Position numbers and translations under genes: made by a program. Below are positions 1 through 64,000 of a stretch of DNA of 64,000 nt, piece by piece; the stretch's first letter is position 1, and every line of letters starts with the position of its first letter. The stretch covers positions 1 through 64,000 of the forward strand of contig NZ_JAHHDX010000015.1 in the NCBI RefSeq assembly GCF_018619335.1, in the 5' to 3' direction. The notes under the pieces were generated by a model. That model searched no databases. It was not told the DNA's origin and worked only from the letters and a program-made list of their open reading frames with translations. Source of the DNA: Alteromonas sp. ALT199 (lineage in GTDB: Bacteria > Pseudomonadota > Gammaproteobacteria > Enterobacterales > Alteromonadaceae).

Positions 1-159
1 GAGTAACACAAGGTCAAAATTTTCCTCAAGCGCAGCTTGTAACCCCGCATTACCGTCGCTTTCGTAGCGAGTGTCAAACCCTCGAGACTGCAACAGATGC
101 GAGATTTGTTCACTTAACGTGGCATCATCTTCAATAATGAGTATTCGTGTTTTACACAT
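1..159 (-). CDS. response regulator receiver domain, partial
   Basis: This is the first 53 codons of a response regulator that runs leftward out of the window. The visible protein begins MCKTRILIIEDDATLSEQ, which is the beta1 strand followed by the acidic pair (ED-D) that binds Mg2+ in CheY-like receiver domains. It continues through helix 1 to FDLVLL, the strand just before the expected phospho-acceptor aspartate, which lies outside the window. The output domain, and so the subfamily (OmpR, NtrC or another), cannot be seen. The ATG at 157-159 is the first start in frame. It is divergent from the metallo-hydrolase gene to its right, with about 270 bases between the two starts. Confidence 0.85.
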   Translation of the reverse strand, partial: MCKTRILIIEDDATLSEQISHLLQSRGFDTRYESDGNAGLQAALEENFDLVLL

Positions 160-428
160 AGCGGCTTAAGAAATTAATTTCAGGTTATATTATAATTATC
201 ATTTGCAACTTGTCGGTTTTGGAGCCCTTCTCGCTTTTATCTTGTTACAAATTTATTGTTAAGCGATTACTTTCTCGTCTTACAATAGCGGTCATCGTCT
301 AGCTGTGTAATAGCGCTAGCTTTTTTAAAAAAGCGTCTTTCACATAAGCGTATTAATAGAATATAAATACAACGGCAAACTTAAGCCTTTGCTTGCAAGA
401 CTAAAATTACAAGGACGGGATATAAAAA

Positions 429-1559
429 ATGCTAAGTTGTTCAAAGAAGCTACCAAAACAGTGGGCCTTTTTAGCGACTGTTGTTGCTACTATCGCAGCT
501 GCAATTGTTCTAACAGGGTGTGCTACGCCTAATAAGGTTACTCACGTTGATAGTGACGAAGCGGTAACTAAGTACTCTAATACACCGGGCTTCGAGGATA
601 GATTTAGTAATATTTACGGTCGTTTTAAGGCTTACCCCGTCACCTGTACCGAGGATTGCTACCCCGCCTCTGCCGATATTGAATGTGAAAGTGACATGCA
701 GCATTGTCAGTTTGTGGGCAATAATCCGCCAGTGAATTCACACACAGGCTTTACTGTTACTTGGTTAGGACATGCGAGCTTTGTACTTACAACAGCTGGT
801 GGTGAGCAAATACTTATCGACCCAGTATTTGGTCAGTTTGATTGGCCGGTTAACTGGGCTTTTAGATTGGCGGAAGGGTTCAGCCGCAACGAACCCGCTA
901 AGATAGGTGAAAAAGAACTCGCTCAAACAGACGCTGTGGTGTATTCCCATATACACTATGATCATTTCAATAAAGCCGATATTGCCGAATTAGGCACAAA
1001 GCCCGAATATCTTGTACCGCTAGGTTTCGCAAAGCACTTTCCTAGTAGAGGTTATTCCATTAGCGAGATGGCGTGGTATACCAGCAAAAACGTAGGCAAA
1101 ACCTCTATTCACTTTGTGCCTGCTCATCACTTTAGTAACCGAATTTGGGTGCCGTATTTATACGAGGACGACAATGCAACATTGTGGGGCGGCTGGGTCT
1201 TTGAGCATGAAGGCAGCACCTTGTTCTTTGCGGGAGATACGGGATATTCACCCCACTTCAAAGATATTAAAGACCGCTTTGGTGATATAGATGTTTGCCT
1301 ATTACCCATAGCATCTTACTTCAGCGAAACCTCACCTAAATGGTATCGCAAGGTACATACTACGCCAGAAGATGCCATCGTTGCGGCTCAAGACCTAGGC
1401 TGTAAAGCCGTAGTGCCTTGGGGATATGGAAATGCCAGCTGGATGATGGGTGACATAACCTCACATTCTGCGCTGTTTCGACTGATGAAAATGAAAAAGC
1501 AGCTAAATCCCCCTATGCCTTGGGTTATTCTGAATGAAGGTGAGCAAGCGTCTTTTTAA
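429..1559 (+). CDS. MBL-fold lipoprotein hydrolase (UlaG/NAPE-PLD-like)
   Basis: Probable membrane-anchored metallo-beta-lactamase-fold hydrolase of 376 residues. The N-terminus is a lipoprotein signal: a basic start, a hydrophobic stretch at about 12-29, then lipobox LTGC with Cys31 as the likely lipidation site. The metal-binding motif SHIHYDHF (HxHxDH) lies near residue 174, and a later ligand motif GDTGYSP near 269. The motif set and the LGHAS strand resemble the UlaG / N-acyl-phosphatidylethanolamine phospholipase D branch of the family; the substrate is unknown. The ATG follows AAGGACGGG, a reasonable ribosome-binding site. It is a single gene, convergent with the MOSC gene, and a hairpin separates the two stops. 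Confidence 0.85.
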   Translation: MLSCSKKLPKQWAFLATVVATIAAAIVLTGCATPNKVTHVDSDEAVTKYSNTPGFEDRFSNIYGRFKAYPVTCTEDCYPASADIECESDMQHCQFVGNNPPVNSHTGFTVTWLGHASFVLTTAGGEQILIDPVFGQFDWPVNWAFRLAEGFSRNEPAKIGEKELAQTDAVVYSHIHYDHFNKADIAELGTKPEYLVPLGFAKHFPSRGYSISEMAWYTSKNVGKTSIHFVPAHHFSNRIWVPYLYEDDNATLWGGWVFEHEGSTLFFAGDTGYSPHFKDIKDRFGDIDVCLLPIASYFSETSPKWYRKVHTTPEDAIVAAQDLGCKAVVPWGYGNASWMMGDITSHSALFRLMKMKKQLNPPMPWVILNEGEQASF

Positions 1560-1568
1560 TTTAAGCTA

Positions 1569-1591
1569 CGGATAAATGGTCTATTTATCCG
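1569..1591. terminator. hairpin between convergent genes
   Basis: CGGATAAAT (1569-1577) and ATTTATCCG (1583-1591) form a perfect 9-bp stem with a 5-base loop. It sits in the 21-base gap between the convergent metallo-hydrolase and MOSC genes and runs over the MOSC stop codon. A clear T tract is missing on either side, so termination in both directions is only inferred. Confidence 0.45.
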
Positions 1592-2219
1592 CAATCTTTT
1601 GGCATTTTCCACGCCACTCATCATCAAGCGGTTCCAGCTTAGCTAGCTTTTGAGCTAGTGCTTTGTCGGCTTTCGTATGGGTGCACTGCATCAAGGTGTG
1701 AACATTAACAGTATCGTCTTCACGGTGCAGTAGTGTTACTTCGTCGCCAACGTTAATGGTGCCGGTTTTAATAACCCGGTAGTACCAGCCAGTAATGCCT
1801 CGCTCTCCAACAAACCTGTCTAAGTTAGGAATGCCGAAGCGTTGAGATATTTTATTGCAAGGGGCACGCGGTGCACTTACTTGCAGCTCTACATCGCCGA
1901 ACTTCCAGATATCGCCGATATAGACGGTAGCATCGTCCATTCCCTCTACACTGATGTTTTCGCCAATACTGCCTAGCGAGAATTCGCCTTCAGGAAAGTG
2001 TTTTCTTAATGTTAGATAGTTGGTCGGATTAAACTGATGCAGCACTTTTTCTGGGCCACCGTGGAGGCGTTTATTGGCCTGTTCGTCTTCATCGGTTCTG
2101 TCCGTATGTACCGTTAACTTTTCGACGGCGGTTTTAACAATACTACTTGGTGCTCCACGAGGGCCAAGCGGCTGAGGTTTTCCAGCAAACAAAGCGTTAA
2201 CAGTAAAGGTGGCAGACAT
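1581..2219 (-). CDS. MOSC domain protein, YiiM-like
   Basis: A 212-residue MOSC-domain protein resembling YiiM of E. coli, which protects cells from N-hydroxylated bases such as 6-hydroxylaminopurine through a molybdenum-cofactor-dependent reduction. Family features visible are DEQANKRLHGGP near residues 44-55, the FGENI-type segment (here IGENI), and the conserved cysteine in APRAPCNKIS near 119, expected to ligate the Mo cofactor. The length is close to E. coli YiiM (about 224). Only the MOSC part is present, with no ferredoxin domain. It is divergent from the ECF sigma gene and convergent with the upstream hydrolase. The YiiM assignment is from family memory; the MOSC call is firmer. Confidence 0.8.
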   Translation of the reverse strand: MSATFTVNALFAGKPQPLGPRGAPSSIVKTAVEKLTVHTDRTDEDEQANKRLHGGPEKVLHQFNPTNYLTLRKHFPEGEFSLGSIGENISVEGMDDATVYIGDIWKFGDVELQVSAPRAPCNKISQRFGIPNLDRFVGERGITGWYYRVIKTGTINVGDEVTLLHREDDTVNVHTLMQCTHTKADKALAQKLAKLEPLDDEWRGKCQKIADK

Positions 2220-2337
2220 GGCAACTCCAAAAAATTATTTTTGTGTATTTAAACCTTTCTACTATAGGGTACGACTAACCTTATAACACTAACAAGTGCT
2301 AATGCTAATCAGCACCACAAATAACAAAGAGAAAAGA

Positions 2338-2913
2338 ATGGAACACACACAACAACGTGTTGTACACGCCAATGTGGTGTTTGGTAACAAAGGCGAACAC
2401 GAACTTATATTTAAGGCGAAAGAGGGCGACAAACAAGCGTTTAGGTCTCTTTATGATGAGCATATTGGTCGCGTCTACGCACTGTGTTATCGGCTTACTG
2501 GTGAAAAAGGAATGGCAGAAGATGCTTCTCAGGAAGTTTTTATTCAGCTGTGGGAAAAGCTCGGAAATTTCGATGGGCAAAGCCAGTTTTCTACATGGCT
2601 ACATAGCGTAACGGCAAACATTACCATTTCCTACATGCGCAAACAGAAAGGCTGGGTGCAGCGCATGTTTAACTTGGAAAATAGCGACATTAATGAAAGG
2701 CCAGCTCAGGAGAATAGCACCGATGTGGATTTAGAAGCATTAATTGTTCGTCTACCAGAGCGCGCCAGAATGGTTTTTGTACTTCATGCACTTGAAGGGT
2801 ACCGACACGAAGATATTGCCAAAATGTTGAATATGGCAGTGGGCTCAAGCAAAGCACACTTTTTCCGTGCTAAGCAATTATTGAAAGAATATATGGGAGT
2901 CGATGATGAGTGA
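2338..2913 (+). CDS. ECF-type RNA polymerase sigma factor
   Basis: Extracytoplasmic-function sigma-70 factor of 191 residues. Region 2 is seen in YRLTGEKGMAEDASQEVF followed by the promoter-melting segment with FSTWLHSVTAN. Region 4 is seen in LPERARMVFVLHALEG and the helix-turn-helix HEDIAKMLNMAVGSSKAHF. No region 3 is present, as usual for ECF factors. An open frame extends to a GTG at 2296, but ATG 2338 is preceded by AAAGAG at about nine bases and gives a typical ECF length, so it is preferred. The stop overlaps the next gene by 8-11 bases, which implies translational coupling with the probable anti-sigma factor. Confidence 0.85.
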   Translation: MEHTQQRVVHANVVFGNKGEHELIFKAKEGDKQAFRSLYDEHIGRVYALCYRLTGEKGMAEDASQEVFIQLWEKLGNFDGQSQFSTWLHSVTANITISYMRKQKGWVQRMFNLENSDINERPAQENSTDVDLEALIVRLPERARMVFVLHALEGYRHEDIAKMLNMAVGSSKAHFFRAKQLLKEYMGVDDE

Positions 2914-3418
2914 TTTTGATGACAAGCTTGCTCAGCATGTTTCTGGGTTATCGAGAGAGAAACAGCCAGAACGGGATTTGTGGCGAGGAATCGAGCTGGG
3001 CATAGCGTCTCAGCAGAGCGATGCTTCAAATGAAGATAGCTCATCTTCTACGGTAACTTCAAGGCAGTGGATGGCAATAGCTGCCAGTGTTTGCTTAGTC
3101 ACAGTCTTGTGGTTCGCTGCCCCTTTTGCGTTCAAAAGCGATGAGAGTAGAAGCAGTGGATACGCTTTGATTGACGCTATGAGCACCCAACAGCAGCAGC
3201 AGGTAAATAGTTTGCTAGCAAGCTATGAAAGTACAACTGCACTAACCCAAGACTGGCAAGAGCAGCTGAAGGAATTAGATGATGCCGCTGATGTTATTAA
3301 GGCGGCGTTAAAAGACGATCCAGACAATTCAGCATTAATAAAAATGCTGCATCATGTATATCAACAGCAAATTGCCTTAATTGAGCGAGTGCACGCGCCA
3401 AAGTGGCAGCAAATTTAA
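2903..3418 (+). CDS. probable membrane anti-sigma factor
   Basis: Protein of 171 residues that overlaps the sigma-factor gene and is probably its anti-sigma partner. The cytosolic N-terminus (1-55) carries ERDLWRGIELGIA, a helix often seen in membrane anti-sigma factors. One transmembrane segment follows at about 57-77 (MAIAASVCLVTVLWFAAPF). The periplasmic remainder (80-171) is helical and Gln-rich. No HxxxCxxC zinc motif is visible, so it is not a ZAS-type anti-sigma factor. Two in-frame ATGs at 2903 and 2906 are possible starts. The function is inferred from position, overlap and topology rather than from a recognised domain. Confidence 0.7.
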   Translation: MMSDFDDKLAQHVSGLSREKQPERDLWRGIELGIASQQSDASNEDSSSSTVTSRQWMAIAASVCLVTVLWFAAPFAFKSDESRSSGYALIDAMSTQQQQQVNSLLASYESTTALTQDWQEQLKELDDAADVIKAALKDDPDNSALIKMLHHVYQQQIALIERVHAPKWQQI

Positions 3419-3431
3419 TAAGGGCTTCAAC

Positions 3432-4445
3432 ATGAATATAAATATGAAAAACACAATATCGGATAAGTTAACGCACACGTTCAGCACATCTAATGGAATT
3501 AAAGCTGTGCTAACTACTGCATTGTTAAGCATTGCTACTGCCGCCTTAGCGGGCGAAAAAGTTGATAAAACCATTGATACCTCATCCTCTCCTAAAATCG
3601 ATATTGAACATATTGATGGAAAGGCTGATATCCGCGTGTGGGATAAACCTCAGGTTCGTGTAACAGGGGAACTTGGTGATCAAACCGAAGAATTTATTTT
3701 TGAAAAGCGCGGCGATGTTGTTGTTATTCACGTAGAAGTAGAGCGTCATTCAAAGAGTTGGTATCAGAAGAGTCGAGATGGTGATGACCTGATAATTTAC
3801 GTGCCATCGGCAAGCGATCTGCATTACACCGCAGTTAACGCAGATGTGACAGCTAAAGGAATAACAAAAGCGGTAGATGTAGAAGTCGTTAACGGCAATG
3901 TGACACTTGAAAACATTGGCGAGCGTGTTGAGGTTGAGTCTGTTAATGGCGATATTGCGTTAAAGAATGTCAGAGGCCGTTTGGAAGCTGGCACGGTTAA
4001 CGGTGATATAGAAGCTACTCACAAAGGCAGCTCGCCTGTGAGTTTTACGGCGGTAAATGGAAAGCTCGATATAGCATCAAGCAGCCCTGACTTATCGATT
4101 GAAACAGTCAACGGACGTATTGACCTATCGTTACAAAGTGTTGATAGCCTGCAGATAAATACAGTTAACGGTCGTACTTTTGCAAAATTGGGGCTGAATG
4201 CGAACGGCAGCATTAAAGCTAATTCGGTAGGTGGCGCGATGGAGTTTTTATTCCAAGAAGATGTATCAGCACAGTTTGATATTGAGACTCACGCAGGGGG
4301 CAATATCGTAAACAACATTAGCGATGAAAAAGCTCAAAAACCAAAGTATGGACCGGGAAGCTGGTTGCGCTTTATACACAACGGTGGTGCAGCAAGCGTC
4401 GATATTTCAACGGTTCACGGACGTATAGAAATAGATCAAAAATGA
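3432..4445 (+). CDS. exported DUF4097 (GIN/toastrack) protein
   Basis: Exported protein of 337 residues with a DUF4097-type repetitive beta structure. A signal peptide spans about 1-40 (hydrophobic KAVLTTALLSIATAALAG). The body repeats a roughly 20-residue unit that ends in a VNG turn: VVNGN, SVNGD, TVNGD, AVNGK, TVNGR, TVNGR, SVGGA and VHGR, consistent with a right-handed beta-solenoid. ATG 3432 follows AAGGG by about eight bases; an upstream GTG at 3381 lies inside the anti-sigma gene and is unlikely. It is the third gene of the sigma/anti-sigma operon, so it is probably either a regulon member or part of the envelope-sensing unit. The molecular role is unknown. Confidence 0.75.
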   Translation: MNINMKNTISDKLTHTFSTSNGIKAVLTTALLSIATAALAGEKVDKTIDTSSSPKIDIEHIDGKADIRVWDKPQVRVTGELGDQTEEFIFEKRGDVVVIHVEVERHSKSWYQKSRDGDDLIIYVPSASDLHYTAVNADVTAKGITKAVDVEVVNGNVTLENIGERVEVESVNGDIALKNVRGRLEAGTVNGDIEATHKGSSPVSFTAVNGKLDIASSSPDLSIETVNGRIDLSLQSVDSLQINTVNGRTFAKLGLNANGSIKANSVGGAMEFLFQEDVSAQFDIETHAGGNIVNNISDEKAQKPKYGPGSWLRFIHNGGAASVDISTVHGRIEIDQK

Positions 4446-4533
4446 ATAAGCTATAGACAGTTTGATAGGGACTTTAGCTTGAAAAAACCAATTTAGACCA
4501 CATTTATTAATTAGAAGATGTGGTGACCTTGAG

Positions 4534-4561
4534 AAGCTGCGTATAAACGCAGCTTTTTTTT
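4534..4561 (+). terminator. rho-independent terminator
   Basis: AAGCTGCGT (4534-4542) pairs with ACGCAGCTT (4547-4555) over a four-base loop, and the stem runs into an uninterrupted T tract to 4561. It ends the sigma/anti-sigma/DUF4097 operon about 90 bases after the last stop. Confidence 0.85.
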
Positions 4562-4711
4562 ATTCTGTCGCTAATTGTTGATGTTTGAACGTGTAATCAG
4601 AACTAAAGCTAAACTAGAGAACTCTATAATTACGTGATTTCAAGTGAACTTTATAGATGGTTACTACGTTAAACTGTTTGATTTTAATAAGCTTTATGAA
4701 TGGAGGATAGA

Positions 4712-5182
4712 TTGAGTATTGTTGGACACGTCAAAAGGTTTTGGCGATTTCATAGCCTAATTGTCGGTGCGTTTGGGATATGCGCGTTAACTTTAGGTTG
4801 TGCTGTTCAAGAGCCCGCTTATTACGAAGGAACGTGGGTCGTCACGAAGGCTTATAATGTGGGTATTACGGCTCACTCAACAGCCGAATCAAAGCAGTTT
4901 CTTGGCCGCTCTGTCACCTATGACCAAAATACAGCAAAACTAGATCAAGCGCTCTGTGAGTCGCCTGTTTATTCATCGCAAAAAATGAGTTCAGAAGATT
5001 TCTACGCTGCTTTTGGAACGTCACCGTCGTCATTAGGCTTTAGTGATGACGAGATAAACCAAGTGAATTTGGCTTGTTCCGATAGTGACGCAATCATTGG
5101 ATCTACTCTAATTTTCCAAGAAAATAACCAAACCTACACGCTAGTGGATGGTACTTTTTTAAAGTTAGAGAAAACCCTTTAG
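4712..5182 (+). CDS. small putative lipoprotein, unknown function
   Basis: Unrecognised protein of 156 residues if started at TTG 4712, or 160 at ATG 4700. GGAGG at 4702-4706 lies five bases before the TTG, while ATG 4700 has no Shine-Dalgarno sequence, so the TTG is preferred. The N-terminus has basic residues, then a hydrophobic segment (LIVGAFGICALTL) and LTLGC, a plausible lipobox that would anchor the protein in the membrane. The mature part is soluble, contains four more cysteines or fewer, and has the segment YYEGTWVVTKAYNVG. It stands alone between a strong terminator and dnaB. No function is proposed. Confidence 0.6.
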   Translation: MSIVGHVKRFWRFHSLIVGAFGICALTLGCAVQEPAYYEGTWVVTKAYNVGITAHSTAESKQFLGRSVTYDQNTAKLDQALCESPVYSSQKMSSEDFYAAFGTSPSSLGFSDDEINQVNLACSDSDAIIGSTLIFQENNQTYTLVDGTFLKLEKTL

Positions 5183-5206
5183 CCCCAATCGTCTTTTTGG
5201 GCTTTC
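5181..5206 (+). terminator. weak hairpin after the lipoprotein gene
   Basis: AGCCCCAA and TTTGGGCT pair with one mismatch and are followed by only three T residues. The hairpin starts at the stop codon of the small lipoprotein gene. It may be a weak terminator. Confidence 0.35.
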
Positions 5207-5297
5207 CCGATAAAAGACCTGCTTCCTTTGTTGAGAGATGTGCGTTAAAAGCGCATAATATCCAACTGACTTTTGTGCATTGGAATAGGTTTTACTT

Positions 5298-6683
5298 GTG
5301 GCGTCTGCGTCTAAAAACGATAAAAATGTTGAGAAATTGAAGGTTCCACCTCATAGCATTGAGGCCGAGCAATCTGTTTTAGGCAGCATGCTTATCGACC
5401 CTGAAAGCTGGGATAAGGTCGCGGAACTCGTTACCGATAACGACTTTTACAACCGTTCACACCAAATAATATTTCGCGCGATCACGCGTTTGCTTAATAG
5501 TAGCCAACCTATTGACCTTATTACGGTATCAGAAGAGCTTGAAAAGCACGATGAGCTGGAAGATGCGGGTGGCTTCGCCTATTTAGGCGAGCTTGCTAAA
5601 AACACCCCAAGCTCTGCCAACGTGGTGTCTTATGCACAAATTATAAGCGAGCGGGCTATCACACGTGAGCTTATTGGCGTAGCGCACGAAATTGCCGAAG
5701 TAGGCTATAACCCTGAAGGGCGCGATAGCGCCGACATTCTTGATTTAGCTGAAAGTAAAGTTTTCGAAATCGCAGAACGAAGAACCGGTGAAAACGAAGG
5801 CCCTCGTGATGTAGAGTCTGTTCTAGGTAAAACCATTGACCGTCTTGAAGAGTTGGTTAAAACCAATAAAGAGGTGACGGGTGTTACTACTGGCTTTACT
5901 GATCTGGATAAAATGACCAGTGGTATGCAGCCTTCCGACCTTATTATTGTGGCGGCGCGTCCATCAATGGGTAAAACCACCTTTGCCATGAACTTGATTG
6001 AAAACGCCATGATGGCAGAAGAAAAGCCAGTGCTGGTGTTCAGTCTTGAGATGCCCTCAGAACAAATCATGATGCGTATGCTGGCGTCATTAAGCCGTGT
6101 GGATCAAACTAAAATTCGTACCGCGCAGCTAGACGATGAGGACTGGGCGCGTATATCTAATACAATGGCTATGCTTAAAGATAAAGATAGCTTGTTCGTT
6201 GATGACTCGTCGGGTCTAACACCTATGGATGTGCGAAGCCGTGCCCGTAAGCTTGCGCGGGAGCGCGGTGGGATCAGCCTTATCATGGTGGATTACCTTC
6301 AGCTGATGCGTGTGCCGTCGCTAAGCGATAACCGTACGTTGGAAATTGCCGAAATATCACGGTCATTAAAGGCGCTTGCTAAAGAACTTGAAGTACCCGT
6401 AGTTGCACTTTCACAGCTTAACCGTACGCTGGAACAACGAGCCGATAAGCGCCCAGTTAACTCTGACCTGCGTGAATCTGGCTCAATCGAGCAGGATGCC
6501 GACCTTATCATGTTTATCTATCGCGATGAGGTTTATCACGAAAACAGCGAATATAAAGGTATCGCAGAGATCATTATTGGTAAACAGCGTAACGGTCCAA
6601 TCGGTACTTGCCGACTGACTTTCCAAGGCCAGTTTTCTCGTTTTGATAACTACGCGGGCCCTGCTATCGCCGACGAGTATTAA
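5298..6683 (+). CDS. dnaB: replicative DNA helicase DnaB
   Basis: The hexameric helicase that unwinds DNA ahead of the replisome and binds primase and the clamp loader, 461 residues. The N-terminal helical domain starts at HSIEAEQSVLGSML (about 18-31). The RecA-like ATPase carries Walker A ARPSMGKTTF near residue 220, Walker B LIMVDYLQL near 329, and the DLRESGSIEQDAD motif near 392. The length matches E. coli DnaB (471). The start is GTG 5298, with a weak AGGT upstream; no better start is in frame. No intein is present in the ATPase domain. It is monocistronic here: rplI is not upstream and the next gene is on the other strand. Confidence 0.97.
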   Translation: MASASKNDKNVEKLKVPPHSIEAEQSVLGSMLIDPESWDKVAELVTDNDFYNRSHQIIFRAITRLLNSSQPIDLITVSEELEKHDELEDAGGFAYLGELAKNTPSSANVVSYAQIISERAITRELIGVAHEIAEVGYNPEGRDSADILDLAESKVFEIAERRTGENEGPRDVESVLGKTIDRLEELVKTNKEVTGVTTGFTDLDKMTSGMQPSDLIIVAARPSMGKTTFAMNLIENAMMAEEKPVLVFSLEMPSEQIMMRMLASLSRVDQTKIRTAQLDDEDWARISNTMAMLKDKDSLFVDDSSGLTPMDVRSRARKLARERGGISLIMVDYLQLMRVPSLSDNRTLEIAEISRSLKALAKELEVPVVALSQLNRTLEQRADKRPVNSDLRESGSIEQDADLIMFIYRDEVYHENSEYKGIAEIIIGKQRNGPIGTCRLTFQGQFSRFDNYAGPAIADEY

Positions 6684-6791
6684 CGCTTTTTCTTTGGTTA
6701 ATAAATTATAAAACAGACATGCTAGCTGAGATTAATTAGTCCGAGGTATTACTCTTTACAGTACGCTTGTTTGGCTAAGGTCTACAGATAC

Positions 6792-6815
6792 AAAAAAGGC
6801 GCCTTTCGGCGCCTT
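6792..6815 (-). terminator. rho-independent terminator of the OmpA-like gene
   Basis: On the minus strand AAGGCGCC, a GAAA tetraloop and GGCGCCTT form an 8-bp GC-rich stem that runs directly into six T residues. It begins about 20 bases after the stop of the OmpA-family gene. The plus-strand copy has no comparable T run, so this terminator mainly serves the leftward gene. Confidence 0.88.
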
Positions 6816-6836
6816 CTTCAATTCATATAGTATGAA

Positions 6837-8033
6837 TTACTTTTCTTCAGCTACTTTCACTGTGTCTTTAACTGTCACTGAAATGCGACGGTTAACACGG
6901 TGTGCTTCAGCGTTCTTACCATTGTCTAGAAGCTGACTTTCGCCGTAACCGATAGTCTCTAGACGAGAGCTGTCGATGCCGTACATGTCTACCATAACTT
7001 CTTTGAAGTTAGCAGCACGACGCTTAGAAAGGTCCATGTTATACGCTTCAGAACCTGGTGCAGAAGTGTGACCTTCTACTACAGCAGTTGTTGATGGATA
7101 CTGCTTCATGAACTCAGCGAATTCAGAGATTTCAGGATCTTTTGGCATTTTAACAACAGCACTTTCGTTGTCGAATAGAACGCGTAGCGTAATTTCTACT
7201 GTCTCTTCGTCAAACACTGTACAACCTTTAGCGTCAACTTTAACGCCTGCTGGAGTATCAGGGCACATGTCTTTGCTGTCTACAACACCGTCGTTGTCTG
7301 CATCTTTGATTGCACAGCCAGTTGCATCTACTTTTGTGCCAGCTGGTGTATTAGGGCACTGGTCAACACTGTTTAAAACGCCGTCGTTATCGTTATCTAC
7401 GCTACAGCCAGTCGCATCAACGCGAACGCCAGCTGGAGTCATTGGGCACTGGTCTTTGCCATCTACAACACCATCGTTGTCGCTGTCTTTAGGTGCAGCA
7501 GGAGTAGACTTACCAAACGGTACAGCAATACCTAGTTTTATGCTGTAGTCATTGTAGTCTTCACCGAAGTCGTGGTATGCCGCGATTTCAGTAACAAGCT
7601 TAACGCTTTCGTGAAGGTCCCAGTGTTTACCAACACCAATGTTACCTAGCGTAGTTGACTCACCAACCGATTGGCGCTTAACACCACCAAATACGAACCA
7701 TGCATCGTTAGGCATGAAGTAAAGTGCGTCAACACCAACCATCTCGCCGCTGTCATCGCCGCCACCAGCATAGTCAAGGTCTAGCGCTGTAAATTCAACA
7801 CGAGCAGCCCAGCTTTGAGTGAAACGGAAACCGTACTCAAAAGCTACACCACGACCGTCGTCGTAAAGTTCACCTTCAGTAAGGTCTAGTGGGCGTGAGT
7901 CATCAGTGTTGTAGTACATGCCAGATAGGCCGAACCAATTTTTGTATTCTGGCTCAGAAGAGTCTTGAGCAAATGCACTGGTAGATGAAAGTACAGCAAG
8001 AGATAGCGCTGCCATTTTAAAGTGTTGTTTCAT
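6837..8033 (-). CDS. OmpA/OprF-family outer membrane protein
   Basis: Outer-membrane protein of 398 residues in three parts. A signal peptide ends near AFAQ (about residue 22). An N-terminal beta-barrel of about 140 residues follows (GLSGMYYN, EYGFRFTQSWAARVEF). Next come three thrombospondin type-3 calcium-binding repeats (D-x-DNDGV-x-D/N-xxDxCPxTPxG) over about 165-265. The C-terminal OmpA domain (about 275-395) has the peptidoglycan-binding core VEGHTSAPGSEAYN and RRAANF. It links the outer membrane to peptidoglycan and may form a pore. The longest frame begins at GTG 8039, but AGGA sits seven bases before ATG 8033, so that start is chosen. It is monocistronic with a strong terminator. Confidence 0.92.
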   Translation of the reverse strand: MKQHFKMAALSLAVLSSTSAFAQDSSEPEYKNWFGLSGMYYNTDDSRPLDLTEGELYDDGRGVAFEYGFRFTQSWAARVEFTALDLDYAGGGDDSGEMVGVDALYFMPNDAWFVFGGVKRQSVGESTTLGNIGVGKHWDLHESVKLVTEIAAYHDFGEDYNDYSIKLGIAVPFGKSTPAAPKDSDNDGVVDGKDQCPMTPAGVRVDATGCSVDNDNDGVLNSVDQCPNTPAGTKVDATGCAIKDADNDGVVDSKDMCPDTPAGVKVDAKGCTVFDEETVEITLRVLFDNESAVVKMPKDPEISEFAEFMKQYPSTTAVVEGHTSAPGSEAYNMDLSKRRAANFKEVMVDMYGIDSSRLETIGYGESQLLDNGKNAEAHRVNRRISVTVKDTVKVAEEK

Positions 8034-8134
8034 AGTCACATCCTGTTTAACGTTGAGTGATTATCGATTTTAGATAATTTTGTATTGTGCTTAGCGGAAT
8101 ACGCTAGCACATATTGTGCCATTTATAATATGGG

Positions 8135-8572
8135 TTATGCTGCTATCCCTTGTAATGTGGCAATAATTGTTCGTCTTCCACCATGATCCCGGTGTTCGCC
8201 GAGCATGATACCCTGCCAAGTACCAAGTGCAAGTTTGCCTTGTTGGACAGGTACAGTAAGTTGACAGCCTAGTATACTCGATTTTAAGTGAGCAGGCATA
8301 TCATCTTTACCTTCGTAAGTATGCCTGAAAAAAGAAAGATCTTCTTTTACACTATGGTTGAAGAAAGCCTCCATATCTTGCCTTACTGTAGGATCGGCAT
8401 TTTCGTTTATAGTTAGGCTTGCACTAGTATGCTGAAGCCATAAATGTAGAAGCCCAACTTCAACCTGACGAATGCTAGGGAGCGAAGAAAGCACCTGTTC
8501 TGTTATCAGATGAAAACCTCTTGGGTAACTGTCGAGTGTAATTTTTTCAGAGTGCCAGAAACTATTTGTCAA
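8135..8572 (-). CDS. yjbQ: YjbQ/UPF0047 family protein
   Basis: Protein of 145 residues of the YjbQ (UPF0047) family, some members of which show weak thiamine-phosphate synthase activity; the physiological role is unsettled. Visible family motifs are [18 protein letters not shown] (about 47-64), HLKSSILG, and the C-terminal metal-site segment [12 protein letters not shown]. The start is TTG 8572 (TTG ACA AAT), which overlaps the end of the CheX-like gene by 11 bases, so the two are translationally coupled. It is the last gene of a leftward rsd-zur-cheX-yjbQ set. The family is clear and the biochemical role is not. Confidence 0.88.
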
Positions 8573-9026
8573 AACAGATTTCCAAATGCGCTAACCCTTC
8601 ATCGCACATGAAAGGGAGAATAATTTTAGCACCATCGACCTGGTGACTAATGGTATGTTGCTTTCCCGATACAACAATAGGTGTTGCCATACCGAACTCA
8701 TATCCTCGTTCTGCAAGATCCCGTTTAGCGTTTCCGCAAATCATATTGGTGACTTCACCAACCATATCGCCCACTTCGGCATCGAGTTTTTCAGGACGCT
8801 CTCCTACCATTCGCTCCATAATAGTAAGGGCAAGTGATTCGTCAAACGTAATAGACATAGAGCCGCGTACATCTGGGCCTACCATGCCAATCAAACCCGA
8901 AACATCTCCCTTCGCTACATCACTTTGCTTACGTTTTGGTTTTCCTGGAGTCAATTTAGTTTGTGCCATAGTTTCAAGCACATTTAGCAGACCGCCGATA
9001 AACGGGTTCACAAAATCAGCATTCAT
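8562..9026 (-). CDS. CheX-family phosphatase-like protein
   Basis: Protein of 154 residues with the CheX/CheC/FliY phosphatase fold. The hallmark ExxN motif is present in [15 protein letters not shown] (about residues 90-104). Preceding strands [13 protein letters not shown] and the following PIVVSGKQH match CheX. In known systems CheX dephosphorylates CheY~P. Here no chemotaxis gene is adjacent: the gene lies between zur and yjbQ. ATG 9026 is preferred because AGGAG lies seven bases upstream; a GTG at 9032 has only one base of spacing. The start overlaps the zur stop by 11 bases and the stop overlaps yjbQ, which implies one operon. Confidence 0.85.
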
Positions 9027-9489
9027 GGACACTCTCCTGGTCAGTGTGTTCTTCCGTTTGTTGACAGTCGGCGCATAATCCGTGGGCCTCTATAGTTTGT
9101 TTAGAGACTTTAAAGCCGTGTTGCTTTGCTTGGCTATCAAGAGTCTCTTGAAGGCCTTCAGATTGAATTTCTGCGACATCCCCGCAACTATCACAGATTA
9201 GAAACTGAACAGGATGATTACAGCCAAAATGGTAACAGGCTACGAACGCGTTGGTAGACTCTAAGCGATGGATGAAGCCAAAATCGAGAAGAAAATCTAA
9301 GGCGCGGTATACTGTTGCTGGTTTAGCACTAGATTCAGTTTCTTTTAATGAGTCGAGTAATTCATAAGCACCCATAGGCCCGTGCTTTGATACAAGAATC
9401 TCGTACACCTTTTCTCTAAGCGGTGTAAATCTGGCCCCGCGCTGTTCGCAATACGCACGTGCCTTATGAATAAGTGTGGTTTTGTTCAT
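9016..9489 (-). CDS. zur: zinc uptake regulator Zur (Fur family)
   Basis: Fur-family zinc-responsive repressor of 157 residues. The winged-helix DNA-binding domain covers about 1-85 (RFTPLREKVYEIL, recognition region PATVYRALDFL at 57-67). The dimerisation domain carries metal ligands: C85-Y-H87, C90-N-H92, C99-D-S-C102 and C139-A-D-C142. The C-xx-C pairs and the short N-terminus fit Zur better than Fur. Known Zur proteins repress znuABC and other zinc-uptake genes when Zn(II) is bound; none of those targets lies in this window. It overlaps the CheX-like gene and is 35 bases downstream of rsd. The start follows no strong ribosome-binding site. Confidence 0.88.
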   Translation of the reverse strand: MNKTTLIHKARAYCEQRGARFTPLREKVYEILVSKHGPMGAYELLDSLKETESSAKPATVYRALDFLLDFGFIHRLESTNAFVACYHFGCNHPVQFLICDSCGDVAEIQSEGLQETLDSQAKQHGFKVSKQTIEAHGLCADCQQTEEHTDQESVHEC

Positions 9490-9524
9490 TGATGATAACC
9501 GTAAACTCGACTTTCATTGTTATA

Positions 9525-9989
9525 TTAAAGCGTTAATTCTGGATCACGTTTATTTGTATGTACGTGAGCAATTAACTCGTCTTCCAAGGCAAAACGCTCT
9601 TCTAATGTTTCTCCAAGCTCGGCTAAGGCGGAATCGAATCCTGCAGCCTGCTCTGGCGTCACTGCTTGTGCAAACGTATCATTAAATTTCAGAGCTTCGT
9701 CAGTGGTTTTTGTCAATCTAGGGTAAAGTTTATCTCGCAGTAGTAAGCCTTCGGCATCGTTTTCAACCAAAATATCGAAAATTTCGAAATGGCCTGCAGA
9801 AAGATAATCGAGTAAAGCACCACAAAAACTCGTGATTTCATCGGCATCGGGTAAGCATTCGGTATGTTTATTAATGCCTCCAAGCTCGCAGTAAGAAACC
9901 AGCAAAGCCTGCCTTTCTAAGAGCCAGCGGTCTATGATTTGGCTTTTACCGCCCCATTTAGATTTTACGCTTTCCAACTGTTGCAACAT
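9525..9989 (-). CDS. rsd: anti-sigma-70 factor Rsd (AlgQ family)
   Basis: Regulator of sigma D of 154 residues. It binds region 4 of the housekeeping sigma factor in stationary phase and favours alternative sigma factors. The sequence tracks E. coli Rsd along its length: MLQQLESV, IIDRWLLERQALLVSY, CGALLDYLSAGHFEIFD (about 56-72) and LGETLEERFALEDELI near the C-terminus. It is a helical cytosolic protein. It is the first gene of the leftward rsd-zur-cheX-yjbQ group and is divergent from nudC, as rsd and nudC also are neighbours in enterobacteria (established knowledge). Confidence 0.93.
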   Translation of the reverse strand: MLQQLESVKSKWGGKSQIIDRWLLERQALLVSYCELGGINKHTECLPDADEITSFCGALLDYLSAGHFEIFDILVENDAEGLLLRDKLYPRLTKTTDEALKFNDTFAQAVTPEQAAGFDSALAELGETLEERFALEDELIAHVHTNKRDPELTL

Positions 9990-10216
9990 TATGATGTGCT
10001 ACCCGTTTAGCGACAATAAGTCTCAGTATAACACTGTGCACTAGCGACACAAATTTTGGGCGAAAAAGATTGCAGTAAAAACATAGTACTAAGATAAACC
10101 GGGTTATCATGAGAAGGCAGTTGATCTTACATTTATAAATTTTGGTCTACACCTAAGGTAATTTTTATCAGCCTCTGGTGTACTATAGAGATCAGAAGCA
10201 TAGGAGCAATGCAGCA

Positions 10217-11050
10217 ATGATGATGAAATTAGATAAGGCAAAATTAACTTCCCAGCAAGCGATGTGGGTTGTCTTCAGCCGCAGTAAAGTCCTAGTAAAG
10301 GAGTCATCTGAGTCTATACCCGTTGCTAACTTAAGTGATATTCCGTTTTTAGCGTCTTATGTCGATGAAATTCATCAACTTCCACCGCTAAACGAAACTG
10401 CGTTTAGAGAATTGCCCGTTTTTGTCGTTGATTTAGGTGCCGAACATATAGATGAACCAGGTTGGGAACGGGTATCTTTACGCCAGCTACTGTTTGCTGA
10501 ATACGATATTTCTTTTTCGGTAATTGGCAGAGCTTGGCAATACATTCATTTCTTACGCACACACCAATTTTGTGGTCAGTGTGGCGCGAAAACGGAACGT
10601 GTAGACTGGGAAATGGCAATGCAATGCCACCGTTGCCAGCACCGCACTTACCCTAGAGTTTCACCTTGTATTATCGTTTCTATTCATAACAATGAACAAA
10701 TTCTTTTAGCAAAAGGCGTACGCCATAGAGAATCGAACATGTATTCAACCCTTGCTGGCTTTGTAGAAAGTGGTGAAAGTTTGGAGCAGGCGGTACACAG
10801 AGAAGTGTTCGAAGAAGTCGGCGTTAAGATTAAAAACCTACAATACTACAACAGCCAACCGTGGCCGTTCCCACACTCTCTAATGGTTGGCTTTATTGCA
10901 GAGTATGAAGAGGGGGAAATTCGTTGTCAGGAAAACGAAATAGATGACGCACAATGGTTTAATGTTGACGCACTCCCGATTATTCCACCTAAAGTATCTA
11001 TCGCAGGGCAACTAATCGCTGAAACTGTGTCTCTGATCGGCAACAAATAA
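10217..11050 (+). CDS. nudC: NAD(+)/NADH diphosphatase NudC
   Basis: Nudix hydrolase of 277 residues that splits NAD(H) to NMN(H) and AMP and removes NAD caps from RNA 5' ends. A zinc ribbon has Cys119, Cys122, Cys137 and Cys140. The Nudix box starts at GFVESGES (181) and ends with REVFEEVGV (195-203). The family signature SQPWPFPHS follows at 213-221 and separates NADH diphosphatases from other Nudix enzymes. The longest frame begins at GTG 10178, but AGGAG at 10202-10206 points to ATG 10217, which gives the normal family length. It is divergent from rsd and ends with a hairpin. Confidence 0.93.
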   Translation: MMMKLDKAKLTSQQAMWVVFSRSKVLVKESSESIPVANLSDIPFLASYVDEIHQLPPLNETAFRELPVFVVDLGAEHIDEPGWERVSLRQLLFAEYDISFSVIGRAWQYIHFLRTHQFCGQCGAKTERVDWEMAMQCHRCQHRTYPRVSPCIIVSIHNNEQILLAKGVRHRESNMYSTLAGFVESGESLEQAVHREVFEEVGVKIKNLQYYNSQPWPFPHSLMVGFIAEYEEGEIRCQENEIDDAQWFNVDALPIIPPKVSIAGQLIAETVSLIGNK

Positions 11051-11052
11051 AA

Positions 11053-11073
11053 AACCCTGCCGAGGCAGGGTTT
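11053..11073 (+). terminator. hairpin terminator after nudC
   Basis: CCCTGC and GCAGGG pair over a CGAG loop three bases after the nudC stop; A and T residues extend the stem. The trailing T run is short (TTTC), so it is a probable rather than strong terminator. Confidence 0.65.
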
Positions 11074-11195
11074 CAATAGGTTTAGCACGGTCCCATATAG
11101 GGCTTCTTTTTGTTAAGAGCTATAGTAATAGCAAACACTTACTTTGAGTGCAAGTTACTTTTTCAACAATTTTCAAGGAATGTTCGTCGTTGTTT

Positions 11196-11236
11196 ATCGA
11201 CGCTACGTCGATTTGTCGTTAAAACGTCGATTTTTT
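11196..11236 (+). promoter_or_regulatory. possible alternative-hairpin leader before hemE
   Basis: ATCGACG (11196-11202) can pair with CGTCGAT at 11206-11212 (three-base loop), or with a second CGTCGAT at 11225-11231. The second pairing runs straight into a T tract (11231-11236). The two mutually exclusive stems look like an attenuator, or like the 3' end of a short RNA. Whether the region is transcribed is unknown. Confidence 0.35.
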
Positions 11237-11237
11237 A

Positions 11238-11278
11238 GTACAGGTTTTAGCACACCCTGTACAGAATACTGATATACT
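11238..11278 (+). promoter_or_regulatory. candidate hemE promoter with inverted repeat
   Basis: GTACAGG (11238-11244) and CCTGTAC (11256-11262) form a perfect 7-bp inverted repeat with 11 bases between. A -10-like TATACT lies at 11273-11278, about 38 bases before the hemE ATG. No good -35 hexamer is visible. The repeat would cover the -35 region, as an operator would. The protein that might bind is unknown. Confidence 0.4.
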
Positions 11279-11316
11279 TTGCCGCTCAAATATCTACAGT
11301 TATTTAGGTGAGTTAT

Positions 11317-12408
11317 ATGTCGCAAAATTTCCCCAGTGTTGATAAGCCCGCGTTAAAGAACGATCGTTACTTACGTGCGTTACTTAAGCAGCCGGTTGAT
11401 GTCACACCTGTATGGATGATGCGACAGGCTGGACGCTACCTTCCAGAGTACAAGGCTACCCGCGCGGTGGCAGGCGATTTTATGTCGCTGTGTAAAAACG
11501 CAGAGTTAGCTTGTGAAGTAACGTTGCAGCCGTTGCGCCGTTTTCCTCTTGATGCCGCTATTCTTTTTTCTGATATTCTGACCATACCTGATGCAATGGG
11601 ACTTGGTCTTTACTTCGAAACAGGTGAAGGTCCACGTTTTAAAAATCCAATTACGTGTAAAGCTGATGTGGATAAAATTGGCCTGCCCGATCCAGAAGGT
11701 GAATTGCAGTATGTAATGAATGCTGTTCGCACTATTCGCCGAGAGCTTAAAGGTGAAGTGCCACTAATTGGTTTTTCTGGAAGCCCTTGGACACTTGCGA
11801 CTTATATGATTGAAGGTGGTTCGAGTAAGGCCTTCACTAAAATTAAGAAAATGGCATTCGCCGAGCCAGCCACGCTTCACGCGTTATTAGCAAAATTAGC
11901 TGATTCGGTGACAGAGTATCTCAACGCTCAAATTGCTGCGGGCGCGCAATCTGTCATGGTATTCGATACTTGGGGCGGCGTACTATCTCCGCGTGACTAC
12001 AAAGAGTTTTCACTTCAGTACATGGAGCGTATCGTAAGTGGGCTAACTCGTGAAAATGAAGGTCGTAAAGTGCCTGTTACCTTGTTCACGAAGAACGGTG
12101 GAATGTGGTTAGAATCGATTGCGGCGACAGGATGTGATGCAGTAGGTTTAGACTGGACAATAGATATCAAAGAGGCGCGTGCTCGTATAGGCGATAAAGT
12201 AGCACTTCAAGGCAACATGGACCCTTCTATGTTGTATGCTCAACCGCAAAGAATTGAGCAAGAAGTGGCGTCTATCCTAGAAGGCTATGGTGAAGGAAGT
12301 GGCCATGTATTTAATTTAGGTCACGGTATTCACTTAGACGTACCACCTGAAAACGCAGGTGTGTTTGTTAATGCTGTACACGAACTTAGTAAGCAATATC
12401 ACAAGTAA
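11317..12408 (+). CDS. hemE: uroporphyrinogen decarboxylase HemE
   Basis: Cytosolic cofactor-free enzyme of 363 residues that decarboxylates the four acetate side chains of uroporphyrinogen III to give coproporphyrinogen III in haem synthesis. Family signatures are [15 protein letters not shown] near the N-terminus (substrate-binding Arg), [15 protein letters not shown] (catalytic Asp), [17 protein letters not shown] and the late GLDW and FNLGHGI motifs. GTG 11308 is in frame, but AGGTG before ATG 11317 makes the ATG the better start. The length matches E. coli HemE (354). The following unknown membrane-anchored gene is 23 bases downstream and probably cotranscribed. The second haem gene here, hemH, is 14 kb away. 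Confidence 0.97.
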
Positions 12409-12431
12409 GCGACTTCAACAAAGGAAGTGGA

Positions 12432-13052
12432 ATGAAAACGTGGCTTGTGTTGTTGCTGATAACGTTTGCGTTGATAGCAGGATATAAATTTTCTGGCTAT
12501 CAACACCAACTCAGTGAATCCAATGCAGAGAAGGAGCGACTAACTAGTGTGTTGGGTCGCTCTCGTGCCACACAAACGAGTGAACTAAAAATCATCAAGC
12601 CGGCTGCCAAACTTGTAACACATGAAGCTGAAGAAACTCAGCCGAATGTAGGCATTGAAAAAGAGAGTTTGACAGAGACTGATATTACCAATGCTGTTGA
12701 ACCGATTGTGCCAGACGTGTTTTATACGAAGACTGAGGGTTCACTCAACACGTTTTTTGCTTTGCCCCCTAATAACGAACGATTCGCGTTAGATTCGGTG
12801 AAATGCGAAAACGGGCTTTGCGAAATAAGCGGAGAGTATGATGGCTCTGAAACTGAGCTCTCTTTAGTTATTGAAGCGCTAGAAAAAGAGCCATGGTGGC
12901 AATTCGGCTCACCGACTATTAGCACTGAAGTAGCGCAGCGGGGTTTGAAACTTAATGTTTCTTTTGCTGCTTCTCACATGCCAAGTGCCCGAGTGCAAAA
13001 TCACGATAGTATTCAGACCGACCTAGAACACCAGATTGCCTCAGCAGGATAG
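12432..13052 (+). CDS. unknown membrane-anchored protein after hemE
   Basis: Not recognised; 206 residues. Residues 1-20 are a hydrophobic anchor (KTWLVLLLITFALIAGY) followed by a short helical stretch with charged residues (HQLSESNAEKERL), so the protein is probably tethered to the inner membrane with a periplasmic domain. A low-complexity Glu/Thr-rich linker covers about 50-90. A small folded domain covers about 95-185 and holds two cysteines in KCENGLCEISGEY that could form a disulphide. AAGGAAG precedes the ATG. It follows hemE by 23 bases, is probably in the same transcript, and converges with queG at 18 bases. Confidence 0.6.
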   Translation: MKTWLVLLLITFALIAGYKFSGYQHQLSESNAEKERLTSVLGRSRATQTSELKIIKPAAKLVTHEAEETQPNVGIEKESLTETDITNAVEPIVPDVFYTKTEGSLNTFFALPPNNERFALDSVKCENGLCEISGEYDGSETELSLVIEALEKEPWWQFGSPTISTEVAQRGLKLNVSFAASHMPSARVQNHDSIQTDLEHQIASAG

Positions 13053-13070
13053 ACTCTAATCTTGCATTTA

Positions 13071-14213
13071 TTAAGCGTCTCTCGGTAAACCTTTTTCAAC
13101 CACACGAATAAGTCGCGCTTGCTGCCTATTGTCAGCTTTTAAAGTTCGATGCTTTTCTTGCTGTCGCTCAATAGCCCAATCTATGTGCCTGTCTACTAAA
13201 TTACTTACGCATCCCCGCCTTTCTTTTAAAAGTTGAATACTCTCTTTATTAAAGGGAGCGTTCCCTAACGCGACGGCGATATTGCGTTGCCACTTCTCAA
13301 AGCCGATACGTCGAATTGGCGAGCCTTCAGTATTGCGTAAGAAGGTTTCTTCAGACCAGCTGAAAAGCGTATTGAGACTTTGACCGTGCAATACCTGCCT
13401 TGGGTGAAAGTCTTCTTCACTAGTAATATCGGCGAAACGATTCCAAGGGCAGACGAGCTGACAATCATCACAGCCATATATGCGATTGCCCATCATTGGG
13501 CGCAACTCTTCAGGTATGTCCTTATCCGATTCAATGGTGAGATATGAAATACAGCGGCGACCGTCCACCTTGTATGGTGCTAAAATCGCGTTTGTCGGGC
13601 ATATGGTTAAGCACGCCGTGCAGCTTCCACAACCTTCTTCAACAGGTGAGTCCACCGGCAGCGGCAAATTAATAAAGAGTTCACCTAAAAAGAACCAAGA
13701 ACCCGCTTCTTTATTGAGTGTCAGGCTGTGTTTTCCTGTCCAACCGATACCTGCCTTTTCGGCGATAGCGTGTTCCAGCACCGGAGCTGAGTCTACAAAC
13801 GGGCGGTATTGAGTATGCGCGAGAGATGCGGTAATTTTTTCACCCAGCTGCTTTAAGCGCTTGCGTAACACTTTGTGGTAGTCACGGCCCAATGCATAGC
13901 GGCTGATATAACCTATTTCTGACGCTTTTAAATGTTTTGCAAACGAGGCGTCAGGCGGTAAGTAGTTCATGCGAACACTGATCACTCGTAACGTACCAGG
14001 GACGAGTTCTTCAGGCCGGGCACGCTTCATCCCATGGCTTTCCATGAAGGCCATATCACCGTGGTAGCCATTGTCTAACCATTCTTGCAGGTGCGACTCG
14101 TGCTGATGTAGATCAATATCGCTGATGCCAACCTGCTGAAAGCCTAGCGCTGTACCCCAAGCCTTGATATTGTTGGTCAATTCAACAAGGTCGATAGAAC
14201 TAATTTCGGACAT
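13071..14213 (-). CDS. queG: epoxyqueuosine reductase QueG
   Basis: Cobalamin- and iron-sulphur-dependent enzyme of 380 residues that reduces epoxyqueuosine to queuosine in tRNA wobble position 34, the last step of queuosine synthesis. Two ferredoxin-like 4Fe-4S motifs are visible: Cys195-GSC198-TAC201-LTIC205P and the second set in GCDDCQLVCPWN (about 251-262). The catalytic acid is probably Asp141 in VDSAPVLE. YISRYALGRDYHK matches the family core. Its ATG (14211-14213) is directly back to back with nnr, as in many gammaproteobacteria, so each promoter must lie within the other gene. Confidence 0.95.
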   Translation of the reverse strand: MSEISSIDLVELTNNIKAWGTALGFQQVGISDIDLHQHESHLQEWLDNGYHGDMAFMESHGMKRARPEELVPGTLRVISVRMNYLPPDASFAKHLKASEIGYISRYALGRDYHKVLRKRLKQLGEKITASLAHTQYRPFVDSAPVLEHAIAEKAGIGWTGKHSLTLNKEAGSWFFLGELFINLPLPVDSPVEEGCGSCTACLTICPTNAILAPYKVDGRRCISYLTIESDKDIPEELRPMMGNRIYGCDDCQLVCPWNRFADITSEEDFHPRQVLHGQSLNTLFSWSEETFLRNTEGSPIRRIGFEKWQRNIAVALGNAPFNKESIQLLKERRGCVSNLVDRHIDWAIERQQEKHRTLKADNRQQARLIRVVEKGLPRDA

Positions 14214-14219
14214 TTGCTC

Positions 14220-15719
14220 ATGCTAGATACTCAATTAACGTCAAGTTTATCATACAAACTATTTCGGGCCGATCAGGTTAGGGAAAATGAAGGGCAAGCC
14301 GCCGCAGATTCAGGCTGTGACATGTTCACCTTGATGCAACGGGCTGGTGATGTGGTATTCAAGCAATGCCAAGAGCTGATGCCAAATTCTGATGTTTATT
14401 TAGTATTGGTAGGGCAAGGCAACAATGCGGGCGACGGCTACATTGCCGCGATTAACGCGAAACTTGCTGGTAAGCAAGTACACTTATGTGCGGTAGAGCC
14501 TGAGCGCACGCTAGAGGGCGATGCTGGCAAGGCACAGCAGCGCTGGCTCGATTCAGGCGGCCGCATTAATGGGTTCGATGCGTCGTTATTGGATAAATCA
14601 GATGTAGTTATTGATGCACTTCTTGGTACGGGTATTAATAGCTACATTCGCAACGAGTTTGCTGACGTTATTGATGCGGTCAATGCGTCATCGACCCCTG
14701 TGGTAAGCGTGGATTTGCCCTCGGGAATAGATGCTGACACAGGGCAAAGCTTGGGACGCTGTGTTCAGGCCGATATTACCGTGACATTTGTAGGCATAAA
14801 ACCCGGGCTTGTCACCGGAGCGGGCAAACAGTCGTGCGGTAAGTTGGTGTATGCGGACCTAGGTATAGGTAAAGCCTTCCAAGCACTAGCCAAAGCTAGC
14901 GCAACCATGCTGAATATCGACCACTTCAAAGGAATGGGCCCTAGGGAGATCAATAGTCATAAAGGGACATACGGGCGATTGTTGTGCATTGGTGGAAACC
15001 GAGGTACTGCTGGGGCTATTCGTCTAGCCAGTGAAGCGGCGCTTCGAAGTGGCGCGGGTATGGTGCGAGTGTATACCCATGAATCGTCGGTGGTTCAAGT
15101 AAGTGCTGGCAGACCTGAACTTATGGTGACCGATTTTAATTTAGAAGATGCATTAGCTTGGGCAACCTGCGTGGTTATTGGCCCGGGCCTTGGACAGGAT
15201 GACTGGGCCGAAGAAGTGTTTGAAGCAACAATGAAGCATTGCCAAAGTCAAAATAAGCCTGTAGTTATTGATGCTGATGCTTTGAATTTATTGTGCAAAC
15301 AGTCGACGGCCTATACGTTATCGGACAGTATTCTGACTCCTCACTCCGGTGAAGCGGCCCGCCTACTTGGTGTATCTATAGACGACGTAGAAAGTGACCG
15401 CTTTAACTATGCAAGGCAGTGCTCCCAGCGCTACCACGCTGTATGCGTGTTAAAAGGGGCGGGCACGCTTATTGATAACGAAAAGAAAACTTGGGTTTGC
15501 CGCCACGGTAACCCCGGAATGGCAACGGCGGGAAGCGGCGATGTGTTAAGCGGGATTTTAGGCGCACTACTTGCTCAAGGTGTAGAAACAGATATCGCTG
15601 CAAAATACGGCGTTGTACTTCATGCTAAAGCGGGTGATGATGTTGCCCAAGAGTATGGTCAACGTGGTATGATAGCAGGCGATTTGTTCGATGCAGTACG
15701 TGCACTTATAAACCACTAA
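14220..15719 (+). CDS. nnr: bifunctional NAD(P)H-hydrate repair enzyme Nnr
   Basis: Metabolite-repair enzyme of about 499 residues. The N-terminal YjeF domain (about 1-215) epimerises hydrated NAD(P)H; its motif GQGNNAGDGY and the later SVDLPSGIDADTG are present. The C-terminal ribokinase-like dehydratase domain (about 225-495) restores NAD(P)H using ADP; it contains PHSGEAARLLG, KGAGT and the nucleotide loop GMATAGSGDVLSG. ATG 14220 is chosen; a TTG at 14214 is also possible and would abut the queG start. It is followed after 74 bases by tsaE, an order conserved in gammaproteobacteria. Confidence 0.95.
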   Translation: MLDTQLTSSLSYKLFRADQVRENEGQAAADSGCDMFTLMQRAGDVVFKQCQELMPNSDVYLVLVGQGNNAGDGYIAAINAKLAGKQVHLCAVEPERTLEGDAGKAQQRWLDSGGRINGFDASLLDKSDVVIDALLGTGINSYIRNEFADVIDAVNASSTPVVSVDLPSGIDADTGQSLGRCVQADITVTFVGIKPGLVTGAGKQSCGKLVYADLGIGKAFQALAKASATMLNIDHFKGMGPREINSHKGTYGRLLCIGGNRGTAGAIRLASEAALRSGAGMVRVYTHESSVVQVSAGRPELMVTDFNLEDALAWATCVVIGPGLGQDDWAEEVFEATMKHCQSQNKPVVIDADALNLLCKQSTAYTLSDSILTPHSGEAARLLGVSIDDVESDRFNYARQCSQRYHAVCVLKGAGTLIDNEKKTWVCRHGNPGMATAGSGDVLSGILGALLAQGVETDIAAKYGVVLHAKAGDDVAQEYGQRGMIAGDLFDAVRALINH

Positions 15720-15793
15720 GTTGCGTGGTTTTGTCATAAACGGGCAGGCATCTACTGTGTTTTTCGGCTTTTAACTACTGTGGAATTTTGTTG

Positions 15794-16276
15794 ATGTCTT
15801 ACCCGCATACCTCTTTTTTTGCCAATGAAGTAGAAGATACTGCGCAGCTTGCCAGAGACTTAGCGCAAGCTGTTTCAAGTCAACTACCTACACACGCTGT
15901 TATTTTTTTAAACGGCGACCTAGGCGCTGGAAAAACGACATTTAGCCGTTATTTCATTCAATCTTTAGGTCATTCAGGTAGCGTTAAAAGCCCAACGTAT
16001 ACATTGGTTGAACCTTACGAGTTGGATGGCATCAATGTTTATCACTTCGATCTTTATCGCCTAGCCGACCCCGAAGAGTTAGAGTTCATGGGAATCCGTG
16101 ATTACTTTGGCTCGGGTGCAATTGCGCTTATTGAATGGTCGGAAAAAGGTGGCGAATACTTGGCATCCCCCGACTTAGTGATTAGTATAAATATTACTCC
16201 ATCTGGAAGGCAGTTCAGTCTGGAGGCGAAAAGTGCACATGGTGCGAAGTTACTCCAGCAATGTAAGCGCGTGTAA
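15794..16276 (+). CDS. tsaE: tRNA t6A ATPase TsaE
   Basis: P-loop ATPase of 160 residues that works with TsaB and TsaD in making N6-threonylcarbamoyladenosine at tRNA position 37. Walker A is LNGDLGAGKTTFSR near residues 40-53. The SPTYTLVEPYE segment and HFDLYRLADPEELEFMG (about 80-97) are family hallmarks, as is the late IEWSEKGG motif. Two TTG codons at 15788 and 15791 precede ATG 15794; GGA at nine bases supports the ATG. It starts the tsaE-amiB-mutL-miaA-hfq-hflX-hflKC run typical of gammaproteobacteria. Confidence 0.95.
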   Translation: MSYPHTSFFANEVEDTAQLARDLAQAVSSQLPTHAVIFLNGDLGAGKTTFSRYFIQSLGHSGSVKSPTYTLVEPYELDGINVYHFDLYRLADPEELEFMGIRDYFGSGAIALIEWSEKGGEYLASPDLVISINITPSGRQFSLEAKSAHGAKLLQQCKRV

Positions 16277-16348
16277 TACGCGAAAAGTAATTTAAATAGT
16301 TGCTCCGAGGTTTACGAGAGCAACATTACAAAAATACAAAGGCTAATT

Positions 16349-17692
16349 ATGGTGCGCAGTATAGTTTCGATATTATTATTGTGTTTCGTGGCGTCGTTCG
16401 CTCACGGAGTTCAAAATAACATCGACGGAGTAAGGGTATGGCCGTCGGCTGAAAATACTCGCATTGTTTTTGATATGAAGGCAGAGCCTGAGTTCACCTA
16501 CTTTACCCTTAACAACCCGGTACGTTTGGTGATTGATATTAAAAACACCGACGACTCTACCAAACTATCAGGTGTAGCAAATAGCGGCGATCTTGTTAGG
16601 AAAATTCGCTATTCCACGCCCAAAACACCGTCTTCTGCTCGCGTGGTAATAGAGCTCAACCGCAAGGCTAAACCGTCAATTTTTGCTGTAGCCCCGAAAG
16701 AGGAGTATGGCCATAGGTTAGTGGTTGACCTACCAGATAGTGCTCCTGCAAAGGCGCCAGTATTGGCTGGTTCAACGGGCTCTGTTGTCATGGACGATTC
16801 AAGCAGTGCTCGGGACAGAGATATTATTGTTGCTATTGATGCAGGGCATGGGGGGCATGACCCTGGTTCAGTTGGCCCGGCTGGCACTTATGAGAAGCAT
16901 ATCACTTTGAGTATCGCCAAAAAGCTCGAAAGCCTGATAAATAAAGAGCGTGGTATGCGCGCAATAATGACTCGCAGTGGGGATCATTATATCTCCCCAA
17001 ATCGCCGCCCTGAAATCGCACGCGAGAAAAAAGCAGATCTTCTAATTTCTATTCATGCGGATGCTTTCAGTCAGCCCCAACCCCGGGGTGGGTCAGTTTG
17101 GGTGCTCTCTATGCGACGAGCAGACACTGAACTCGGTCGTTGGTTAGAGAAATCTGAACGTCATTCAGAGTTACTCGGTGGAGCTGCTGAGGTGATCAAT
17201 GATAAGTCGAGCGAGCGTTATCTGACTGAAACGATACTTGGATTGTCGATGGACCATAGTATGGCGACTAGCCACGACTTAGGTAATAAAGTTGTAGAAG
17301 AATTAAAACAGGTGACTAGCCTTCACAAAAGGAAGCCACAGGCTGCTAGCTTTGCTGTACTAACCGCACCAGACATTCCTTCTATATTAGTAGAGGTAGG
17401 GTTTATTTCTAACCCTCAGGAAGAGAAAAACCTTAATTGGTCTAAACATCGCGAGCGTTTGGCCAATGCTATGTTCAAAGCGGCTAAGCGTTACTTCAAG
17501 CAAGTACCGCCAGATGGTACACTATGGGCTCATGAGCGAGCGAACAATAGAACTCACAAAGTGAGAAGCGGAGAGTCGCTTTCTTTGTTAGCACAGCGTT
17601 ACAATGTGAAAGTGAGTAGCATAAAAGCCGCTAACGATCTTTCAAGTGATGTGGTACGCATTGGGCAGGTGCTAAATATTCCAAGAACTTAG
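16349..17692 (+). CDS. amiB: N-acetylmuramoyl-L-alanine amidase with LysM (AmiB-like)
   Basis: Periplasmic zinc amidase of 447 residues that cuts the bond between MurNAc and the stem peptide during daughter-cell separation. A signal peptide covers 1-20. An AMIN domain (about 25-130) directs it to the septum. The amidase_3 domain (about 155-385) has IDAGHGGHDPG with the first zinc His, the IHAD motif and VEVGFISNP with the catalytic Glu. One LysM repeat (about 398-445, VRSGESLSLLAQRYNV) binds peptidoglycan. Its place between tsaE and mutL is that of E. coli amiB. The EnvC/NlpD activator is not in this window. Confidence 0.93.
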   Translation: MVRSIVSILLLCFVASFAHGVQNNIDGVRVWPSAENTRIVFDMKAEPEFTYFTLNNPVRLVIDIKNTDDSTKLSGVANSGDLVRKIRYSTPKTPSSARVVIELNRKAKPSIFAVAPKEEYGHRLVVDLPDSAPAKAPVLAGSTGSVVMDDSSSARDRDIIVAIDAGHGGHDPGSVGPAGTYEKHITLSIAKKLESLINKERGMRAIMTRSGDHYISPNRRPEIAREKKADLLISIHADAFSQPQPRGGSVWVLSMRRADTELGRWLEKSERHSELLGGAAEVINDKSSERYLTETILGLSMDHSMATSHDLGNKVVEELKQVTSLHKRKPQAASFAVLTAPDIPSILVEVGFISNPQEEKNLNWSKHRERLANAMFKAAKRYFKQVPPDGTLWAHERANNRTHKVRSGESLSLLAQRYNVKVSSIKAANDLSSDVVRIGQVLNIPRT

Positions 17693-17790
17693 CCAGACGC
17701 GAGTTTTTGAATCACCAGCGCCTTTAAATTTCGCATTTAGAAGTAAAGTCACTACTTATCCGTAATAGCAAACATCAATAGGGTAGCCTT

Positions 17791-19638
17791 TTGCCTATAA
17801 AGCTTTTATCCCCCCAATTAGCCAACCAGATTGCCGCTGGTGAAGTGGTAGAACGTCCCGCATCAGTAGTAAAAGAACTACTAGAAAATAGCCTTGACGC
17901 CGGTGCTACTAAAATAGAAGTGGATATTGAAAAAGGTGGTCACAAAAGGATTCGGATAAAAGATAACGGGGCAGGAATAATAAAAAGTGAGTTGCAGCTT
18001 GCTTTGAGCCGTCATGCGACCAGCAAAATCACTACGTTAGATGACCTTGAACAAATTTTGTCGCTAGGCTTTCGCGGTGAAGCATTGGCAAGTATTAGTT
18101 CGGTAAGCAGGCTTACACTAACATCGCGGACCGAATCTCAAACAGAGGCGTGGCAAGCGTACTGCGAAGGCAGAGAAATGGCAGTAAATATTCAGCCTGC
18201 GGCCCACCCTGTTGGAACTACAATCGATGTTGCCGACCTATTTTATAATACGCCAGCAAGACGCAAGTTTTTACGCACCGAAAAAACTGAATTTCAGCAT
18301 ATTGAAGAAGTTATAAAGCGCATTGCTTTAAGTTACCCCAAAGTGTCGTTTGTGTTGAAACATAACGATAAGGTAGCAAAGCGCTTTATCGCCGACAAAG
18401 AAGGAAGCTTAGCAACTCGAATTGGAACCGTAGTCGGGCAGAAATTCATTCAAAATGCCGTGAATATTAGTACAGAGTATGAAGGTCTTCACATTGATGC
18501 GTGGTTAGGGAACGAAGCTATGCTACGCAGTAGCAATGACTGTCAGTTTAGTTTTGTCAACGGCAGGGGTATGCGTGACAAGCTTATTATGCACGCTATT
18601 CGCCAAGCGTATGAAAGCGTTTGGGGTGTTATCGAGCAGCCTAGCTTTGTGGTATACCTAGATGTTGATCCTAAGGATGTTGACGTAAATGTTCATCCAG
18701 CTAAGCATGAGGTTAGGTTTCAACAGGGACGCTTAGTGCATGACTTTATCTGTAAAACAGTGAGTGACGCACTGCATGCCATGACCGATGAACAGTCGTT
18801 GACGGGTATGGAGACAAGTCGTCCAGTCAGTTCAGACTTCATTGCTTCACAAGTAGAGCACGATTACATTAGACCCCTGCAAAACCAAACTTCCGACAAC
18901 ACGCGTACATTTAACGAAAACTCTAGTTATCCATCGGGTTCGACTTCTCAAGGGTATGGCCAATTTGCAGGGGGGGCGAAATCGACATCAGCGGGTGGCT
19001 TTGGAGGAGGCCGAAACGGGGGCGCAACATCCTTACAAAACAGAGGGCCAAGCGCAGCATATCAGTCAAGTTATAACGCATTGATGACGCCAAATAGTGA
19101 CATTAGTGATAATGGTACTGATGTAGTGCCAGTAGCTGCACACGTTAATATCTCTTCTATAGCTAGAATTTACCCAAAATTAGAAAAAATTTACCTTCTT
19201 TGCGCAACTAAAGTTGCAAGTATCTGGTTAAGCGAACTATTTTTAAAAGCACAGCATGGACAACCACTATTGATGCCGGTCGCAGTTTCGCTTGAGAACG
19301 TAGATGACAAAATTGTAGCGTTACTTAATGCATCGCATTTCGAAGTGAACAAAGTGGCTGGGAAATATCGACTGCAACAGGTACCTGCTGGCACGCGTCA
19401 TTTACCTTGGCTTAAATGGTTTGAATTCTTTTTAACAATAGAAAGCGAAAGTATTGGAAGCACGCTTGAAGAGGCAATGAAATCCCTCGCGTTACCCGAA
19501 GAAGTCTTAGATAGTGAAGTGTTGAGCATGCTTTGGTACTGGTTGGATCAGCAAAGCGAAGGGAAACAATGGGAAATTATTGAGCAATTTGCTAAAGTGC
19601 GCCCCTTAAATTCAGTGCTAGATGTGTGGGGAGAATAA
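17791..19638 (+). CDS. mutL: DNA mismatch repair protein MutL
   Basis: Mismatch-repair ATPase of 615 residues that couples MutS recognition to strand incision. The GHKL ATPase domain shows [15 protein letters not shown], and [10 protein letters not shown]; the transducer domain ends near residue 335. A Gly/Ser/Asn-rich linker spans about 340-440 (for example [18 protein letters not shown]), and the C-terminal dimer domain covers about 445-615. The DQHA(x)2E(x)4E endonuclease motif is not seen, which suits a MutH-dependent system. The start is TTG 17791, with AGGG seven bases upstream. Its end overlaps the longest frame of miaA by 17 bases, or touches the preferred miaA start. Confidence 0.96.
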
Positions 19639-19639
19639 G

Positions 19640-20575
19640 GTGTCAAATGGCATAAATTCTGCATTACCTGTAATAGCAATTATGGGCCCTACTGCATCAG
19701 GCAAGACTGGCTTGGCATTAGATATAGCGGCCAAGGTTGACAGCGAAGTAATTAGTGTTGATTCAGCCCTTGTATATAGAGGCATGGACATCGGCACTGC
19801 TAAACCTACGCTGGAAGAGCAAGCGGGTGTAGTGCATCACCTAATTGACATTATTGACCCTGCAGACAGTTATTCGGTGTCGCAATTTGTTAACGATACA
19901 AATGGGCTCATTGGCGATATTTTAGCGCGTGGCAAGGTGCCAATTTTGGCTGGAGGTACAATGATGTACTTTAATGCCTTGATAAATGGAATTTCGCCAC
20001 TACCTAAGTCAGATGAAAAGATACGAGATGATATAACACAGCAGGCACAACGCTTGGGTTGGTCTAAATTACACGATGAATTGCGTGGTGTAGACCCAAT
20101 CAGTGGTGAGAGAATTCACCCCAATGACCCACAGCGAATTACCCGGGCACTAGAAGTGTTTAGGAGTACCGGCAAGACGTTGACATATTGGCAAGCGCAA
20201 GAGGGCGAAAAGTGCCCTTATAATATTGCACAATTTGCCATAGCGCCCGCAGATAGGGCAGTGTTGCACGAACGTATCGCGACTCGGTTCGACATGATGT
20301 TGGAGCAAGGGTTCGAAAAAGAAGTACTGAAACTTTATGAACGCGGTGATCTACATGAAGATTTACCGTCTATACGTTCAGTAGGGTACAGACAAATGTG
20401 GCAGTACCTTGATGGCCAGTTGAGTTACGCAGAAATGCGTGAAAGAGGTATTATCGCTACAAGGCAGCTTGCCAAGCGCCAGCTTACGTGGTTACGGGGC
20501 TGGGAGCAGATTACATGGCTCGACACATTTGCTAACGATAATTTGATTAAAATTACAGCGAAAGTCACACTTTAA
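19640..20575 (+). CDS. miaA: tRNA dimethylallyltransferase MiaA
   Basis: Transfers the dimethylallyl group to N6 of adenosine 37 in tRNAs that read UNN codons; 311 residues from GTG 19640. Walker A-like [15 protein letters not shown] is near residue 13; [18 protein letters not shown] and YDP-type substrate motifs follow. ATG 19622 is 18 bases upstream inside the mutL end, but GGGGAG at 19628-19633 lies six bases before the GTG, so the GTG is preferred. The length agrees with E. coli MiaA (316). hfq follows after 78 bases; in E. coli the hfq promoters lie in miaA and the gap, which may also hold here. Confidence 0.95.
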
Positions 20576-20653
20576 ATGTTTGAGTGTGGTATATATTAGA
20601 CGTGCAGTGATAGTGAAATTTCTATCATGAATAATAAAAACTAAGGATATCAA

Positions 20654-20902
20654 ATGGCTAAAGGGCAATCTTTACAAGACCCATTCTTGAACGCTTTGCG
20701 TAAGGAACGTATTCCAGTATCAATTTATTTGGTAAACGGTATTAAACTTCAGGGGCAGGTTGAATCATTCGACCAGTTCGTTATTTTACTGAAGAACACA
20801 GTAAGCCAAATGGTGTATAAGCACGCGATTTCTACTGTTGTTCCAGCACGCGCTATCACAATGCCTAGCGCAGGAGATTCTGAAAATACTAAAGGTGAAT
20901 AA
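20654..20902 (+). CDS. hfq: RNA chaperone Hfq
   Basis: Sm-like RNA chaperone of 82 residues that pairs small RNAs with mRNAs as a hexamer. The whole conserved core is visible: [20 protein letters not shown] (Sm1) and [15 protein letters not shown] with the KH motif (Sm2). The C-terminal tail after residue 70 is short (about 12 residues) compared with the roughly 30-residue tail of E. coli Hfq (102 in total). AAGGATATCAAATG gives a good ribosome-binding site. It lies between miaA and hflX, the standard order. Confidence 0.97.
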
Positions 20903-20919
20903 TTTAAAAGGTAACGCGC

Positions 20920-22209
20920 TTGTTTGACCGTTATGAAGCCGGTGAACAGGCTGTACTTGTTCATGTTAATTTTTCCGACGAGAACAGTAAAGAAGACTTA
21001 AGTGAGCTTGAATTACTTGTGTCTTCAGCAGGTGTAAATGCGGTCGAAGTCATCACGACCTCGCGCAGTGCGCCTCATGCTAAGTTTTTTGTCGGATCAG
21101 GTAAGGCAGAGGAAATAGCAGCTGCTGTAAAGGCACACGATGCTAACGTTGTTATTTTTAATCACGCGCTTTCTCCCTCTCAGGAGCGTAATTTAGAAGC
21201 GGTGTGCAAATGCCGGGTGTTAGATAGAACTGGGCTCATTCTTGATATTTTCGCGCAACGCGCGCGAACGCACGAGGGTAAGCTTCAGGTTGAACTAGCT
21301 CAGTTGAGACATATCTCAACTCGTCTCATCAGAGGATGGACACACCTTGAGCGTCAAAAAGGTGGTATTGGTCTTCGCGGTCCGGGTGAGACTCAGCTAG
21401 AAACTGACCGTCGATTACTTCGTGGCCGTATTAAAGCCATTCTTCGTCGTTTGGAAAAAGTGCAAAAGCAGCGTGAGCAGGGTCGTCGCTCACGTAAACG
21501 CGCTGAAATTCCAACGGTATCCTTAGTTGGCTATACGAATGCAGGAAAATCGACGCTGTTTAACACCATTACCGACTCACACGTTTACGCTGCTGATCAG
21601 CTGTTCGCAACGCTGGACCCTACGTTACGTAAAATCGAGTTAAAAGATGTTGGACCGGCAATTCTAGCCGACACAGTTGGTTTTATTCGTCATCTTCCCC
21701 ACGACTTAGTCGCTGCGTTTAAAGCGACGCTTCAAGAAACACAAGAAGCTGATTTACTGCTTCATGTTGTCGACATTGCCGATGCAAAATATCGTGAAAC
21801 CATGGACGAGGTAAATAACGTACTTGAAGAAATTGAAGCTGGGGACATTCAACAATTACTAATCTGTAATAAGATTGATAAACTAGACGACGTTCAGCCG
21901 CGTATAGAGAGAAACGATGAAGGCGTGCCTGTTAGAGTGTGGTTGTCTGCACAAACTGGCGAGGGAACGGAATTATTAAGCCAAGCTTTGACTGAATGTT
22001 TAGCGAAAAGCATGGTGAACTACACATTGAAAATTCCGCCTGCTCAAAGTCGATTGCGTGGCGTGTTGTACGAGCTAAACTGCATTGCAAGTGAAGAATA
22101 CGACAGTCAGGGAGACTGGGTAGTTGATGTAAGAATGCCCGCTGCCGATTGGAACAGGCTTGAAAAGCGTCTGGAAAACGGAATATCAGAGTATGTTGTG
22201 CGACATTAA
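20920..22209 (+). CDS. hflX: ribosome-associated GTPase HflX
   Basis: GTPase of 429 residues that splits stalled ribosomes, notably after heat stress. The N-terminal nucleotide-binding domain (about 1-180) contains the glycine-rich GIGLRGPGETQLE motif. The G domain begins at about 200 with G1 GYTNAGKST, then G3 DTVGF and G4 NKID. The start is TTG 20920: the protein from there (LFDRYEAGEQAVLVHV, read as M) aligns with the start of E. coli HflX. AAAGG lies upstream. It is 17 bases after hfq and 67 bases before hflK, probably one transcript. Confidence 0.95.
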   Translation: MFDRYEAGEQAVLVHVNFSDENSKEDLSELELLVSSAGVNAVEVITTSRSAPHAKFFVGSGKAEEIAAAVKAHDANVVIFNHALSPSQERNLEAVCKCRVLDRTGLILDIFAQRARTHEGKLQVELAQLRHISTRLIRGWTHLERQKGGIGLRGPGETQLETDRRLLRGRIKAILRRLEKVQKQREQGRRSRKRAEIPTVSLVGYTNAGKSTLFNTITDSHVYAADQLFATLDPTLRKIELKDVGPAILADTVGFIRHLPHDLVAAFKATLQETQEADLLLHVVDIADAKYRETMDEVNNVLEEIEAGDIQQLLICNKIDKLDDVQPRIERNDEGVPVRVWLSAQTGEGTELLSQALTECLAKSMVNYTLKIPPAQSRLRGVLYELNCIASEEYDSQGDWVVDVRMPAADWNRLEKRLENGISEYVVRH

Positions 22210-22276
22210 GCAGTGTTAGACACTGCATTGAGCATGCAAAATTCAAAAATATAACAGTAATCTATGGAGTATCAGC

Positions 22277-23428
22277 ATGGCTTGGAATGAGCCGGGTGGC
22301 AATAATAACGACCCGTGGAAGAATCGCGGTGGGAAAGAGCAAGGTCCCCCAGATTTGGACGATGTTTTTAAAAACTTATTTGGTAAGTTTGGAAAGTCAG
22401 GTGGCAACGGTGGTGGCTCGGGCAAAAGCCTAGGCGGCATCGGTGCTGGTATTTTAGTAGGTTTACTTGTCGTGATTTGGTTCATTAGTGGTTTTTATAC
22501 CATTCGTGAAGCCGAGCGCGGTGTAGTACTCCGCTTTGGCGAGTATCATCAACAAGTAGAGCCAGGTCTTCGCTGGGCACCTACATTTATCGATACTGTA
22601 ATTCCTGTCGATGTTCAGTCTATACGCGATCAATCATCTTCAGGCTCTATGCTTACTGAAGATGAAAACGTAGTGAGCGTTCAAATGGAAATGCAATTCC
22701 GCGTTGTTGATCCGTACCGTTGGACGTTTGCCGTTGAAAGCCCGGAGCAAAGCTTGAGTCAGTCTCTTGATAGCGCTATCCGTTATGTAGTTGGTCATTC
22801 GACAATGGATGACGTACTTACAGACGGACGTGAAGTAACGCGTCAGCGTGTGTGGGAAGAGCTACAGTCGATCATTGAACCATACAACATGGGCGTTTCT
22901 ATCATTGATATGAACTTCCGTGATGCTCGTCCACCTGAGCAAGTTAAAGATGCATTTGACGATGCTATTGCTGCACAGGAAGACGAACAGCGCTTCATTC
23001 GTGAAGCAGAGGCTTATGCAAGAGAAATTGAACCTCGTGCTCGTGGTCAAGTGAACCGCATGAACGAAGAAGCACAGGCTTATAAAGAGCGTGTAACGTT
23101 AGAGGCGCAAGGTGAAGTGGCACGTTTTGAAGAATTACTTCCTCAATACGAGCGAGCACCTGTGGTTACGCGTGAGCGTATTTATCTTGAGACCATGGAA
23201 GAAGTGTTAAGCAATACCAGCAAAATCATGGTTGATAGCAAAGGTGGCAACAACATGATGTATCTTCCGCTAGATAAAATTATGGAACGCCAGCAATCTA
23301 CGAACAACAAAAATACGCGCAATACATTGGAAGGCTTACAAGCACCAGTAACCGATGCTAACGGCCGCAGCCGCAACAGTTCACCAAGTTCAGGCTTGCG
23401 CGGCGATAGCTACAGAGAGGGGAGATAA
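22277..23428 (+). CDS. hflK: FtsH modulator HflK
   Basis: Inner-membrane SPFH/prohibitin-family protein of 383 residues that forms, with HflC, the large cage around the FtsH protease. The cytosolic N-terminus is Gly/Asn-rich (NEPGGNNNDPW, SGGNGGGSGKSLGG). One transmembrane segment lies at about 56-76 (GAGILVGLLVVIWFISGFY). The SPFH domain follows, with REAERGVVLRFGEY and FRDARPPEQVKDAF, and then a coiled-coil rich in Glu/Arg (EAEAYAREIEPRARGQ). It is five bases upstream of hflC, so the two are made together. Confidence 0.96.
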   Translation: MAWNEPGGNNNDPWKNRGGKEQGPPDLDDVFKNLFGKFGKSGGNGGGSGKSLGGIGAGILVGLLVVIWFISGFYTIREAERGVVLRFGEYHQQVEPGLRWAPTFIDTVIPVDVQSIRDQSSSGSMLTEDENVVSVQMEMQFRVVDPYRWTFAVESPEQSLSQSLDSAIRYVVGHSTMDDVLTDGREVTRQRVWEELQSIIEPYNMGVSIIDMNFRDARPPEQVKDAFDDAIAAQEDEQRFIREAEAYAREIEPRARGQVNRMNEEAQAYKERVTLEAQGEVARFEELLPQYERAPVVTRERIYLETMEEVLSNTSKIMVDSKGGNNMMYLPLDKIMERQQSTNNKNTRNTLEGLQAPVTDANGRSRNSSPSSGLRGDSYREGR

Positions 23429-23433
23429 GCACA

Positions 23434-24315
23434 ATGAAGAATTTGTTAATTGCAGTATTTGTTCTTCTTGTTTTGCTTGCATCAGGCTCACTGTTTGCAG
23501 TTAAAGAAGGCGAGCGCGCCATTGTTATTCAATTTGGTAAAGTTCAAAGAGACGACGCAACCGGAGATACAAAAGTATTTGAACCGGGTCTTCACTTCAA
23601 GCTGCCATTCATTGACACAGTACGTGTACTAGATGCACGTGTTCAAACGCTTGATGGCTCACCAGATCGTTTTGTAACAAGCGAGAAAAAAGACCTTATC
23701 GTTGACTCTTACGTGAAATGGCGCATAGAAGATTTTGCGCGTTACTATCTATCGACTGGTGGTAATAAGCTTCAAGCCGAAGCATTACTTAAGCAGAAAG
23801 TTAACAACGGTCTACGTTCAGAGTTTGGTACACGTACTATTGCGCAAATAGTTTCAGGTGAGCGTTCAGCGCTTATGAATCAGGCAATGGAACAGGCCTC
23901 TACTTCTTCTGATGAATTGGGCATTGAAATTGTAGACGTTCGTGTCAAGCAGATTAACCTGCCTACTGAAGTAAGTAACTCTATCTTCCAGCGTATGCGC
24001 GCAGAGCGTGCTGGCGTTGCCCGTGAGCACCGCTCAGAGGGCCAAGAGCAAGCTGAAGTAATTAAAGCGAACATTGACGCAAAAGTAACGGTAATGCTGG
24101 CAGATGCTGAGCGTAATGCTCGTCAATTGCGCGGTGAAGGTGATGCGATTGCAGCTCAAATTTACGCTGATGCTTATTCTAAAAATGCAGACTTCTACAG
24201 CTTCTTGCGTAGTATGGATGCGTACAAAGAAAGCTTTAACAGTAAACAGGATGTTATGGTCATTGCGCCTGATAGTGACTTCTTTAAGTACATGAATCAG
24301 TCGAAAGGCAACTAA
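23434..24315 (+). CDS. hflC: FtsH modulator HflC
   Basis: Partner of HflK in the FtsH-HflKC complex; 293 residues. An N-terminal membrane anchor covers about 1-22 (NLLIAVFVLLVLLASGSLF). The SPFH domain starts with KEGERAIVIQFGKV and contains DSYVKWRIEDFARYY. A helical region with RMRAERAGVAREHRSEGQEQ (about 190-209) and the family C-terminus complete it. GAGGGGAG near the hflK stop is its ribosome-binding site. A strong terminator follows 27 bases later, ending the long tsaE-hflC gene run. Confidence 0.96.
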   Translation: MKNLLIAVFVLLVLLASGSLFAVKEGERAIVIQFGKVQRDDATGDTKVFEPGLHFKLPFIDTVRVLDARVQTLDGSPDRFVTSEKKDLIVDSYVKWRIEDFARYYLSTGGNKLQAEALLKQKVNNGLRSEFGTRTIAQIVSGERSALMNQAMEQASTSSDELGIEIVDVRVKQINLPTEVSNSIFQRMRAERAGVAREHRSEGQEQAEVIKANIDAKVTVMLADAERNARQLRGEGDAIAAQIYADAYSKNADFYSFLRSMDAYKESFNSKQDVMVIAPDSDFFKYMNQSKGN

Positions 24316-24342
24316 AAATCTAGTGTTTTTATGATTATAAAG

Positions 24343-24367
24343 GCCAGTCTTTTAGACTGGCTTTTTT
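24343..24367 (+). terminator. rho-independent terminator after hflC
   Basis: GCCAGTCT (24343-24350) and AGACTGGC (24354-24361) form an 8-bp stem over a TTT loop, followed by six T residues. It closes the hfq-hflX-hflK-hflC transcript. Confidence 0.88.
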
Positions 24368-24609
24368 GTATCTGCTCTAAAAGTAACTTACTGATACAAA
24401 GTGGTTATTTTTAATTATATGAGGCCAATTTAGCAAAGTGTACAGTGAGTTTACCTCTCATTTTCCCTATTCACTGCCAAATTTTCACTAAATCGGGTAA
24501 AATACCGCCTGAATATTATTAAAACACGCCACTCATTAAGTACAAAGTTGAAGCCGTCCCAGCGTTAACTTTGATGTAGTAGGCGTAAATAAACGACAGA
24601 GGGAAGATT

Positions 24610-26211
24610 TTGACAACGGAAAATAAAAATTCAGTGTCTGCCGATAATAACGGCGGACAAGGTGGGTTATTCTCGCGATTTCTCGCCACGGTGGAATGGT
24701 TAGGAAATCTACTTCCACACCCGGTAACGTTATTTGCGCTGCTTTCACTTTTCATAGTGGTTTTAAGTGGCATATTAGGTTACTTCGATTTAGCTGTTGC
24801 TGACCCTCGCCCTGTAGGCGCGAAGGGACGTGAAGAAGACGGTATGATTGAAGTAATATCCTTGATGAGTGCCGAAGGCCTGCAGCGAATTGTGACCGGG
24901 CTTGTAACTAACTTCACCGGGTTTGCACCACTTGGCACCGTGCTTGTTGCACTTCTAGGTGTATCGGTAGCTGAGCACTCAGGTCTTTTATCGGCAGCAA
25001 TGCGTGCGTTGGTTATGAATGCCTCTAAACGCGCCGTAACCTTTGCTGTTGTGTTTGCCGGTATTATTTCAAATACCGCCTCAGAACTTGGCTATGTTGT
25101 GCTTATTCCTCTGGCGGCGATGATCTTCCACTCCTTAGGTCGCCACCCGTTAGCCGGTCTTGCTGCAGCCTTTGCTGGTGTTTCGGCAGGTTACAGTGCA
25201 AATCTTTTGTTAGGTACAGTCGACCCACTGTTGTCGGGTATAACAGAAGCGGCAGCACATATGATTGACCCTGATTACATGGTTGGCCCAGAAGTGAACT
25301 GGTACTTTATGTTTATCAGTACTTTTGTGGTGGCCACTATGGGGGCGCTAGTTACTGAAAAAGTGGTAGAGCCGAGGCTGGGCAAATTTGATCCGGCTGA
25401 TGCTTCAATAGACCTAGGCAAACAATCTATGGATGCGCCAACGGAACTGGAAAAGAAAGGCCTGCGTTGGGCAGGAATATCTTTCGTTGTGGTTTGCGCA
25501 ATACTCGCGTTAACAGTAGTACCTGAAAACGGTATTTTGCGCCACCCTGAAACAGGTGAGGTAGCTGGTTCTCCTTTCCTTAAAGGCATTGTTGCTTTCA
25601 TCTTTATCACCTTTGCTATTCCGGGTTTTGTGTACGGAAAAGTAACCAAGTCGATGAAAAACGACAAAGATGTGATTGATGCTATGGCTAAAAGTATGGG
25701 AGCCATGGGCCTATATATCACCTTGGTTTTCTTTGCCGCGCAGTTTGTTGCTTTCTTCAAATGGACAAATTTAGGCACTGTGCTAGCCGTTAAAGGCGCA
25801 GCTCTCTTGCAAGCGGCAGGGTTAGACGGCCCTTCTGTGTTTATCCTCTTTATTTTGATGTGTGGCGTGGTTAACTTGTCATTAGGCAGTGCATCTGCGC
25901 AATGGGCAGTAACAGCGCCTATTTTTGTGCCTATGTTAATGCTTATTGGCTATTCGCCAGAGGTTATTCAAGCGGCCTACCGAATCGGTGACTCAGTCAC
26001 AAATGTTATCGCACCTATGATGAGTTATTTTGGGCTTATATTAGCCATGGCTGCCAGATACAAAAAAGACTTAGGTATGGGTACACTTATCGCGATGATG
26101 CTGCCTTACTCCATGGTCTTCATAGTAGGCTGGACCATTTTATTCTATATTTGGGTATTCTTACTTGGTATGCCGGTAGGCCCAGGCGCAGCTACATATT
26201 ACCAGCCTTAA
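24610..26211 (+). CDS. AbgT-family transporter
   Basis: Inner-membrane transporter of 533 residues in the AbgT family. E. coli AbgT imports p-aminobenzoyl-glutamate, and other members such as MtrF export sulphonamide-type antimetabolites; which applies here is unknown. About ten or more hydrophobic segments are visible, starting at about residue 40 (PVTLFALLSLFIVVLSGIL). The two re-entrant family segments are seen near SNTASELGYVVLIPLAAMIF and NLSLGSASAQWAVTAPIFVP. The start is TTG 24610, with GAGGGAAG just upstream. No abgA/abgB amidohydrolase genes are adjacent, which argues against a standard p-aminobenzoyl-glutamate use operon. Confidence 0.9.
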   Translation: MTTENKNSVSADNNGGQGGLFSRFLATVEWLGNLLPHPVTLFALLSLFIVVLSGILGYFDLAVADPRPVGAKGREEDGMIEVISLMSAEGLQRIVTGLVTNFTGFAPLGTVLVALLGVSVAEHSGLLSAAMRALVMNASKRAVTFAVVFAGIISNTASELGYVVLIPLAAMIFHSLGRHPLAGLAAAFAGVSAGYSANLLLGTVDPLLSGITEAAAHMIDPDYMVGPEVNWYFMFISTFVVATMGALVTEKVVEPRLGKFDPADASIDLGKQSMDAPTELEKKGLRWAGISFVVVCAILALTVVPENGILRHPETGEVAGSPFLKGIVAFIFITFAIPGFVYGKVTKSMKNDKDVIDAMAKSMGAMGLYITLVFFAAQFVAFFKWTNLGTVLAVKGAALLQAAGLDGPSVFILFILMCGVVNLSLGSASAQWAVTAPIFVPMLMLIGYSPEVIQAAYRIGDSVTNVIAPMMSYFGLILAMAARYKKDLGMGTLIAMMLPYSMVFIVGWTILFYIWVFLLGMPVGPGAATYYQP

Positions 26212-26260
26212 GTAAATAACCAGCTCAGTAGCCACAATGTTTGTTAAGTGGCGGTCAAAT

Positions 26261-26308
26261 AGCGGTATATGTTCTTAAATATAATTTTCGAACATCTACC
26301 GCTTTTTT
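26261..26308 (+). terminator. rho-independent terminator after the AbgT gene
   Basis: AGCGGTA-T-ATGTTC (26261-26274) pairs with GAACAT-C-TACCGCT (26290-26303), a 14-position stem with one mismatch over a 15-base AT-rich loop, then T residues to 26308. It ends the AbgT transporter transcript. Confidence 0.78.
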
Positions 26309-26421
26309 AATGCTTAAAATCTATTGGAGCAATCGTGCTTTTCTGGCGTTATTAAAGATCATAATCTAAGGTAATTCAGTATAATAGGGATATAGCGCAG
26401 TACTTCTTGGACGATAAATAC

Positions 26422-27501
26422 ATGAAATACAAATCAAACAAAGGCTTTACCCACGGGCAATCTGATAAAATCGGCGTTTTGGTGACTAACTTAGGTACAC
26501 CAGAAGCGCCAACAAAGCAGGCCTTGCGGCCATACCTTAAAGAATTTCTATCAGACCCTCGCGTAGTGGAAGTGCCAAAAGCAATTTGGTGGTTTGTATT
26601 AAACGGCATCATTCTAAACTTTCGACCTAAGCGCTCGGCAGAGGCTTACTCTACCGTCTGGACCGAAGAAGGTTCACCACTTATGGCAATCACGAAAGCA
26701 CAAGCGTTGGCGATAGCTGAGCGTTGTAAAGCGCAGTACGGTGATGATGTCATTGTTGATTTTGCTATGCGCTACGGTAACCCAGCTATTGGTGACACGA
26801 TTGATGCCATGCTGGCAAAAGGCGTACGTAAGCTTGTAGTGCTTCCGCTATATCCTCAATACAGTGCGTCGACAACTGGCTCTACCTTTGATGCCATAGC
26901 AAAAGACTTTACCTCGCGCCGTTGGCTTCCTGAGCTGCGTTTCGTCAACCACTATCATGATCGTGATAACTTCATCATTGCGCTTGCAAATAAAGTAAAA
27001 GCGCACTGGGAAGTGAATGGCCGCGCAGATAAACTTATATTGTCTTATCACGGCATTCCTAAGCGTTATTTGATGAATGGCGACCCTTACCACTGTGAAT
27101 GCCATAAAACATCACGTTTGCTCGCCGAAAAGCTCGGGCTTTCGCACGACGAATATATGACAACTTTTCAGTCTCGTTTTGGTCGAGAAGAGTGGTTAAA
27201 ACCGTATACAGATGAAACATTGAAATCGTTGCCGGAAAAAGGCGTTAAATCGATTCAGGTTATGTGCCCCGGTTTTTCAGCCGATTGCTTGGAAACTATT
27301 GAAGAAATTGGTGAAGAGAATCGTGAATACTTTATGGAAGCAGGCGGCGAGCGCTATGAATACATCGCTGCATTAAACAGTGATGACGAACACATCGATG
27401 TGCTGTTTGACATAGTGCAAGAAAATCTACATGGCTGGGCGGTAGAATCTGATAATGGTTTGCGCGCTGGGTTAGCCAGAGCACTTGGCGCCGACCAATA
27501 A
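26422..27501 (+). CDS. hemH: ferrochelatase HemH
   Basis: Inserts Fe2+ into protoporphyrin IX, the last step of protohaem synthesis; 359 residues from ATG 26422. Visible family segments are VTNLGTPEAPTKQALRPYL, LFLPLYPQYS-type (here LVVLPLYPQYSASTTGS), the catalytic His in ILSYHGIPKRYL, and CPGFSADCLETIEEIGEE with the conserved Glu. TTG 26407 is in frame upstream without a clear ribosome-binding site. A TATAAT-like hexamer at 26380-26385 lies 37 bases before the ATG and may be the -10 element, but no -35 is obvious. The next gene begins 82 bases later. Confidence 0.95.
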   Translation: MKYKSNKGFTHGQSDKIGVLVTNLGTPEAPTKQALRPYLKEFLSDPRVVEVPKAIWWFVLNGIILNFRPKRSAEAYSTVWTEEGSPLMAITKAQALAIAERCKAQYGDDVIVDFAMRYGNPAIGDTIDAMLAKGVRKLVVLPLYPQYSASTTGSTFDAIAKDFTSRRWLPELRFVNHYHDRDNFIIALANKVKAHWEVNGRADKLILSYHGIPKRYLMNGDPYHCECHKTSRLLAEKLGLSHDEYMTTFQSRFGREEWLKPYTDETLKSLPEKGVKSIQVMCPGFSADCLETIEEIGEENREYFMEAGGERYEYIAALNSDDEHIDVLFDIVQENLHGWAVESDNGLRAGLARALGADQ

Positions 27502-27583
27502 TCAGTAGGCAAATAATGATTTAACAATCACAATTTTGCTTATAGCACTTCAAACTCATAAAGGAAGAAAGGGAGAGCACAAC

Positions 27584-27991
27584 GTGGACGTAAAAGCACC
27601 AAAGGCACTACTTAAAGCGCAGAAACTAGCGAACCTGTTAGATACTGCAGTAAAGCTTCCCTTTATTCCTATAAAAATTGGCTTGGACTCTATTGTGGGT
27701 CTTATTCCCGGAGCGGGGGACGCCATCATGCTATTCGTTTCATTGCGCATTGTTTGGCTAGGAAAAAGTTTAGGCATGCCCAAAACACTTGTAGCTCAAA
27801 TGGTAAAAAACTCTGCCATCGACTTCGGATTAGGTTTTATTCCGTTTATCGGTGATATTGTGGATGTTTTTTACAAAGCCAACCAAAAAAACGTTCGCAT
27901 TATGGAGCGCTGGTGGATAACAGAAAATAAAGGCAGTGTTGATGCAGCTACACAAGAAAAACTTGCTCAGTGGGAAAGCGAAAACCTCTAA
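27584..27991 (+). CDS. DUF4112 membrane protein
   Basis: Protein of 135 residues of the DUF4112 family, unknown function. The core GLDSIVGLIPGAGDAIMLF and the second hydrophobic GLGFIPFIGDIVDVFYKANQ (about 85-104) are family hallmarks; each forms a short membrane-associated hairpin with a Gly-Asp (GAGD, IGDI) turn. The longer frame starts at 27536, but GGGAGAG at 27571-27577 points to GTG 27584. It follows hemH by about 80 bases on the same strand and could be cotranscribed; there is no known link to haem. Confidence 0.78.
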   Translation: MDVKAPKALLKAQKLANLLDTAVKLPFIPIKIGLDSIVGLIPGAGDAIMLFVSLRIVWLGKSLGMPKTLVAQMVKNSAIDFGLGFIPFIGDIVDVFYKANQKNVRIMERWWITENKGSVDAATQEKLAQWESENL

Positions 27992-28327
27992 ACGCTAATT
28001 CTTAAACTCAAGAGTTTAGCGCTTTAATAATTCGCTGAGGGGCTGACTTTTTCGTGAAACCGAAGTTAGTTTCCGCACAACATACCTCATGTAAGTTTCA
28101 AGTTGTTAGCGGGCTTGGTTAATGTTATGAACCAGCTTAATAGCAAGTACCCTCATTTGAATTTCTACCTAAACGACAAAATTTTTTGTGAAGATATTAA
28201 TTGGCATCCCAAAACTCTGACGTTAAGTTAATAGCGTCATAAAAAAATACCAATCGTTTTTTATGCTGAAGTCGTAGCTAACAATCACAACCCATCGAAA
28301 TACCTCTATACAAGGAGCGTGCAGTAA
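27992..28327. other. 336-base intergenic region before the acetolactate synthase gene
   Basis: No gene is seen. TAAACTC and GAGTTTA (28003-28018) form a small hairpin 12 bases after the DUF4112 stop, followed by a poor T run, so it is only a weak terminator candidate. The rest is AT-rich, with several short T and A tracts near 28180-28265, and is probably the promoter region of the acetolactate synthase/aldehyde dehydrogenase pair. AAGGAG at 28313-28318 is the ribosome-binding site. No confident -35/-10 pair was identified. Confidence 0.4.
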
Positions 28328-29968
28328 ATGAAAGCGTCCGACTTATTTGTTAAAGCGTTAGAGGCTGAAGGCGTAGAGTATGTCTTTGGTATTCCCGGCG
28401 AAGAAAACCTCGACCTACTAGAGTCGTTGCGAAAATCCTCAATTAAATTAGTGCTGACTCGCCATGAACAAGGGGCTGGCTTTATGGCTGCTACCTACGG
28501 CAGGCTTACCGGAAAAGTGGGCGTGTGCCTATCAACTCTTGGGCCTGGCGCAACTAATTTAGTTACCCCTGCGGCCTACGCTCAGTTAGGTGCTATGCCC
28601 ATGTTAATGATCACCGGGCAAAAGCCAATTAAAACCAGCAAGCAAGGCCGCTTTCAAGTTATTGATATCGTGGACATGATGCGACCCATTACTAAGTTCA
28701 CCAATCAGGTTGTAAGTGGAGACCGAATACCTTCAACAGTACGTGAAGCCTTCCGACTTGCTTCAGAGGAGCGACCTGGCGCAGTACATATCGAGTTACC
28801 AGAGGATATAGCGGCAGAGCAAACTAATGCGCAAATTTTAACGCCCAGTATGGCGCGTAGACCTATTGCTGAGTACAAAGCCATCGCCTCTGCTATCTCT
28901 ATGATTGAAGAAGCCCATTCGCCGTTGTTATTGATTGGCGCAGGTGCCAATAGAAAGTTAACCGCAAAAATGCTTAGGGAATTTGTTGATAAAACCTGTA
29001 TTCCATTTATCACTACGCAAATGGGTAAAGGCGTACTTAACGAGAGCGATCCCCGCTTTGCAGGTAACACCGCGCTGTCCGACGGTGATTTTGTGCACCG
29101 AGCAATAGAACGCGCCGACCTTATTATCAATGTAGGTCACGATGTAGTGGAAAAACCCCCGTTTTTTATGCACCACAATGATAAAAAGGTTATCCACGTA
29201 AACTTCGATTCAGCAGCTGTAGACCCCGTCTACTTTCCACAACTTGAAGTGGTCGGAGACATTGCTAACAGTATTTGGCAAATAAAAGAGGGCATTACTC
29301 CGCAAGACAGTTGGACACTCGACTTTTATAAAGACGTGCATCAAGCTTATGTAGAACATCGCGCGGAAGCAGAAGATGACAATCGATTCCCCATTTTACC
29401 CGAACGTCTAGTACGCGATATTCGTAAAGTGATGCCAGATAACGGCATTGTTACACTAGACAACGGCGTTTATAAAATATGGTTTGCCAGAAATTACCCT
29501 GCTTATCATCCTAATACGCTACTTCTGGATAACGCATTAGCGTCTATGGGCGCGGGCCTTCCCTCAGCTATTGCTGCAAAATTGGTCAATCCAGATGCTC
29601 CTGTTTTAAGCGTATGTGGTGACGGTGGGTTTATGATGAACAGCCAAGAAATTGAGACCGCTGTAAGGCTTAAACTCGACCTCGTGGTGATCATCTTGCG
29701 CGATGACGCGTACGGAATGATTAAGTGGAAACAAGCAAACATGCAGTTTGATGAATTTGGCTTAGATTACGGTAATCCCAACTTTGTTAAATACGCACAG
29801 AGTTATGGTGCGCAAGGTTGGCGTGTGGACGATACAGACGTACTTATTCATATGGTAGATAAGTGTTTAAACACAAAAGGTGTGCACATTATCGATTGTC
29901 CTGTTGATTACAGCATGAATGACAAAACACTTAATCATACCATTAAAGAGCTGAGTGCAAAGCTTTAA
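28328..29968 (+). CDS. acetolactate synthase, catabolic (AlsS-like)
   Basis: Thiamine-diphosphate enzyme of 546 residues of the acetolactate synthase large-subunit group. Catalytic Glu lies in TRHEQGAGFMA (about 44-54). The central FAD/NAD-like domain covers about 190-330. The ThDP motif begins GDGGFMMNSQEIE (about 435) and ends IILRDDAYGMIKWKQ. At the second metal-ligand position, where biosynthetic enzymes have Asn (LNN), this protein has Asp, as in catabolic AlsS/BudB enzymes. No regulatory small subunit is adjacent, which also fits a catabolic role. The gene is 32 bases upstream of an aldehyde dehydrogenase gene, so the two probably act in one pathway; the substrate may not be pyruvate alone. 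Confidence 0.82.
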   Translation: MKASDLFVKALEAEGVEYVFGIPGEENLDLLESLRKSSIKLVLTRHEQGAGFMAATYGRLTGKVGVCLSTLGPGATNLVTPAAYAQLGAMPMLMITGQKPIKTSKQGRFQVIDIVDMMRPITKFTNQVVSGDRIPSTVREAFRLASEERPGAVHIELPEDIAAEQTNAQILTPSMARRPIAEYKAIASAISMIEEAHSPLLLIGAGANRKLTAKMLREFVDKTCIPFITTQMGKGVLNESDPRFAGNTALSDGDFVHRAIERADLIINVGHDVVEKPPFFMHHNDKKVIHVNFDSAAVDPVYFPQLEVVGDIANSIWQIKEGITPQDSWTLDFYKDVHQAYVEHRAEAEDDNRFPILPERLVRDIRKVMPDNGIVTLDNGVYKIWFARNYPAYHPNTLLLDNALASMGAGLPSAIAAKLVNPDAPVLSVCGDGGFMMNSQEIETAVRLKLDLVVIILRDDAYGMIKWKQANMQFDEFGLDYGNPNFVKYAQSYGAQGWRVDDTDVLIHMVDKCLNTKGVHIIDCPVDYSMNDKTLNHTIKELSAKL

Positions 29969-30000
29969 GGCATAGCATTGAAAAGGTAAGGAGTTAAAAA

Positions 30001-31431
30001 ATGTTGAAGGAAAGCTACCCCTATTATTTAGCCAGTGAACCCGAATACGCGAACACCGACCTAGAGGTAACGAATAAGTATAATGGCGAAGTAGCGACTA
30101 AAGTTGCTATGGCTGATGCTGACACAATCGATAAAGCGATAGCTGCTGCTGAAAAAGCGCAGCCTGCTATGACTGCGATGGCACCTTTTGAAAGACAAGC
30201 AGTGTTAGAGCATTGCGTTAAACGCTTTACGGAACGCGCTGATGAGCTAGCAAAAGCACTGTGTATTGAAGCAGGTAAACCTATCAAAGATGCTAAAGGT
30301 GAAGTTACTCGATTAATCGATACCTTCAAAATTGCAGCGGAGGAATCGGTTCGTATCAATGGCGAAACGGTAAACTTAGAAATATCAGCGCGGGCAAAAG
30401 GTTATCAAGGCATGACCAAAAAAGTCCCCATTGGTCCATGCTCGTTTATATCACCATTTAATTTCCCGCTAAACTTGGCTGCCCATAAAGTGGCACCTGC
30501 CATTGCAGCTGGTTGTACATTTGTGCTTAAACCAGCCTCACGCACACCTATTGGTGCACTTATTATTGGCGAAGTGTTGGCAGAAACAGATCTACCCAAA
30601 GGAGCATTTTCAATTCTACCGTGTAGCCGTGATGGTGCTGATTTATTTACCACAGACGAAAGACTCAAGCTGCTAAGCTTCACAGGCTCGCCAGATGTGG
30701 GTTGGGCGCTGAAAGCGAAAGCAGGTAAAAAGCCTGTCGTGTTAGAGCTTGGCGGCAATGCCGCATGCGTGGTTGATGAAGATGCTGATATTGAAGATGC
30801 TATCGACCGCGTGATTGTTGGGGCTTATTATCAGTCGGGTCAAAGCTGTATCAGTGTTCAGCGCCTCTTAGTGCATAGCAAAATATACGATGAGTTCAAG
30901 TCACGCTATGTGGAAAAAGTAAAAGCCTTAGTATCTGGTGACCCTTCAAACGAAGATACTTTTATCGGCCCCATGATTTCTGAGGGCGAAGCTGAACGTT
31001 TACACGGCTGGATTACAGAGGCCAAGGAAAAGGGCGCGACTATTTTATGTGGCGGTACTCGCGAAGGCGCAATGCTTGAAGCTACGGTTATGGAAAACGT
31101 ACCTAAAGACTGCGATGCCAGCGCTGAAGAGGCGTTTGGTCCGTTATCTATTTTAGTGCCTTTCGATGACTATGACGACGCGCTTAAAGAAGTGAATAAC
31201 AGTCGCTACGGTTTGCAAGCTGGTGTATTTACCCGTGATATTTACAAAGCGCACAAGGCGTGGGATGTACTTGAAGTTGGTGGCGTAGTGATTGGTGATG
31301 TACCTAGCTGGCGGGTGGATAATATGCCATATGGCGGCGTCAAGGATTCAGGACTCGGTCGTGAAGGTATTCGCTACGCGATAGAAGATATGTCTGAAAC
31401 TCGACTTATGGTTATTCGAACACCTCAGTGA
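30001..31431 (+). CDS. NAD(P)-dependent aldehyde dehydrogenase
   Basis: Aldehyde dehydrogenase superfamily protein of 476 residues. Hallmarks are the cofactor segment SFISPFNFPLNLAAHKVAPA (about 143-162), the glycine motif LSFTGSPDVG, the general base Glu in VLELGGNA (about 246-253), and the catalytic Cys in YYQSGQSCISVQRLL (about 279-293). PYGGVKDSGLGREG near the C-terminus completes the fold. The sequence resembles the lactaldehyde/NADP-glyceraldehyde-3-phosphate dehydrogenase-like branch more than betaine aldehyde dehydrogenases. AAGGAG precedes the ATG. It is probably cotranscribed with the acetolactate synthase-like gene; the substrate is unknown. Confidence 0.88.
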   Translation: MLKESYPYYLASEPEYANTDLEVTNKYNGEVATKVAMADADTIDKAIAAAEKAQPAMTAMAPFERQAVLEHCVKRFTERADELAKALCIEAGKPIKDAKGEVTRLIDTFKIAAEESVRINGETVNLEISARAKGYQGMTKKVPIGPCSFISPFNFPLNLAAHKVAPAIAAGCTFVLKPASRTPIGALIIGEVLAETDLPKGAFSILPCSRDGADLFTTDERLKLLSFTGSPDVGWALKAKAGKKPVVLELGGNAACVVDEDADIEDAIDRVIVGAYYQSGQSCISVQRLLVHSKIYDEFKSRYVEKVKALVSGDPSNEDTFIGPMISEGEAERLHGWITEAKEKGATILCGGTREGAMLEATVMENVPKDCDASAEEAFGPLSILVPFDDYDDALKEVNNSRYGLQAGVFTRDIYKAHKAWDVLEVGGVVIGDVPSWRVDNMPYGGVKDSGLGREGIRYAIEDMSETRLMVIRTPQ

Positions 31432-31546
31432 TCTTTAGGGTTTTTATTGCTGAAGGTTTGCTTACTAAACAGTAAATGCCAAATCCAAAAACAGTGAACA
31501 TGTATCCAAGGTGTCCTGTTTACCAAACGGACGAGTACTAAAGAGT

Positions 31547-31580
31547 AAAAGAGCATGCTTAACCAAGCATGCTCTTTTTT
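31547..31580 (+). terminator. strong rho-independent terminator
   Basis: AAAAGAGCATGCTT (31547-31560), loop AACC, and AAGCATGCTCTTTT (31565-31578) form a perfect 14-bp stem followed by further T residues. It ends the acetolactate synthase/aldehyde dehydrogenase transcript and, by symmetry, could also stop leftward transcription from the DUF2237 gene. Confidence 0.9.
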
Positions 31581-31683
31581 ACTATTCGTATCTTTTTTAT
31601 CAATATGTATTTAATTTTGAGTACTGCTGTTGGCTCTTGTGAGTGGGAGATATTCTTCTAACCCCATTGCTTTTGTACACCCC

Positions 31684-32049
31684 CTAGTTTTTGTCAGCCG
31701 CATATTCTTCCAACAAAGAAAGGGGAATAATATCCAGAGCTTTCTCGTGGGTGGCTTCCAATCGTACCTTTGGCGCAACACCGGCTTCGTAAGCCTGCAA
31801 CCACCGAGCTGCGCACAAGCACCACCTGTCGCCGTCAAGTAGACCGGGGAAAGACATGCTAGGCCAAGGAGTTATCAAATCATTCCCCTGTCGTAAGGAA
31901 AATTGTAGAAATTCATCGCTCACCACAGCGCATACACTGTGATTGCCCGCATCAGCATCGGGTACATAGCAAAAACCTTCACGGGTAAACCCAGTATTTC
32001 CACAGCATAGCTGGAGCGGTCGACCATATACATTTTTTGCGTTTGCCAA
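31684..32049 (-). CDS. DUF2237 family protein
   Basis: Protein of 121 residues of the DUF2237 family, function unknown. The signature runs from NVYGRPLQLCCGNTGFTREG through NHSVCAVVSDEFLQFS to GDRWCLCAARWLQAYEAG and VRLEATHEKALDIIPL. Five cysteines are present, several at conserved positions, consistent with a metal or disulphide site. The start is TTG 32049; GAGGG lies eight bases upstream and no ATG is in frame nearby. It is divergent from the ubiG-like gene, 176 bases apart. Confidence 0.85.
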   Translation of the reverse strand: MANAKNVYGRPLQLCCGNTGFTREGFCYVPDADAGNHSVCAVVSDEFLQFSLRQGNDLITPWPSMSFPGLLDGDRWCLCAARWLQAYEAGVAPKVRLEATHEKALDIIPLSLLEEYAADKN

Positions 32050-32120
32050 AATCAGAACCCTCTTTCACAACGTATATTCTTATAATGTGTCTTTATCTAC
32101 GTGCCCATTTAGAATTATAA

Positions 32121-32182
32121 AGGTGAAAATTTTCAATGCTCACCTTACTGTATTCACCTTATGACCCTAAATGATAGGGGTC
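32121..32182. promoter_or_regulatory. palindromes between DUF2237 and ubiG-like genes
   Basis: AGGTGA (32121-32126) and TCACCT (32140-32145) form a spaced inverted repeat that contains a perfect 12-bp palindrome TGAAAATTTTCA (32124-32135). A further TTCACCTT lies at 32153-32160, and GACCCTA / TAGGGGTC (32163-32182) forms an imperfect hairpin. Such density in a divergent gap suggests a regulator site; the regulator is unknown. Confidence 0.35.
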
Positions 32183-32225
32183 AATAGAAAAGCACTAGTG
32201 TACTTACGTTCAAAGGTAAAAAATC

Positions 32226-32974
32226 GTGCTCGATAAAAGTAAAAAAACCGGGGAAGTTAACTTTTCTGAAGAAGAAATTTTGCGCTTTGACTCACTGGCA
32301 GAGTCATGGTGGGACCCCAACGGCAAATATAAAACAGCCCTTGAGTTTAATCGAGCGCGCTTAGATGTCATTAAAGCGCAAATAGAAAATCATTTCGGTA
32401 AAGGTAACCTCCCACCCGATTACTCATCTTTATCTATCGTTGATATAGGTAGCGGCGGTGGGCTTATCAGCGAGCCTTTGGCTAAACTAGGGGCGAACGT
32501 AACTGGCATTGATGCAAGTGCGGTAAGTGTAGAAGTGGCGAAACGTCATGCTGAAAAAAGTGGCGTATCGGTAACCTACAAACATATGCTTTCAAGCGAA
32601 CTGGTCAAAGAAGCAAGGCAATATGACATTGTTATAAACGCTGAAGTGGTAGAGCATGTGCCTGATCAGCAACAGTTAATTGATGAATGTGCTAGTTTAG
32701 TCAAACCGGGTGGAATGCTAATTCTCGCCACCTTAAATCGAACGGTTAAAAGCTATGTGTTGCCATTGTTGGGGCTGAATACGTAATGCGCTATTTGCCC
32801 GTGGGAACCCATGATTGGCAAAAATTTGTAAAGCCCGGTGAACTGGAAAAATGGGTTGGTGGAGACTTTACGTTGAAGCATCAGATAGGTATGAAGCTAA
32901 ACCCATTTAAGGGAAAGTGGCTAACTACTTCTAGTGTTGCCGTAAACTTTATCCAAGCCTATTCCAGAAAGTGA
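32226..32974 (+). pseudogene. ubiG: ubiG-like O-methyltransferase with frameshift
   Basis: SAM-dependent methyltransferase of the UbiG family, which methylates oxygen in two steps of ubiquinone synthesis. It is split into two frames. Frame one (GTG 32226 to TAA 32784-32786) encodes SLAESWWDPNGKYKT, the SAM motif DIGSGGGLISEPLAKLGA, AEVVEHVPD and VKPGGMLILATLNRTVKS, then a premature LGLNT. The second frame (ATG 32786 to 32974) supplies MRYLPVGTHDWQKFVKPGEL and the C-terminus. One extra G in the GGGG run at 32771-32774, or a -1 slip there, would join them as ...LLGAEYVMRYLP..., a 249-residue full-length UbiG. Stop and start overlap as TAATG. It may be a pseudogene, a sequencing error or a recoded gene. 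The motifs look closer to alphaproteobacterial UbiG, so it may be an acquired paralogue. Confidence 0.8.
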
Positions 32975-33144
32975 TGACGGTTTATTAATTGTGTTTATGG
33001 TTTGTATTTCGAATGAAAATGGTATGGGCGAGTATACTCATTTGTGAGCACTATCTTGTTGAATTTAACGGTTATTGACGGTTAGCTGACAAAAGATCTC
33101 ACTGATCCATGGTTATCCTCCTTATTAAAATTTCAACACAAAGG

Positions 33145-33196
33145 TTGATCTTTACAGTTTGTTTACATAATTATAACAAAGGTCTGACCACAGACC
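33145..33196 (+). promoter_or_regulatory. possible lipase promoter and leader hairpin
   Basis: TTGATC (33145-33150) and TAATTA (33168-33173) are spaced by 17 bases and could be a weak promoter. GGTCTG (33181-33186) and CAGACC (33191-33196) form a 6-bp hairpin with an ACCA loop immediately downstream, near the expected 5' end of the lipase mRNA. Both calls are by eye. Confidence 0.3.
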
Positions 33197-33226
33197 ACAA
33201 CGTGATAATTATGAGGCACACACACG

Positions 33227-34201
33227 ATGAGAATATCCAAAAATAATAGAGCAAGGAACGCTCTCATTGTCACTCTGCTTGCCATAACAGCAAGTGTTAG
33301 TTCATTAGTTGGAGGGGCAGGACAAGCCTTCGCTGGAACATACGCAAAAACTGAACACCCAATAGTATTAGTCCATGGCCTTTTCGGCTTTGAAGATATA
33401 CTTTTTGTCGATTACTTCTATAAGGTTCCGCATAAACTCAGCCGCAATGGCGCTGTGGTATACATTGCTGAAGTTTCACCAGCAAACTCCACAGAAGTGC
33501 GCGGCGAGCAGTTACTTGAGTATATCGACGAAGTACTTGCCCTATCAGGCGCAGACAAAGTGAATCTTATTGGGCATAGTCACGGTGGCCCAACGGCACG
33601 TTACGCCGCAAGTGTGGCGCCAGAAAAAGTTGCCTCGGTAAGCTCTGTCGCCGGTGTTAATTGGGGAAGTAAAGTCGCAGATGAGTTACGGGATGCATTC
33701 GCTGAGGACTCAGTGGGTGAAGGCGCTGTAGGCATTGTGGTCAATGCATTTGCCAATATTATTGAAATTGCGTCTGGGTCAGATCCACGTGACAAGCCCA
33801 CAGACTCAATCGCGGCACTTGATTCTCTATCAACTGCAGGTTCTGTAGCATTTAATCAAAAATACCCAGAAGGCATGCCTTCCGCTTATTGTCGTAACGA
33901 CGGTAAAATGTTAGCTGAAAATGGCGTGTACTACTTCTCGTGGAGCGGCGGAAGAACTTATACCAATGCTCTTGATGTAGTTGACCCGTTTTTAGCTATT
34001 ACCGGCACTGTGTTTAACGAGCCAAACGATGGCTTAGTATCAACCTGTAGTTCCCATTTAGGTAAAGTGCTGAAAGACAATTATAAGATGAACCACCTAG
34101 ATGAGGTGAACCAGAGTTTTGGTATAACGCACTGGTTTGAAACCGACCCGGTAGATGTGTTTGTCCGTCAGGCTAATCGTCTTAAAAGATTGGGCTTGTA
34201 G
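33227..34201 (+). CDS. secreted triacylglycerol lipase, family I
   Basis: Lipase of 324 residues, made with a signal peptide (about 1-36, ending near AFAG) and exported to the periplasm before type II secretion. After the signal comes HPIVLVHGLFGF (oxyanion region). The nucleophile Ser is in GHSHGGPTA near residue 118. The acid Asp is in EPNDGLVS and the catalytic His in NHLDEVNQ near the C-terminus; ALDVVDPFL contains a calcium-ligand Asp. Two cysteines (AYCRN and STCSS) match the single disulphide of Pseudomonas/Burkholderia lipases. Its stop overlaps the foldase start, confirming the family I.1/I.2 type that needs a dedicated chaperone. Confidence 0.93.
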   Translation: MRISKNNRARNALIVTLLAITASVSSLVGGAGQAFAGTYAKTEHPIVLVHGLFGFEDILFVDYFYKVPHKLSRNGAVVYIAEVSPANSTEVRGEQLLEYIDEVLALSGADKVNLIGHSHGGPTARYAASVAPEKVASVSSVAGVNWGSKVADELRDAFAEDSVGEGAVGIVVNAFANIIEIASGSDPRDKPTDSIAALDSLSTAGSVAFNQKYPEGMPSAYCRNDGKMLAENGVYYFSWSGGRTYTNALDVVDPFLAITGTVFNEPNDGLVSTCSSHLGKVLKDNYKMNHLDEVNQSFGITHWFETDPVDVFVRQANRLKRLGL

Positions 34202-35205
34202 TGACGAAAAGTAAAGTACGCTATGCGTACCCAATACTCACAGGGCTAGTTGTAGTTGCTCTGTTGGTATTGGGGACTATTTTTTATTTTCAATTTACAT
34301 CTGACAACAAGAAAATTGATGCAGAGCCTACTATCAAACGGGCAAAGCTTAGCTGGCAAAAAGAAACCAATGAATTGCTGGGCAAGAATGGAACAACGCA
34401 TAAAGAGGCAGATGCAAGCCATCATCTTAAAAACGAAGCAGCGACGGCAAATAAAAGCCTTATTCCTTTTGAGCTTAACTACTCAACTAAAGACGCTTTC
34501 GACCGCTTTATATTTGCGCGTACAACAGAAGACCCGCAAACCGTTAAGTTAGTCTATACCACCTACGTTAGCACCGTATTTACATCAGATACCCATGCGG
34601 TAGCGTCTGACTTATTTACCCGTTATGTCGATTATAAAGTGGCGCTTTCTGTTATCGAAATAGAGGTCGACCTTGCGAGTCATAACTTGCAGGATGTGTC
34701 TTATAAACTTGATGAGCGTGAAAAAATAAGGCGCACTTTCTTCAATGACACCGAATACCGTTATTTATTTAGCCAAGAAGCACAGGTGGACGAGGCCGCA
34801 TTGGCGCGCTTACAAGTTGCTCATGAAAGCACCTTATCTAGAGGCGAAAGAAAAGCCCTCATTGTCGCGTCGATTGAAGCGGGAAACCAAGCCGAGCGCC
34901 AAGCTTTTCAGCCAACGCTGAATATGCATCGAATCAACGAGATAAAACGCAGCCACAAAAATGTTAATGACCGATACAATGCAGTGGCGGCAGAGTTTGG
35001 CAATGCAGTGGCAGAGCGCTTCGCGAAAACCTGGAAAAAGCAGGCACAATGGGAAAGCAAAATTGCTGAGTATGAAAAGTTTCGCGATAACCTATCGAAT
35101 CAGGCCCTTGCACCGGGCGAGGAAGGCGTCGCACTACGTGAATACCAGTCTGCACGCTTTACCGATAATGAAATAAAACGCCTTAAGGTAATTACCGGCT
35201 CATAA
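34201..35205 (+). CDS. lifO: lipase-specific foldase (Lif)
   Basis: Steric chaperone of 334 residues that folds the lipase in the periplasm. An N-terminal membrane anchor covers about 10-31 (YPILTGLVVVALLVLGTIFY). A variable linker follows (about 35-85) and then the helical embrace domain. The Lif signature RxxFNDxEYRYLF is seen as RRTFFNDTEYRYLFSQEAQ (about 181-199). GTG 34201 overlaps the lipase TAG by one base (TAGTG), so translation is coupled. The length agrees with known Lif proteins (about 340). Confidence 0.93.
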   Translation: MTKSKVRYAYPILTGLVVVALLVLGTIFYFQFTSDNKKIDAEPTIKRAKLSWQKETNELLGKNGTTHKEADASHHLKNEAATANKSLIPFELNYSTKDAFDRFIFARTTEDPQTVKLVYTTYVSTVFTSDTHAVASDLFTRYVDYKVALSVIEIEVDLASHNLQDVSYKLDEREKIRRTFFNDTEYRYLFSQEAQVDEAALARLQVAHESTLSRGERKALIVASIEAGNQAERQAFQPTLNMHRINEIKRSHKNVNDRYNAVAAEFGNAVAERFAKTWKKQAQWESKIAEYEKFRDNLSNQALAPGEEGVALREYQSARFTDNEIKRLKVITGS

Positions 35206-35404
35206 GCGATGTCTGGATCACAATGTAGGCGTTCACAACTGGTGTTACTGCCTTTCGACAGCAAAATTTAGCGCAGAGGTATAACCATAAAAGTACTGAA
35301 TAGTTCTATGCATAGGCAGAGTGATTTGAAAGCGGTTTGTGCAGTCACTAATCTAAAAAGAACGTAATACCCGACAATCCGTTATAAGGTCTGTGGCAAT
35401 CATT

Positions 35405-36013
35405 ATGAAAATCTACGAAACGAAAACGGCGCCTAACCCACGTCGAGTACGCATGTTTTTAGCCGAAAAGGGTATTGATGTTGATTACGTTCAGGTCGAT
35501 ATTCAAAAAGGCGAAAACCTAAGTGCAGAAATGCGTGTCAAAAATCCTTTGGGTAAGATACCTATTCTAGAGCTCGATGACGGTACGTGTATTGCCGAAA
35601 CTGATGCAATTTGCACTTACTTTGAAGCATTACAGCCAGATCCACCTCTAATGGGCACTACGCCCGTTGAAAAAGCGACAATATCTATGTGGCAGCGCCA
35701 GGTCGAGCTCGCATTTATGATGCAAATTGGTATGTGTTTCCAGCACACCACGGGTTACTTTAAAGATCGTATGACACCGGTTCCTGAATATGGCAAGGAA
35801 GCGGGAATTAATGCGTCTAAATATCTTAACATTTTAGAGCGTCGGCTCGGTGTTAAAGAGTTTATCGCTGGTGATACATTTTCCATTGCCGACATAACGG
35901 CGTTATGCGCTATGGATTTCGCGCGAGTGGTAAAAATTCGTGTGACCGATGATCATGTTAATTTAGCGCGTTGGTATGACGCAGTAAGCAACCGAGTGAG
36001 TGCAAAAGCCTAA
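35405..36013 (+). CDS. glutathione S-transferase family protein
   Basis: Cytosolic GST-fold protein of 202 residues. The N-terminal thioredoxin-like domain begins [20 protein letters not shown] and contains the cis-Pro glutathione-binding segment LGKIPILEL and [10 protein letters not shown] (about 62-71). The helical C-domain includes [19 protein letters not shown] with the N-capping box. The longer frame starts at GTG 35393, but the protein normally begins at MKIYE, so ATG 35405 is used; the ribosome-binding site (AAGG) is rather distant. It overlaps the next GST gene by one base (TAATG). Confidence 0.87.
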
Positions 36014-36672
36014 TGATAGATTTATATACCGCAGCTACACCGAACGGTTGGAAAGCCTCAGTAGCACTTGAAGAAATGGGGCTTGAGTATACTGCACATG
36101 CTGTGAACTTAATGAAAGGCGAGCAGAAAACGCCTGAGTTTCTGGCAATGAACCCAAACGGGCGCATACCCGTTATCGTTGATAGAGAAGCCGACGGCCA
36201 TGTTGTTTTTGAATCTGGCGCAATCATGGTTTATCTGGCTGAAAAGACCGGGATGTTTCTACCTAGCGACGCTAAGCGCAAAAGCCAAGTTATGCAGTGG
36301 CTAATGTTTCAAATGGGAGGCATAGGCCCCATGATGGGACAAGCAAACGTATTTCACCGCTATTTAGAAGAAAAAATTCCGGTAGCAATTGCCCGTTATC
36401 AAAACGAAGTGCGACGGTTATTCACCGTATTAGATAGCAGACTAGAAAATCACGAATACTTGGTGGACGACTATAGTATTGCCGACATGGCTAATTGGTG
36501 CTGGGTGCGCACTTATGAATGGTCTGGTGTAAGTATTGAAGAGTTAGACAACCTTATACGCTGGAAAAACAGTATTGAGGCAAGGCCAACCGCAAGGCGT
36601 GGCGTTGAAGTGCCCAATAAAATTGATAAAGAGGCACTCCTTAAAGGCGCCAAAAACGTGGTTACGAAATAG
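36013..36672 (+). CDS. Nu-class glutathione transferase (YfcG-like)
   Basis: GST of 219 residues resembling YfcG/YghU, a class that has disulphide-bond reductase activity. The N-terminus [20 protein letters not shown] carries the TPNG motif typical of Nu-class enzymes. [11 protein letters not shown] and [15 protein letters not shown] (glutathione site) follow. [20 protein letters not shown] and [12 protein letters not shown] mark the C-domain. It starts inside the stop of the first GST gene, so the two are coupled. Its 3' end overlaps the convergent LysR-type gene by 11 bases. Confidence 0.88.
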
Positions 36673-37564
36673 CGCTTGAAACCACATCGACAAATTGATT
36701 TAGCCATCCAGACGCCATACTAGGTTTGTATATCAACTCAAAGTACTCTTTATGGCAAAAGTCATAATCTGATACAGTCACGCTAGTAAGGTTATGGCTT
36801 TTCACTATGAAGTCAGGTACGTATGCCAAAGCGAATCCTCTTTGGACGATAGATAGCATTGTACCAAAATCGTTGCATCGATAATGTATGGACCGAGGTA
36901 CCCTGTCATCTTTCCATCCATCCGAACCTACGCCCCGTTTTATACCACAAAAAGGTGAAACATCAGGGCAAGCGAACCCAAAACTAAGCAAACTTTGGCT
37001 TGTTAATTGGCCGCTTTTCGCTTCTGCTACAGCAGGGTGGTTTTTGGCTGCGGCAATAACATAGGAAGATGAGCCTAACAATATACGTCGAAGCGAAGGG
37101 TCTCTTTCTCGTTCCTCCATTGCAAAAGCAGTAACAAGGGCGATGTCACAGCCCCCTTTAGTGACATTCTCAATCGCTCTACCTTCCCAGCACGCATTGA
37201 TATTGCTGTGGAATCTCGCCTTGAGTTCGGATGACTTCGCGAGCAGTCCCGGTAAGTAGTTTTGAAGCAAAAGCGATGGACCAGCAATGGTGATGTTAGA
37301 TACGGCAGTGCTACCCCTAAACTCGCTAAGCGCTTGATCGGCTTCGTGTACAAGGTGAGTTGCATATAGCAAAAACTTGTTACCCCGAGAGTTGAGCCGA
37401 ATGTGTTTGCCTACTCGGTCAAAAAGCTGAACCTCTAACTTTTGTTCTATGCGTTTTAGCACTTTAGACAATGCGCCCGTGGTTGCTGCCAAGTGCATAG
37501 ATGCTTTGCTCAAGTTCTCATGTTGGGCAATAACGATAAATTTTCTTAGGTCTTCAATGTCCAT
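36662..37564 (-). CDS. LysR-family transcriptional regulator
   Basis: LysR-type regulator of 300 residues. The N-terminal winged helix ([20 protein letters not shown], then [20 protein letters not shown] at about 28-47) is typical, although many LysR proteins have Ser-Gln-Ser where this one has TTGALS. The effector domain covers about 90-295. It is convergent with the two GST genes, overlapping by 11 bases, and divergent from an unknown exported protein gene. Its target is not certain; the exported protein gene, or its own promoter, is most likely by position. Confidence 0.9.
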
Positions 37565-37596
37565 AGATACACTTTATTGTTTCCAGTTAGGAATTG

Positions 37597-37620
37597 ATTA
37601 AGTATTTATTGTAGCTTAAT
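37597..37620. promoter_or_regulatory. candidate LysR-type operator
   Basis: ATTAAG (37597-37602) and CTTAAT (37615-37620) are an inverted repeat with 12 bases between, located in the gap between the LysR-type gene and the divergent exported-protein gene. LysR sites typically have a T-N11-A core; the shape and place fit, but binding is not proven. Confidence 0.35.
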
Positions 37621-37680
37621 TGTGGTTGATTGGTATGCCAGTATCGCCATATTAACGTTCAAGCGAAGCATACAGGGTTT

Positions 37681-38451
37681 ATGAAACGTCTTTGTTTTTC
37701 TATTTTATGTTTGTACATGATGTGTACAGGTGCGACAGCTACAATCACAGATGATTTGATCATCAATGGCACTAGCAAAGCGCTAAAGCCAAGTGCTCCT
37801 TTGCATTCTGACCATAAAAGTCATGACATGACTGGCTCTCACGGTATGGTGTTGTTTACTGATGGCGTTGAACTCTATGCGAGTCACTTGCCATTATATT
37901 ATTCCCCTCACGATTATCAGCTTATCTACAAAGTAGAAAGTACACATAAAGCTAAGTTGATTAGGTATTTGCGCCAAGCGAATGCAAACTCATCTTCTAC
38001 CGGTAACATGATCACCCTGTTACCGGAACACTTTGACTTGAATAAACTTATTGGTGGAGAGCGGTTTTCTATTTCATCACAGCTTTATAAAGGCCATTTT
38101 GAGCGGGGCGGGACTAAGTGGTTAGATGAATCTGAAATAACATTTGCAAAGCTGTTGTTCAAACGTCGCTTGTCACACCAATACAAGCCAGCATACGCTG
38201 ATGGAGATATTCATCAAAAGAGCTTCGACGAGAATTGGACGAGTATTAGTCTAGGCGACAAACAGCTATACATTCATCATATTAGCGAGCGACCGTCATT
38301 CGATGCATTATTTGTCGTTAACGGCTGCCAAAAAACTGCAGAGAACGAAGTGAGTAAAAGTGTGCCAAGCGTGGCGCAAATACAAGATACTTTTACACAC
38401 TGCGATGCGCCAAAGCTAGTGTACTTCGAAACGGAAGACTTTGCGCTGTAA
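37681..38451 (+). CDS. unknown exported protein
   Basis: Unrecognised protein of 256 residues. MKRLCFSILCLYMMCTGATA is a signal peptide. The mature protein has a His/Ser-rich stretch (HSDHKSHDMTGSHGM), then segments YASHLPLYYSPHDYQLIYKV and LPEHFDLNKLIGGERFSISS that suggest a beta-rich fold, and two late cysteines (NGCQKT, HCDAPK). The longer frame starts at 37630, but ATG 37681 is the one that gives a signal peptide, with AGGG just upstream. It is divergent from the LysR-type regulator. No function is proposed; a periplasmic or secreted place is inferred. Confidence 0.6.
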   Translation: MKRLCFSILCLYMMCTGATATITDDLIINGTSKALKPSAPLHSDHKSHDMTGSHGMVLFTDGVELYASHLPLYYSPHDYQLIYKVESTHKAKLIRYLRQANANSSSTGNMITLLPEHFDLNKLIGGERFSISSQLYKGHFERGGTKWLDESEITFAKLLFKRRLSHQYKPAYADGDIHQKSFDENWTSISLGDKQLYIHHISERPSFDALFVVNGCQKTAENEVSKSVPSVAQIQDTFTHCDAPKLVYFETEDFAL

Positions 38452-38482
38452 TGCCAAAGGTTTGCACTAGTGTGATCTGAGT

Positions 38483-39388
38483 TTAAGGTTTTAAGTTGTT
38501 ACTGATGGCCTTGATATGCTCAGGGCCTATGCCGCAACAGCCACCGATAATACTGGCACCCGCCGCTATCCATGATTGAGCGTAATCCGCATAGCGCTCT
38601 GGCGTTATATCGTTGCGAAGCTCTGATAAAAGCGCGTTAGCTTCATGCTGACGCTTTCTTTCTGAAAAGCTATTGGCGTAAGCACCAGTAGTAATGTCCT
38701 CATTTATTTTTCGCGTAATTGTTAGTGCACTTTCCATTTCTTCAGGTTGTGAACAATTAAAAAGTACGCTTTCAACACGCTCCAACAAAGACGCTATTTT
38801 TTCTACCGGCTCGCCTGAGCGAAGGGTTACGGGCTCGTTTGATGAAGCTCTATTTTGCAAGGAAAACGACAGCCAAATGGGATGGGAAGAGAGTGTTTTT
38901 AATAGTGAAACTACCGCTTCAGCTTCTTCAATCGAGCAAGCCGTTTCAATAAGCCAAACATCTACAAAAGGCGCTTGCGCTTTAATAAGAGGCGTTAAAA
39001 TCTCTGCCACACGCTTTGCATCGAATAAGTCCGGGCGATACGAGCCAAAAGCAGGTGGCACACAGCCGGCGACTGACAACTTATCGCTTTTATCCTGCTG
39101 AAAAGTGACGGCCTCCCTTGCTAGCTTAGCCGCTGACTCGGCCAGCAAAAATGCTTGTTCGTTAAACGCGGTTTCACCAATATGAAATGGAACGAGAGCA
39201 TAGGCATTTGTAGTGATGACAGTGGCACCCGCATTTAAAAAGTGGGTGTGAACCTCACGCACTAATTCAGGGGTTTGCATTAATGCCAGTGCAGACCATT
39301 CCGGCTGTTTAAAAGGCGCGCCGATCTTTTCAAGTTCACGACCCATACCACCATCTAGAATATGAATCACTTTGCTACTTACTGTCAT
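38483..39388 (-). CDS. homocysteine S-methyltransferase family protein
   Basis: Zinc-dependent methyltransferase of 301 residues (Pfam S-methyl_trans, MmuM-like), which would transfer a methyl group from S-methylmethionine or a similar donor to homocysteine. IHILDGGMGRELEKIGAPF starts the barrel, TTNAYALVPF follows, and the zinc ligands are Cys in VLFNCSQPEEM and the pair in GGCCGIGPEHI near the C-terminus. AAGG lies five bases before ATG 39388. No S-methylmethionine transporter (MmuP) is nearby. It is 27 bases downstream of the ROK regulator stop, on the same strand, and might be cotranscribed with it. Confidence 0.85.
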   Translation of the reverse strand: MTVSSKVIHILDGGMGRELEKIGAPFKQPEWSALALMQTPELVREVHTHFLNAGATVITTNAYALVPFHIGETAFNEQAFLLAESAAKLAREAVTFQQDKSDKLSVAGCVPPAFGSYRPDLFDAKRVAEILTPLIKAQAPFVDVWLIETACSIEEAEAVVSLLKTLSSHPIWLSFSLQNRASSNEPVTLRSGEPVEKIASLLERVESVLFNCSQPEEMESALTITRKINEDITTGAYANSFSERKRQHEANALLSELRNDITPERYADYAQSWIAAGASIIGGCCGIGPEHIKAISNNLKP

Positions 39389-39415
39389 GAAAACCTTAAC
39401 TGTACATCTTAATAG

Positions 39416-40588
39416 TTAAAAATAGTTAGCCTGAAGCGCCAAGTTTGCGCTTCCAATCGATTGGGCTTTTACGCCCACGTGACCGGGACTAACTTGCGCA
39501 GGTTTAATACCACGCATATCTAAGTCTTTCAGCGCACTTTGGGTTGCTTCAACTAATTGTTCTTTTATGTTGCTTGGTATGGCGCCGTCAATAATTACGC
39601 CGTCTAAGTCCAAAAGGCTCATAGCGCACTGTGAAGCGAAGGCCAGCCCTTTGGCCGTCTCACACACCCAATTTTTTACCAGTGATTCATCGCACTGCCA
39701 GTAGGAGGGTGACTCATAAATGTGCTTGGCGTCTTCCCCTGCTTTTTCCAGCTCTCTTTCCAATAGATAAAGCGAAGACTGTGTTATTAACTGGCGCTGT
39801 TGATTCTGGCCAAAAAAAGGTAGCGAGCCAATAGCACCGGCATTACCCGCTTTGCCATTGATGAGTTGGTTGTTAAGTACCAGGCCGCCGCCTAAAAACG
39901 TACCGACAAAAATATATAAAAAGCTATCGTATTGCTTTGGATTGCCGAAAGACATTTCCGCACTACATGCTGCTCCTGCATCATTTTTAATGAAAACAGG
40001 TAGGTTCAATAAGCTTTCAAGTTCGGTTTGCGGGTCGAACTCTTTCCATTCCTCTAACTCTTTTTTCGGCGCGCCTGCTTCTTCTGCCCAGCTCCAAATT
40101 TCAAAAGGCATAGCTACACCTAACCCTCTCACTAGGCTTTGTTGCGCTGCATCTATATTTTTAGTTAAAACATTGAATGCACGCTGCGCAAAGTTCAGTA
40201 AATTGCTTACCGTCGGGTAAGCGAACTTTTCGTGAAGGGTCGCTTTAACATTGCCTTTTAAGTCGAGTAAGGTCATATCAAAACTGCGGCGACCTACTTT
40301 AAGGCCAATGCTGAATGCCCCGTTAGCATTCAACCCGAAAGGTACTTTAGGCTGGCCGACGCCACCTTTTATAGGCGTTAAGCGTTTAACTAAGCCATCG
40401 GTTTCTAACTTCTTGATAATTACCGTAGCAGACTGCGCCGACAGCCCAGTCAATTGTGCAATTTCAGCTTTAGGTAATGCAATGCGTTGCCGAATTAAGG
40501 TTAAGATCGCGCGCTCGTTCGCTGAGCGATTATCAACTAACTCTGGTGCGTTTTGTGAAGGCAGGTGAAATGCCGATTCAATATTCAA
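39416..40588 (-). CDS. ROK-family transcriptional regulator
   Basis: ROK (repressor, ORF, kinase) protein of 390 residues. The winged helix-turn-helix is at about 25-75 (LPKAEIAQLTGLSAQSATVI, then KLETDGLVKRL). The sugar-kinase-like domain follows, with GLGVAMPFEIW, FIKNDAGAACSAEM and GTFLGGGLVLNNQLINGKAG. The usual zinc-binding CxCGxxGC motif is not visible. The start is TTG 40588 without a strong ribosome-binding site. It is divergent from a fructokinase gene, and the gap holds two palindromes, so it probably regulates sugar use, like Mlc/NagC. Confidence 0.88.
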   Translation of the reverse strand: MNIESAFHLPSQNAPELVDNRSANERAILTLIRQRIALPKAEIAQLTGLSAQSATVIIKKLETDGLVKRLTPIKGGVGQPKVPFGLNANGAFSIGLKVGRRSFDMTLLDLKGNVKATLHEKFAYPTVSNLLNFAQRAFNVLTKNIDAAQQSLVRGLGVAMPFEIWSWAEEAGAPKKELEEWKEFDPQTELESLLNLPVFIKNDAGAACSAEMSFGNPKQYDSFLYIFVGTFLGGGLVLNNQLINGKAGNAGAIGSLPFFGQNQQRQLITQSSLYLLERELEKAGEDAKHIYESPSYWQCDESLVKNWVCETAKGLAFASQCAMSLLDLDGVIIDGAIPSNIKEQLVEATQSALKDLDMRGIKPAQVSPGHVGVKAQSIGSANLALQANYF

Positions 40589-40724
40589 AGTAATTACTAT
40601 CTACCGTTAAAAGTGAAGTGAGTTTAACAAAACCAATCCGCATAGATAATGCCCACTTCTGTTCAATAATGTCTATAGTTTCTAATGCAATAACTACACA
40701 TCCTACAATTCTTTGGAAAAAATA

Positions 40725-40745
40725 TAAATCAATTAGGTTGATTTA
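40725..40745. promoter_or_regulatory. candidate operator 1 between ROK and fructokinase genes
   Basis: TAAATCAA (40725-40732) and TTGATTTA (40738-40745) form a perfect 8-bp inverted repeat with five bases between. It lies in the divergent gap and is a likely regulator site; the binding protein is inferred to be the ROK repressor or another sugar regulator. Confidence 0.45.
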
Positions 40746-40779
40746 ATGGTTTTGTTCGTCAATACTATGCCCCAATTAA

Positions 40780-40794
40780 TTAACGATTCGTTAA
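40780..40794. promoter_or_regulatory. candidate operator 2 before the fructokinase gene
   Basis: TTAACGATTCGTTAA is a perfect palindrome around a central T. It lies 62 bases before the fructokinase ATG, where a repressor could block transcription. It is followed by an imperfect hairpin CCTTG...CAAGG (40795-40817). Confidence 0.45.
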
Positions 40795-40856
40795 CCTTGC
40801 GCATTGTGCGCACAAGGTAAACGTCCTTTATTTACATTTTTTTGAGCGAGGCTGGT

Positions 40857-41825
40857 ATGAAAATTTTATGTTTAGGTGAAGTGCTTATTGATATGTTAAG
40901 CCAAGGTGCAGCCCCCAAAGATGGCAACATACCAGCCATGAAGCCTTTCCAGCCTTACGCTGGTGGCGCGCCAGCTAACGTGGCGGTTGCTGTTGCCCAA
41001 CTAGGTGGTGAGAGCGCGATGGTCTCGAAAGTCGGTGACGATACTTTTGGGGCGTTTCTTAAAGAAATGCTTGATCACTATAAAGTAAACACGGACTTTG
41101 TGTGGACGACTCAAGAAGGCAATACGGCGCTGGCGTTTGTAAATTTAGATGAAGACGGCGAGCGTTCGTTCGACTTCTACGTAGATAATGCCGCGCATAA
41201 GCACATTTCAGAACAAGATTTGTCGACGATTGATTGCGACAAAAATACAGTACTTCACTTCTGCTCGGGTTCAATTTCTGGCCCTGAACTTATCCCTGGC
41301 ACTGAGTTTATTTTAAACAAGGCAAAGGAAAGCGGCATGATGGTGTGTTTAGACATTAACTATCGCCCAGCGTTTTGGGATGATACTGCTAATGCTCCAG
41401 CGCGTATTGATGAGGCGGCTAAGAAAGTTTCTGTATTAAAAGCAAGCCGAGAGGAACTTGCAGAGCTTTACGGCGAAGAAAATGCCGATGCAAAGGTACA
41501 ACAGTGGCTTGATAGTGGGGTTAAGGTTGTATTGGTAACAGACGGTGGTGAGCCAATTCACTATATTACTAAATCGTTCAGCGGCACCTTGGCATCGCCA
41601 AAAATGGACGTAAAAGACACTACTGCAGCCGGTGATTCATTTATCGGTGGTTTCCTTTATTTCCTTTCGACAAAGGTTAAGAATGCCGACGAATTCGATG
41701 CATGGGCCGAAAACTTTGAAAATGTAAGCGAAGCCACTGAGTTTGCTATTCGCTGTGGGGCTTACACAGTAACCCAATATGGCGCATTTAGCGCATTACC
41801 TACTCAGGCAAATATTGCTAAATAA
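40857..41825 (+). CDS. fructokinase, PfkB family
   Basis: Sugar kinase of 322 residues, most like bacterial fructokinases, that would phosphorylate fructose at C6 with ATP. N-terminal CLGEVLIDML and the substrate motif YAGGAPANVAVAVAQLGG are typical. The C-terminal anion-hole signature DTTAAGDSFIGGFLYF with the catalytic Asp is near residue 255. TTG 40842 is in frame upstream, but GAGG lies five bases before ATG 40857. A terminator follows. No sucrose hydrolase or transporter is adjacent; an amylosucrase, which releases fructose from sucrose, is encoded 16 kb away and may feed this kinase. Confidence 0.88.
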   Translation: MKILCLGEVLIDMLSQGAAPKDGNIPAMKPFQPYAGGAPANVAVAVAQLGGESAMVSKVGDDTFGAFLKEMLDHYKVNTDFVWTTQEGNTALAFVNLDEDGERSFDFYVDNAAHKHISEQDLSTIDCDKNTVLHFCSGSISGPELIPGTEFILNKAKESGMMVCLDINYRPAFWDDTANAPARIDEAAKKVSVLKASREELAELYGEENADAKVQQWLDSGVKVVLVTDGGEPIHYITKSFSGTLASPKMDVKDTTAAGDSFIGGFLYFLSTKVKNADEFDAWAENFENVSEATEFAIRCGAYTVTQYGAFSALPTQANIAK

Positions 41826-41867
41826 GTCGGGCGAAAGCACGCTTCAAAACTGTGTGTAATAAACAAT

Positions 41868-41896
41868 AAAAAAGGGTTCAATATGAACCCTTTTTT
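41868..41896. terminator. bidirectional rho-independent terminator
   Basis: AAAAAAGGGTTCA, loop ATA, and TGAACCCTTTTTT form a symmetrical hairpin with T tracts on both strands. It lies between the convergent fructokinase and yeiP genes and should stop both. Confidence 0.9.
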
Positions 41897-41956
41897 GTCA
41901 TCTAAAAGCATTGAAAGTAGCTTAAATTCCAGCCTAGGCTAGTACTTTAAATTGGC

Positions 41957-42532
41957 TTAGTGCTTATCAGCTCTGCTTTGAAATTTTCGTTCTTCGGTGT
42001 TGACCTTAATCCATTCACCTGTGCTGATGTATTCTGGCACTTGTACTACTAAGCCTGTTGAAAGTGTGGCTGGTTTGGTACGAGAAGTAGCAGACGCACC
42101 TTTAATCGATGGATCTGTCTCAACTACTTCAAGCTCAACGCTCATCGGTAAGTCTAAGGCAACCGGCACTTCACTAACTATGACAACTTGAATGCCATCG
42201 GTCTCTTCGTTAATAAACAGCGCTTCGTTTTCAATGCTTTCTTTGTTCAAGTGATAAGGGGTGTAGTCTTCCTTATCCATGAATACATATTCTTCGCCAT
42301 CAATATACGAAAACATGGCAGGGCGACGAATTAAGTCAGCCATATCTAGGGTGTCTGAGTCTTTAAAGGTTTCATCGTATTTGGCACCCGTTACCACGTC
42401 GTACATGCGCATGCGATAGATGCTGCCACCAGCACGGCCTTGAGGGACAGAGCGTTCAATGTCCCGCACGATGCAAGTTTTTCCGTCAAATACCACAGTG
42501 TTATTCTTTTTAATTTCACTAGCCTTAGGCAT
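41957..42532 (-). CDS. yeiP: elongation factor P-like protein YeiP (EfpL)
   Basis: Paralogue of elongation factor P, 191 residues, that binds the ribosome near the peptidyl-tRNA and helps with difficult sequences. The three beta-barrel domains are visible: N-terminal KOW-like (about 1-65), central OB ([16 protein letters not shown] at about 82-97) and C-terminal OB ([17 protein letters not shown] at about 152-168). At the tip of domain I it has QGRAGGS in place of the PGKG loop of EF-P, so an Arg replaces the modified Lys, as known for YeiP/EfpL. AGGA lies seven bases before ATG 42532. Confidence 0.93.
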
Positions 42533-42632
42533 GGCGATTTCCTATTGTTTTATTTTCTTAAGGTGCAACCCTTGTTTCTATCTCGCTCCATTCTCTGCGA
42601 TATTGCATAACTTAGAAAGTGTTTTTGTGGGC

Positions 42633-44363
42633 TTAGCCTTCTATTAACGCTTTAACATTAGCCAATGTATCAGCTTCATTAGCGGGCTTGTCCCAACGTA
42701 TTCTATGTATACGGGGAAAGCGCAGCGCAACCCCAGATTTGTGCCTTGATGAAGGGTGCACTGCGTCGAAAGCTACTTCAAGTACCAGCTCTTTTTTCAC
42801 TTCCCTTACTGGACCAAACCGTCCTACGGCGTTGCGTCTTACCCAATTATCCAGTTTTTTGAGTTCTTCATCAGTGAACCCGGAATAGGCTTTTCCGATA
42901 GGCAAAAGCTGACTGTCTTCCCAAGCGCCAAACGTATAGTCAGAATAAAAGCTGGAGCGCTTGCCGTGCCCGCGCTGTGCATACATCATTACCGCATCCA
43001 CAACTAGCGGGTCGCGCTTCCATTTAAACCACTGGCCTTTAGGTCTGCCAGGTACATACTTACTATCTAATCGCTTTATCATCAGCCCTTCTACCGCACG
43101 ATTTTGGCATACTTGGGCGTGTAGCTGGCGCAAGGTTTCAGGTGAAGTGGCATTGAGTGTTTCAGAAAGAAATAAACGGCTGTTATTCGTCTTGCTAAAC
43201 CATTCTTTAAGGGCGTGGCGTCGCGCTTTTAGTGTTTTATCAGTTAAATCTTCACCATTAAGCACCAAAGTATCGTAAACGATAAGTCCAGCCGGGGCGG
43301 AAGACTGTAACGTTTTACTCGGTTTCTTTTTATTAAGGCGCTGCTGAAGGGTATTGAAGGTATCTACGTCTGGCTGTGTGGCGGATGAATTCTGTGAAGC
43401 ATCTTTATCACTACTCGAGCATTGACTAGCCACACTTTGGGCAGTCGATTCTCCAGATGAGTGAAAGCCATGTTCTGCGTTATGGATAACCAGCAGTTCT
43501 CCATCTAGCACCATATTGCCGCTTACAGACTCAAGCAGATCAGGAAATGAGTGGCTAATATCATCGCCAGTACGAGAAAAAAGTGCTTTTTCGGGCACAT
43601 CGCCATCGACCCCACTACCGTTCTGAGTCTTATCATCTAGAGAGTTATTTGACTTAACGACAAGTTGCACACGGATACCGTCGTATTTGTTTTCAATTTG
43701 CCAAGTATTCTTGGTAAATGCGTCGATATCGCTATCTTCAATGGGGTGAGAAAGCATTACCGGATGAAAGGTGACGGCATTTTCAATATCAGGCTTGTCG
43801 GCTTTTCCTTCTAGCCAACCAAGCATGTCGACATAAGGCGGGGTAACCGCATGCCAAAGTGTTTCAACTTCTTTGATGTCCTTATTGCCATAGTCGGCCA
43901 ATATTTGTTTTATAGAGCGTGCCGACACGCCTATACGTAACCCCCGCGTGCCCAACTTTAGTAACGCCCAGCGTTGAGCCGGCGTCATTATTGTTAGGTA
44001 ATGGGCTAGCGTCTCAGAAACTTTCTGCTTACTGACCGAAGCGAAAGTTTCTACCACTTCGGTAAGCGTGGGTAGCGAATCTGTTGGCTCACTATAAGGC
44101 CATAAATGAGCCACGGTTTCACTAACCTCACCCACATAGTCATAGCTCATGGCAAAAAGCTCTGGGTCGGTATGTTCGGTAATGAGCTTTTTCACCGTAT
44201 TGCGCTTAAAAAAGTCGAACCGCAATGTACCTGCCATAGCAGCAATTGCCCAGCCTCGGTCGGGGTCTGGCGTATTAGCAATGTAATCGGCTATAAGCTG
44301 TGCTTTGGCTTTATTTCCAGACGTGAAATAAAGCTGCTCAAGTAAGTGACTGAATGCTTCCAC
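42633..44363 (-). CDS. ATP-dependent DNA ligase (repair-associated)
   Basis: ATP-dependent DNA ligase of 576 residues. The N-terminal helical domain (about 1-200) contains TPAQRWALLKLGTRGLRIGV. The adenylation domain begins at IENKYDGIRVQL with the nucleophile Lys near 223. FSRTGDDISHSFPDLL and MVLDGELLV follow, then motif V PKGQWFKWKR near 440. The OB domain has YTFGAW and PSSRHKSGVALRFPRI. Two insertions rich in Ser/Asn/Asp interrupt the adenylation domain (about 236-258 and 294-332). The start is GTG 44363 after AGGAGG, overlapping the exonuclease stop by one base (TAGTG). It belongs to the ligase/exonuclease/Lhr/PdeM repair set. Confidence 0.92.
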   Translation of the reverse strand: MEAFSHLLEQLYFTSGNKAKAQLIADYIANTPDPDRGWAIAAMAGTLRFDFFKRNTVKKLITEHTDPELFAMSYDYVGEVSETVAHLWPYSEPTDSLPTLTEVVETFASVSKQKVSETLAHYLTIMTPAQRWALLKLGTRGLRIGVSARSIKQILADYGNKDIKEVETLWHAVTPPYVDMLGWLEGKADKPDIENAVTFHPVMLSHPIEDSDIDAFTKNTWQIENKYDGIRVQLVVKSNNSLDDKTQNGSGVDGDVPEKALFSRTGDDISHSFPDLLESVSGNMVLDGELLVIHNAEHGFHSSGESTAQSVASQCSSSDKDASQNSSATQPDVDTFNTLQQRLNKKKPSKTLQSSAPAGLIVYDTLVLNGEDLTDKTLKARRHALKEWFSKTNNSRLFLSETLNATSPETLRQLHAQVCQNRAVEGLMIKRLDSKYVPGRPKGQWFKWKRDPLVVDAVMMYAQRGHGKRSSFYSDYTFGAWEDSQLLPIGKAYSGFTDEELKKLDNWVRRNAVGRFGPVREVKKELVLEVAFDAVHPSSRHKSGVALRFPRIHRIRWDKPANEADTLANVKALIEG

Positions 44364-45379
44364 TAATTGCCTCCTTGCTCTTCTTCATCATAACCGACGA
44401 GAGATAGCGCTCTGGCTTTAAACCCCATTTTTTCTGCCTGATACATCAGGGCATCTTCTCTGCCGTGAGTTACCCACACTTCTTTCGGGTTAACTTCTTC
44501 TATGGTTTGCAGCAATTCAGGCCAGTCGCAATGATCAGAGATAATAAGCGGTAGCTCGGCATTCTTTTGTTTTGCGCGAGCGCGAATTTGCATCCAGCCA
44601 GACGCCACAACAGGTCGCACGTTAGGCAAGCTTCGTGACCACCTGTCGGCAAGTGCAGAAGGGGGCGCAATGACTATCTCGCCGGCTAATGTTTTTTTAT
44701 CCGCAACCTCAGATACTGGAATTAACTCACCCAAGTCTATACCTAATTGCTTGTATAGGTCACACAGCTTTAGCTGCGCGCCATGCAGGTAAATTGGCTT
44801 CATGTAGCCTGCTTCTCGTAACGCTAATATAACCCGCTGGCATTTACCTAGCGCATAAGCGCCTACTAGATGGCATCGTTCTGGAAACACCCGTAACGAA
44901 TGAAGAAGTTTTTCAATTTCATGTTCAATAGGCGGGTGCTTAAAGACTGGAAGCCCGAAGGTGGCTTCGGTAATCAAAACATCGCAAGGGACAACTTTAA
45001 AGGGCGGGCATGTAGGGTCTTGTCGGCGCTTATAATCACCGGAAACTACAACGCGGTAGCCTGCATATTCAATGAGAATTTGTGTAGAGCCAAGAATATG
45101 GCCTGCAGGGTAAAACGTGGCTTTTACATCGTTAAAAGTAATACTTTCACCCATAGCTACGGTATTCTGGTGAATCGCCATATCTTCACCGTAGCGGGTT
45201 TGCATAATAGCCAGTGTTTCTGAGCTTGCGTACACACTGTTATGACCTGCCCGTGCATGGTCAGCGTGACCGTGTGTGACAAGGGCGGTGGCGACTTCAT
45301 TCATTGGGTCGATGTAAAACTCACCCGGCTCGCAATAAAGGCCAGTATCGTCAGCTTTTAGCCAAGTTGATGGGTGCAC
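44363..45379 (-). CDS. ligase-associated MBL-fold exonuclease
   Basis: Metallo-beta-lactamase/beta-CASP-type nuclease-like protein of 338 residues, known in databases as the ligase-associated DNA damage response exonuclease. The metal motif HGHADHARAGH (HxHxDH) is near residues 34-44. FYPAGHILGSTQILIEY and VVSGDYKRR carry later ligands, and ISDHCDWPEL and VWVTHGRED lie in the C-terminal part. GTG 45379 has AGGA nine bases upstream. It is translated first and coupled to the ligase. The beta-CASP region is short compared with RNase J. Confidence 0.9.
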   Translation of the reverse strand: MHPSTWLKADDTGLYCEPGEFYIDPMNEVATALVTHGHADHARAGHNSVYASSETLAIMQTRYGEDMAIHQNTVAMGESITFNDVKATFYPAGHILGSTQILIEYAGYRVVVSGDYKRRQDPTCPPFKVVPCDVLITEATFGLPVFKHPPIEHEIEKLLHSLRVFPERCHLVGAYALGKCQRVILALREAGYMKPIYLHGAQLKLCDLYKQLGIDLGELIPVSEVADKKTLAGEIVIAPPSALADRWSRSLPNVRPVVASGWMQIRARAKQKNAELPLIISDHCDWPELLQTIEEVNPKEVWVTHGREDALMYQAEKMGFKARALSLVGYDEEEQGGN

Positions 45380-45444
45380 TACTCACAGTCCTGTTAAATC
45401 AGAGAATGCTTGTTACTACGTATTTAATCCCTTAAAACGACCAC

Positions 45445-45705
45445 TTGAAGTATGCAAGACCAATAACTCAATTTGATGGCGAGTTCTCTGTCGAGTTAGA
45501 TGCAGATTATTGCTTCCGCCCTGATTGGAGTATGGGAGTGACCTACATTCATGAAAGCAATGAAGTAATAGGTTCAGACAACGTGATTGAGCTAGGCACT
45601 CACTATTGGTTCAACCCGCATTCATCTATTGAATTTGGGTTAGGCTATGATACTGACGAAAGCCAATTAGGCTCGGCTACTTTGCTAGGTACTATAAGAT
45701 TCTAG
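45445..45705 (+). pseudogene. C-terminal remnant of an outer-membrane beta-barrel protein
   Basis: An 86-residue open frame (TTG 45445, no ribosome-binding site) with alternating hydrophobic strands: FDGEFSVELDADYCF, WSMGVTYIHE, NVIELGTHYWF, SSIEFGLGYD and LGSATLLGTIRF. It ends in Phe, as outer-membrane barrels do. Just upstream in frame, NDHLKYA continues the protein-like sequence until a stop (TAA), so the 5' part is missing. It reads as the tail of a lost barrel gene. A terminator hairpin still follows. It sits exactly where the repair locus is split. Confidence 0.55.
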
Positions 45706-45728
45706 CTAGTTACGCCAATATGCTGCAG

Positions 45729-45752
45729 GACCAGGTTTTACCTGGTTCTTTT
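45729..45752 (+). terminator. terminator after the barrel remnant
   Basis: ACCAGGT (45730-45736), loop TTT, and ACCTGGT (45740-45746) form a 7-bp stem followed by TCTTTT. It would end transcripts of the remnant and may also slow leftward transcription from the DUF418 gene. Confidence 0.65.
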
Positions 45753-45795
45753 ACTTAAATCGGAATCATATAACCTCGTTTAGTTCAGATGTTAG

Positions 45796-47007
45796 CTACG
45801 AGGTTTTGTTCGCCTCTGTCGCCATTTCTTGCACTGCAACCAAACCGTCATCTTGCTTGCTTTGTTGCTTCTTATAAAAGCTGCGCAGATATAGTCTTCG
45901 CCATACTGCTTCAAATGGCCCTTGATCGAAATGCTTAGTAATAAAATTCGCCAGCAAAATTTGAATTGCTGTGAGCGCAAGGGTAATTAACATCAAATCG
46001 AGCAGCGTCACGGTATAGGCAAACTCGGGATAGTAGGCGGGCATAATCACACGAAATAACACAGCTAAAACAATAGATTGTGTTAGGTAGAGAGTAAACG
46101 CCACCTTGCCGCAGTTAATAAGTGACTGATACCACCAGGCGGTTGTATTTTTCACTTTAATTAACAGATGAGCGTAGGCAAAAGCACAGAAAATAGCGGG
46201 GATACTGGTGAACATGGGAATAACATCTGAGGTTACTTGCTCAAACATTATCTGAGGAATAACAGTAATAACAGATGTTGCTATGGCAATAATGGCCACT
46301 TTCTTAAAGACAGCAGAAGAAAAACCAACGCTAAAGAAACCGCTTCTATAAAGGTAGGCACCAAACATCATAAGCCCCATCGACTGCCACAGCATGGAAA
46401 AAGGTGCTGCAATAACGGTAGCAAGAACAAAAGAAGCTTGAACACCAATTTGGAACAAATAACTACTTTGCCATTCCATAACCTCTTTGGCGTAAGCTTC
46501 GCTAGACCTAAGGGGAAGTGCGCCACCATAGTCGTATGAAAGAGTAAGTGCTATGCCAAAAACAAGTATAATGATGCTTCCCACGACGAGATATTTAACG
46601 CTTTTCGCGCGAAGCTCTTCTTGGTCTAGCGTTAAGTGTTTTAGTACAAAATAGGCGCAAAGACTGTAATAAAGCAGTATGTCGCCGCCAAATATAAACA
46701 CGCCATGTATTAACCCAAATAAAAATAGCCATTTAAGCCGAGATTTAGAAAAGTCTAAAAAGTTGCGCCCACGCTTTTGGCAAGCATCAAATTGAATAGC
46801 CAAACCTGCTCCAAACAGCAGGCAGAATAATGTACGAAATCTACCATCTAAGAAAAGCGCGCTAACTGTCGAGATAATCTCATCGGACAAAAGTGATTCT
46901 TCAAAAAACGCGTAGCCAGTGTAAAAATTTTGATGGTATGCAATGTTTAAAAACAGTATGCCAAGGATTGCTAAGCCTCTAATGGCATCTATCGATTGAA
47001 TTCGCAT
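45796..47007 (-). CDS. DUF418 (YeiB-like) membrane protein
   Basis: Inner-membrane protein of 403 residues in the DUF418/YeiB family, related to acyltransferase-3-type and heparan-alpha-glucosaminide acetyltransferase proteins; the substrate is unknown. The N-terminal signature SIDAIRGLAILGILFLN (about 4-20) and the GRFRTLFCLLFGAGLA motif are typical. About ten hydrophobic segments are visible, and the DUF418 domain proper covers about 220-385 with GKVAFTLYLTQSIV. AAGGA precedes ATG 47007. It is divergent from the Lhr helicase gene and separates the two halves of the repair locus. Confidence 0.85.
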   Translation of the reverse strand: MRIQSIDAIRGLAILGILFLNIAYHQNFYTGYAFFEESLLSDEIISTVSALFLDGRFRTLFCLLFGAGLAIQFDACQKRGRNFLDFSKSRLKWLFLFGLIHGVFIFGGDILLYYSLCAYFVLKHLTLDQEELRAKSVKYLVVGSIIILVFGIALTLSYDYGGALPLRSSEAYAKEVMEWQSSYLFQIGVQASFVLATVIAAPFSMLWQSMGLMMFGAYLYRSGFFSVGFSSAVFKKVAIIAIATSVITVIPQIMFEQVTSDVIPMFTSIPAIFCAFAYAHLLIKVKNTTAWWYQSLINCGKVAFTLYLTQSIVLAVLFRVIMPAYYPEFAYTVTLLDLMLITLALTAIQILLANFITKHFDQGPFEAVWRRLYLRSFYKKQQSKQDDGLVAVQEMATEANKTS

Positions 47008-47266
47008 TTACGTTCCTTGTAGTCACATGTTGTTGTGTAGCGAGTGTAGTGTATTCGTTTTCGTGGTGTCGATGTAAATAATGTATCCAAACATTAATTA
47101 ACGACACATGTCTTAAATTACAGTAGAGGGCCAATGTTTCAAGGAGGTTGAGCTTTCATTGACACTTAGAGATTAATTGAAAATCCCATTAAGAATGGCG
47201 TTGGTATATATAAACTTAACTAAGGATTTGGCGTATAAAGCGAAAAAGGCATAACAGATACTGTAA

Positions 47267-49765
47267 ATGACATTACTACCTCCCGCTTTCGCTAAGTGGT
47301 TTACGCAAAAAGGCTGGCAACTACGTGATTATCAGCACACTATGTTGGTGGAAAAAGATAAACATGACTGTACGTTACTTATAGCGCCAACAGGGGCGGG
47401 TAAAACTCTGTCAGGTTTTCTGCCGAGTTTGGTAGAGCTTAGTGACCTAAACGAGAATAATACGTCGGCTGAAAGCAAGAGTAAGCAGAGTGGGTTTACT
47501 GGTTTGCATACCTTGTACATTTCTCCACTTAAAGCGTTAACCCAAGATATTCATCGCAACCTGTTACAGCCTATCGAGGAAATGGCACTGCCTATCACTG
47601 CGGAAACCCGTACTGGTGATACGCCTTCTCATAAGCGTCAGCGACAGCGTAAAAAGCCGCCTAATATTCTACTTACTACCCCGGAATCCCTCATGCTGAT
47701 GTTAAGTTACGCCGATGCCGATAAGCTTTTCGGCAAGCTAAAACGCGTGATCATCGATGAAACTCACAGTTTAATGGCTAATAAGCGCGGCGACTTTTTA
47801 TCACTCGCCCTAGCACGGTTAAGCGTGCTTTCACCAAGCTGTAAACGCATAGGTTTGTCAGCGACAGTAGCATTTCCCGAGACTTTGGGCGCGTGGCTAG
47901 CGGGCAGTGACAGTGTTGCCAATATCATCAAAGTAAAAGCGGGAGAAAAGCCAAAAGTTGAAATGCTGCACTCTAAAGCGCGCATGCCTTTTGGCGGCTT
48001 TATGGCCCGTTACGCCATTGATGATATCTATGAGGCGATAGAAAATGCGCAGACCACGCTGGTTTTTGTCAATACCCGTGCTCAGTCCGAGCTTCTATTT
48101 CAAATGCTGTGGGAAGCAAACAAGGCTGCGCTCCCGATTGCACTTTATCACGGCAGTTTAAGCAAAGAGCAAAGGCGAAAAACCGAAGCCATGATGGCAA
48201 GTGGTATGCTAAGAGCAATTGTGTGTACTTCTGCGTTAGAACTAGGTATCGACTGGGGCGATGTAGATAAGGTCATTCAAGTAGGTGCGCCTAAAGGGGT
48301 AAGCAGGCTGCTGCAAAGGATAGGGCGAGCGAACCACAGGTTAGATGAGCCTAGCGAAGCGTTACTTGTACCAGCAAACCGTTTTGAAGCGCTAGAATGC
48401 CAAGCGGCCATTACGGCTATTGAAAAAGGTGAACTTGATGGCGAAAGCCCTCAGCCAGGCGCCCTAGATATCATTCCGCAGTTTATCTTGAACTGTTTAT
48501 GTAGCAAAGCTGATAGCCCAGATGCCTTGTATCAAGAGATACTTACCGCTACGCCTTATCAAGGGTTAGACAAAGACGATTTCGACAAGCTGTGGCGCTT
48601 TACGCAAGACGGAGGCAGTGCCCTTAATGCGTATGAACGATATCAGCGTTTAACGCAAAACGACGATGGCACTTTTGCGCCTGCAAATCAGCGAGTTATA
48701 CAAAGACACAGGCAAAACATAGGCACAATCGTTGAGGCAGGGCGTTTAAAGGTAAAGCGCATTAGAAGGGGAAACCAAGGCAAGATCATTGGCGAGGTAG
48801 AAGAGTACTTCGCCCAGCAGTTAACGCCTGGAGATACCTTTTATTTCGGCGGAGAAACACTGCGCTTTGAAGCTATCCGCGACATGCAGCTTCACGCCAA
48901 GTCGGCAAAAGCCAAAGAGCCTAAAATACCAAGCTACGCAGGCGGTCAAATGCCGCTATCTACCTATCTAGCAGAAGGGGTACGGGCTATCTTGGCCAGT
49001 CAAAAAACCTGGAAGGCACTGCCCGCACAGGTACAAGAGTGGCTGAAGCTTCAGCAGGCGTTCTCTCAGCTACCTAGCCCTGAAAAGGTGCTGGTGGAGC
49101 AGTTTCCATTTAGGCAGGCGCATTATACCTTGTACTACACCTTCGACGGACGCAAAGCGAACCAAACCTTAGGTATGTTATTAACACGGCGAATGGAAAA
49201 AATGGGCATTAAGCCTTTAAGCTTCAGCGTGACTGATTATGGTTTATCGGTAGCATCAGTGAACGCCATCACCCAAGGGCAATTACAGCAGCTGTTTCAG
49301 CCGGATATTCTAGGCGACGAGTTAGAAGATTGGATGTTACAAGCGCCAATGCTAAAGCGTTCGTTCAGACAAGTAGCGGTGGTGAGTGGGCTTACTGAAC
49401 AGCGTTATCACGCCAGTCAAAAAACCATGAAGCAAGTAACGTTTTCTACCGACCTTATTTACGATACATTGCGAGAGCACGACCGGGACCATATATTACT
49501 TAAAGTAGCGCGTGCTGATGCTGAGCGTGAACTACTAGACTTACGGCGGCTCGCTAACTTACTGATTCGCTATGTAGATTCAGCAACATTAGTGAACCTT
49601 GAAAAACCCTCTCCCATGGCCATACCTATTGTGCTTGATGTACGCAGTGAGCAAGTAAAAGGCGCTGGGGCACAGGCCATCATCGAGCAGGCTGATTTGT
49701 ATGCGGAAGCTGAAACCATGTTAGATGAAGTTCGCGCACTACTCTCAGGGACTAGCGTTGAATAG
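47267..49765 (+). CDS. ligase-associated Lhr-type DEXH helicase
   Basis: Superfamily 2 helicase of 832 residues, the size and type of Lhr-Core. Known Lhr-Core enzymes are 3'-5' ATP-driven translocases that unwind RNA:DNA hybrids. Motif I IAPTGAGKTLSGFLPSL is near 39-55, motif II IDETHSL near 165, motif III GLSATVAFPE near 199, motif V VCTSALELGIDWGDVD near 320, and motif VI RLLQRIGRANHRLD near 345. The winged-helix and Lhr-specific domains fill the rest. The C-terminal extension of full-length Lhr (about 1500 residues) is absent. It is followed by pdeM 188 bases later. Confidence 0.93.
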   Translation: MTLLPPAFAKWFTQKGWQLRDYQHTMLVEKDKHDCTLLIAPTGAGKTLSGFLPSLVELSDLNENNTSAESKSKQSGFTGLHTLYISPLKALTQDIHRNLLQPIEEMALPITAETRTGDTPSHKRQRQRKKPPNILLTTPESLMLMLSYADADKLFGKLKRVIIDETHSLMANKRGDFLSLALARLSVLSPSCKRIGLSATVAFPETLGAWLAGSDSVANIIKVKAGEKPKVEMLHSKARMPFGGFMARYAIDDIYEAIENAQTTLVFVNTRAQSELLFQMLWEANKAALPIALYHGSLSKEQRRKTEAMMASGMLRAIVCTSALELGIDWGDVDKVIQVGAPKGVSRLLQRIGRANHRLDEPSEALLVPANRFEALECQAAITAIEKGELDGESPQPGALDIIPQFILNCLCSKADSPDALYQEILTATPYQGLDKDDFDKLWRFTQDGGSALNAYERYQRLTQNDDGTFAPANQRVIQRHRQNIGTIVEAGRLKVKRIRRGNQGKIIGEVEEYFAQQLTPGDTFYFGGETLRFEAIRDMQLHAKSAKAKEPKIPSYAGGQMPLSTYLAEGVRAILASQKTWKALPAQVQEWLKLQQAFSQLPSPEKVLVEQFPFRQAHYTLYYTFDGRKANQTLGMLLTRRMEKMGIKPLSFSVTDYGLSVASVNAITQGQLQQLFQPDILGDELEDWMLQAPMLKRSFRQVAVVSGLTEQRYHASQKTMKQVTFSTDLIYDTLREHDRDHILLKVARADAERELLDLRRLANLLIRYVDSATLVNLEKPSPMAIPIVLDVRSEQVKGAGAQAIIEQADLYAEAETMLDEVRALLSGTSVE

Positions 49766-49953
49766 GGTAGGACTAAACAGAATAATTAAACTTCGCTTTC
49801 CCATATTGTCGATGTACCTCACGCCAAATGCTTTACTTAATAAAGATTTGCGGTAAGTCCGTTGAACAGAAAAGCTTAATAGTATTTCGCTAAATAAACG
49901 TGCAGCGTTACTCAGGTACTAAAAACTCACAAACGAAAAATAAAGAGGATAAT

Positions 49954-50658
49954 TTGGCAATAACCGACGCGTGGCTGACTGAAAAAGTCAGTCAGCGGCA
50001 TATCACTATTACGAAATATGCAGACTACCTGTGGTTATTAGACGCACGTGGTGTGGCGTATTTACCCGCATGCGACTGGCTGATTGTCTCTGATCTTCAC
50101 CTAGAAAAAGGCAGCTATTTACGCAGTTATGCGAACCCCTTACCCAGCTTAGATTCCACCGCCACACTCAAACGTCTGGAAAGTATTATCGATGATTACA
50201 AACCTTTGCGAGTAATCAGCTTAGGGGACAGTTTTCACGACAAGCATAGTATGTCTCGTATGACTAATAAGGACCGTCAGCATTTATGTAGGCTTGTTGA
50301 TAACGTCAATGAATGGATGTGGGTAGAAGGCAACCATGACCCAGATTTGCCTGAGGGCATTCCAGGCACGCCATGTTTTGAAGTAGTGCTAGATAATATG
50401 GTATTCAGGCATGAGCCGGAATTAAACGAAAAGCGAGCGCAAGTTATCGGTCACTATCACCCTAAAAAGCGGACCACCATTACACGCCGTCGTTACTCTG
50501 GCAAATGCTTTACTAACAAAGAAAACTTATTTGTCATGCCCGCTTTCGGGCAATTCACCGGCGGGTTAGACATAGACGAAGATGTAATGCTAGCGCTTCT
50601 TCCCAAGCCGACCCGTCAGGTTTTCATGCTCTGTGACGGCATTATCTTCAAGATATAG
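49954..50658 (+). CDS. pdeM: ligase-associated metallophosphoesterase PdeM
   Basis: Calcineurin-like phosphoesterase of 234 residues, the endonuclease/phosphodiesterase member of the ligase-associated repair set. All two-metal motifs are visible: SDLHLEKG (DxH), SLGDSFHD (GDxxHD), VEGNHDPD (GNHD), and GHYHPKK (GHxHP); a His lies in FRHEPE. The longest frame starts at GTG 49900, but GAGG at 49945-49948 is five bases before TTG 49954, which starts the typical MAITDAWL-like N-terminus. Some homologues act on DNA with 2',3'-cyclic or phosphodiester substrates; the natural one is not known. Confidence 0.92.
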   Translation: MAITDAWLTEKVSQRHITITKYADYLWLLDARGVAYLPACDWLIVSDLHLEKGSYLRSYANPLPSLDSTATLKRLESIIDDYKPLRVISLGDSFHDKHSMSRMTNKDRQHLCRLVDNVNEWMWVEGNHDPDLPEGIPGTPCFEVVLDNMVFRHEPELNEKRAQVIGHYHPKKRTTITRRRYSGKCFTNKENLFVMPAFGQFTGGLDIDEDVMLALLPKPTRQVFMLCDGIIFKI

Positions 50659-50668
50659 CCCACCAAAA

Positions 50669-50783
50669 ATGGGGTCAGAGTACATTTCCCCTTTAGCAGA
50701 ATTGAGATGGGGTCAGAGAATTGAGATGGGGTCAGAGTACATTTCACAGTTATCGCTGCTTCGAAAAAATGTACTCTGACCCC
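50669..50783. repeat. REP-like GGGGTCAGAGTACATTT repeats
   Basis: GGGGTCAGAGTACATTT occurs at 50671-50687 and 50728-50744, and its exact complement at 50767-50783. The middle has a perfect tandem 19-base duplication (50700-50718 and 50719-50737) of AATTGAGATGGGGTCAGAG. The inner copy and the inverted copy can form a 17-bp hairpin with a 22-base loop. This sequence type is known around REP-associated tyrosine transposases (RAYT) in marine gammaproteobacteria. No transposase gene is present here. It fills the gap between convergent pdeM and aguB and could act as a terminator. Confidence 0.8.
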
Positions 50784-50793
50784 TTTATTTGGG

Positions 50794-51687
50794 TTAGTCG
50801 CGCCAGCGTTTGGTCAATTCGTCGTAGGCGTCTATGCGGCGGTCACGGAAGTAAGGCCAAATGCGCTTAACCTGTTCGGTACGTTCCATATCAAGCTCAA
50901 CTGATAGCGTGGTTTCACCTTCAGCTTCGGCTTTTGCCAAAATCTCGCCCTGCGGGCCTGCAACAAAGCTTTGCCCCCAAAACTGAATGCCTGGGTCGCC
51001 TTTAACAGGTGATGCTTCAAAACCAGTGCGGTTCGCCACAATTACTGGTACTGAGTTTGCCACAGCATGAGAGCGCTGGATGGTTTCCCATGCGCCATGC
51101 TGACGGGTACGCTCTTCTTCGGTGTCAGTTAAGTCCCAGCCAATAGCCGTAGGGTAGAACAACAAGTCTGCACCTGCCATTGCCATTAGGCGTGCCGCTT
51201 CTGGGTACCATTGATCCCAACATACCAAGACGCCAAGCTTACCTACGCTAGTTTCAATAGGCGTGAAGCCCATATCGCCCGGCGTGAAATAAAACTTCTC
51301 GTAAAAACCCGGGTCGTCAGGAATGTGCATTTTACGGTATTTACCCGCAATTTCTTTACTGCGGTCGAACACTACGGCGGTGTTGTGATACAAACCTGAA
51401 CCGCGCTTTTCAAAAAGCGACGTCACTAAAACGATATTGTGCTTTTCAGCGAGTTCACCAAAAAAGTCTGTTGCTGGACCTGGTATTGGTTCAGCCAAAT
51501 CAAAGGCGTCAGTATCTTCTTGCTGGCAAAAATACAAGGTGCTGTGCAGCTCTTGAAGCAAAATACACTCGCAACCTTCAGCTGCTAATTTGGCAACTTG
51601 CTCGGCACTTTTATTCCAGTTCGTTGCTTTGTCGTTGTCGGCAACGGCCTGTTGTACCAGACCAACTTTTAGCTTAGCTGGGCGCAT
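50794..51687 (-). CDS. aguB: N-carbamoylputrescine amidase AguB
   Basis: Nitrilase-superfamily enzyme of 297 residues that converts N-carbamoylputrescine to putrescine, CO2 and ammonia. The catalytic triad is visible: Glu in LLQELHST (about 43-50), Lys in GKYRKMHIPDD (about 116-126) and Cys in GVLVCWDQWYPEAARLM (about 152-168). The late segment with IQFWGQSFVAGPQGE is typical of AguB. GGAG lies nine bases before ATG 51687. Its start overlaps the end of aguA by 14 bases, so the two enzymes of the agmatine-to-putrescine route are made together. Confidence 0.94.
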   Translation of the reverse strand: MRPAKLKVGLVQQAVADNDKATNWNKSAEQVAKLAAEGCECILLQELHSTLYFCQQEDTDAFDLAEPIPGPATDFFGELAEKHNIVLVTSLFEKRGSGLYHNTAVVFDRSKEIAGKYRKMHIPDDPGFYEKFYFTPGDMGFTPIETSVGKLGVLVCWDQWYPEAARLMAMAGADLLFYPTAIGWDLTDTEEERTRQHGAWETIQRSHAVANSVPVIVANRTGFEASPVKGDPGIQFWGQSFVAGPQGEILAKAEAEGETTLSVELDMERTEQVKRIWPYFRDRRIDAYDELTKRWRD

Positions 51688-52738
51688 GTAATGACACTCC
51701 TTTCTTTAAGGTGGTGATAATCGAATCTTTTAACGTATTTGTGGGTACTTGCATAGAAATACAATGCAAGCTGCCGTATTGTCTTACGAGTACACTACAA
51801 TCAATTGGTTCAACAATATGATTGGGATGTGCTTTTTGCACCGTCTCAATAGCTTCGGCATCTTCTTCTTCACCGTATACGGGCAACAAAATAGCTTTAT
51901 TACAAATTAAGTAATTGGCATAGGAGGCAGGTAGGCGATCTCCTTCATCGTTTACTATATGAGGCAGCGGTAAATGAAATTGTTCATGCTCTGGCAGTTC
52001 AAGGGCGCACTCGTCACATAACGCTTTCAACCCTTCAAAGTGACTATCATTAGGGCGGTTGTTACACGCCTGAATTACCAAGCCTTTATTCGGTGTAAAA
52101 CGTACTAAAGTATCAATGTGACCATCTGTATCATCACCCTCTAAATGCCCATGCTGCAATATAGTGACCTTGCTGCAGCCCAGCATGTCTTTAAATGCAT
52201 CTTCGTAAGCACTGAGCGACATATCGCCATTTCGCTCAGGGTTAAGTAAACACTGTGCCGTACTTAATAAGTGTCCGTTTTCGTCGATTTCCAACGCGCC
52301 GCCTTCTGCCACAATCGGACTGCTGCGAAGCACAGATTTGCACATGGCGGCGAGATAACGCTGATTAGCAAGGTTATCCTCAGAAGCGTTAAACTTGTTA
52401 CCCCAACCGTTAAAACGAAATTCTACTGGCGAGCCGTTACCTTCGTTGTCTTTACACGTTATAAAGCTGTAATCGCGCATCCAGGTATCATTAAACGAGG
52501 CGGGAACGATAAGCACTTGAGCATTTTCGGATAAACGGGGTTTAAGGTCGTCCACGTCACTTGGCGCGCATAATAAAATGACACCCGCGTTATTGCGATT
52601 CACTGCTGCAATTGCATTCAGGTAGGTCGCTCTTGCTTCTTCCAACCATGGAGCCCAATCGGTTTGTGCGTGCGGCCATGCCAACATCACAGCATCAATG
52701 TCGTGCCATTCTGGCGCCATAATACGGTTGCCGAGCAT
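51674..52738 (-). CDS. aguA: agmatine deiminase AguA
   Basis: Guanidino-group modifying enzyme of 354 residues that turns agmatine into N-carbamoylputrescine. Visible features are MAPEWHDIDAVMLAWPHAQT at the start, FNDTWMRDYSFI, FRFNGWGNKF, VAEGGALEIDENG, the catalytic His in HGHLEGDDTDGHID, and the nucleophile Cys in YGSLHCISMQVP near the C-terminus. It is the first gene of the aguA-aguB unit. Putrescine synthesis through agmatine usually needs arginine decarboxylase (speA), which is not in this window. Confidence 0.94.
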   Translation of the reverse strand: MLGNRIMAPEWHDIDAVMLAWPHAQTDWAPWLEEARATYLNAIAAVNRNNAGVILLCAPSDVDDLKPRLSENAQVLIVPASFNDTWMRDYSFITCKDNEGNGSPVEFRFNGWGNKFNASEDNLANQRYLAAMCKSVLRSSPIVAEGGALEIDENGHLLSTAQCLLNPERNGDMSLSAYEDAFKDMLGCSKVTILQHGHLEGDDTDGHIDTLVRFTPNKGLVIQACNNRPNDSHFEGLKALCDECALELPEHEQFHLPLPHIVNDEGDRLPASYANYLICNKAILLPVYGEEEDAEAIETVQKAHPNHIVEPIDCSVLVRQYGSLHCISMQVPTNTLKDSIITTLKKGVSLHAPS

Positions 52739-52890
52739 AGTAAAATTCCAAGTCGCTTAAAAAAATAGGGAGTGGATTATAGCCATGCCTCGACGAGAGA
52801 CCAAGGCAAATGGCGATGAAATTAATTGACTGTGACGATTAGTGGTAGCGCTCGTAAAAGAGACCGCTACCACTTTATAGGGAGTTTAGC

Positions 52891-54909
52891 CTAGCTTTGT
52901 GTCGCTGTAGCGTTGGCTTTTTTAAGATGTTTACTCAGGAATTTGATAAGCGCATTGTAGTATTTTGCTTCGTCTTCTACATAGTCGAAACCATGCCCTA
53001 CGTCGTCAAAAACCATCCACTCATGCTTAATATTGTTATCTTTCAAGGCAAAGTGCAGGCGATAAGCGTGCTCTATATCAACTACAGTGTCATCGGTACC
53101 ATGTGCGATAAAAACAGGCTTAGTGATACCTTTGAATTGATACAAAGGCGAGTATTTAAATAACTCTTCTTTTTGCGTATTAGGGTTACCAATGATCTCG
53201 GTTAATATCGTCATAATATCGTCGTTTTGTACGTCACTTCGCTGAAACTGCAGTGCAAGGTCAGTAACTCCGGCAAATGAGGCAGCGCACTGATACAGTT
53301 CAGGAGAGCGAATAATACTGTACAATGCCGAGTAACCACCGTAGCTGCCTCCAATAATACAAACATTGTTTGCATCGACTTCATAGTGCGTCTTGGCGTA
53401 TGACAATGCTTGTTCAATATCATCTTCAATAAGGCGTCCCCACTGTTGCATGCCTTGTTGTTTAAATGATTTTCCGTAACCTGACGACCCTCTATAGTTG
53501 ACTTGTAAAGTTGCGAAACCGGCATCAACCAGTACTTGAATGCTGCCAGAGTAGTGACGAGAATCATTTACGCCAATAGGGCCGCCATGAGGGATAACAA
53601 CTAATGGTGGGTTTTGAACCTCTGGCAATGTAAGAAAGGCTTCCAACCCTACTCCGTCTTCCGACTGAAGTTTCAATAGTGCTGTTTTGCTAAGTTTCTT
53701 GTTCGAAAGCCAAGGATATAAATCGACTAGGTGAGTAAAAGTGTCACTTTGGCGATTGTAATGGAAGATTTGCTCTGGATTAGCGCTGTCATCTGCAACA
53801 AAAAGGATATTATCTCCCGAAGTGTCCATGTCTATAGCGTAAATACCATCAATTTGAGACATGGTTTTTAGGCGAGTGGTTAGCTCGTTGTAATTATCGG
53901 AAAAGTAGAGTTGCTTGCCCATTCCTTTTTCAAGGAAAGATACGCCAATAATCTCTTTGGTTTCAGGGTGTCTTATAACGCTTTTTAGATCATAGCTAGG
54001 GTGCTCAAATATAATGCCATCAAACTGTTTATTTTGAATATTAAAGCGTCTTAAATTGATTTTATCGCTGCGATGGTTAGTTAACACGTACAGTTCATCT
54101 CCCGACTCACTGCCTCCCACTACTTTAACCGCGTCATTTTTATCGCTTTTCCACATTTCCTTATAGCGATATTTACGAGGCTTTGATCCGGTTCTTGCGA
54201 AAATTTCGGTTATACCATTAAAGGTTCTGCTCCCCCCTAATCGCCATCCTTTTGCATCAAATATCCAGTCTTGTAAGTCTGGTCCTGACTTATTCAGTTT
54301 GAATTTGCGCCGAAAGTTACTTTCTTTGATTTTCTTCGACAAATCTAAGTTAAAAAGGTCAACATAGTAGTCGTATTCATCATCATCTTCATAACGAGCA
54401 AAAATAGCGTTAGATGGCTTATTTGGAAGCGTGTCTACCCAATGACCAGGTTGTGAAATGTATGATAAACGAAACGGCGGATTTGGTGTTTTAGTACGGT
54501 CAGCAAACTCAACAATCACATAACGATGGAATCGACCGTTGGAGTATTGTTTCAATGAAATAAAATTATCGGAGAGCCATACTAATTCGGCAATGTAATT
54601 GAAGTGCCGTTCCCACGACGTTATTCTGTTTGAATGCTGAACATGCATTTGTTGACGCTCAAACGTGATAGGGTCATCTTTGGTGCCACGCACTAGATCG
54701 TGAATGATTAAATTGTATGAATCACTTTTAGGTTCGATATAGGCAATGGCCGTACCGGAAGGGTTTACTGAAAACAGTTTATATTTTGCGTCTTTGAAAA
54801 AAGACTCGGTCTGGAATTCAGAGGCTTTTGGCGTTTCAGCATGAGTATGCGGCGAGCCAAGGGTGAAAAAAAACAGTGAAAGAGTAAGCAGCAGTTTATT
54901 AATCGTCAT
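52891..54909 (-). CDS. secreted S9 family prolyl oligopeptidase-like peptidase
   Basis: Serine peptidase of 672 residues with a signal peptide (about 1-24, ending PHTHA). The N-terminal part (about 30-420) is a beta-propeller-like region with repeated W/Y-rich strands. The catalytic alpha/beta-hydrolase domain covers about 430-660: Ser in GGSYGGYSALYSI (near 520), Asp in AHGTDDTVVDIEHA (near 610) and His in DVGHGFDYVED (near 645). QVNYRGSSGYGKSF is a family signature. It probably acts on peptides in the periplasm. GGGGAC before ATG 54909 lies inside the end of the preceding gene, only four bases away, so both are probably cotranscribed. Confidence 0.92.
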   Translation of the reverse strand: MTINKLLLTLSLFFFTLGSPHTHAETPKASEFQTESFFKDAKYKLFSVNPSGTAIAYIEPKSDSYNLIIHDLVRGTKDDPITFERQQMHVQHSNRITSWERHFNYIAELVWLSDNFISLKQYSNGRFHRYVIVEFADRTKTPNPPFRLSYISQPGHWVDTLPNKPSNAIFARYEDDDEYDYYVDLFNLDLSKKIKESNFRRKFKLNKSGPDLQDWIFDAKGWRLGGSRTFNGITEIFARTGSKPRKYRYKEMWKSDKNDAVKVVGGSESGDELYVLTNHRSDKINLRRFNIQNKQFDGIIFEHPSYDLKSVIRHPETKEIIGVSFLEKGMGKQLYFSDNYNELTTRLKTMSQIDGIYAIDMDTSGDNILFVADDSANPEQIFHYNRQSDTFTHLVDLYPWLSNKKLSKTALLKLQSEDGVGLEAFLTLPEVQNPPLVVIPHGGPIGVNDSRHYSGSIQVLVDAGFATLQVNYRGSSGYGKSFKQQGMQQWGRLIEDDIEQALSYAKTHYEVDANNVCIIGGSYGGYSALYSIIRSPELYQCAASFAGVTDLALQFQRSDVQNDDIMTILTEIIGNPNTQKEELFKYSPLYQFKGITKPVFIAHGTDDTVVDIEHAYRLHFALKDNNIKHEWMVFDDVGHGFDYVEDEAKYYNALIKFLSKHLKKANATATQS

Positions 54910-54913
54910 TATT

Positions 54914-55462
54914 CTAGTCCCCGCTTTTTTCAGAATGTTTTAAGTAGAAATCGATATAATGATCGTCGGGGTATAAGCCGTTAGCGATGTCGTATTTATC
55001 AGCGAATTGAGAAAAATCTTGTTCGAGGATTTTGAGAATGATAGAGGTGCGATTGAGTACTTTTATTGTTGCTTGGCTTCCCAACCTCTCTATCATAAGT
55101 AGGCCGGTATAGTTGAGTTTGCCTGGCTGAACAGTAAAGGTAAGGTCTAAGCTTTCTAGGTCCATGTAGCTTTCAAGTAAGTTTCCTTTTGACAACGAAC
55201 CGGTACGTTCGAACACTCTGTCCCACGTGTAGGTACCTGCAGGTAGTTTAATCACATCAATGTGCTGTGAGTGATTAAGAGGGCCAAATGTATATTTGTT
55301 CGTTAAGCCACTACCTTTAAGTACTACGCTCTCTGTATAGCCCTTAGAATATAGTGCAATAATTGCGTAGCCTTCATCAGGTTCTAGTGGTTCAACTGTG
55401 GTTGTGTTGGCTATGAGTGGAGTGGAAAATACGACAAGCAATAGTACGAGTACAGCTTTCAT
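54914..55462 (-). CDS. unknown exported protein, partner of the S9 peptidase gene
   Basis: Unrecognised protein of 182 residues. A signal peptide covers about 1-18 (MKAVLVLLLVVFSTPLIA). The mature part starts with a Pro/Glu-rich strip (TVEPLEPDEGYAIIALYSKG) and then beta-rich segments (GTYTWDRVF, LTFTVQPGKLNYTGLLMIER), reminiscent of small DUF2846-like periplasmic proteins, though not firmly assigned. AAGGG precedes the ATG by about nine bases. It is directly upstream of the secreted S9 peptidase gene with a four-base gap. A role next to the peptidase is inferred from linkage alone. Confidence 0.65.
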   Translation of the reverse strand: MKAVLVLLLVVFSTPLIANTTTVEPLEPDEGYAIIALYSKGYTESVVLKGSGLTNKYTFGPLNHSQHIDVIKLPAGTYTWDRVFERTGSLSKGNLLESYMDLESLDLTFTVQPGKLNYTGLLMIERLGSQATIKVLNRTSIILKILEQDFSQFADKYDIANGLYPDDHYIDFYLKHSEKSGD

Positions 55463-55576
55463 TACTTCATTCCCTTGATGGTTTATTATTTATCACAAGT
55501 TTCTTATGTGAGCGTTTTTGACAACACTACAAATTACGATTCGTAAAATCAACTAAGTGAAAACAATTTACTTCTT

Positions 55577-56284
55577 TTATTTTAAATGTCGCCCGCCATT
55601 AAGGTGCAATGTTTGGCCTGTGACGTAATCGCTATCGAATAAGTAATTCATGGCCTTTACGGCTTCTTTTGCGCCAGGAACCATTTCAAGTAAAGACTTC
55701 TTTAACGCTTTTTGCTTGTAAGCATCGTCGTCGCCTTCGTTGAACATGAGTAAAGCAGGTGCAATGCTATTCACTTTCACTTGTGGCGCTAGCTTTTTGG
55801 CAAAGGATAGGGTGAGATTGTGCAACGCAGCTTTGCTTGCCGCATAAGCCATGTGCTTTTCACTGCCAGTATCTTGCACATAATCAGTCATATGAATAAT
55901 GTCAGCTTGCACTTCACAACCGCACAGTGCTTCTTCTAATGCTAAATTAATGCGATAGGGGGCAACCGCATGAATCATCATCATGCGTTCCATTAACTCT
56001 TGCTTATTACTATTATCTTTCTCTTGTGCCCAATCTGATGCGTTGTGAATGATCCCCCGATAGGTTTTACTGATTGCCTTAATCTCATCAATTGCTCGAT
56101 CAATAGCCGGCTCAGTGCTAAAATCCGCCTGTAAAACTGTTGCGCCTTTATCCTTAAGCATTGCAATACTCGAGCGATGCGTTCGATAAGTCACAACAAC
56201 GCGATGTCCTTTTGCAAGTAAACTTTCGGCCATCGCCAAGCCCAACCGTTGGCTGGCGCCTGTTATTAGTACAGGTGAGTTCAA
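55577..56284 (-). CDS. folM: dihydromonapterin reductase FolM
   Basis: Short-chain dehydrogenase/reductase of 235 residues that makes tetrahydromonapterin, and to a lesser degree tetrahydrofolate, with NADPH. The cofactor loop VLITGASQRLGLAMAE (about 5-20) and the catalytic YAASKAAL (Tyr-xxx-Lys, about 153-160) are present. The conserved FolM segments IHNASDWAQEK and HMTDYVQDTGSEKHMAY identify the subfamily. The start is TTG 56284, with AAGGA seven bases upstream. It is divergent from folE, which makes the pterin precursor, so the pair is a coherent pterin unit; folX is not seen. Confidence 0.92.
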   Translation of the reverse strand: MNSPVLITGASQRLGLAMAESLLAKGHRVVVTYRTHRSSIAMLKDKGATVLQADFSTEPAIDRAIDEIKAISKTYRGIIHNASDWAQEKDNSNKQELMERMMMIHAVAPYRINLALEEALCGCEVQADIIHMTDYVQDTGSEKHMAYAASKAALHNLTLSFAKKLAPQVKVNSIAPALLMFNEGDDDAYKQKALKKSLLEMVPGAKEAVKAMNYLFDSDYVTGQTLHLNGGRHLK

Positions 56285-56446
56285 GATAGTGTCCTTCTTT
56301 TCTAAGAGGTAACAGTTTTATTATTCCGTGCTAAACGCACGTAAGGTAGCAACAACATTAAATAAAAGTCATGTTGTCGTATAACCGAACTTTTACGATT
56401 TGAAAGGCGTATTAGTTCAAAAAAAGCAGTAACAACGGATAAAACA

Positions 56447-57130
56447 ATGTTAGCAAAAGAAGCGGTAATTGTGCGTGATGCACTAGACCCCTCTATATCA
56501 GAGCCGGCACAACGTGTACGTGAAGCATTAGAAGCCAAGGGGCTAGAAACGCCTATGGTGGTTAATGGTCTTTCTGACGAACAAAAGCGCAAACGAATTG
56601 AAAGTGCGATGCGTGACGTAATGGACACGCTTGGACTTGACCTTACTGATGACAGCTTGTGCGACACGCCTACACGCATCGCCAAAATGTACGTCAATGA
56701 GATTTTCGGTGGCTTGGATTACCGCAAGTTTCCAAAGATTACTGCTATCGAAAACAAAATGCAGATCGACCAGCCTGTACAGGTGTCCGACATCAGCTTA
56801 ACAAGTACGTGCGAACATCATTTTGTGACTATTGATGGTATGGCTACAGTGTCTTACATACCCAAAGATACTGTGATTGGTCTTTCAAAGATAAATCGTC
56901 TTGTAGGCTTCTTTGCTCAACGCCCTCAGGTACAAGAGCGTTTAACACAGCAAGTGTTGGTTGCACTGCAAACTTTAACGAACTCAGAAGATGTTGCTGT
57001 AAGTATTAACGCTACGCACTACTGCGTAAAGGCGAGAGGGATTCGAGACACTAATTCCTACACGAAAACGTCAGCATTGGGCGGTCGCTTTTTAACGGAT
57101 AATGAATTGAAGCGAGAATTTTTCCGCTAG
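56447..57130 (+). CDS. folE: GTP cyclohydrolase I FolE
   Basis: Homodecameric enzyme of 227 residues that opens GTP to 7,8-dihydroneopterin triphosphate, the first step of folate and pterin synthesis. The zinc ligands are Cys and His in [15 protein letters not shown] (about 121-135) and Cys in [13 protein letters not shown] (about 187-199). [20 protein letters not shown] and [20 protein letters not shown] are family signatures. The start is preceded by AACGGATAAAACA. It is divergent from folM and ends with a strong terminator. Confidence 0.96.
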
Positions 57131-57162
57131 CTAAGCGCTAGAAAGTACCTGTTTCAGAAATC

Positions 57163-57196
57163 AAAAGCCGTTTCATCATAATGAAGCGGCTTTTTT
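57163..57196 (+). terminator. rho-independent terminator after folE
   Basis: AAAGCCGTTTCAT and ATGAAGCGGCTTT pair (13 bp with one G-T) over a CATA loop and run into a T tract to 57196. It ends folE and lies 20 bases before the stop of the leftward CPXCG gene. Confidence 0.88.
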
Positions 57197-57217
57197 GTTT
57201 ATATTTGTTTATGGTTA

Positions 57218-57427
57218 TTACTTGATAACAAGTTCTGTATCTAAGGCATCCACAATAAGATTAATGCGTCCACCAATACCATCGGCAGGGGTTAGACTAA
57301 GTACCTTATTGCAACATTCACAAGATTCATGTTGCTCGTGATACATGTCGCGAGCACTGTTCAGTCGAAAATCATTAATTGCACCGCAGTAGGGGCACAT
57401 GTATTCCAATGCTTTAATACTTTGCAT
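57218..57427 (-). CDS. CPXCG-type cysteine-rich small protein
   Basis: Zinc-ribbon-like protein of 69 residues. The motif CPYCG (about 11-15) and the later SCECCNKVLSLTP (about 36-48) match the Cys-rich CPXCG family of unknown role; the cysteines probably bind Zn2+. The open frame extends upstream to 57610, but that extension (residues with FFLQSFRVGLFLQ) is unlike the family. ATG 57427 is preceded by CGGATAAAACG, the same initiation region as folE, so the short form is chosen. It is a single gene. Confidence 0.7.
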   Translation of the reverse strand: MQSIKALEYMCPYCGAINDFRLNSARDMYHEQHESCECCNKVLSLTPADGIGGRINLIVDALDTELVIK

Positions 57428-57862
57428 CGTTTTATCCGTTACCATGTTTAACATATCCATATGACGTAAGTTGAAATCCGCTGTGTGAAAAAAGTAGTTT
57501 GTATTGCTTCTATGCATTAACTTTGTCAGACCCATTTGTAAGAATAAACCTACGCGAAAGCTCTGCAAAAAGAACCACGCCACATCAAATCTGCAAAAAA
57601 CAAACCACACACATTAGTGTAGTGCCACTTTCACGTTGAAAGGCCTTTAAACAAGCTGAGTTACTGTAAGACCGTGTTATTGCGCAAAAGGATAGGTGAA
57701 CAATCCGCCTATGATAAAAGTATAGTCGGTAATTCTTTTACTGCCTTTGTAATTCGCGGATTACTTAGTAAGTAGTTGGCGACAAAGATAATTAAATTTG
57801 TCGGCGATAACTCACCCGTCACGGAGCTCGCAATAGGTGGGTTACCGCGTATTAGAGGTTTG
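57428..57862. other. 435-base intergenic region between CPXCG and amylosucrase genes
   Basis: No further gene is seen once the short start of the CPXCG protein is used. CTTTCA-CGT-TGAAAG (57628-57642) is a small palindrome. CGACAAA / TTTGTCG flanks a 10-base AT loop near 57780-57803, and TAACTCACC / GGTGGGTTA pair with one G-T across a 21-base loop near 57808-57846. The last two might stop leftward amylosucrase transcripts, but neither has a T tract. Upstream signals for the CPXCG gene would also lie here. Confidence 0.4.
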
Positions 57863-59812
57863 TTAGTTAGCTAAGAGCCATAGCTGCTGAAAGGGAGCAA
57901 GCACAAGAGGTGCTGCTTCCATTTTTACATTAACGCCTGACAGCAAATCTACGCTTGACGTGAAGCATACTGTCGTCAAAAGGGAACGCTGAAGCTGCTG
58001 CTCGTGTTCACTGAAATTACAAACGACGAGGAGTTTTTCACCTTTGGCATTTTCTCGCATGAAAGCAAAGCAATGTTGATTATCAGCATCCAATATATGT
58101 GTTTGAGCTTGACCAAAAATGGCGTACTGTTTTCTAATCTCAATCATCTTTTGTAAGCCTGTAAATACGCGAAGGCTTGCCATTTCCGCTGGGCTTGTAG
58201 GTGCTGTTTGACCTAACGCTAGAGCAGCGTCGTCATTACTAACCGAAATACGATTAACCCATCTGTCATCATGTTTTTTGCTTTCGTCAAATCGGTAACT
58301 GTAGTCATTGAGCTTTCCAATTTCATCGCTTGAATACAGCAACGGGATACCACCTATGCTGAACGTTATCCCATATAACAACAACATACGCTTCACTGCT
58401 TCTTCAATACCTTGCGCGTCATTAGATTGCAGTGCGCCTTCTAGCCCGCATAAAGAGGCTAATGAACCACATACACGACAATCCCCGTTACTCGGGTTTT
58501 CCGCAAACGGCACACCGTTCGCAAAACTTCCTTCAAAACGGCCGGTGTAGAACTGATTAAGGAAGTAACGATGGTCGAACGGGTTAATATCTAATTCGTT
58601 AGCGACAGCATCGTCAAAGGTCCAACCTATATCATCATGGCAGCGCACGTAATTCACCCAAGTGCATTTGTCTGAAATAGCAAAGCTCTTTTTCATTGAT
58701 TGTGTGAGTAGGTGGGTTTTGCGCGTAGCTAAAGAGTTCCAGAGTAGCGCCATTAACAAGGGGTTATAGGACAGCTGACACTCATCTTTATCGATATATT
58801 TAACTACTTCATCTGGATGGACGATAGCTTCGGATTTAAAAACCACCGCTGGCGCAACAATTTGTAGACAACAATTAAACGCTTGAATAAGTACGTGTGC
58901 CTTCTCTTGGTTCTCGCAATCTGTACCAAGTTCTTTCCAAATAAATGCTAATGCGTCTAAACGCAGGGCGGCGCTACCAACGTTAGCCAAAAATAGCATT
59001 TCAGAGGCAATGGCGTTGAATACTTCAGGGTTGCTGTAGTTTAAATCCCACTGAAAGCTGTTGAAGGTCGTCCAAACCCATTTTTCAATTTGCTCATTAT
59101 AGGTAAAGCTACCCCTTCTAACTTGAGGGAAAATTTCTCTTAGCGTTTGTTCATATTGGTCGGGAATGGTCCTGTCATCAAACAAGTAATAATAATTTTG
59201 ATATTGCTTGTTGCCACTTAGCGCGGCTTTTGCCCACGCATGTTCGTCAGATGTGTGATTAAAAACAAAGTCTAACACAAGGTTGATCCCTTCCTTTTGT
59301 AGGGCAGACGCAAGCTTCTCCAAATCTTTCACGGTGCCTAAAGAGGGGTTTACCTTGCGATAGTCCGATACGGCATAGCCGCCATCACTATCTCCTTTAG
59401 GCGCGTCGTATAAAGGCATGAGGTGTACATAAGTTACACCGAGTGCTTTAAAGTAGGGAATTTTATCGTGTAAGTCATTCAACGTAGGCCCCATTAAATC
59501 CACATAGCAAGCCATACCTACCTGCTGTTGATCGCGATACCATAGGGGAGATTTCAGCTTTTCATTATCGAGTTTTTTTAACGAAGGCTTACGACTTTTC
59601 AATCCATCTCTTAATATTTCAATAAGTTTTTGTAAATGAAAATAGCAGTCATACTGATGTCCATAAACATAAGTATAGTTCTTGAAAAGGCGGGGGAAGT
59701 GAGCCTTTAATCGCTTATTAAACGTAGCCGCATCCTTCTTTGTGAGGCCCGATAAATCAGTGGATGCTAGGATGCGCTCCAAACAAAGACTACTGCTGGC
59801 AGCATAACTCAT
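57863..59812 (-). CDS. amylosucrase (GH13)
   Basis: Glycoside hydrolase family 13 enzyme of 649 residues matching amylosucrase, which builds an alpha-1,4-glucan from sucrose and releases fructose. The N-terminal helical domain (about 10-90) is amylosucrase-like. The barrel shows YVHLMPLYDAPKGDSDGGYA, LDFVFNHTSDEH, the nucleophile Asp in ALRLDALAFIWKELG, the acid Glu in VFKSEAIVHPDEVV, and the third Asp in YVRCHDDIGWTFDDA. The longest frame starts at TTG 59824, but GGAG six bases before ATG 59812 supports the ATG. The enzyme has no signal peptide. It is divergent from an MFS transporter, so a sucrose uptake/use role is likely. Confidence 0.9.
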   Translation of the reverse strand: MSYAASSSLCLERILASTDLSGLTKKDAATFNKRLKAHFPRLFKNYTYVYGHQYDCYFHLQKLIEILRDGLKSRKPSLKKLDNEKLKSPLWYRDQQQVGMACYVDLMGPTLNDLHDKIPYFKALGVTYVHLMPLYDAPKGDSDGGYAVSDYRKVNPSLGTVKDLEKLASALQKEGINLVLDFVFNHTSDEHAWAKAALSGNKQYQNYYYLFDDRTIPDQYEQTLREIFPQVRRGSFTYNEQIEKWVWTTFNSFQWDLNYSNPEVFNAIASEMLFLANVGSAALRLDALAFIWKELGTDCENQEKAHVLIQAFNCCLQIVAPAVVFKSEAIVHPDEVVKYIDKDECQLSYNPLLMALLWNSLATRKTHLLTQSMKKSFAISDKCTWVNYVRCHDDIGWTFDDAVANELDINPFDHRYFLNQFYTGRFEGSFANGVPFAENPSNGDCRVCGSLASLCGLEGALQSNDAQGIEEAVKRMLLLYGITFSIGGIPLLYSSDEIGKLNDYSYRFDESKKHDDRWVNRISVSNDDAALALGQTAPTSPAEMASLRVFTGLQKMIEIRKQYAIFGQAQTHILDADNQHCFAFMRENAKGEKLLVVCNFSEHEQQLQRSLLTTVCFTSSVDLLSGVNVKMEAAPLVLAPFQQLWLLAN

Positions 59813-60119
59813 AGAAAACTCCAAAGTATGACGCGATTAGGCGTCTAATGCCTCTTTCCTTAATGACGGGTTTACAGGCTTTTTAAATTCTGTTAACTTT
59901 TATCTTAAACGATTAAGTCTCTTTTTCCAAGCTAGACTGAAGTTTGATACAAAGCTCAATACCATTTCAGCTATCGAACTTATTACATCGTTATTTTTAT
60001 CGACTAGATATGTGAAATAAGTGAGTACTTCAGGCACCTTATGTCTGCCAAAACTTACGTGTTTTAATAAAGTGTGTGCGGACGTAAAGTATCTTCATGC
60101 CGTTGTTGTGAGACCGACT
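59813..60119. other. 307-base divergent regulatory region, amylosucrase / MFS
   Basis: No gene is seen. It must hold both promoters. Two palindromes stand out: ATTAG-GCGT-CTAAT (59836-59849) close to the amylosucrase start, and CTTAA-ACGA-TTAAG (59904-59917). The second, with a central CG flanked by T/A arms, has the look of a LacI-family operator. No LacI-type regulator gene is in the window. Confidence 0.4.
59904..59917. promoter_or_regulatory. candidate LacI-like operator
   Basis: CTTAAACGATTAAG has 5-bp inverted arms around ACGA, in the middle of the gap between the amylosucrase and MFS genes. It shares AACGATT with the palindrome before the fructokinase gene (40780-40794). Binding by a sugar-responsive repressor is inferred only. 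Confidence 0.35.
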
Positions 60120-61388
60120 ATGCCTAGCCAAGAACGTAGCAGTAGAGTTATCAGGTGGTTAACCTACCTCATGTTTATGATGTTTGCTATGACATCAGAT
60201 TCAGTAGGCGAGATAATCAAAGAAGTAAAAGTGGCTTTCTCTGTCACTAATGCACAAGCGAGCTTAATGCATTCTTTGCCTATGCTGGGTATCGCGTTAT
60301 CTGGCTTATTTTTAGGGTTTTTAGCCGATAAATTAGGTCGTAAGCCAACCATCATCATTGGTTTAGCACTGTTTGGATTAGCATGTTACAGCTTCCTTAT
60401 TGCCAATGACTTTATGTTGATCGTTAGTTTGATGAGCTTGTCGGGGGTAGCCGTTGGTATTTTTAAAACCGGCGCGCTGGCGCTTATTGGTGATATTTCA
60501 ACATCAACAAAGCAGCATACGGCTACGATGAATGGTGCAGAAGCGTTCTTTGGTGTTGGTGCTATTATTGGCCCTCTAATTGTTGCGTATCTTATTCACC
60601 AAGGCGTTGCATGGCAGTGGCTTTACGTCATTGCAGGTGGCGTTTGTACAGTACTTATCATTGTGGCCCTACTGGTTAAGTACCCCACATATACACATGA
60701 TACGTCTTCTGGCAAAAACAAAGTATCGATAGCTCAGAGTTTGAGTCTGCTTAAGAACCCTTATGCCCTGGGATTTTCTGTTGGCGCGTTTTTATACGTT
60801 GCGGCAGAGAGTGCTATTTATGTGTGGATGCCTAGTTACTTGGTGTGCGATGCCACAACACTTAGAGCGACATACGATTGTTATAGTGAGGGTTTCTCTG
60901 AAACCTTAGCTATTTATTCGGTAACCGCATTCTTTATTCTTCGCGCAGCAGGGCGTTTTATTGGAATCTGGATGATGTCTCGATTCAACTGGGCTTTGGT
61001 GTTGATGTTGTTCACTGGAGCCATTGTCTTGTGTTTCGGATTAGGGCTGTGGGGTGGAAAGCAGGTCGCACTCTACTTGTTCCCACTAACAGGCATTTTC
61101 ATGTCAGTGGTATACCCTACGTTCAACTCTAAGGGAATAAGCTGCTTCCCTAAACATCAGCACGGCAGTGTGGCAGGGGTAATATTGTTTTTTACTGCTG
61201 CCGGTGCAGCCGCCGGACCATTTATTATGGGGCTCGTAAGTGACGCTAACGGAGGCGATGCAAAATACGGCTTCATGGTCGCAACAGGCTTCGCCGCTTT
61301 GCTATTTATCGGCTTGGTATACAATTTTATTAAAAACCCTACCAAACAGCGTTTAGCTGAAATTGAAGCGAGTGAGTACGCTAATTAA
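60120..61388 (+). CDS. MFS transporter, probable sugar uptake
   Basis: Major facilitator protein of about 422 residues with 12 hydrophobic segments. The first loop has GFLADKLGRKPTIIIG (about 62-77), the classical MFS GxxxD-xxGRK motif. The helices include MSLSGVAVGIFKTGALALIG and GSVAGVILFFTAAGAAAGPF. An extracellular loop carries two Cys (YLVCDATTL, TYDCYSEGF). The frame opens at 60021, but those 33 residues are unlike MFS starts, and ATG 60120 (MPSQERSSR) is preferred, with a weak ribosome-binding site. Divergence from amylosucrase suggests a sucrose or related sugar substrate. Confidence 0.85.
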   Translation: MPSQERSSRVIRWLTYLMFMMFAMTSDSVGEIIKEVKVAFSVTNAQASLMHSLPMLGIALSGLFLGFLADKLGRKPTIIIGLALFGLACYSFLIANDFMLIVSLMSLSGVAVGIFKTGALALIGDISTSTKQHTATMNGAEAFFGVGAIIGPLIVAYLIHQGVAWQWLYVIAGGVCTVLIIVALLVKYPTYTHDTSSGKNKVSIAQSLSLLKNPYALGFSVGAFLYVAAESAIYVWMPSYLVCDATTLRATYDCYSEGFSETLAIYSVTAFFILRAAGRFIGIWMMSRFNWALVLMLFTGAIVLCFGLGLWGGKQVALYLFPLTGIFMSVVYPTFNSKGISCFPKHQHGSVAGVILFFTAAGAAAGPFIMGLVSDANGGDAKYGFMVATGFAALLFIGLVYNFIKNPTKQRLAEIEASEYAN

Positions 61389-61437
61389 GTGAAACGAGCC
61401 GCGAAGCTAACCGCTCGCTGTACTAGTAATTTTAAAC

Positions 61438-61459
61438 GTGCCGGGCATGAGCTCGGCAC
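61438..61459 (+). terminator. hairpin after the MFS gene
   Basis: GTGCCG (61438-61443) and CGGCAC (61454-61459) pair over a 10-base GC-containing loop about 50 bases after the transporter stop. There is no T tract, so termination is uncertain. Confidence 0.35.
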
Positions 61460-61528
61460 TGGTGTTTCAGCACGTTGTTGTTTAAGCTTCACCTAATTCC
61501 CTCTCATACAAATCTATAGCAATAGCCC

Positions 61529-62344
61529 ATGGATGAATTAAAACAAGCTCAAGCCCTTTACGACACGCTCGTAGAATTTGCGGTGACTTACAGCTTCCAA
61601 ATTGTAGGCGCCATTGTCATTTTCCTACTTGGTTGGTGGGTTGCCAATAAAATAAGCCATGTAGTTGAAAGGCTAATGGTGAGCAAAAACATTGATATTA
61701 CGCTTAGTCGTTTTACCGCTGGTATCTGCAAATTAGTGGTACTCGGGTTAGTCATCATTATAGCGCTTGGTAACATAGGGATAAGCGTTACTCCGTTAAT
61801 TGCAGCATTAGGTGCTGTTGGCTTGGGTGCCGGCCTCGCCATCCAGGGGATGCTGGCAAACTATGCTGCTGGCTTTACCATCATTATTACCCGTCCTTTC
61901 GTTGTGGGAGATACGATTCGCGTTCGTGGTGTTGCAGGTGTTGTTGACCAAGTAATGCTGCCCTATACCATTCTTATTGATGAAGATAATGTTCATATAC
62001 AAATTCCCAACAAGCTTATCGTTGGAGAGATCTTGCACAATTCTGCAGAGAACATGCTTATTGAGTTGGAAATCGGTGTTGCTTATTCAAGCAATGTAGA
62101 TAGCGTCATTGAAGTGATTCGAAACGCCGTTGAAGCTGTTGACGGTGTGAATTTAGAAAAGTCACCGGCCATCGGTGTTGATAATTTTGGCGACAGCGGT
62201 ATTAATTTGGGGATTCGAGTTTGGGCGCCCGCTGTAAGGCATTTCGAAGTGCGCTATGCGCTTAATCAAGCCATTTTTAATGCGCTTCAACAGCATGATA
62301 TTGACATTCCATTCCCACAAAGGGAAGTCAGAATGCTGGACTGA
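61529..62344 (+). CDS. small-conductance mechanosensitive channel (MscS family)
   Basis: MscS-type channel of 271 residues that opens under membrane tension to release solutes on osmotic downshock. Three membrane segments are seen: about 22-45 (FQIVGAIVIFLLGWWVA), 66-88 (LVVLGLVIIIALGNIGI) and the pore helix TM3 at about 92-125 (AALGAVGLGAGLAIQGMLAN), with the Gly/Ala-packed pattern typical of MscS. The beta domain (PFVVGDTIRV, HIQIPNKLIVGEIL) and the alpha/beta vestibule follow. The length is close to E. coli MscS (286). It stands alone with its own terminator. Confidence 0.94.
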   Translation: MDELKQAQALYDTLVEFAVTYSFQIVGAIVIFLLGWWVANKISHVVERLMVSKNIDITLSRFTAGICKLVVLGLVIIIALGNIGISVTPLIAALGAVGLGAGLAIQGMLANYAAGFTIIITRPFVVGDTIRVRGVAGVVDQVMLPYTILIDEDNVHIQIPNKLIVGEILHNSAENMLIELEIGVAYSSNVDSVIEVIRNAVEAVDGVNLEKSPAIGVDNFGDSGINLGIRVWAPAVRHFEVRYALNQAIFNALQQHDIDIPFPQREVRMLD

Positions 62345-62373
62345 TTTAAGCTTCTACATCTGTAAAAAATATT

Positions 62374-62412
62374 AATGCCGGATAAAAATAATGTTTTATC
62401 CGGCATTTTTTT
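62374..62412 (+). terminator. strong rho-independent terminator after the MscS gene
   Basis: AATGCCGGATAAAA (62374-62387) and TTTTATCCGGCATT (62394-62407) form a perfect 14-bp stem over a six-base loop and run into T residues to 62412. It may also affect the convergent VOC gene. Confidence 0.9.
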
Positions 62413-62446
62413 CATACAAAAAGTTCTTATTGATACTTTAACCTGC

Positions 62447-62830
62447 TTAAAGCTCGTAAAGTTCTAACGGTAAGCCATCGGGATCTTGAAAGAACGTAAA
62501 GCGCTTACCCGTATATTCGTCTATTCTTACCGGCTCACATTCCACACGTTTGTTGGTTAAGTGATCAATTATTTCGTCGAGGTTGTCGACTTTAAATGCC
62601 AAGTGTCTAAGCCCTTGCGCTTCTGGGCGTGACGGTCTTCGTGGCGCCCCTGGAAACGAAAATAGCTCTATCTGACTACCATCAGGCAGACCTAGATCAC
62701 ATTTATACGAGTCTCTAGCTTCCCGGTAGTTTTCGTCGATAATTGAAAACCCTAACACGTCCGTGTAAAACGTTTTCGAACGTGGATAGTCACTACAAAT
62801 TATAGCAACATGGTGAAAGCCTTTTAGCAT
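62447..62830 (-). CDS. gloA2: VOC family protein GloA2 (YaeR-like)
   Basis: Vicinal-oxygen-chelate fold protein of 127 residues, close to E. coli YaeR, a glyoxalase I-like metalloprotein of uncertain substrate. HHVAIICSDYPRSKTFYTDVLG starts the first repeat, with segments ENYREARDSYKCDL, IELFSFPGAP, GLRHLAFKVD and FTFFQDPDGLPLELYEL. The metal ligands are His and Glu at the expected ends. The longest frame opens at 62881, but AAGGA six bases before ATG 62830 (MLKGFHH) fixes the start. It follows the aldo/keto reductase gene by 19 bases, so the two are probably cotranscribed. Confidence 0.9.
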   Translation of the reverse strand: MLKGFHHVAIICSDYPRSKTFYTDVLGFSIIDENYREARDSYKCDLGLPDGSQIELFSFPGAPRRPSRPEAQGLRHLAFKVDNLDEIIDHLTNKRVECEPVRIDEYTGKRFTFFQDPDGLPLELYEL

Positions 62831-62849
62831 GCTATTTCCTTTTATATGC

Positions 62850-63800
62850 TTACGGCATCTCTTGACCGCGAGCAACTTCAAATAATTTATACCAGTGCTC
62901 GCGAGATAAATTAATATCCATCGCTTTCTGGCTAGACTTGATTCGTTCTATATTGGTGCTGCCTAAAACTGGCGCAATATTAGCCGGGTGTCGCATCAGC
63001 CATGCTAAAACAATGGCTTCAGGCGTTGATTGGTATTCGCTTGCAAGCTGCGCAACTAAATTTGCGGTAGCGGCATCTGCACTAGCCTCGGTTTTCGCCC
63101 TTGTATATTTTCCTTGAGCCAAGCTTCCCCAAGCCTGAAGCTGAACCTTGTTCATCATACAATATTCAAGGGTTCCTGGTGCATAACCTATGTTGCGATT
63201 AGCCGCGCTATTACTGGTGATGCCATCCTCTAGCCAATCTCTAAAACCAAGGCTCATTTCAAGTTGGTTGGCAACAATAGGTGTCGAGAGTGCTGATTGA
63301 AGATAGTTTATTTGGTGTCCGTGCATATTAGACACGCCCACATGTTTAATTTTTCCCTGTTGCTGAAGGAGTAGCAAAGTGCCAGCGACCTCTTCTAATT
63401 CCATAAGCGGGTCGGGGCGGTGCAGTAAGAGTATATCAAGTTGCTCAATTTCTAATCGAGAGAGAATACCTTCAACTGAGGTGTGAATATGCTTTGCTGA
63501 GAAGTCATAACGCTTTGGTCCTAAATCATCCTCAAAACGTATTGCACATTTAGATTGAATGATCATTTTATCTTTAAGGTTTGGGGCTTGCTTGAGTGCT
63601 TCACCAAAAACGGTTTCTGCTTTACCGAATGTGTAAATATCAGCATGGTCAAAAACGTTAATATCTAAGTCTAGTACAGTGTCTATAATTGATCTTGCTT
63701 TGGTTACATCAGCTTTAGTGGCAGGGTTATTATTCCAGCCTCCACCTAGGCCCATACATCCATAAATCAGGCGGCTTGCATGTGGAAAGTGTGCATTCAT
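62850..63800 (-). CDS. aldo/keto reductase
   Basis: NADPH-dependent aldo/keto reductase of 316 residues, similar to the YdhF group. The (beta/alpha)8 barrel begins SRLIYGCMGLGGGWNNNP. The catalytic Asp and Tyr are in NVFDHADIYTFGKAE (about 49-63), Lys in IIQSKCAI (about 80-87), and His in ILLLHRPDPL (about 122-131). LGSTNIERIKSS carries the cofactor phosphate contact near the C-terminus. GGGAG is eight bases before ATG 63800. It is paired with gloA2, which would suit detoxification of reactive carbonyls, an inference from linkage. Confidence 0.92.
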   Translation of the reverse strand: MNAHFPHASRLIYGCMGLGGGWNNNPATKADVTKARSIIDTVLDLDINVFDHADIYTFGKAETVFGEALKQAPNLKDKMIIQSKCAIRFEDDLGPKRYDFSAKHIHTSVEGILSRLEIEQLDILLLHRPDPLMELEEVAGTLLLLQQQGKIKHVGVSNMHGHQINYLQSALSTPIVANQLEMSLGFRDWLEDGITSNSAANRNIGYAPGTLEYCMMNKVQLQAWGSLAQGKYTRAKTEASADAATANLVAQLASEYQSTPEAIVLAWLMRHPANIAPVLGSTNIERIKSSQKAMDINLSREHWYKLFEVARGQEMP

Positions 63801-64000
63801 GTAGTTTTCTCCCTTTAGAATGTGTGAGTGAACAAAAGTATTTATGCACTCAATAAAGCTTTGGAGCTTATTCTTATAATCAACAAAGCGCTACTCTAGT
63901 ACGGCCTTGTTAATAATTAAAGCTTGATTGGTCGAGTATATTTTAACTAGCGACAGTTAGCGCTTAAGATTATTTCTGGAGCAGAAATAGCGAAAAAGTC
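63801..64000. other. 200-base terminal region without a gene
   Basis: AT-rich sequence upstream of the aldo/keto reductase gene. It should carry that gene's promoter on the minus strand. No open frame, RNA gene or clear repeat was recognised before the window ends. Confidence 0.5.

Follow-up and report, generated by a model that had tools for sequence, protein, structure and literature searches.

A repair gene cluster of Pseudomonas putida comprising Lhr-Core, MPE, an exonuclease and a ligase was reportedly described by Ejaz and Shuman (2018) and Ejaz et al. (2019). Three papers (PMC8301817, PMC10140301 and PMC7437997) refer to this cluster. The mycobacterial lhr-nei2 locus is characterized in the consulted part of PMC11323726 as a two-gene operon, the Lhr of which is full-length and tetrameric, contains a C-terminal domain and has Nei2 as partner. 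The locus of Alteromonas sp. ALT199 described here has the Lhr motor domain in common with the mycobacterial system and differs from it in the features just named, whereas it shares all four families with the P. putida cluster, its PdeM matching nuclease MPE. Here, the genes form two divergent pairs with an insert. An account of the module gene order in Alteromonas was not found in titles and abstract openings, subscription literature being mostly beyond reach.

The window, i.e. the whole analyzed stretch of 64,000 nucleotides, harbors all four module genes within 8.1 kb, separated into two halves by an insert of about 1.8 kb (Table 1). As stated in the initial annotation, ligase (lig), exonuclease (exo), Lhr-Core and PdeM are all present and apparently intact and represent the described four-family set: the four proteins score above the curated NCBIfam cut-offs (TIGR04120 to TIGR04123), and 55 of 59 genus genomes possess all four families. 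The one-base overlap reported for exo and lig was also confirmed, base 44363 belonging to both the TAG stop codon of exo and the GTG start codon of lig (TAGTG). The start of PdeM is uncertain, the TIGR04123 match opening at residue 40 only. By its name, TIGR04120 corresponds to the LigB type of ATP-dependent DNA ligases. With a probability of roughly 0.8, the locus is the described Lhr-Core/MPE(PdeM)/MBL-exonuclease/ATP-ligase repair module, arranged as is normal for alteromonads, with a later insert in the spacer.

Table 1. Features of the repair locus and its spacer (positions in the window)
Feature	Position	Strand	Description
ATP-dependent DNA ligase (lig)	42633-44363	-	576 aa, GTG start; TIGR04120, 681 bits (cut-off 400)
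MBL/beta-CASP-type exonuclease (exo)	44363-45379	-	338 aa; TIGR04122, 477 bits (cut-off 325)
Block upstream of exo, kept in IB21	45410-45446	-	local score 27 (maximum of 14 across 300 plain shuffles)
Inserted segment	45447-47210		ca. 1.76 kb, missing in IB21; approximate ends, set by alignment
Porin-like barrel remnant, last 79 codons	45466-45705	+	residues 193-271 of the 271-aa KUL106 protein
DUF418 membrane protein (YeiB-like)	45796-47007	-	403 aa; PF04235, 88 bits
Block upstream of lhr, kept in IB21	47211-47256	+	local score 24 (maximum of 16 across 300 plain shuffles)
Lhr-Core DEXH helicase (lhr)	47267-49765	+	832 aa; TIGR04121, 1033 bits (cut-off 850)
PdeM/MPE metallophosphoesterase nuclease (pdeM)	49900-50658	+	252 aa from GTG; TIGR04123, 205 bits (cut-off 150)

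Read by eye in the translations, under the usual motif definitions, the catalytic motifs are intact in all four module proteins. The ligase translation contains KYDGIR, which is taken to be the K-x-D-G motif of the enzyme. In exo, HGHADHA and the other metal-site residues (H36, H38, D40, H41, H94 and D115 being the ones checked) are invariant in an alignment of 20 sequences. The best solved matches of Lhr-Core are 5v9x and 7lhl, both titled 'ATP-dependent DNA helicase' and presumably representing mycobacterial Lhr. The motifs of PdeM align to MPE; at E ≤ 0.001, PdeM has two solved relatives only, the entries 6nvo and 6nvp (Nuclease MPE), matched by residues 41 to 226. Both are presumably the P. 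putida MPE. A reference cited in PMC7437997 is in line with this assignment. Judged from the families, Lhr would move 3'-to-5' and open the DNA where it is blocked or crosslinked, PdeM/MPE would cut the single strand laid bare in this way, and the end would be trimmed by the MBL exonuclease and, after resynthesis, sealed by the ligase. By analogy with the full-length Lhr of M. smegmatis, the module may have a role in DNA-damage survival. The mycobacterial evidence concerns full-length, tetrameric Lhr, the C-terminal domain of which is missing from the Lhr-Core of the window.

The divergent orientation of the two halves is common to all relatives sampled. Genes exo and lhr are divergent in each of the 55 genus genomes having both, in all 20 genomes (out of 157 in a family scan) in which they occur together and in all 42 of 80 named loci that show both genes; these three sets overlap in genomes, and the named loci, chosen by similarity, are biased. 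The initial annotation had regarded the locus as a set split by unrelated genes, had raised an ancestral contiguous order and had named independent regulation of the two halves together with a split order universal in related bacteria as evidence against this view. Such an order is what the comparison across alteromonads returned for the relatives sampled, in the genus as well as in the family. Because of this, the divergence is to be considered an inherited layout and not a break, and the idea of a broken operon has to be corrected; what stands of the split-set reading is that an insert parts the halves in this genome. Splitting and inversion of an ancestrally contiguous, co-directional operon in this lineage is thus quite unlikely. 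The co-directional order exo-lig-lhr-pdeM, absent from the window, does exist: among 17 gammaproteobacterial loci sampled from outside the family, lhr is in view in 13, each of them co-directional, and one locus from another class (L201) has this orientation as well. The gammaproteobacterial loci, however, sit in a separate, distant sequence clade (exo only 35–40% identical to that of the window), and the phylum sample has 21 linked loci of other classes, 20 of them divergent. Further back, the order may have been inverted close to the root of the alpha-type clade.

Genes exo and lig, supported as the tightest pair of the module, lie close together, the stop codon of one overlapping the start codon of the other in most cases, while lhr and pdeM are arranged more loosely. 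In every one of the 55 genus genomes, 17–50 bp separate the profile matches of exo and lig, and pdeM is found within 700 bp of lhr in 51 of 55. Among 47 alteromonad-type loci, a set in which a few loci are assigned by name to other groups and some genomes are represented twice, overlap of exo and lig is seen in 36; the two genes are 0–30 bp apart in seven and further apart in four. The divergent spacer commonly measures about 140–360 bp between profile matches. The gap between exo and lhr does not exceed approximately 400 bp in 28 of the 55 genus genomes and is longer, with varied content, in the other 27.

In the genome of the window, foreign genes do lie between the two divergent pairs, as had been claimed: a DUF418 gene, identified by its PF04235 match, and the tail of a porin-like gene, recognized by alignment with the KUL106 protein. 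The latter is held in an open frame at 45436–45705 on the forward strand. No Pfam match was obtained for the remnant itself; the intact homologue of the 271-aa barrel protein in genome G458 matches Porin_7. Orthologous modules are present in A. portus, KUL106 and IB21. A. portus has the DUF418 gene as well (95%) and an even shorter piece of the barrel, whereas in KUL106 the barrel is intact and DUF418 is 71% identical. No insert is found in Alteromonas sp. IB21, which has a divergent spacer of 160 bp, with the sequence flanking the window's insert conserved on both sides. Instead of always having been without the insert, IB21 might have lost it. Two genomes (G448 and G458) have fuller inserts, in which DUF418 and a third gene are accompanied by the 271-aa barrel in intact form. 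In the preferred reading of a repair module with a later insert, exo-lig points one way and lhr-pdeM the other, back to back over the divergent spacer. A segment with DUF418, the third gene and the porin-like gene would have been placed between the pairs in an ancestor of the Alteromonas subgroup concerned and trimmed later, leaving DUF418 and the porin tail in the window; the order of events is reconstructed from the present states. The conserved block upstream of exo may belong to the promoter region of exo-lig, and the one upstream of lhr to that of lhr-pdeM. Their retention on both sides of the insert hints at independent regulation of the two halves. Each half would have retained its own upstream block, so that both should still be expressed.

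Nothing evident ties the DUF418 gene to the repair genes. Its presence in the spacer of 10 of 59 genus genomes (including that of the window), in the same direction as exo-lig, and a sigma-70-like site upstream of it would fit a functional partner, formerly together with the barrel, that is kept between the halves and read through into exo-lig. This is very unlikely, given that 45 of the 55 module-bearing genus genomes have no DUF418 in the spacer (four of these 45 have a homologue on another contig) and that the barrel is decaying in the window. In other genomes, unrelated genes fill the spacer, namely those for a predicted small lipoprotein, a phosphoesterase plus a lipase, a glycosyltransferase, a pilin-like protein, a TIR protein and a GNAT protein. 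Moreover, only eight promoter-like sites were counted, fewer than in shuffles (mean 15.6). Terminator-like sites amounted to 10 (10.5 expected). One of the retrieved spacers includes a stretch of N.

In the examined loci, neither half is preceded by LexA-type boxes at more than chance level, and damage induction is therefore not supported. The patterns were CTGT-N8-ACAG, CTG-N10-CAG and GTTC-N7-GTTC, the last taken to be alpha-type. Upstream of exo (174 loci) they occurred 0, 8 and 5 times (0.8, 12.8 and 1.4 expected) and upstream of lhr (92 loci) 1, 8 and 1 times (0.3, 5.7 and 0.4 expected), with expectations from plain shuffles and some genomes included twice. The small excess of the alpha-type box upstream of exo was discarded as a sign of regulation, the positions being scattered and the window not included.

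The four genus genomes outside the 55 contain none of the module genes (G449, G479, G483 and G495), so the grouping is not due to chance; they could be natural controls for lesion tests. About half of the sampled genus has extra spacer DNA, yet the four genes are kept or lost together, in support of a single functional unit made up of the four enzymes. In the phylum sample, considering exo and lhr only, both were detected in 79 of 299 genomes, exo alone in two and lhr alone in eight at the E-value limits used. Within the family, the module is patchy (6 of 52 genera). This distribution, the match of Lhr to the PADLOC model SngC (254 bits) and to many other defence helicase models (58 families), and a TIR protein in the spacer of one genome (G053) could be taken to indicate anti-phage defence instead of housekeeping repair. 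Such a function is most unlikely: the repair model TIGR04121 scores far higher for Lhr, ligase, exo and PdeM are without a PADLOC match, and the module is near-universal in the genus, with aguB present next to it, inside the stretch retrieved, in 17 of the 19 relatives from the family, unlike a mobile defence island. In addition, one scan of viral contigs, with a reach of close relatives, yielded no relative of exo. SngC is presumably the helicase of the Shango system; assignment to Shango was rejected on the same scores, DUF418 also lacking a PADLOC match. The spacer inserts were likewise dismissed as defence genes in general, with one TIR protein among many unrelated inserts and PADLOC run on one insert protein only.

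Alphaproteobacterial loci (Asticcacaulis, Azospirillum, Inquilinus and others) are divergent wherever lhr is in view, and the exo of these three genera is 57–61% identical to that of the window. In Asticcacaulis, pdeM is located behind lhr as well. Many alphaproteobacterial loci differ in having no lhr and pdeM within 10 kb of exo. In tree tests, covering exo and Lhr of the four genes, a single clade of all gammaproteobacterial exo sequences was rejected (p-AU 1.5e-66), while the corresponding test for Lhr was weaker (p-AU 0.0115, long branches). The alpha-like sequence and layout, together with the distant gammaproteobacterial version sampled outside the family (co-directional where linked), suggest horizontal acquisition; judging from the trees, alphaproteobacteria were probably the source of the alteromonad cluster or have it in common with alteromonads. 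The chances are about even that the whole module moved from an alphaproteobacterial lineage into some alteromonads as back-to-back pairs. With a promoter of its own for each half, the seam would then have become a recurrent landing site for unrelated genes, and the all-or-none presence of the module despite such landings would mean that it acts in trans, whatever the distance between its halves. In 7 of 59 loci sampled from other classes, all from one family (f48), exo is gamma-like and only 35–37% identical to that of the window; the two sequence clades are therefore not cleanly sorted by class.

This locus belongs to a known kind and is a normal representative of it, with the layout usual for its lineage; its spacer (the DNA between the divergent exonuclease-ligase and lhr-pdeM pairs) carries a lineage-specific insertion. 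All genes named in the initial annotation were recovered by six-frame translation of the region and curated profiles, each of the four repair proteins exceeding its own NCBI cut-off. The reported overlap is real as well: exonuclease stop and ligase start have one base in common (TAGTG). Among solved structures, PdeM best matches Nuclease MPE (6nvo, 6nvp), the exonuclease beta-CASP nucleases of the YSH1/CPSF3 type, the ligase ATP-dependent DNA ligases and, next, DNA ligase 1, and Lhr-Core two ATP-dependent DNA helicases (5v9x and 7lhl, which we take to be mycobacterial Lhr). The ligase, with 576 aa versus 526 profile positions, contains serine-rich low-complexity stretches mid-protein. In Alteromonas sp. 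KUL106, one Lhr loop has grown into tandem ELAETFGNR-like repeats (L065:970-3576). Another ATP-dependent ligase-domain protein is encoded elsewhere in the genome (G000:C135:68324-68581, 332-residue frame).

Features of the repair locus and its spacer
Feature	Position	Strand	Remarks
Ligase	42633-44363	-	TIGR04120, 681 bits
Exonuclease	44363-45379	-	TIGR04122, 477 bits
Open frame (barrel remnant)	45436-45705	+	between the pairs; near-identity to part of KUL106 protein
DUF418 gene	45796-47007	-	between the pairs
Lhr-Core	47267-49765	+	TIGR04121, 1033 bits
PdeM	49900-50658	+	TIGR04123, 205 bits

Gene content, layout, co-occurrence and exonuclease-ligase closeness are direct observations; the enzyme steps we infer. 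At a blocking lesion, Lhr-Core would open the DNA in the 3'-to-5' direction; PdeM/MPE would cut the exposed strand, and the exonuclease might then trim and the ligase seal. According to PMC10140301, neither the biological role nor the kind of damage acted on is known. Crosslink repair is the leading guess, because loss of mycobacterial Lhr leads to sensitivity to three crosslinkers according to PMC11323726; the mycobacterial protein is longer and tetrameric. A pattern scan for LexA-type sites found none beyond chance in the window, nor as a rule among relatives.

Of 157 Alteromonadaceae genomes, 20, spread over 6 of 52 genera, carry the exonuclease, and these 20 also carry lhr, which the others lack. 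Within Alteromonas, the four families share one distribution: 55 of 59 genomes contain them all, and the remaining four, of which one has a completeness of 87% and another a contamination of 7%, contain none; this all-or-none pattern is one of two points of note, the other being the probable transfer from alphaproteobacteria. The initial annotation had described the locus as split and proposed a comparison across alteromonads to see whether it was once contiguous. This comparison speaks against a break: exonuclease and lhr are divergent in every genome carrying both, 20/20 in the family (fetched stretches and window) and 55/55 in the genus, samples which overlap and in which genomes of one genus are non-independent observations. 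The divergent layout is ancestral in this lineage. Profile matches of exonuclease and lhr are separated by approximately 360 bp or less in 11 family genomes and by more in nine; in the genus, 28 genomes have a gap of no more than about 400 bp and 27 a longer one. The ligase follows the exonuclease in 20/20 family genomes, at 17-50 bp between profile matches in 55/55 of the genus. In 19/20 family genomes, pdeM comes after lhr inside the fetched stretch; in the genus, the two lie within 700 bp in 51/55 genomes, are separated by 3.4-9.5 kb in three and fall on different contigs in the last one. In the exception in the family (G149), PdeM is retained about 9.5 kb away from lhr (C1:3896108-3896770), which suggests that adjacency is not required. 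In another genome (G487, C1:267863-269905), the 717-residue Lhr frame is matched in the genus scan only from profile position 112 of 804 onwards, which may mean that the N-terminal part of the helicase has been lost or frameshifted; exonuclease, ligase and PdeM matches are full length there.

Among 299 Pseudomonadota genomes, 81 carry the exonuclease and 87 lhr (both 79, exonuclease only 2, lhr only 8). At 76 exonuclease loci (excluding five covered before), viewed over up to approximately 9.5 kb per side and in some cases shortened by contig ends, lhr was divergent in 20, co-directional in 14 and out of view in 42. Physical separation of both genes is common, since 40 of these 42 have lhr elsewhere in the genome. 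Divided by kinship label, the 17 loci from gammaproteobacteria of other families comprise 13 co-directional ones and four without lhr in view (exonuclease identity to the window 35-40%), and the 59 loci of other classes 20 divergent, one co-directional (L201) and 38 without lhr in view (50-60%, except seven loci of family f48 at 35-37%, none with lhr in view). In a set of 80 named loci, biased by its selection for likeness to the alteromonad exonuclease, lhr was in view in 42 and divergent in all of them. Three of these (L089, L092, L095) are non-alteromonad loci labelled Gammaproteobacteria; therefore, the divergent form within this class is not limited to alteromonads.

For the exonuclease tree (90 rows), named alphaproteobacterial loci were thinned to one in three and sample loci of other classes to one in two; of the seven f48 loci, L199 alone is included, and it was placed among the sampled gammaproteobacteria. 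The 19 alteromonad sequences group with alphaproteobacterial ones and seven similarity-picked other gammaproteobacteria, parted from the 17 sampled gammaproteobacteria by fully supported branches. Support for the deep branches close to the alteromonads is only moderate (80-94), and several of the alteromonad rows are of odd composition. A single gammaproteobacterial clade was rejected (p-AU 1.5e-66), also with the seven similarity-picked sequences omitted (p-AU 1.05e-8), and more weakly for lhr (48 rows, p-AU 0.0115, long-branch warning). In the ligase tree, the sampled gammaproteobacteria stay together (support 75, long-branch warning). Judged by these trees, the module was probably transferred from alphaproteobacteria, a direction that we infer, the trees being unrooted.

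Alteromonas sp. IB21, its exonuclease 95% identical to that of the window, has a spacer of 160 bp. Its exonuclease-side block aligns with window 45410-45446 (local score 27 versus at most 14 in 300 plain shuffles) and its lhr-side block with 47211-47256 (24 versus at most 16), and because both sides align, the extra DNA is placed at about 45447-47210. Spacers of relatives hold fuller inserts, with DUF418, a third gene (approximately 312 residues) and an intact barrel (G448, G458), DUF418 and the third gene (G024, G466) or DUF418 and the barrel (G468, G484). Other genus spacers longer than 400 bp have unrelated content, encoding a protein of only about 110 residues that lacks a Pfam match and is by eye a lipoprotein (ten genomes), phosphoesterase and lipase (four), a glycosyltransferase (two), a pilin-like protein (one) or molybdopterin-dehydrogenase-like genes, named from translation only (one). 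Other family genera have GNAT, TIR and sugar-utilisation genes there, as well as one stretch of about 21 kb. The spacer thus looks like a permissive seam rather than a specific partnership with the inserted genes. The sole gene in one divergent spacer (L052:4803-6398, G053) encodes a 531-residue TIR_2-domain protein with weak PADLOC matches.

The DUF418 gene and barrel remnant of the initial annotation are both present between the pairs. The remnant frame gave no Pfam match of its own; over its last 79 codons it has nearly the same sequence as residues 193-271 of a KUL106 protein that is 271 residues long. The intact homologue in G458 matches Porin_7 (35.8 bits versus a cut-off of 26.6). Among the spacers read, four (G448, G458, G468, G484) keep an intact 271-residue copy flanked by these repair genes; since the window has a remnant and A. 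portus an even shorter piece (39 codons), the barrel gene is, by sequence comparison, decaying in this subgroup. DUF418 proteins of the genus form two versions, with 94-95% (three genomes) and 70-72% identity (eight genomes) to that of the window. Two of the latter eight (G477, G496) carry the gene on another contig than the exonuclease, as is also the case for two distant homologues (43-47%). The same-place copies in G024 (L053) and KUL106 (L065) are only 70-71% identical to DUF418 of the window, with exonuclease at 92-96% and lhr at about 90%, which suggests either replacement by a diverged version or rapid divergence.
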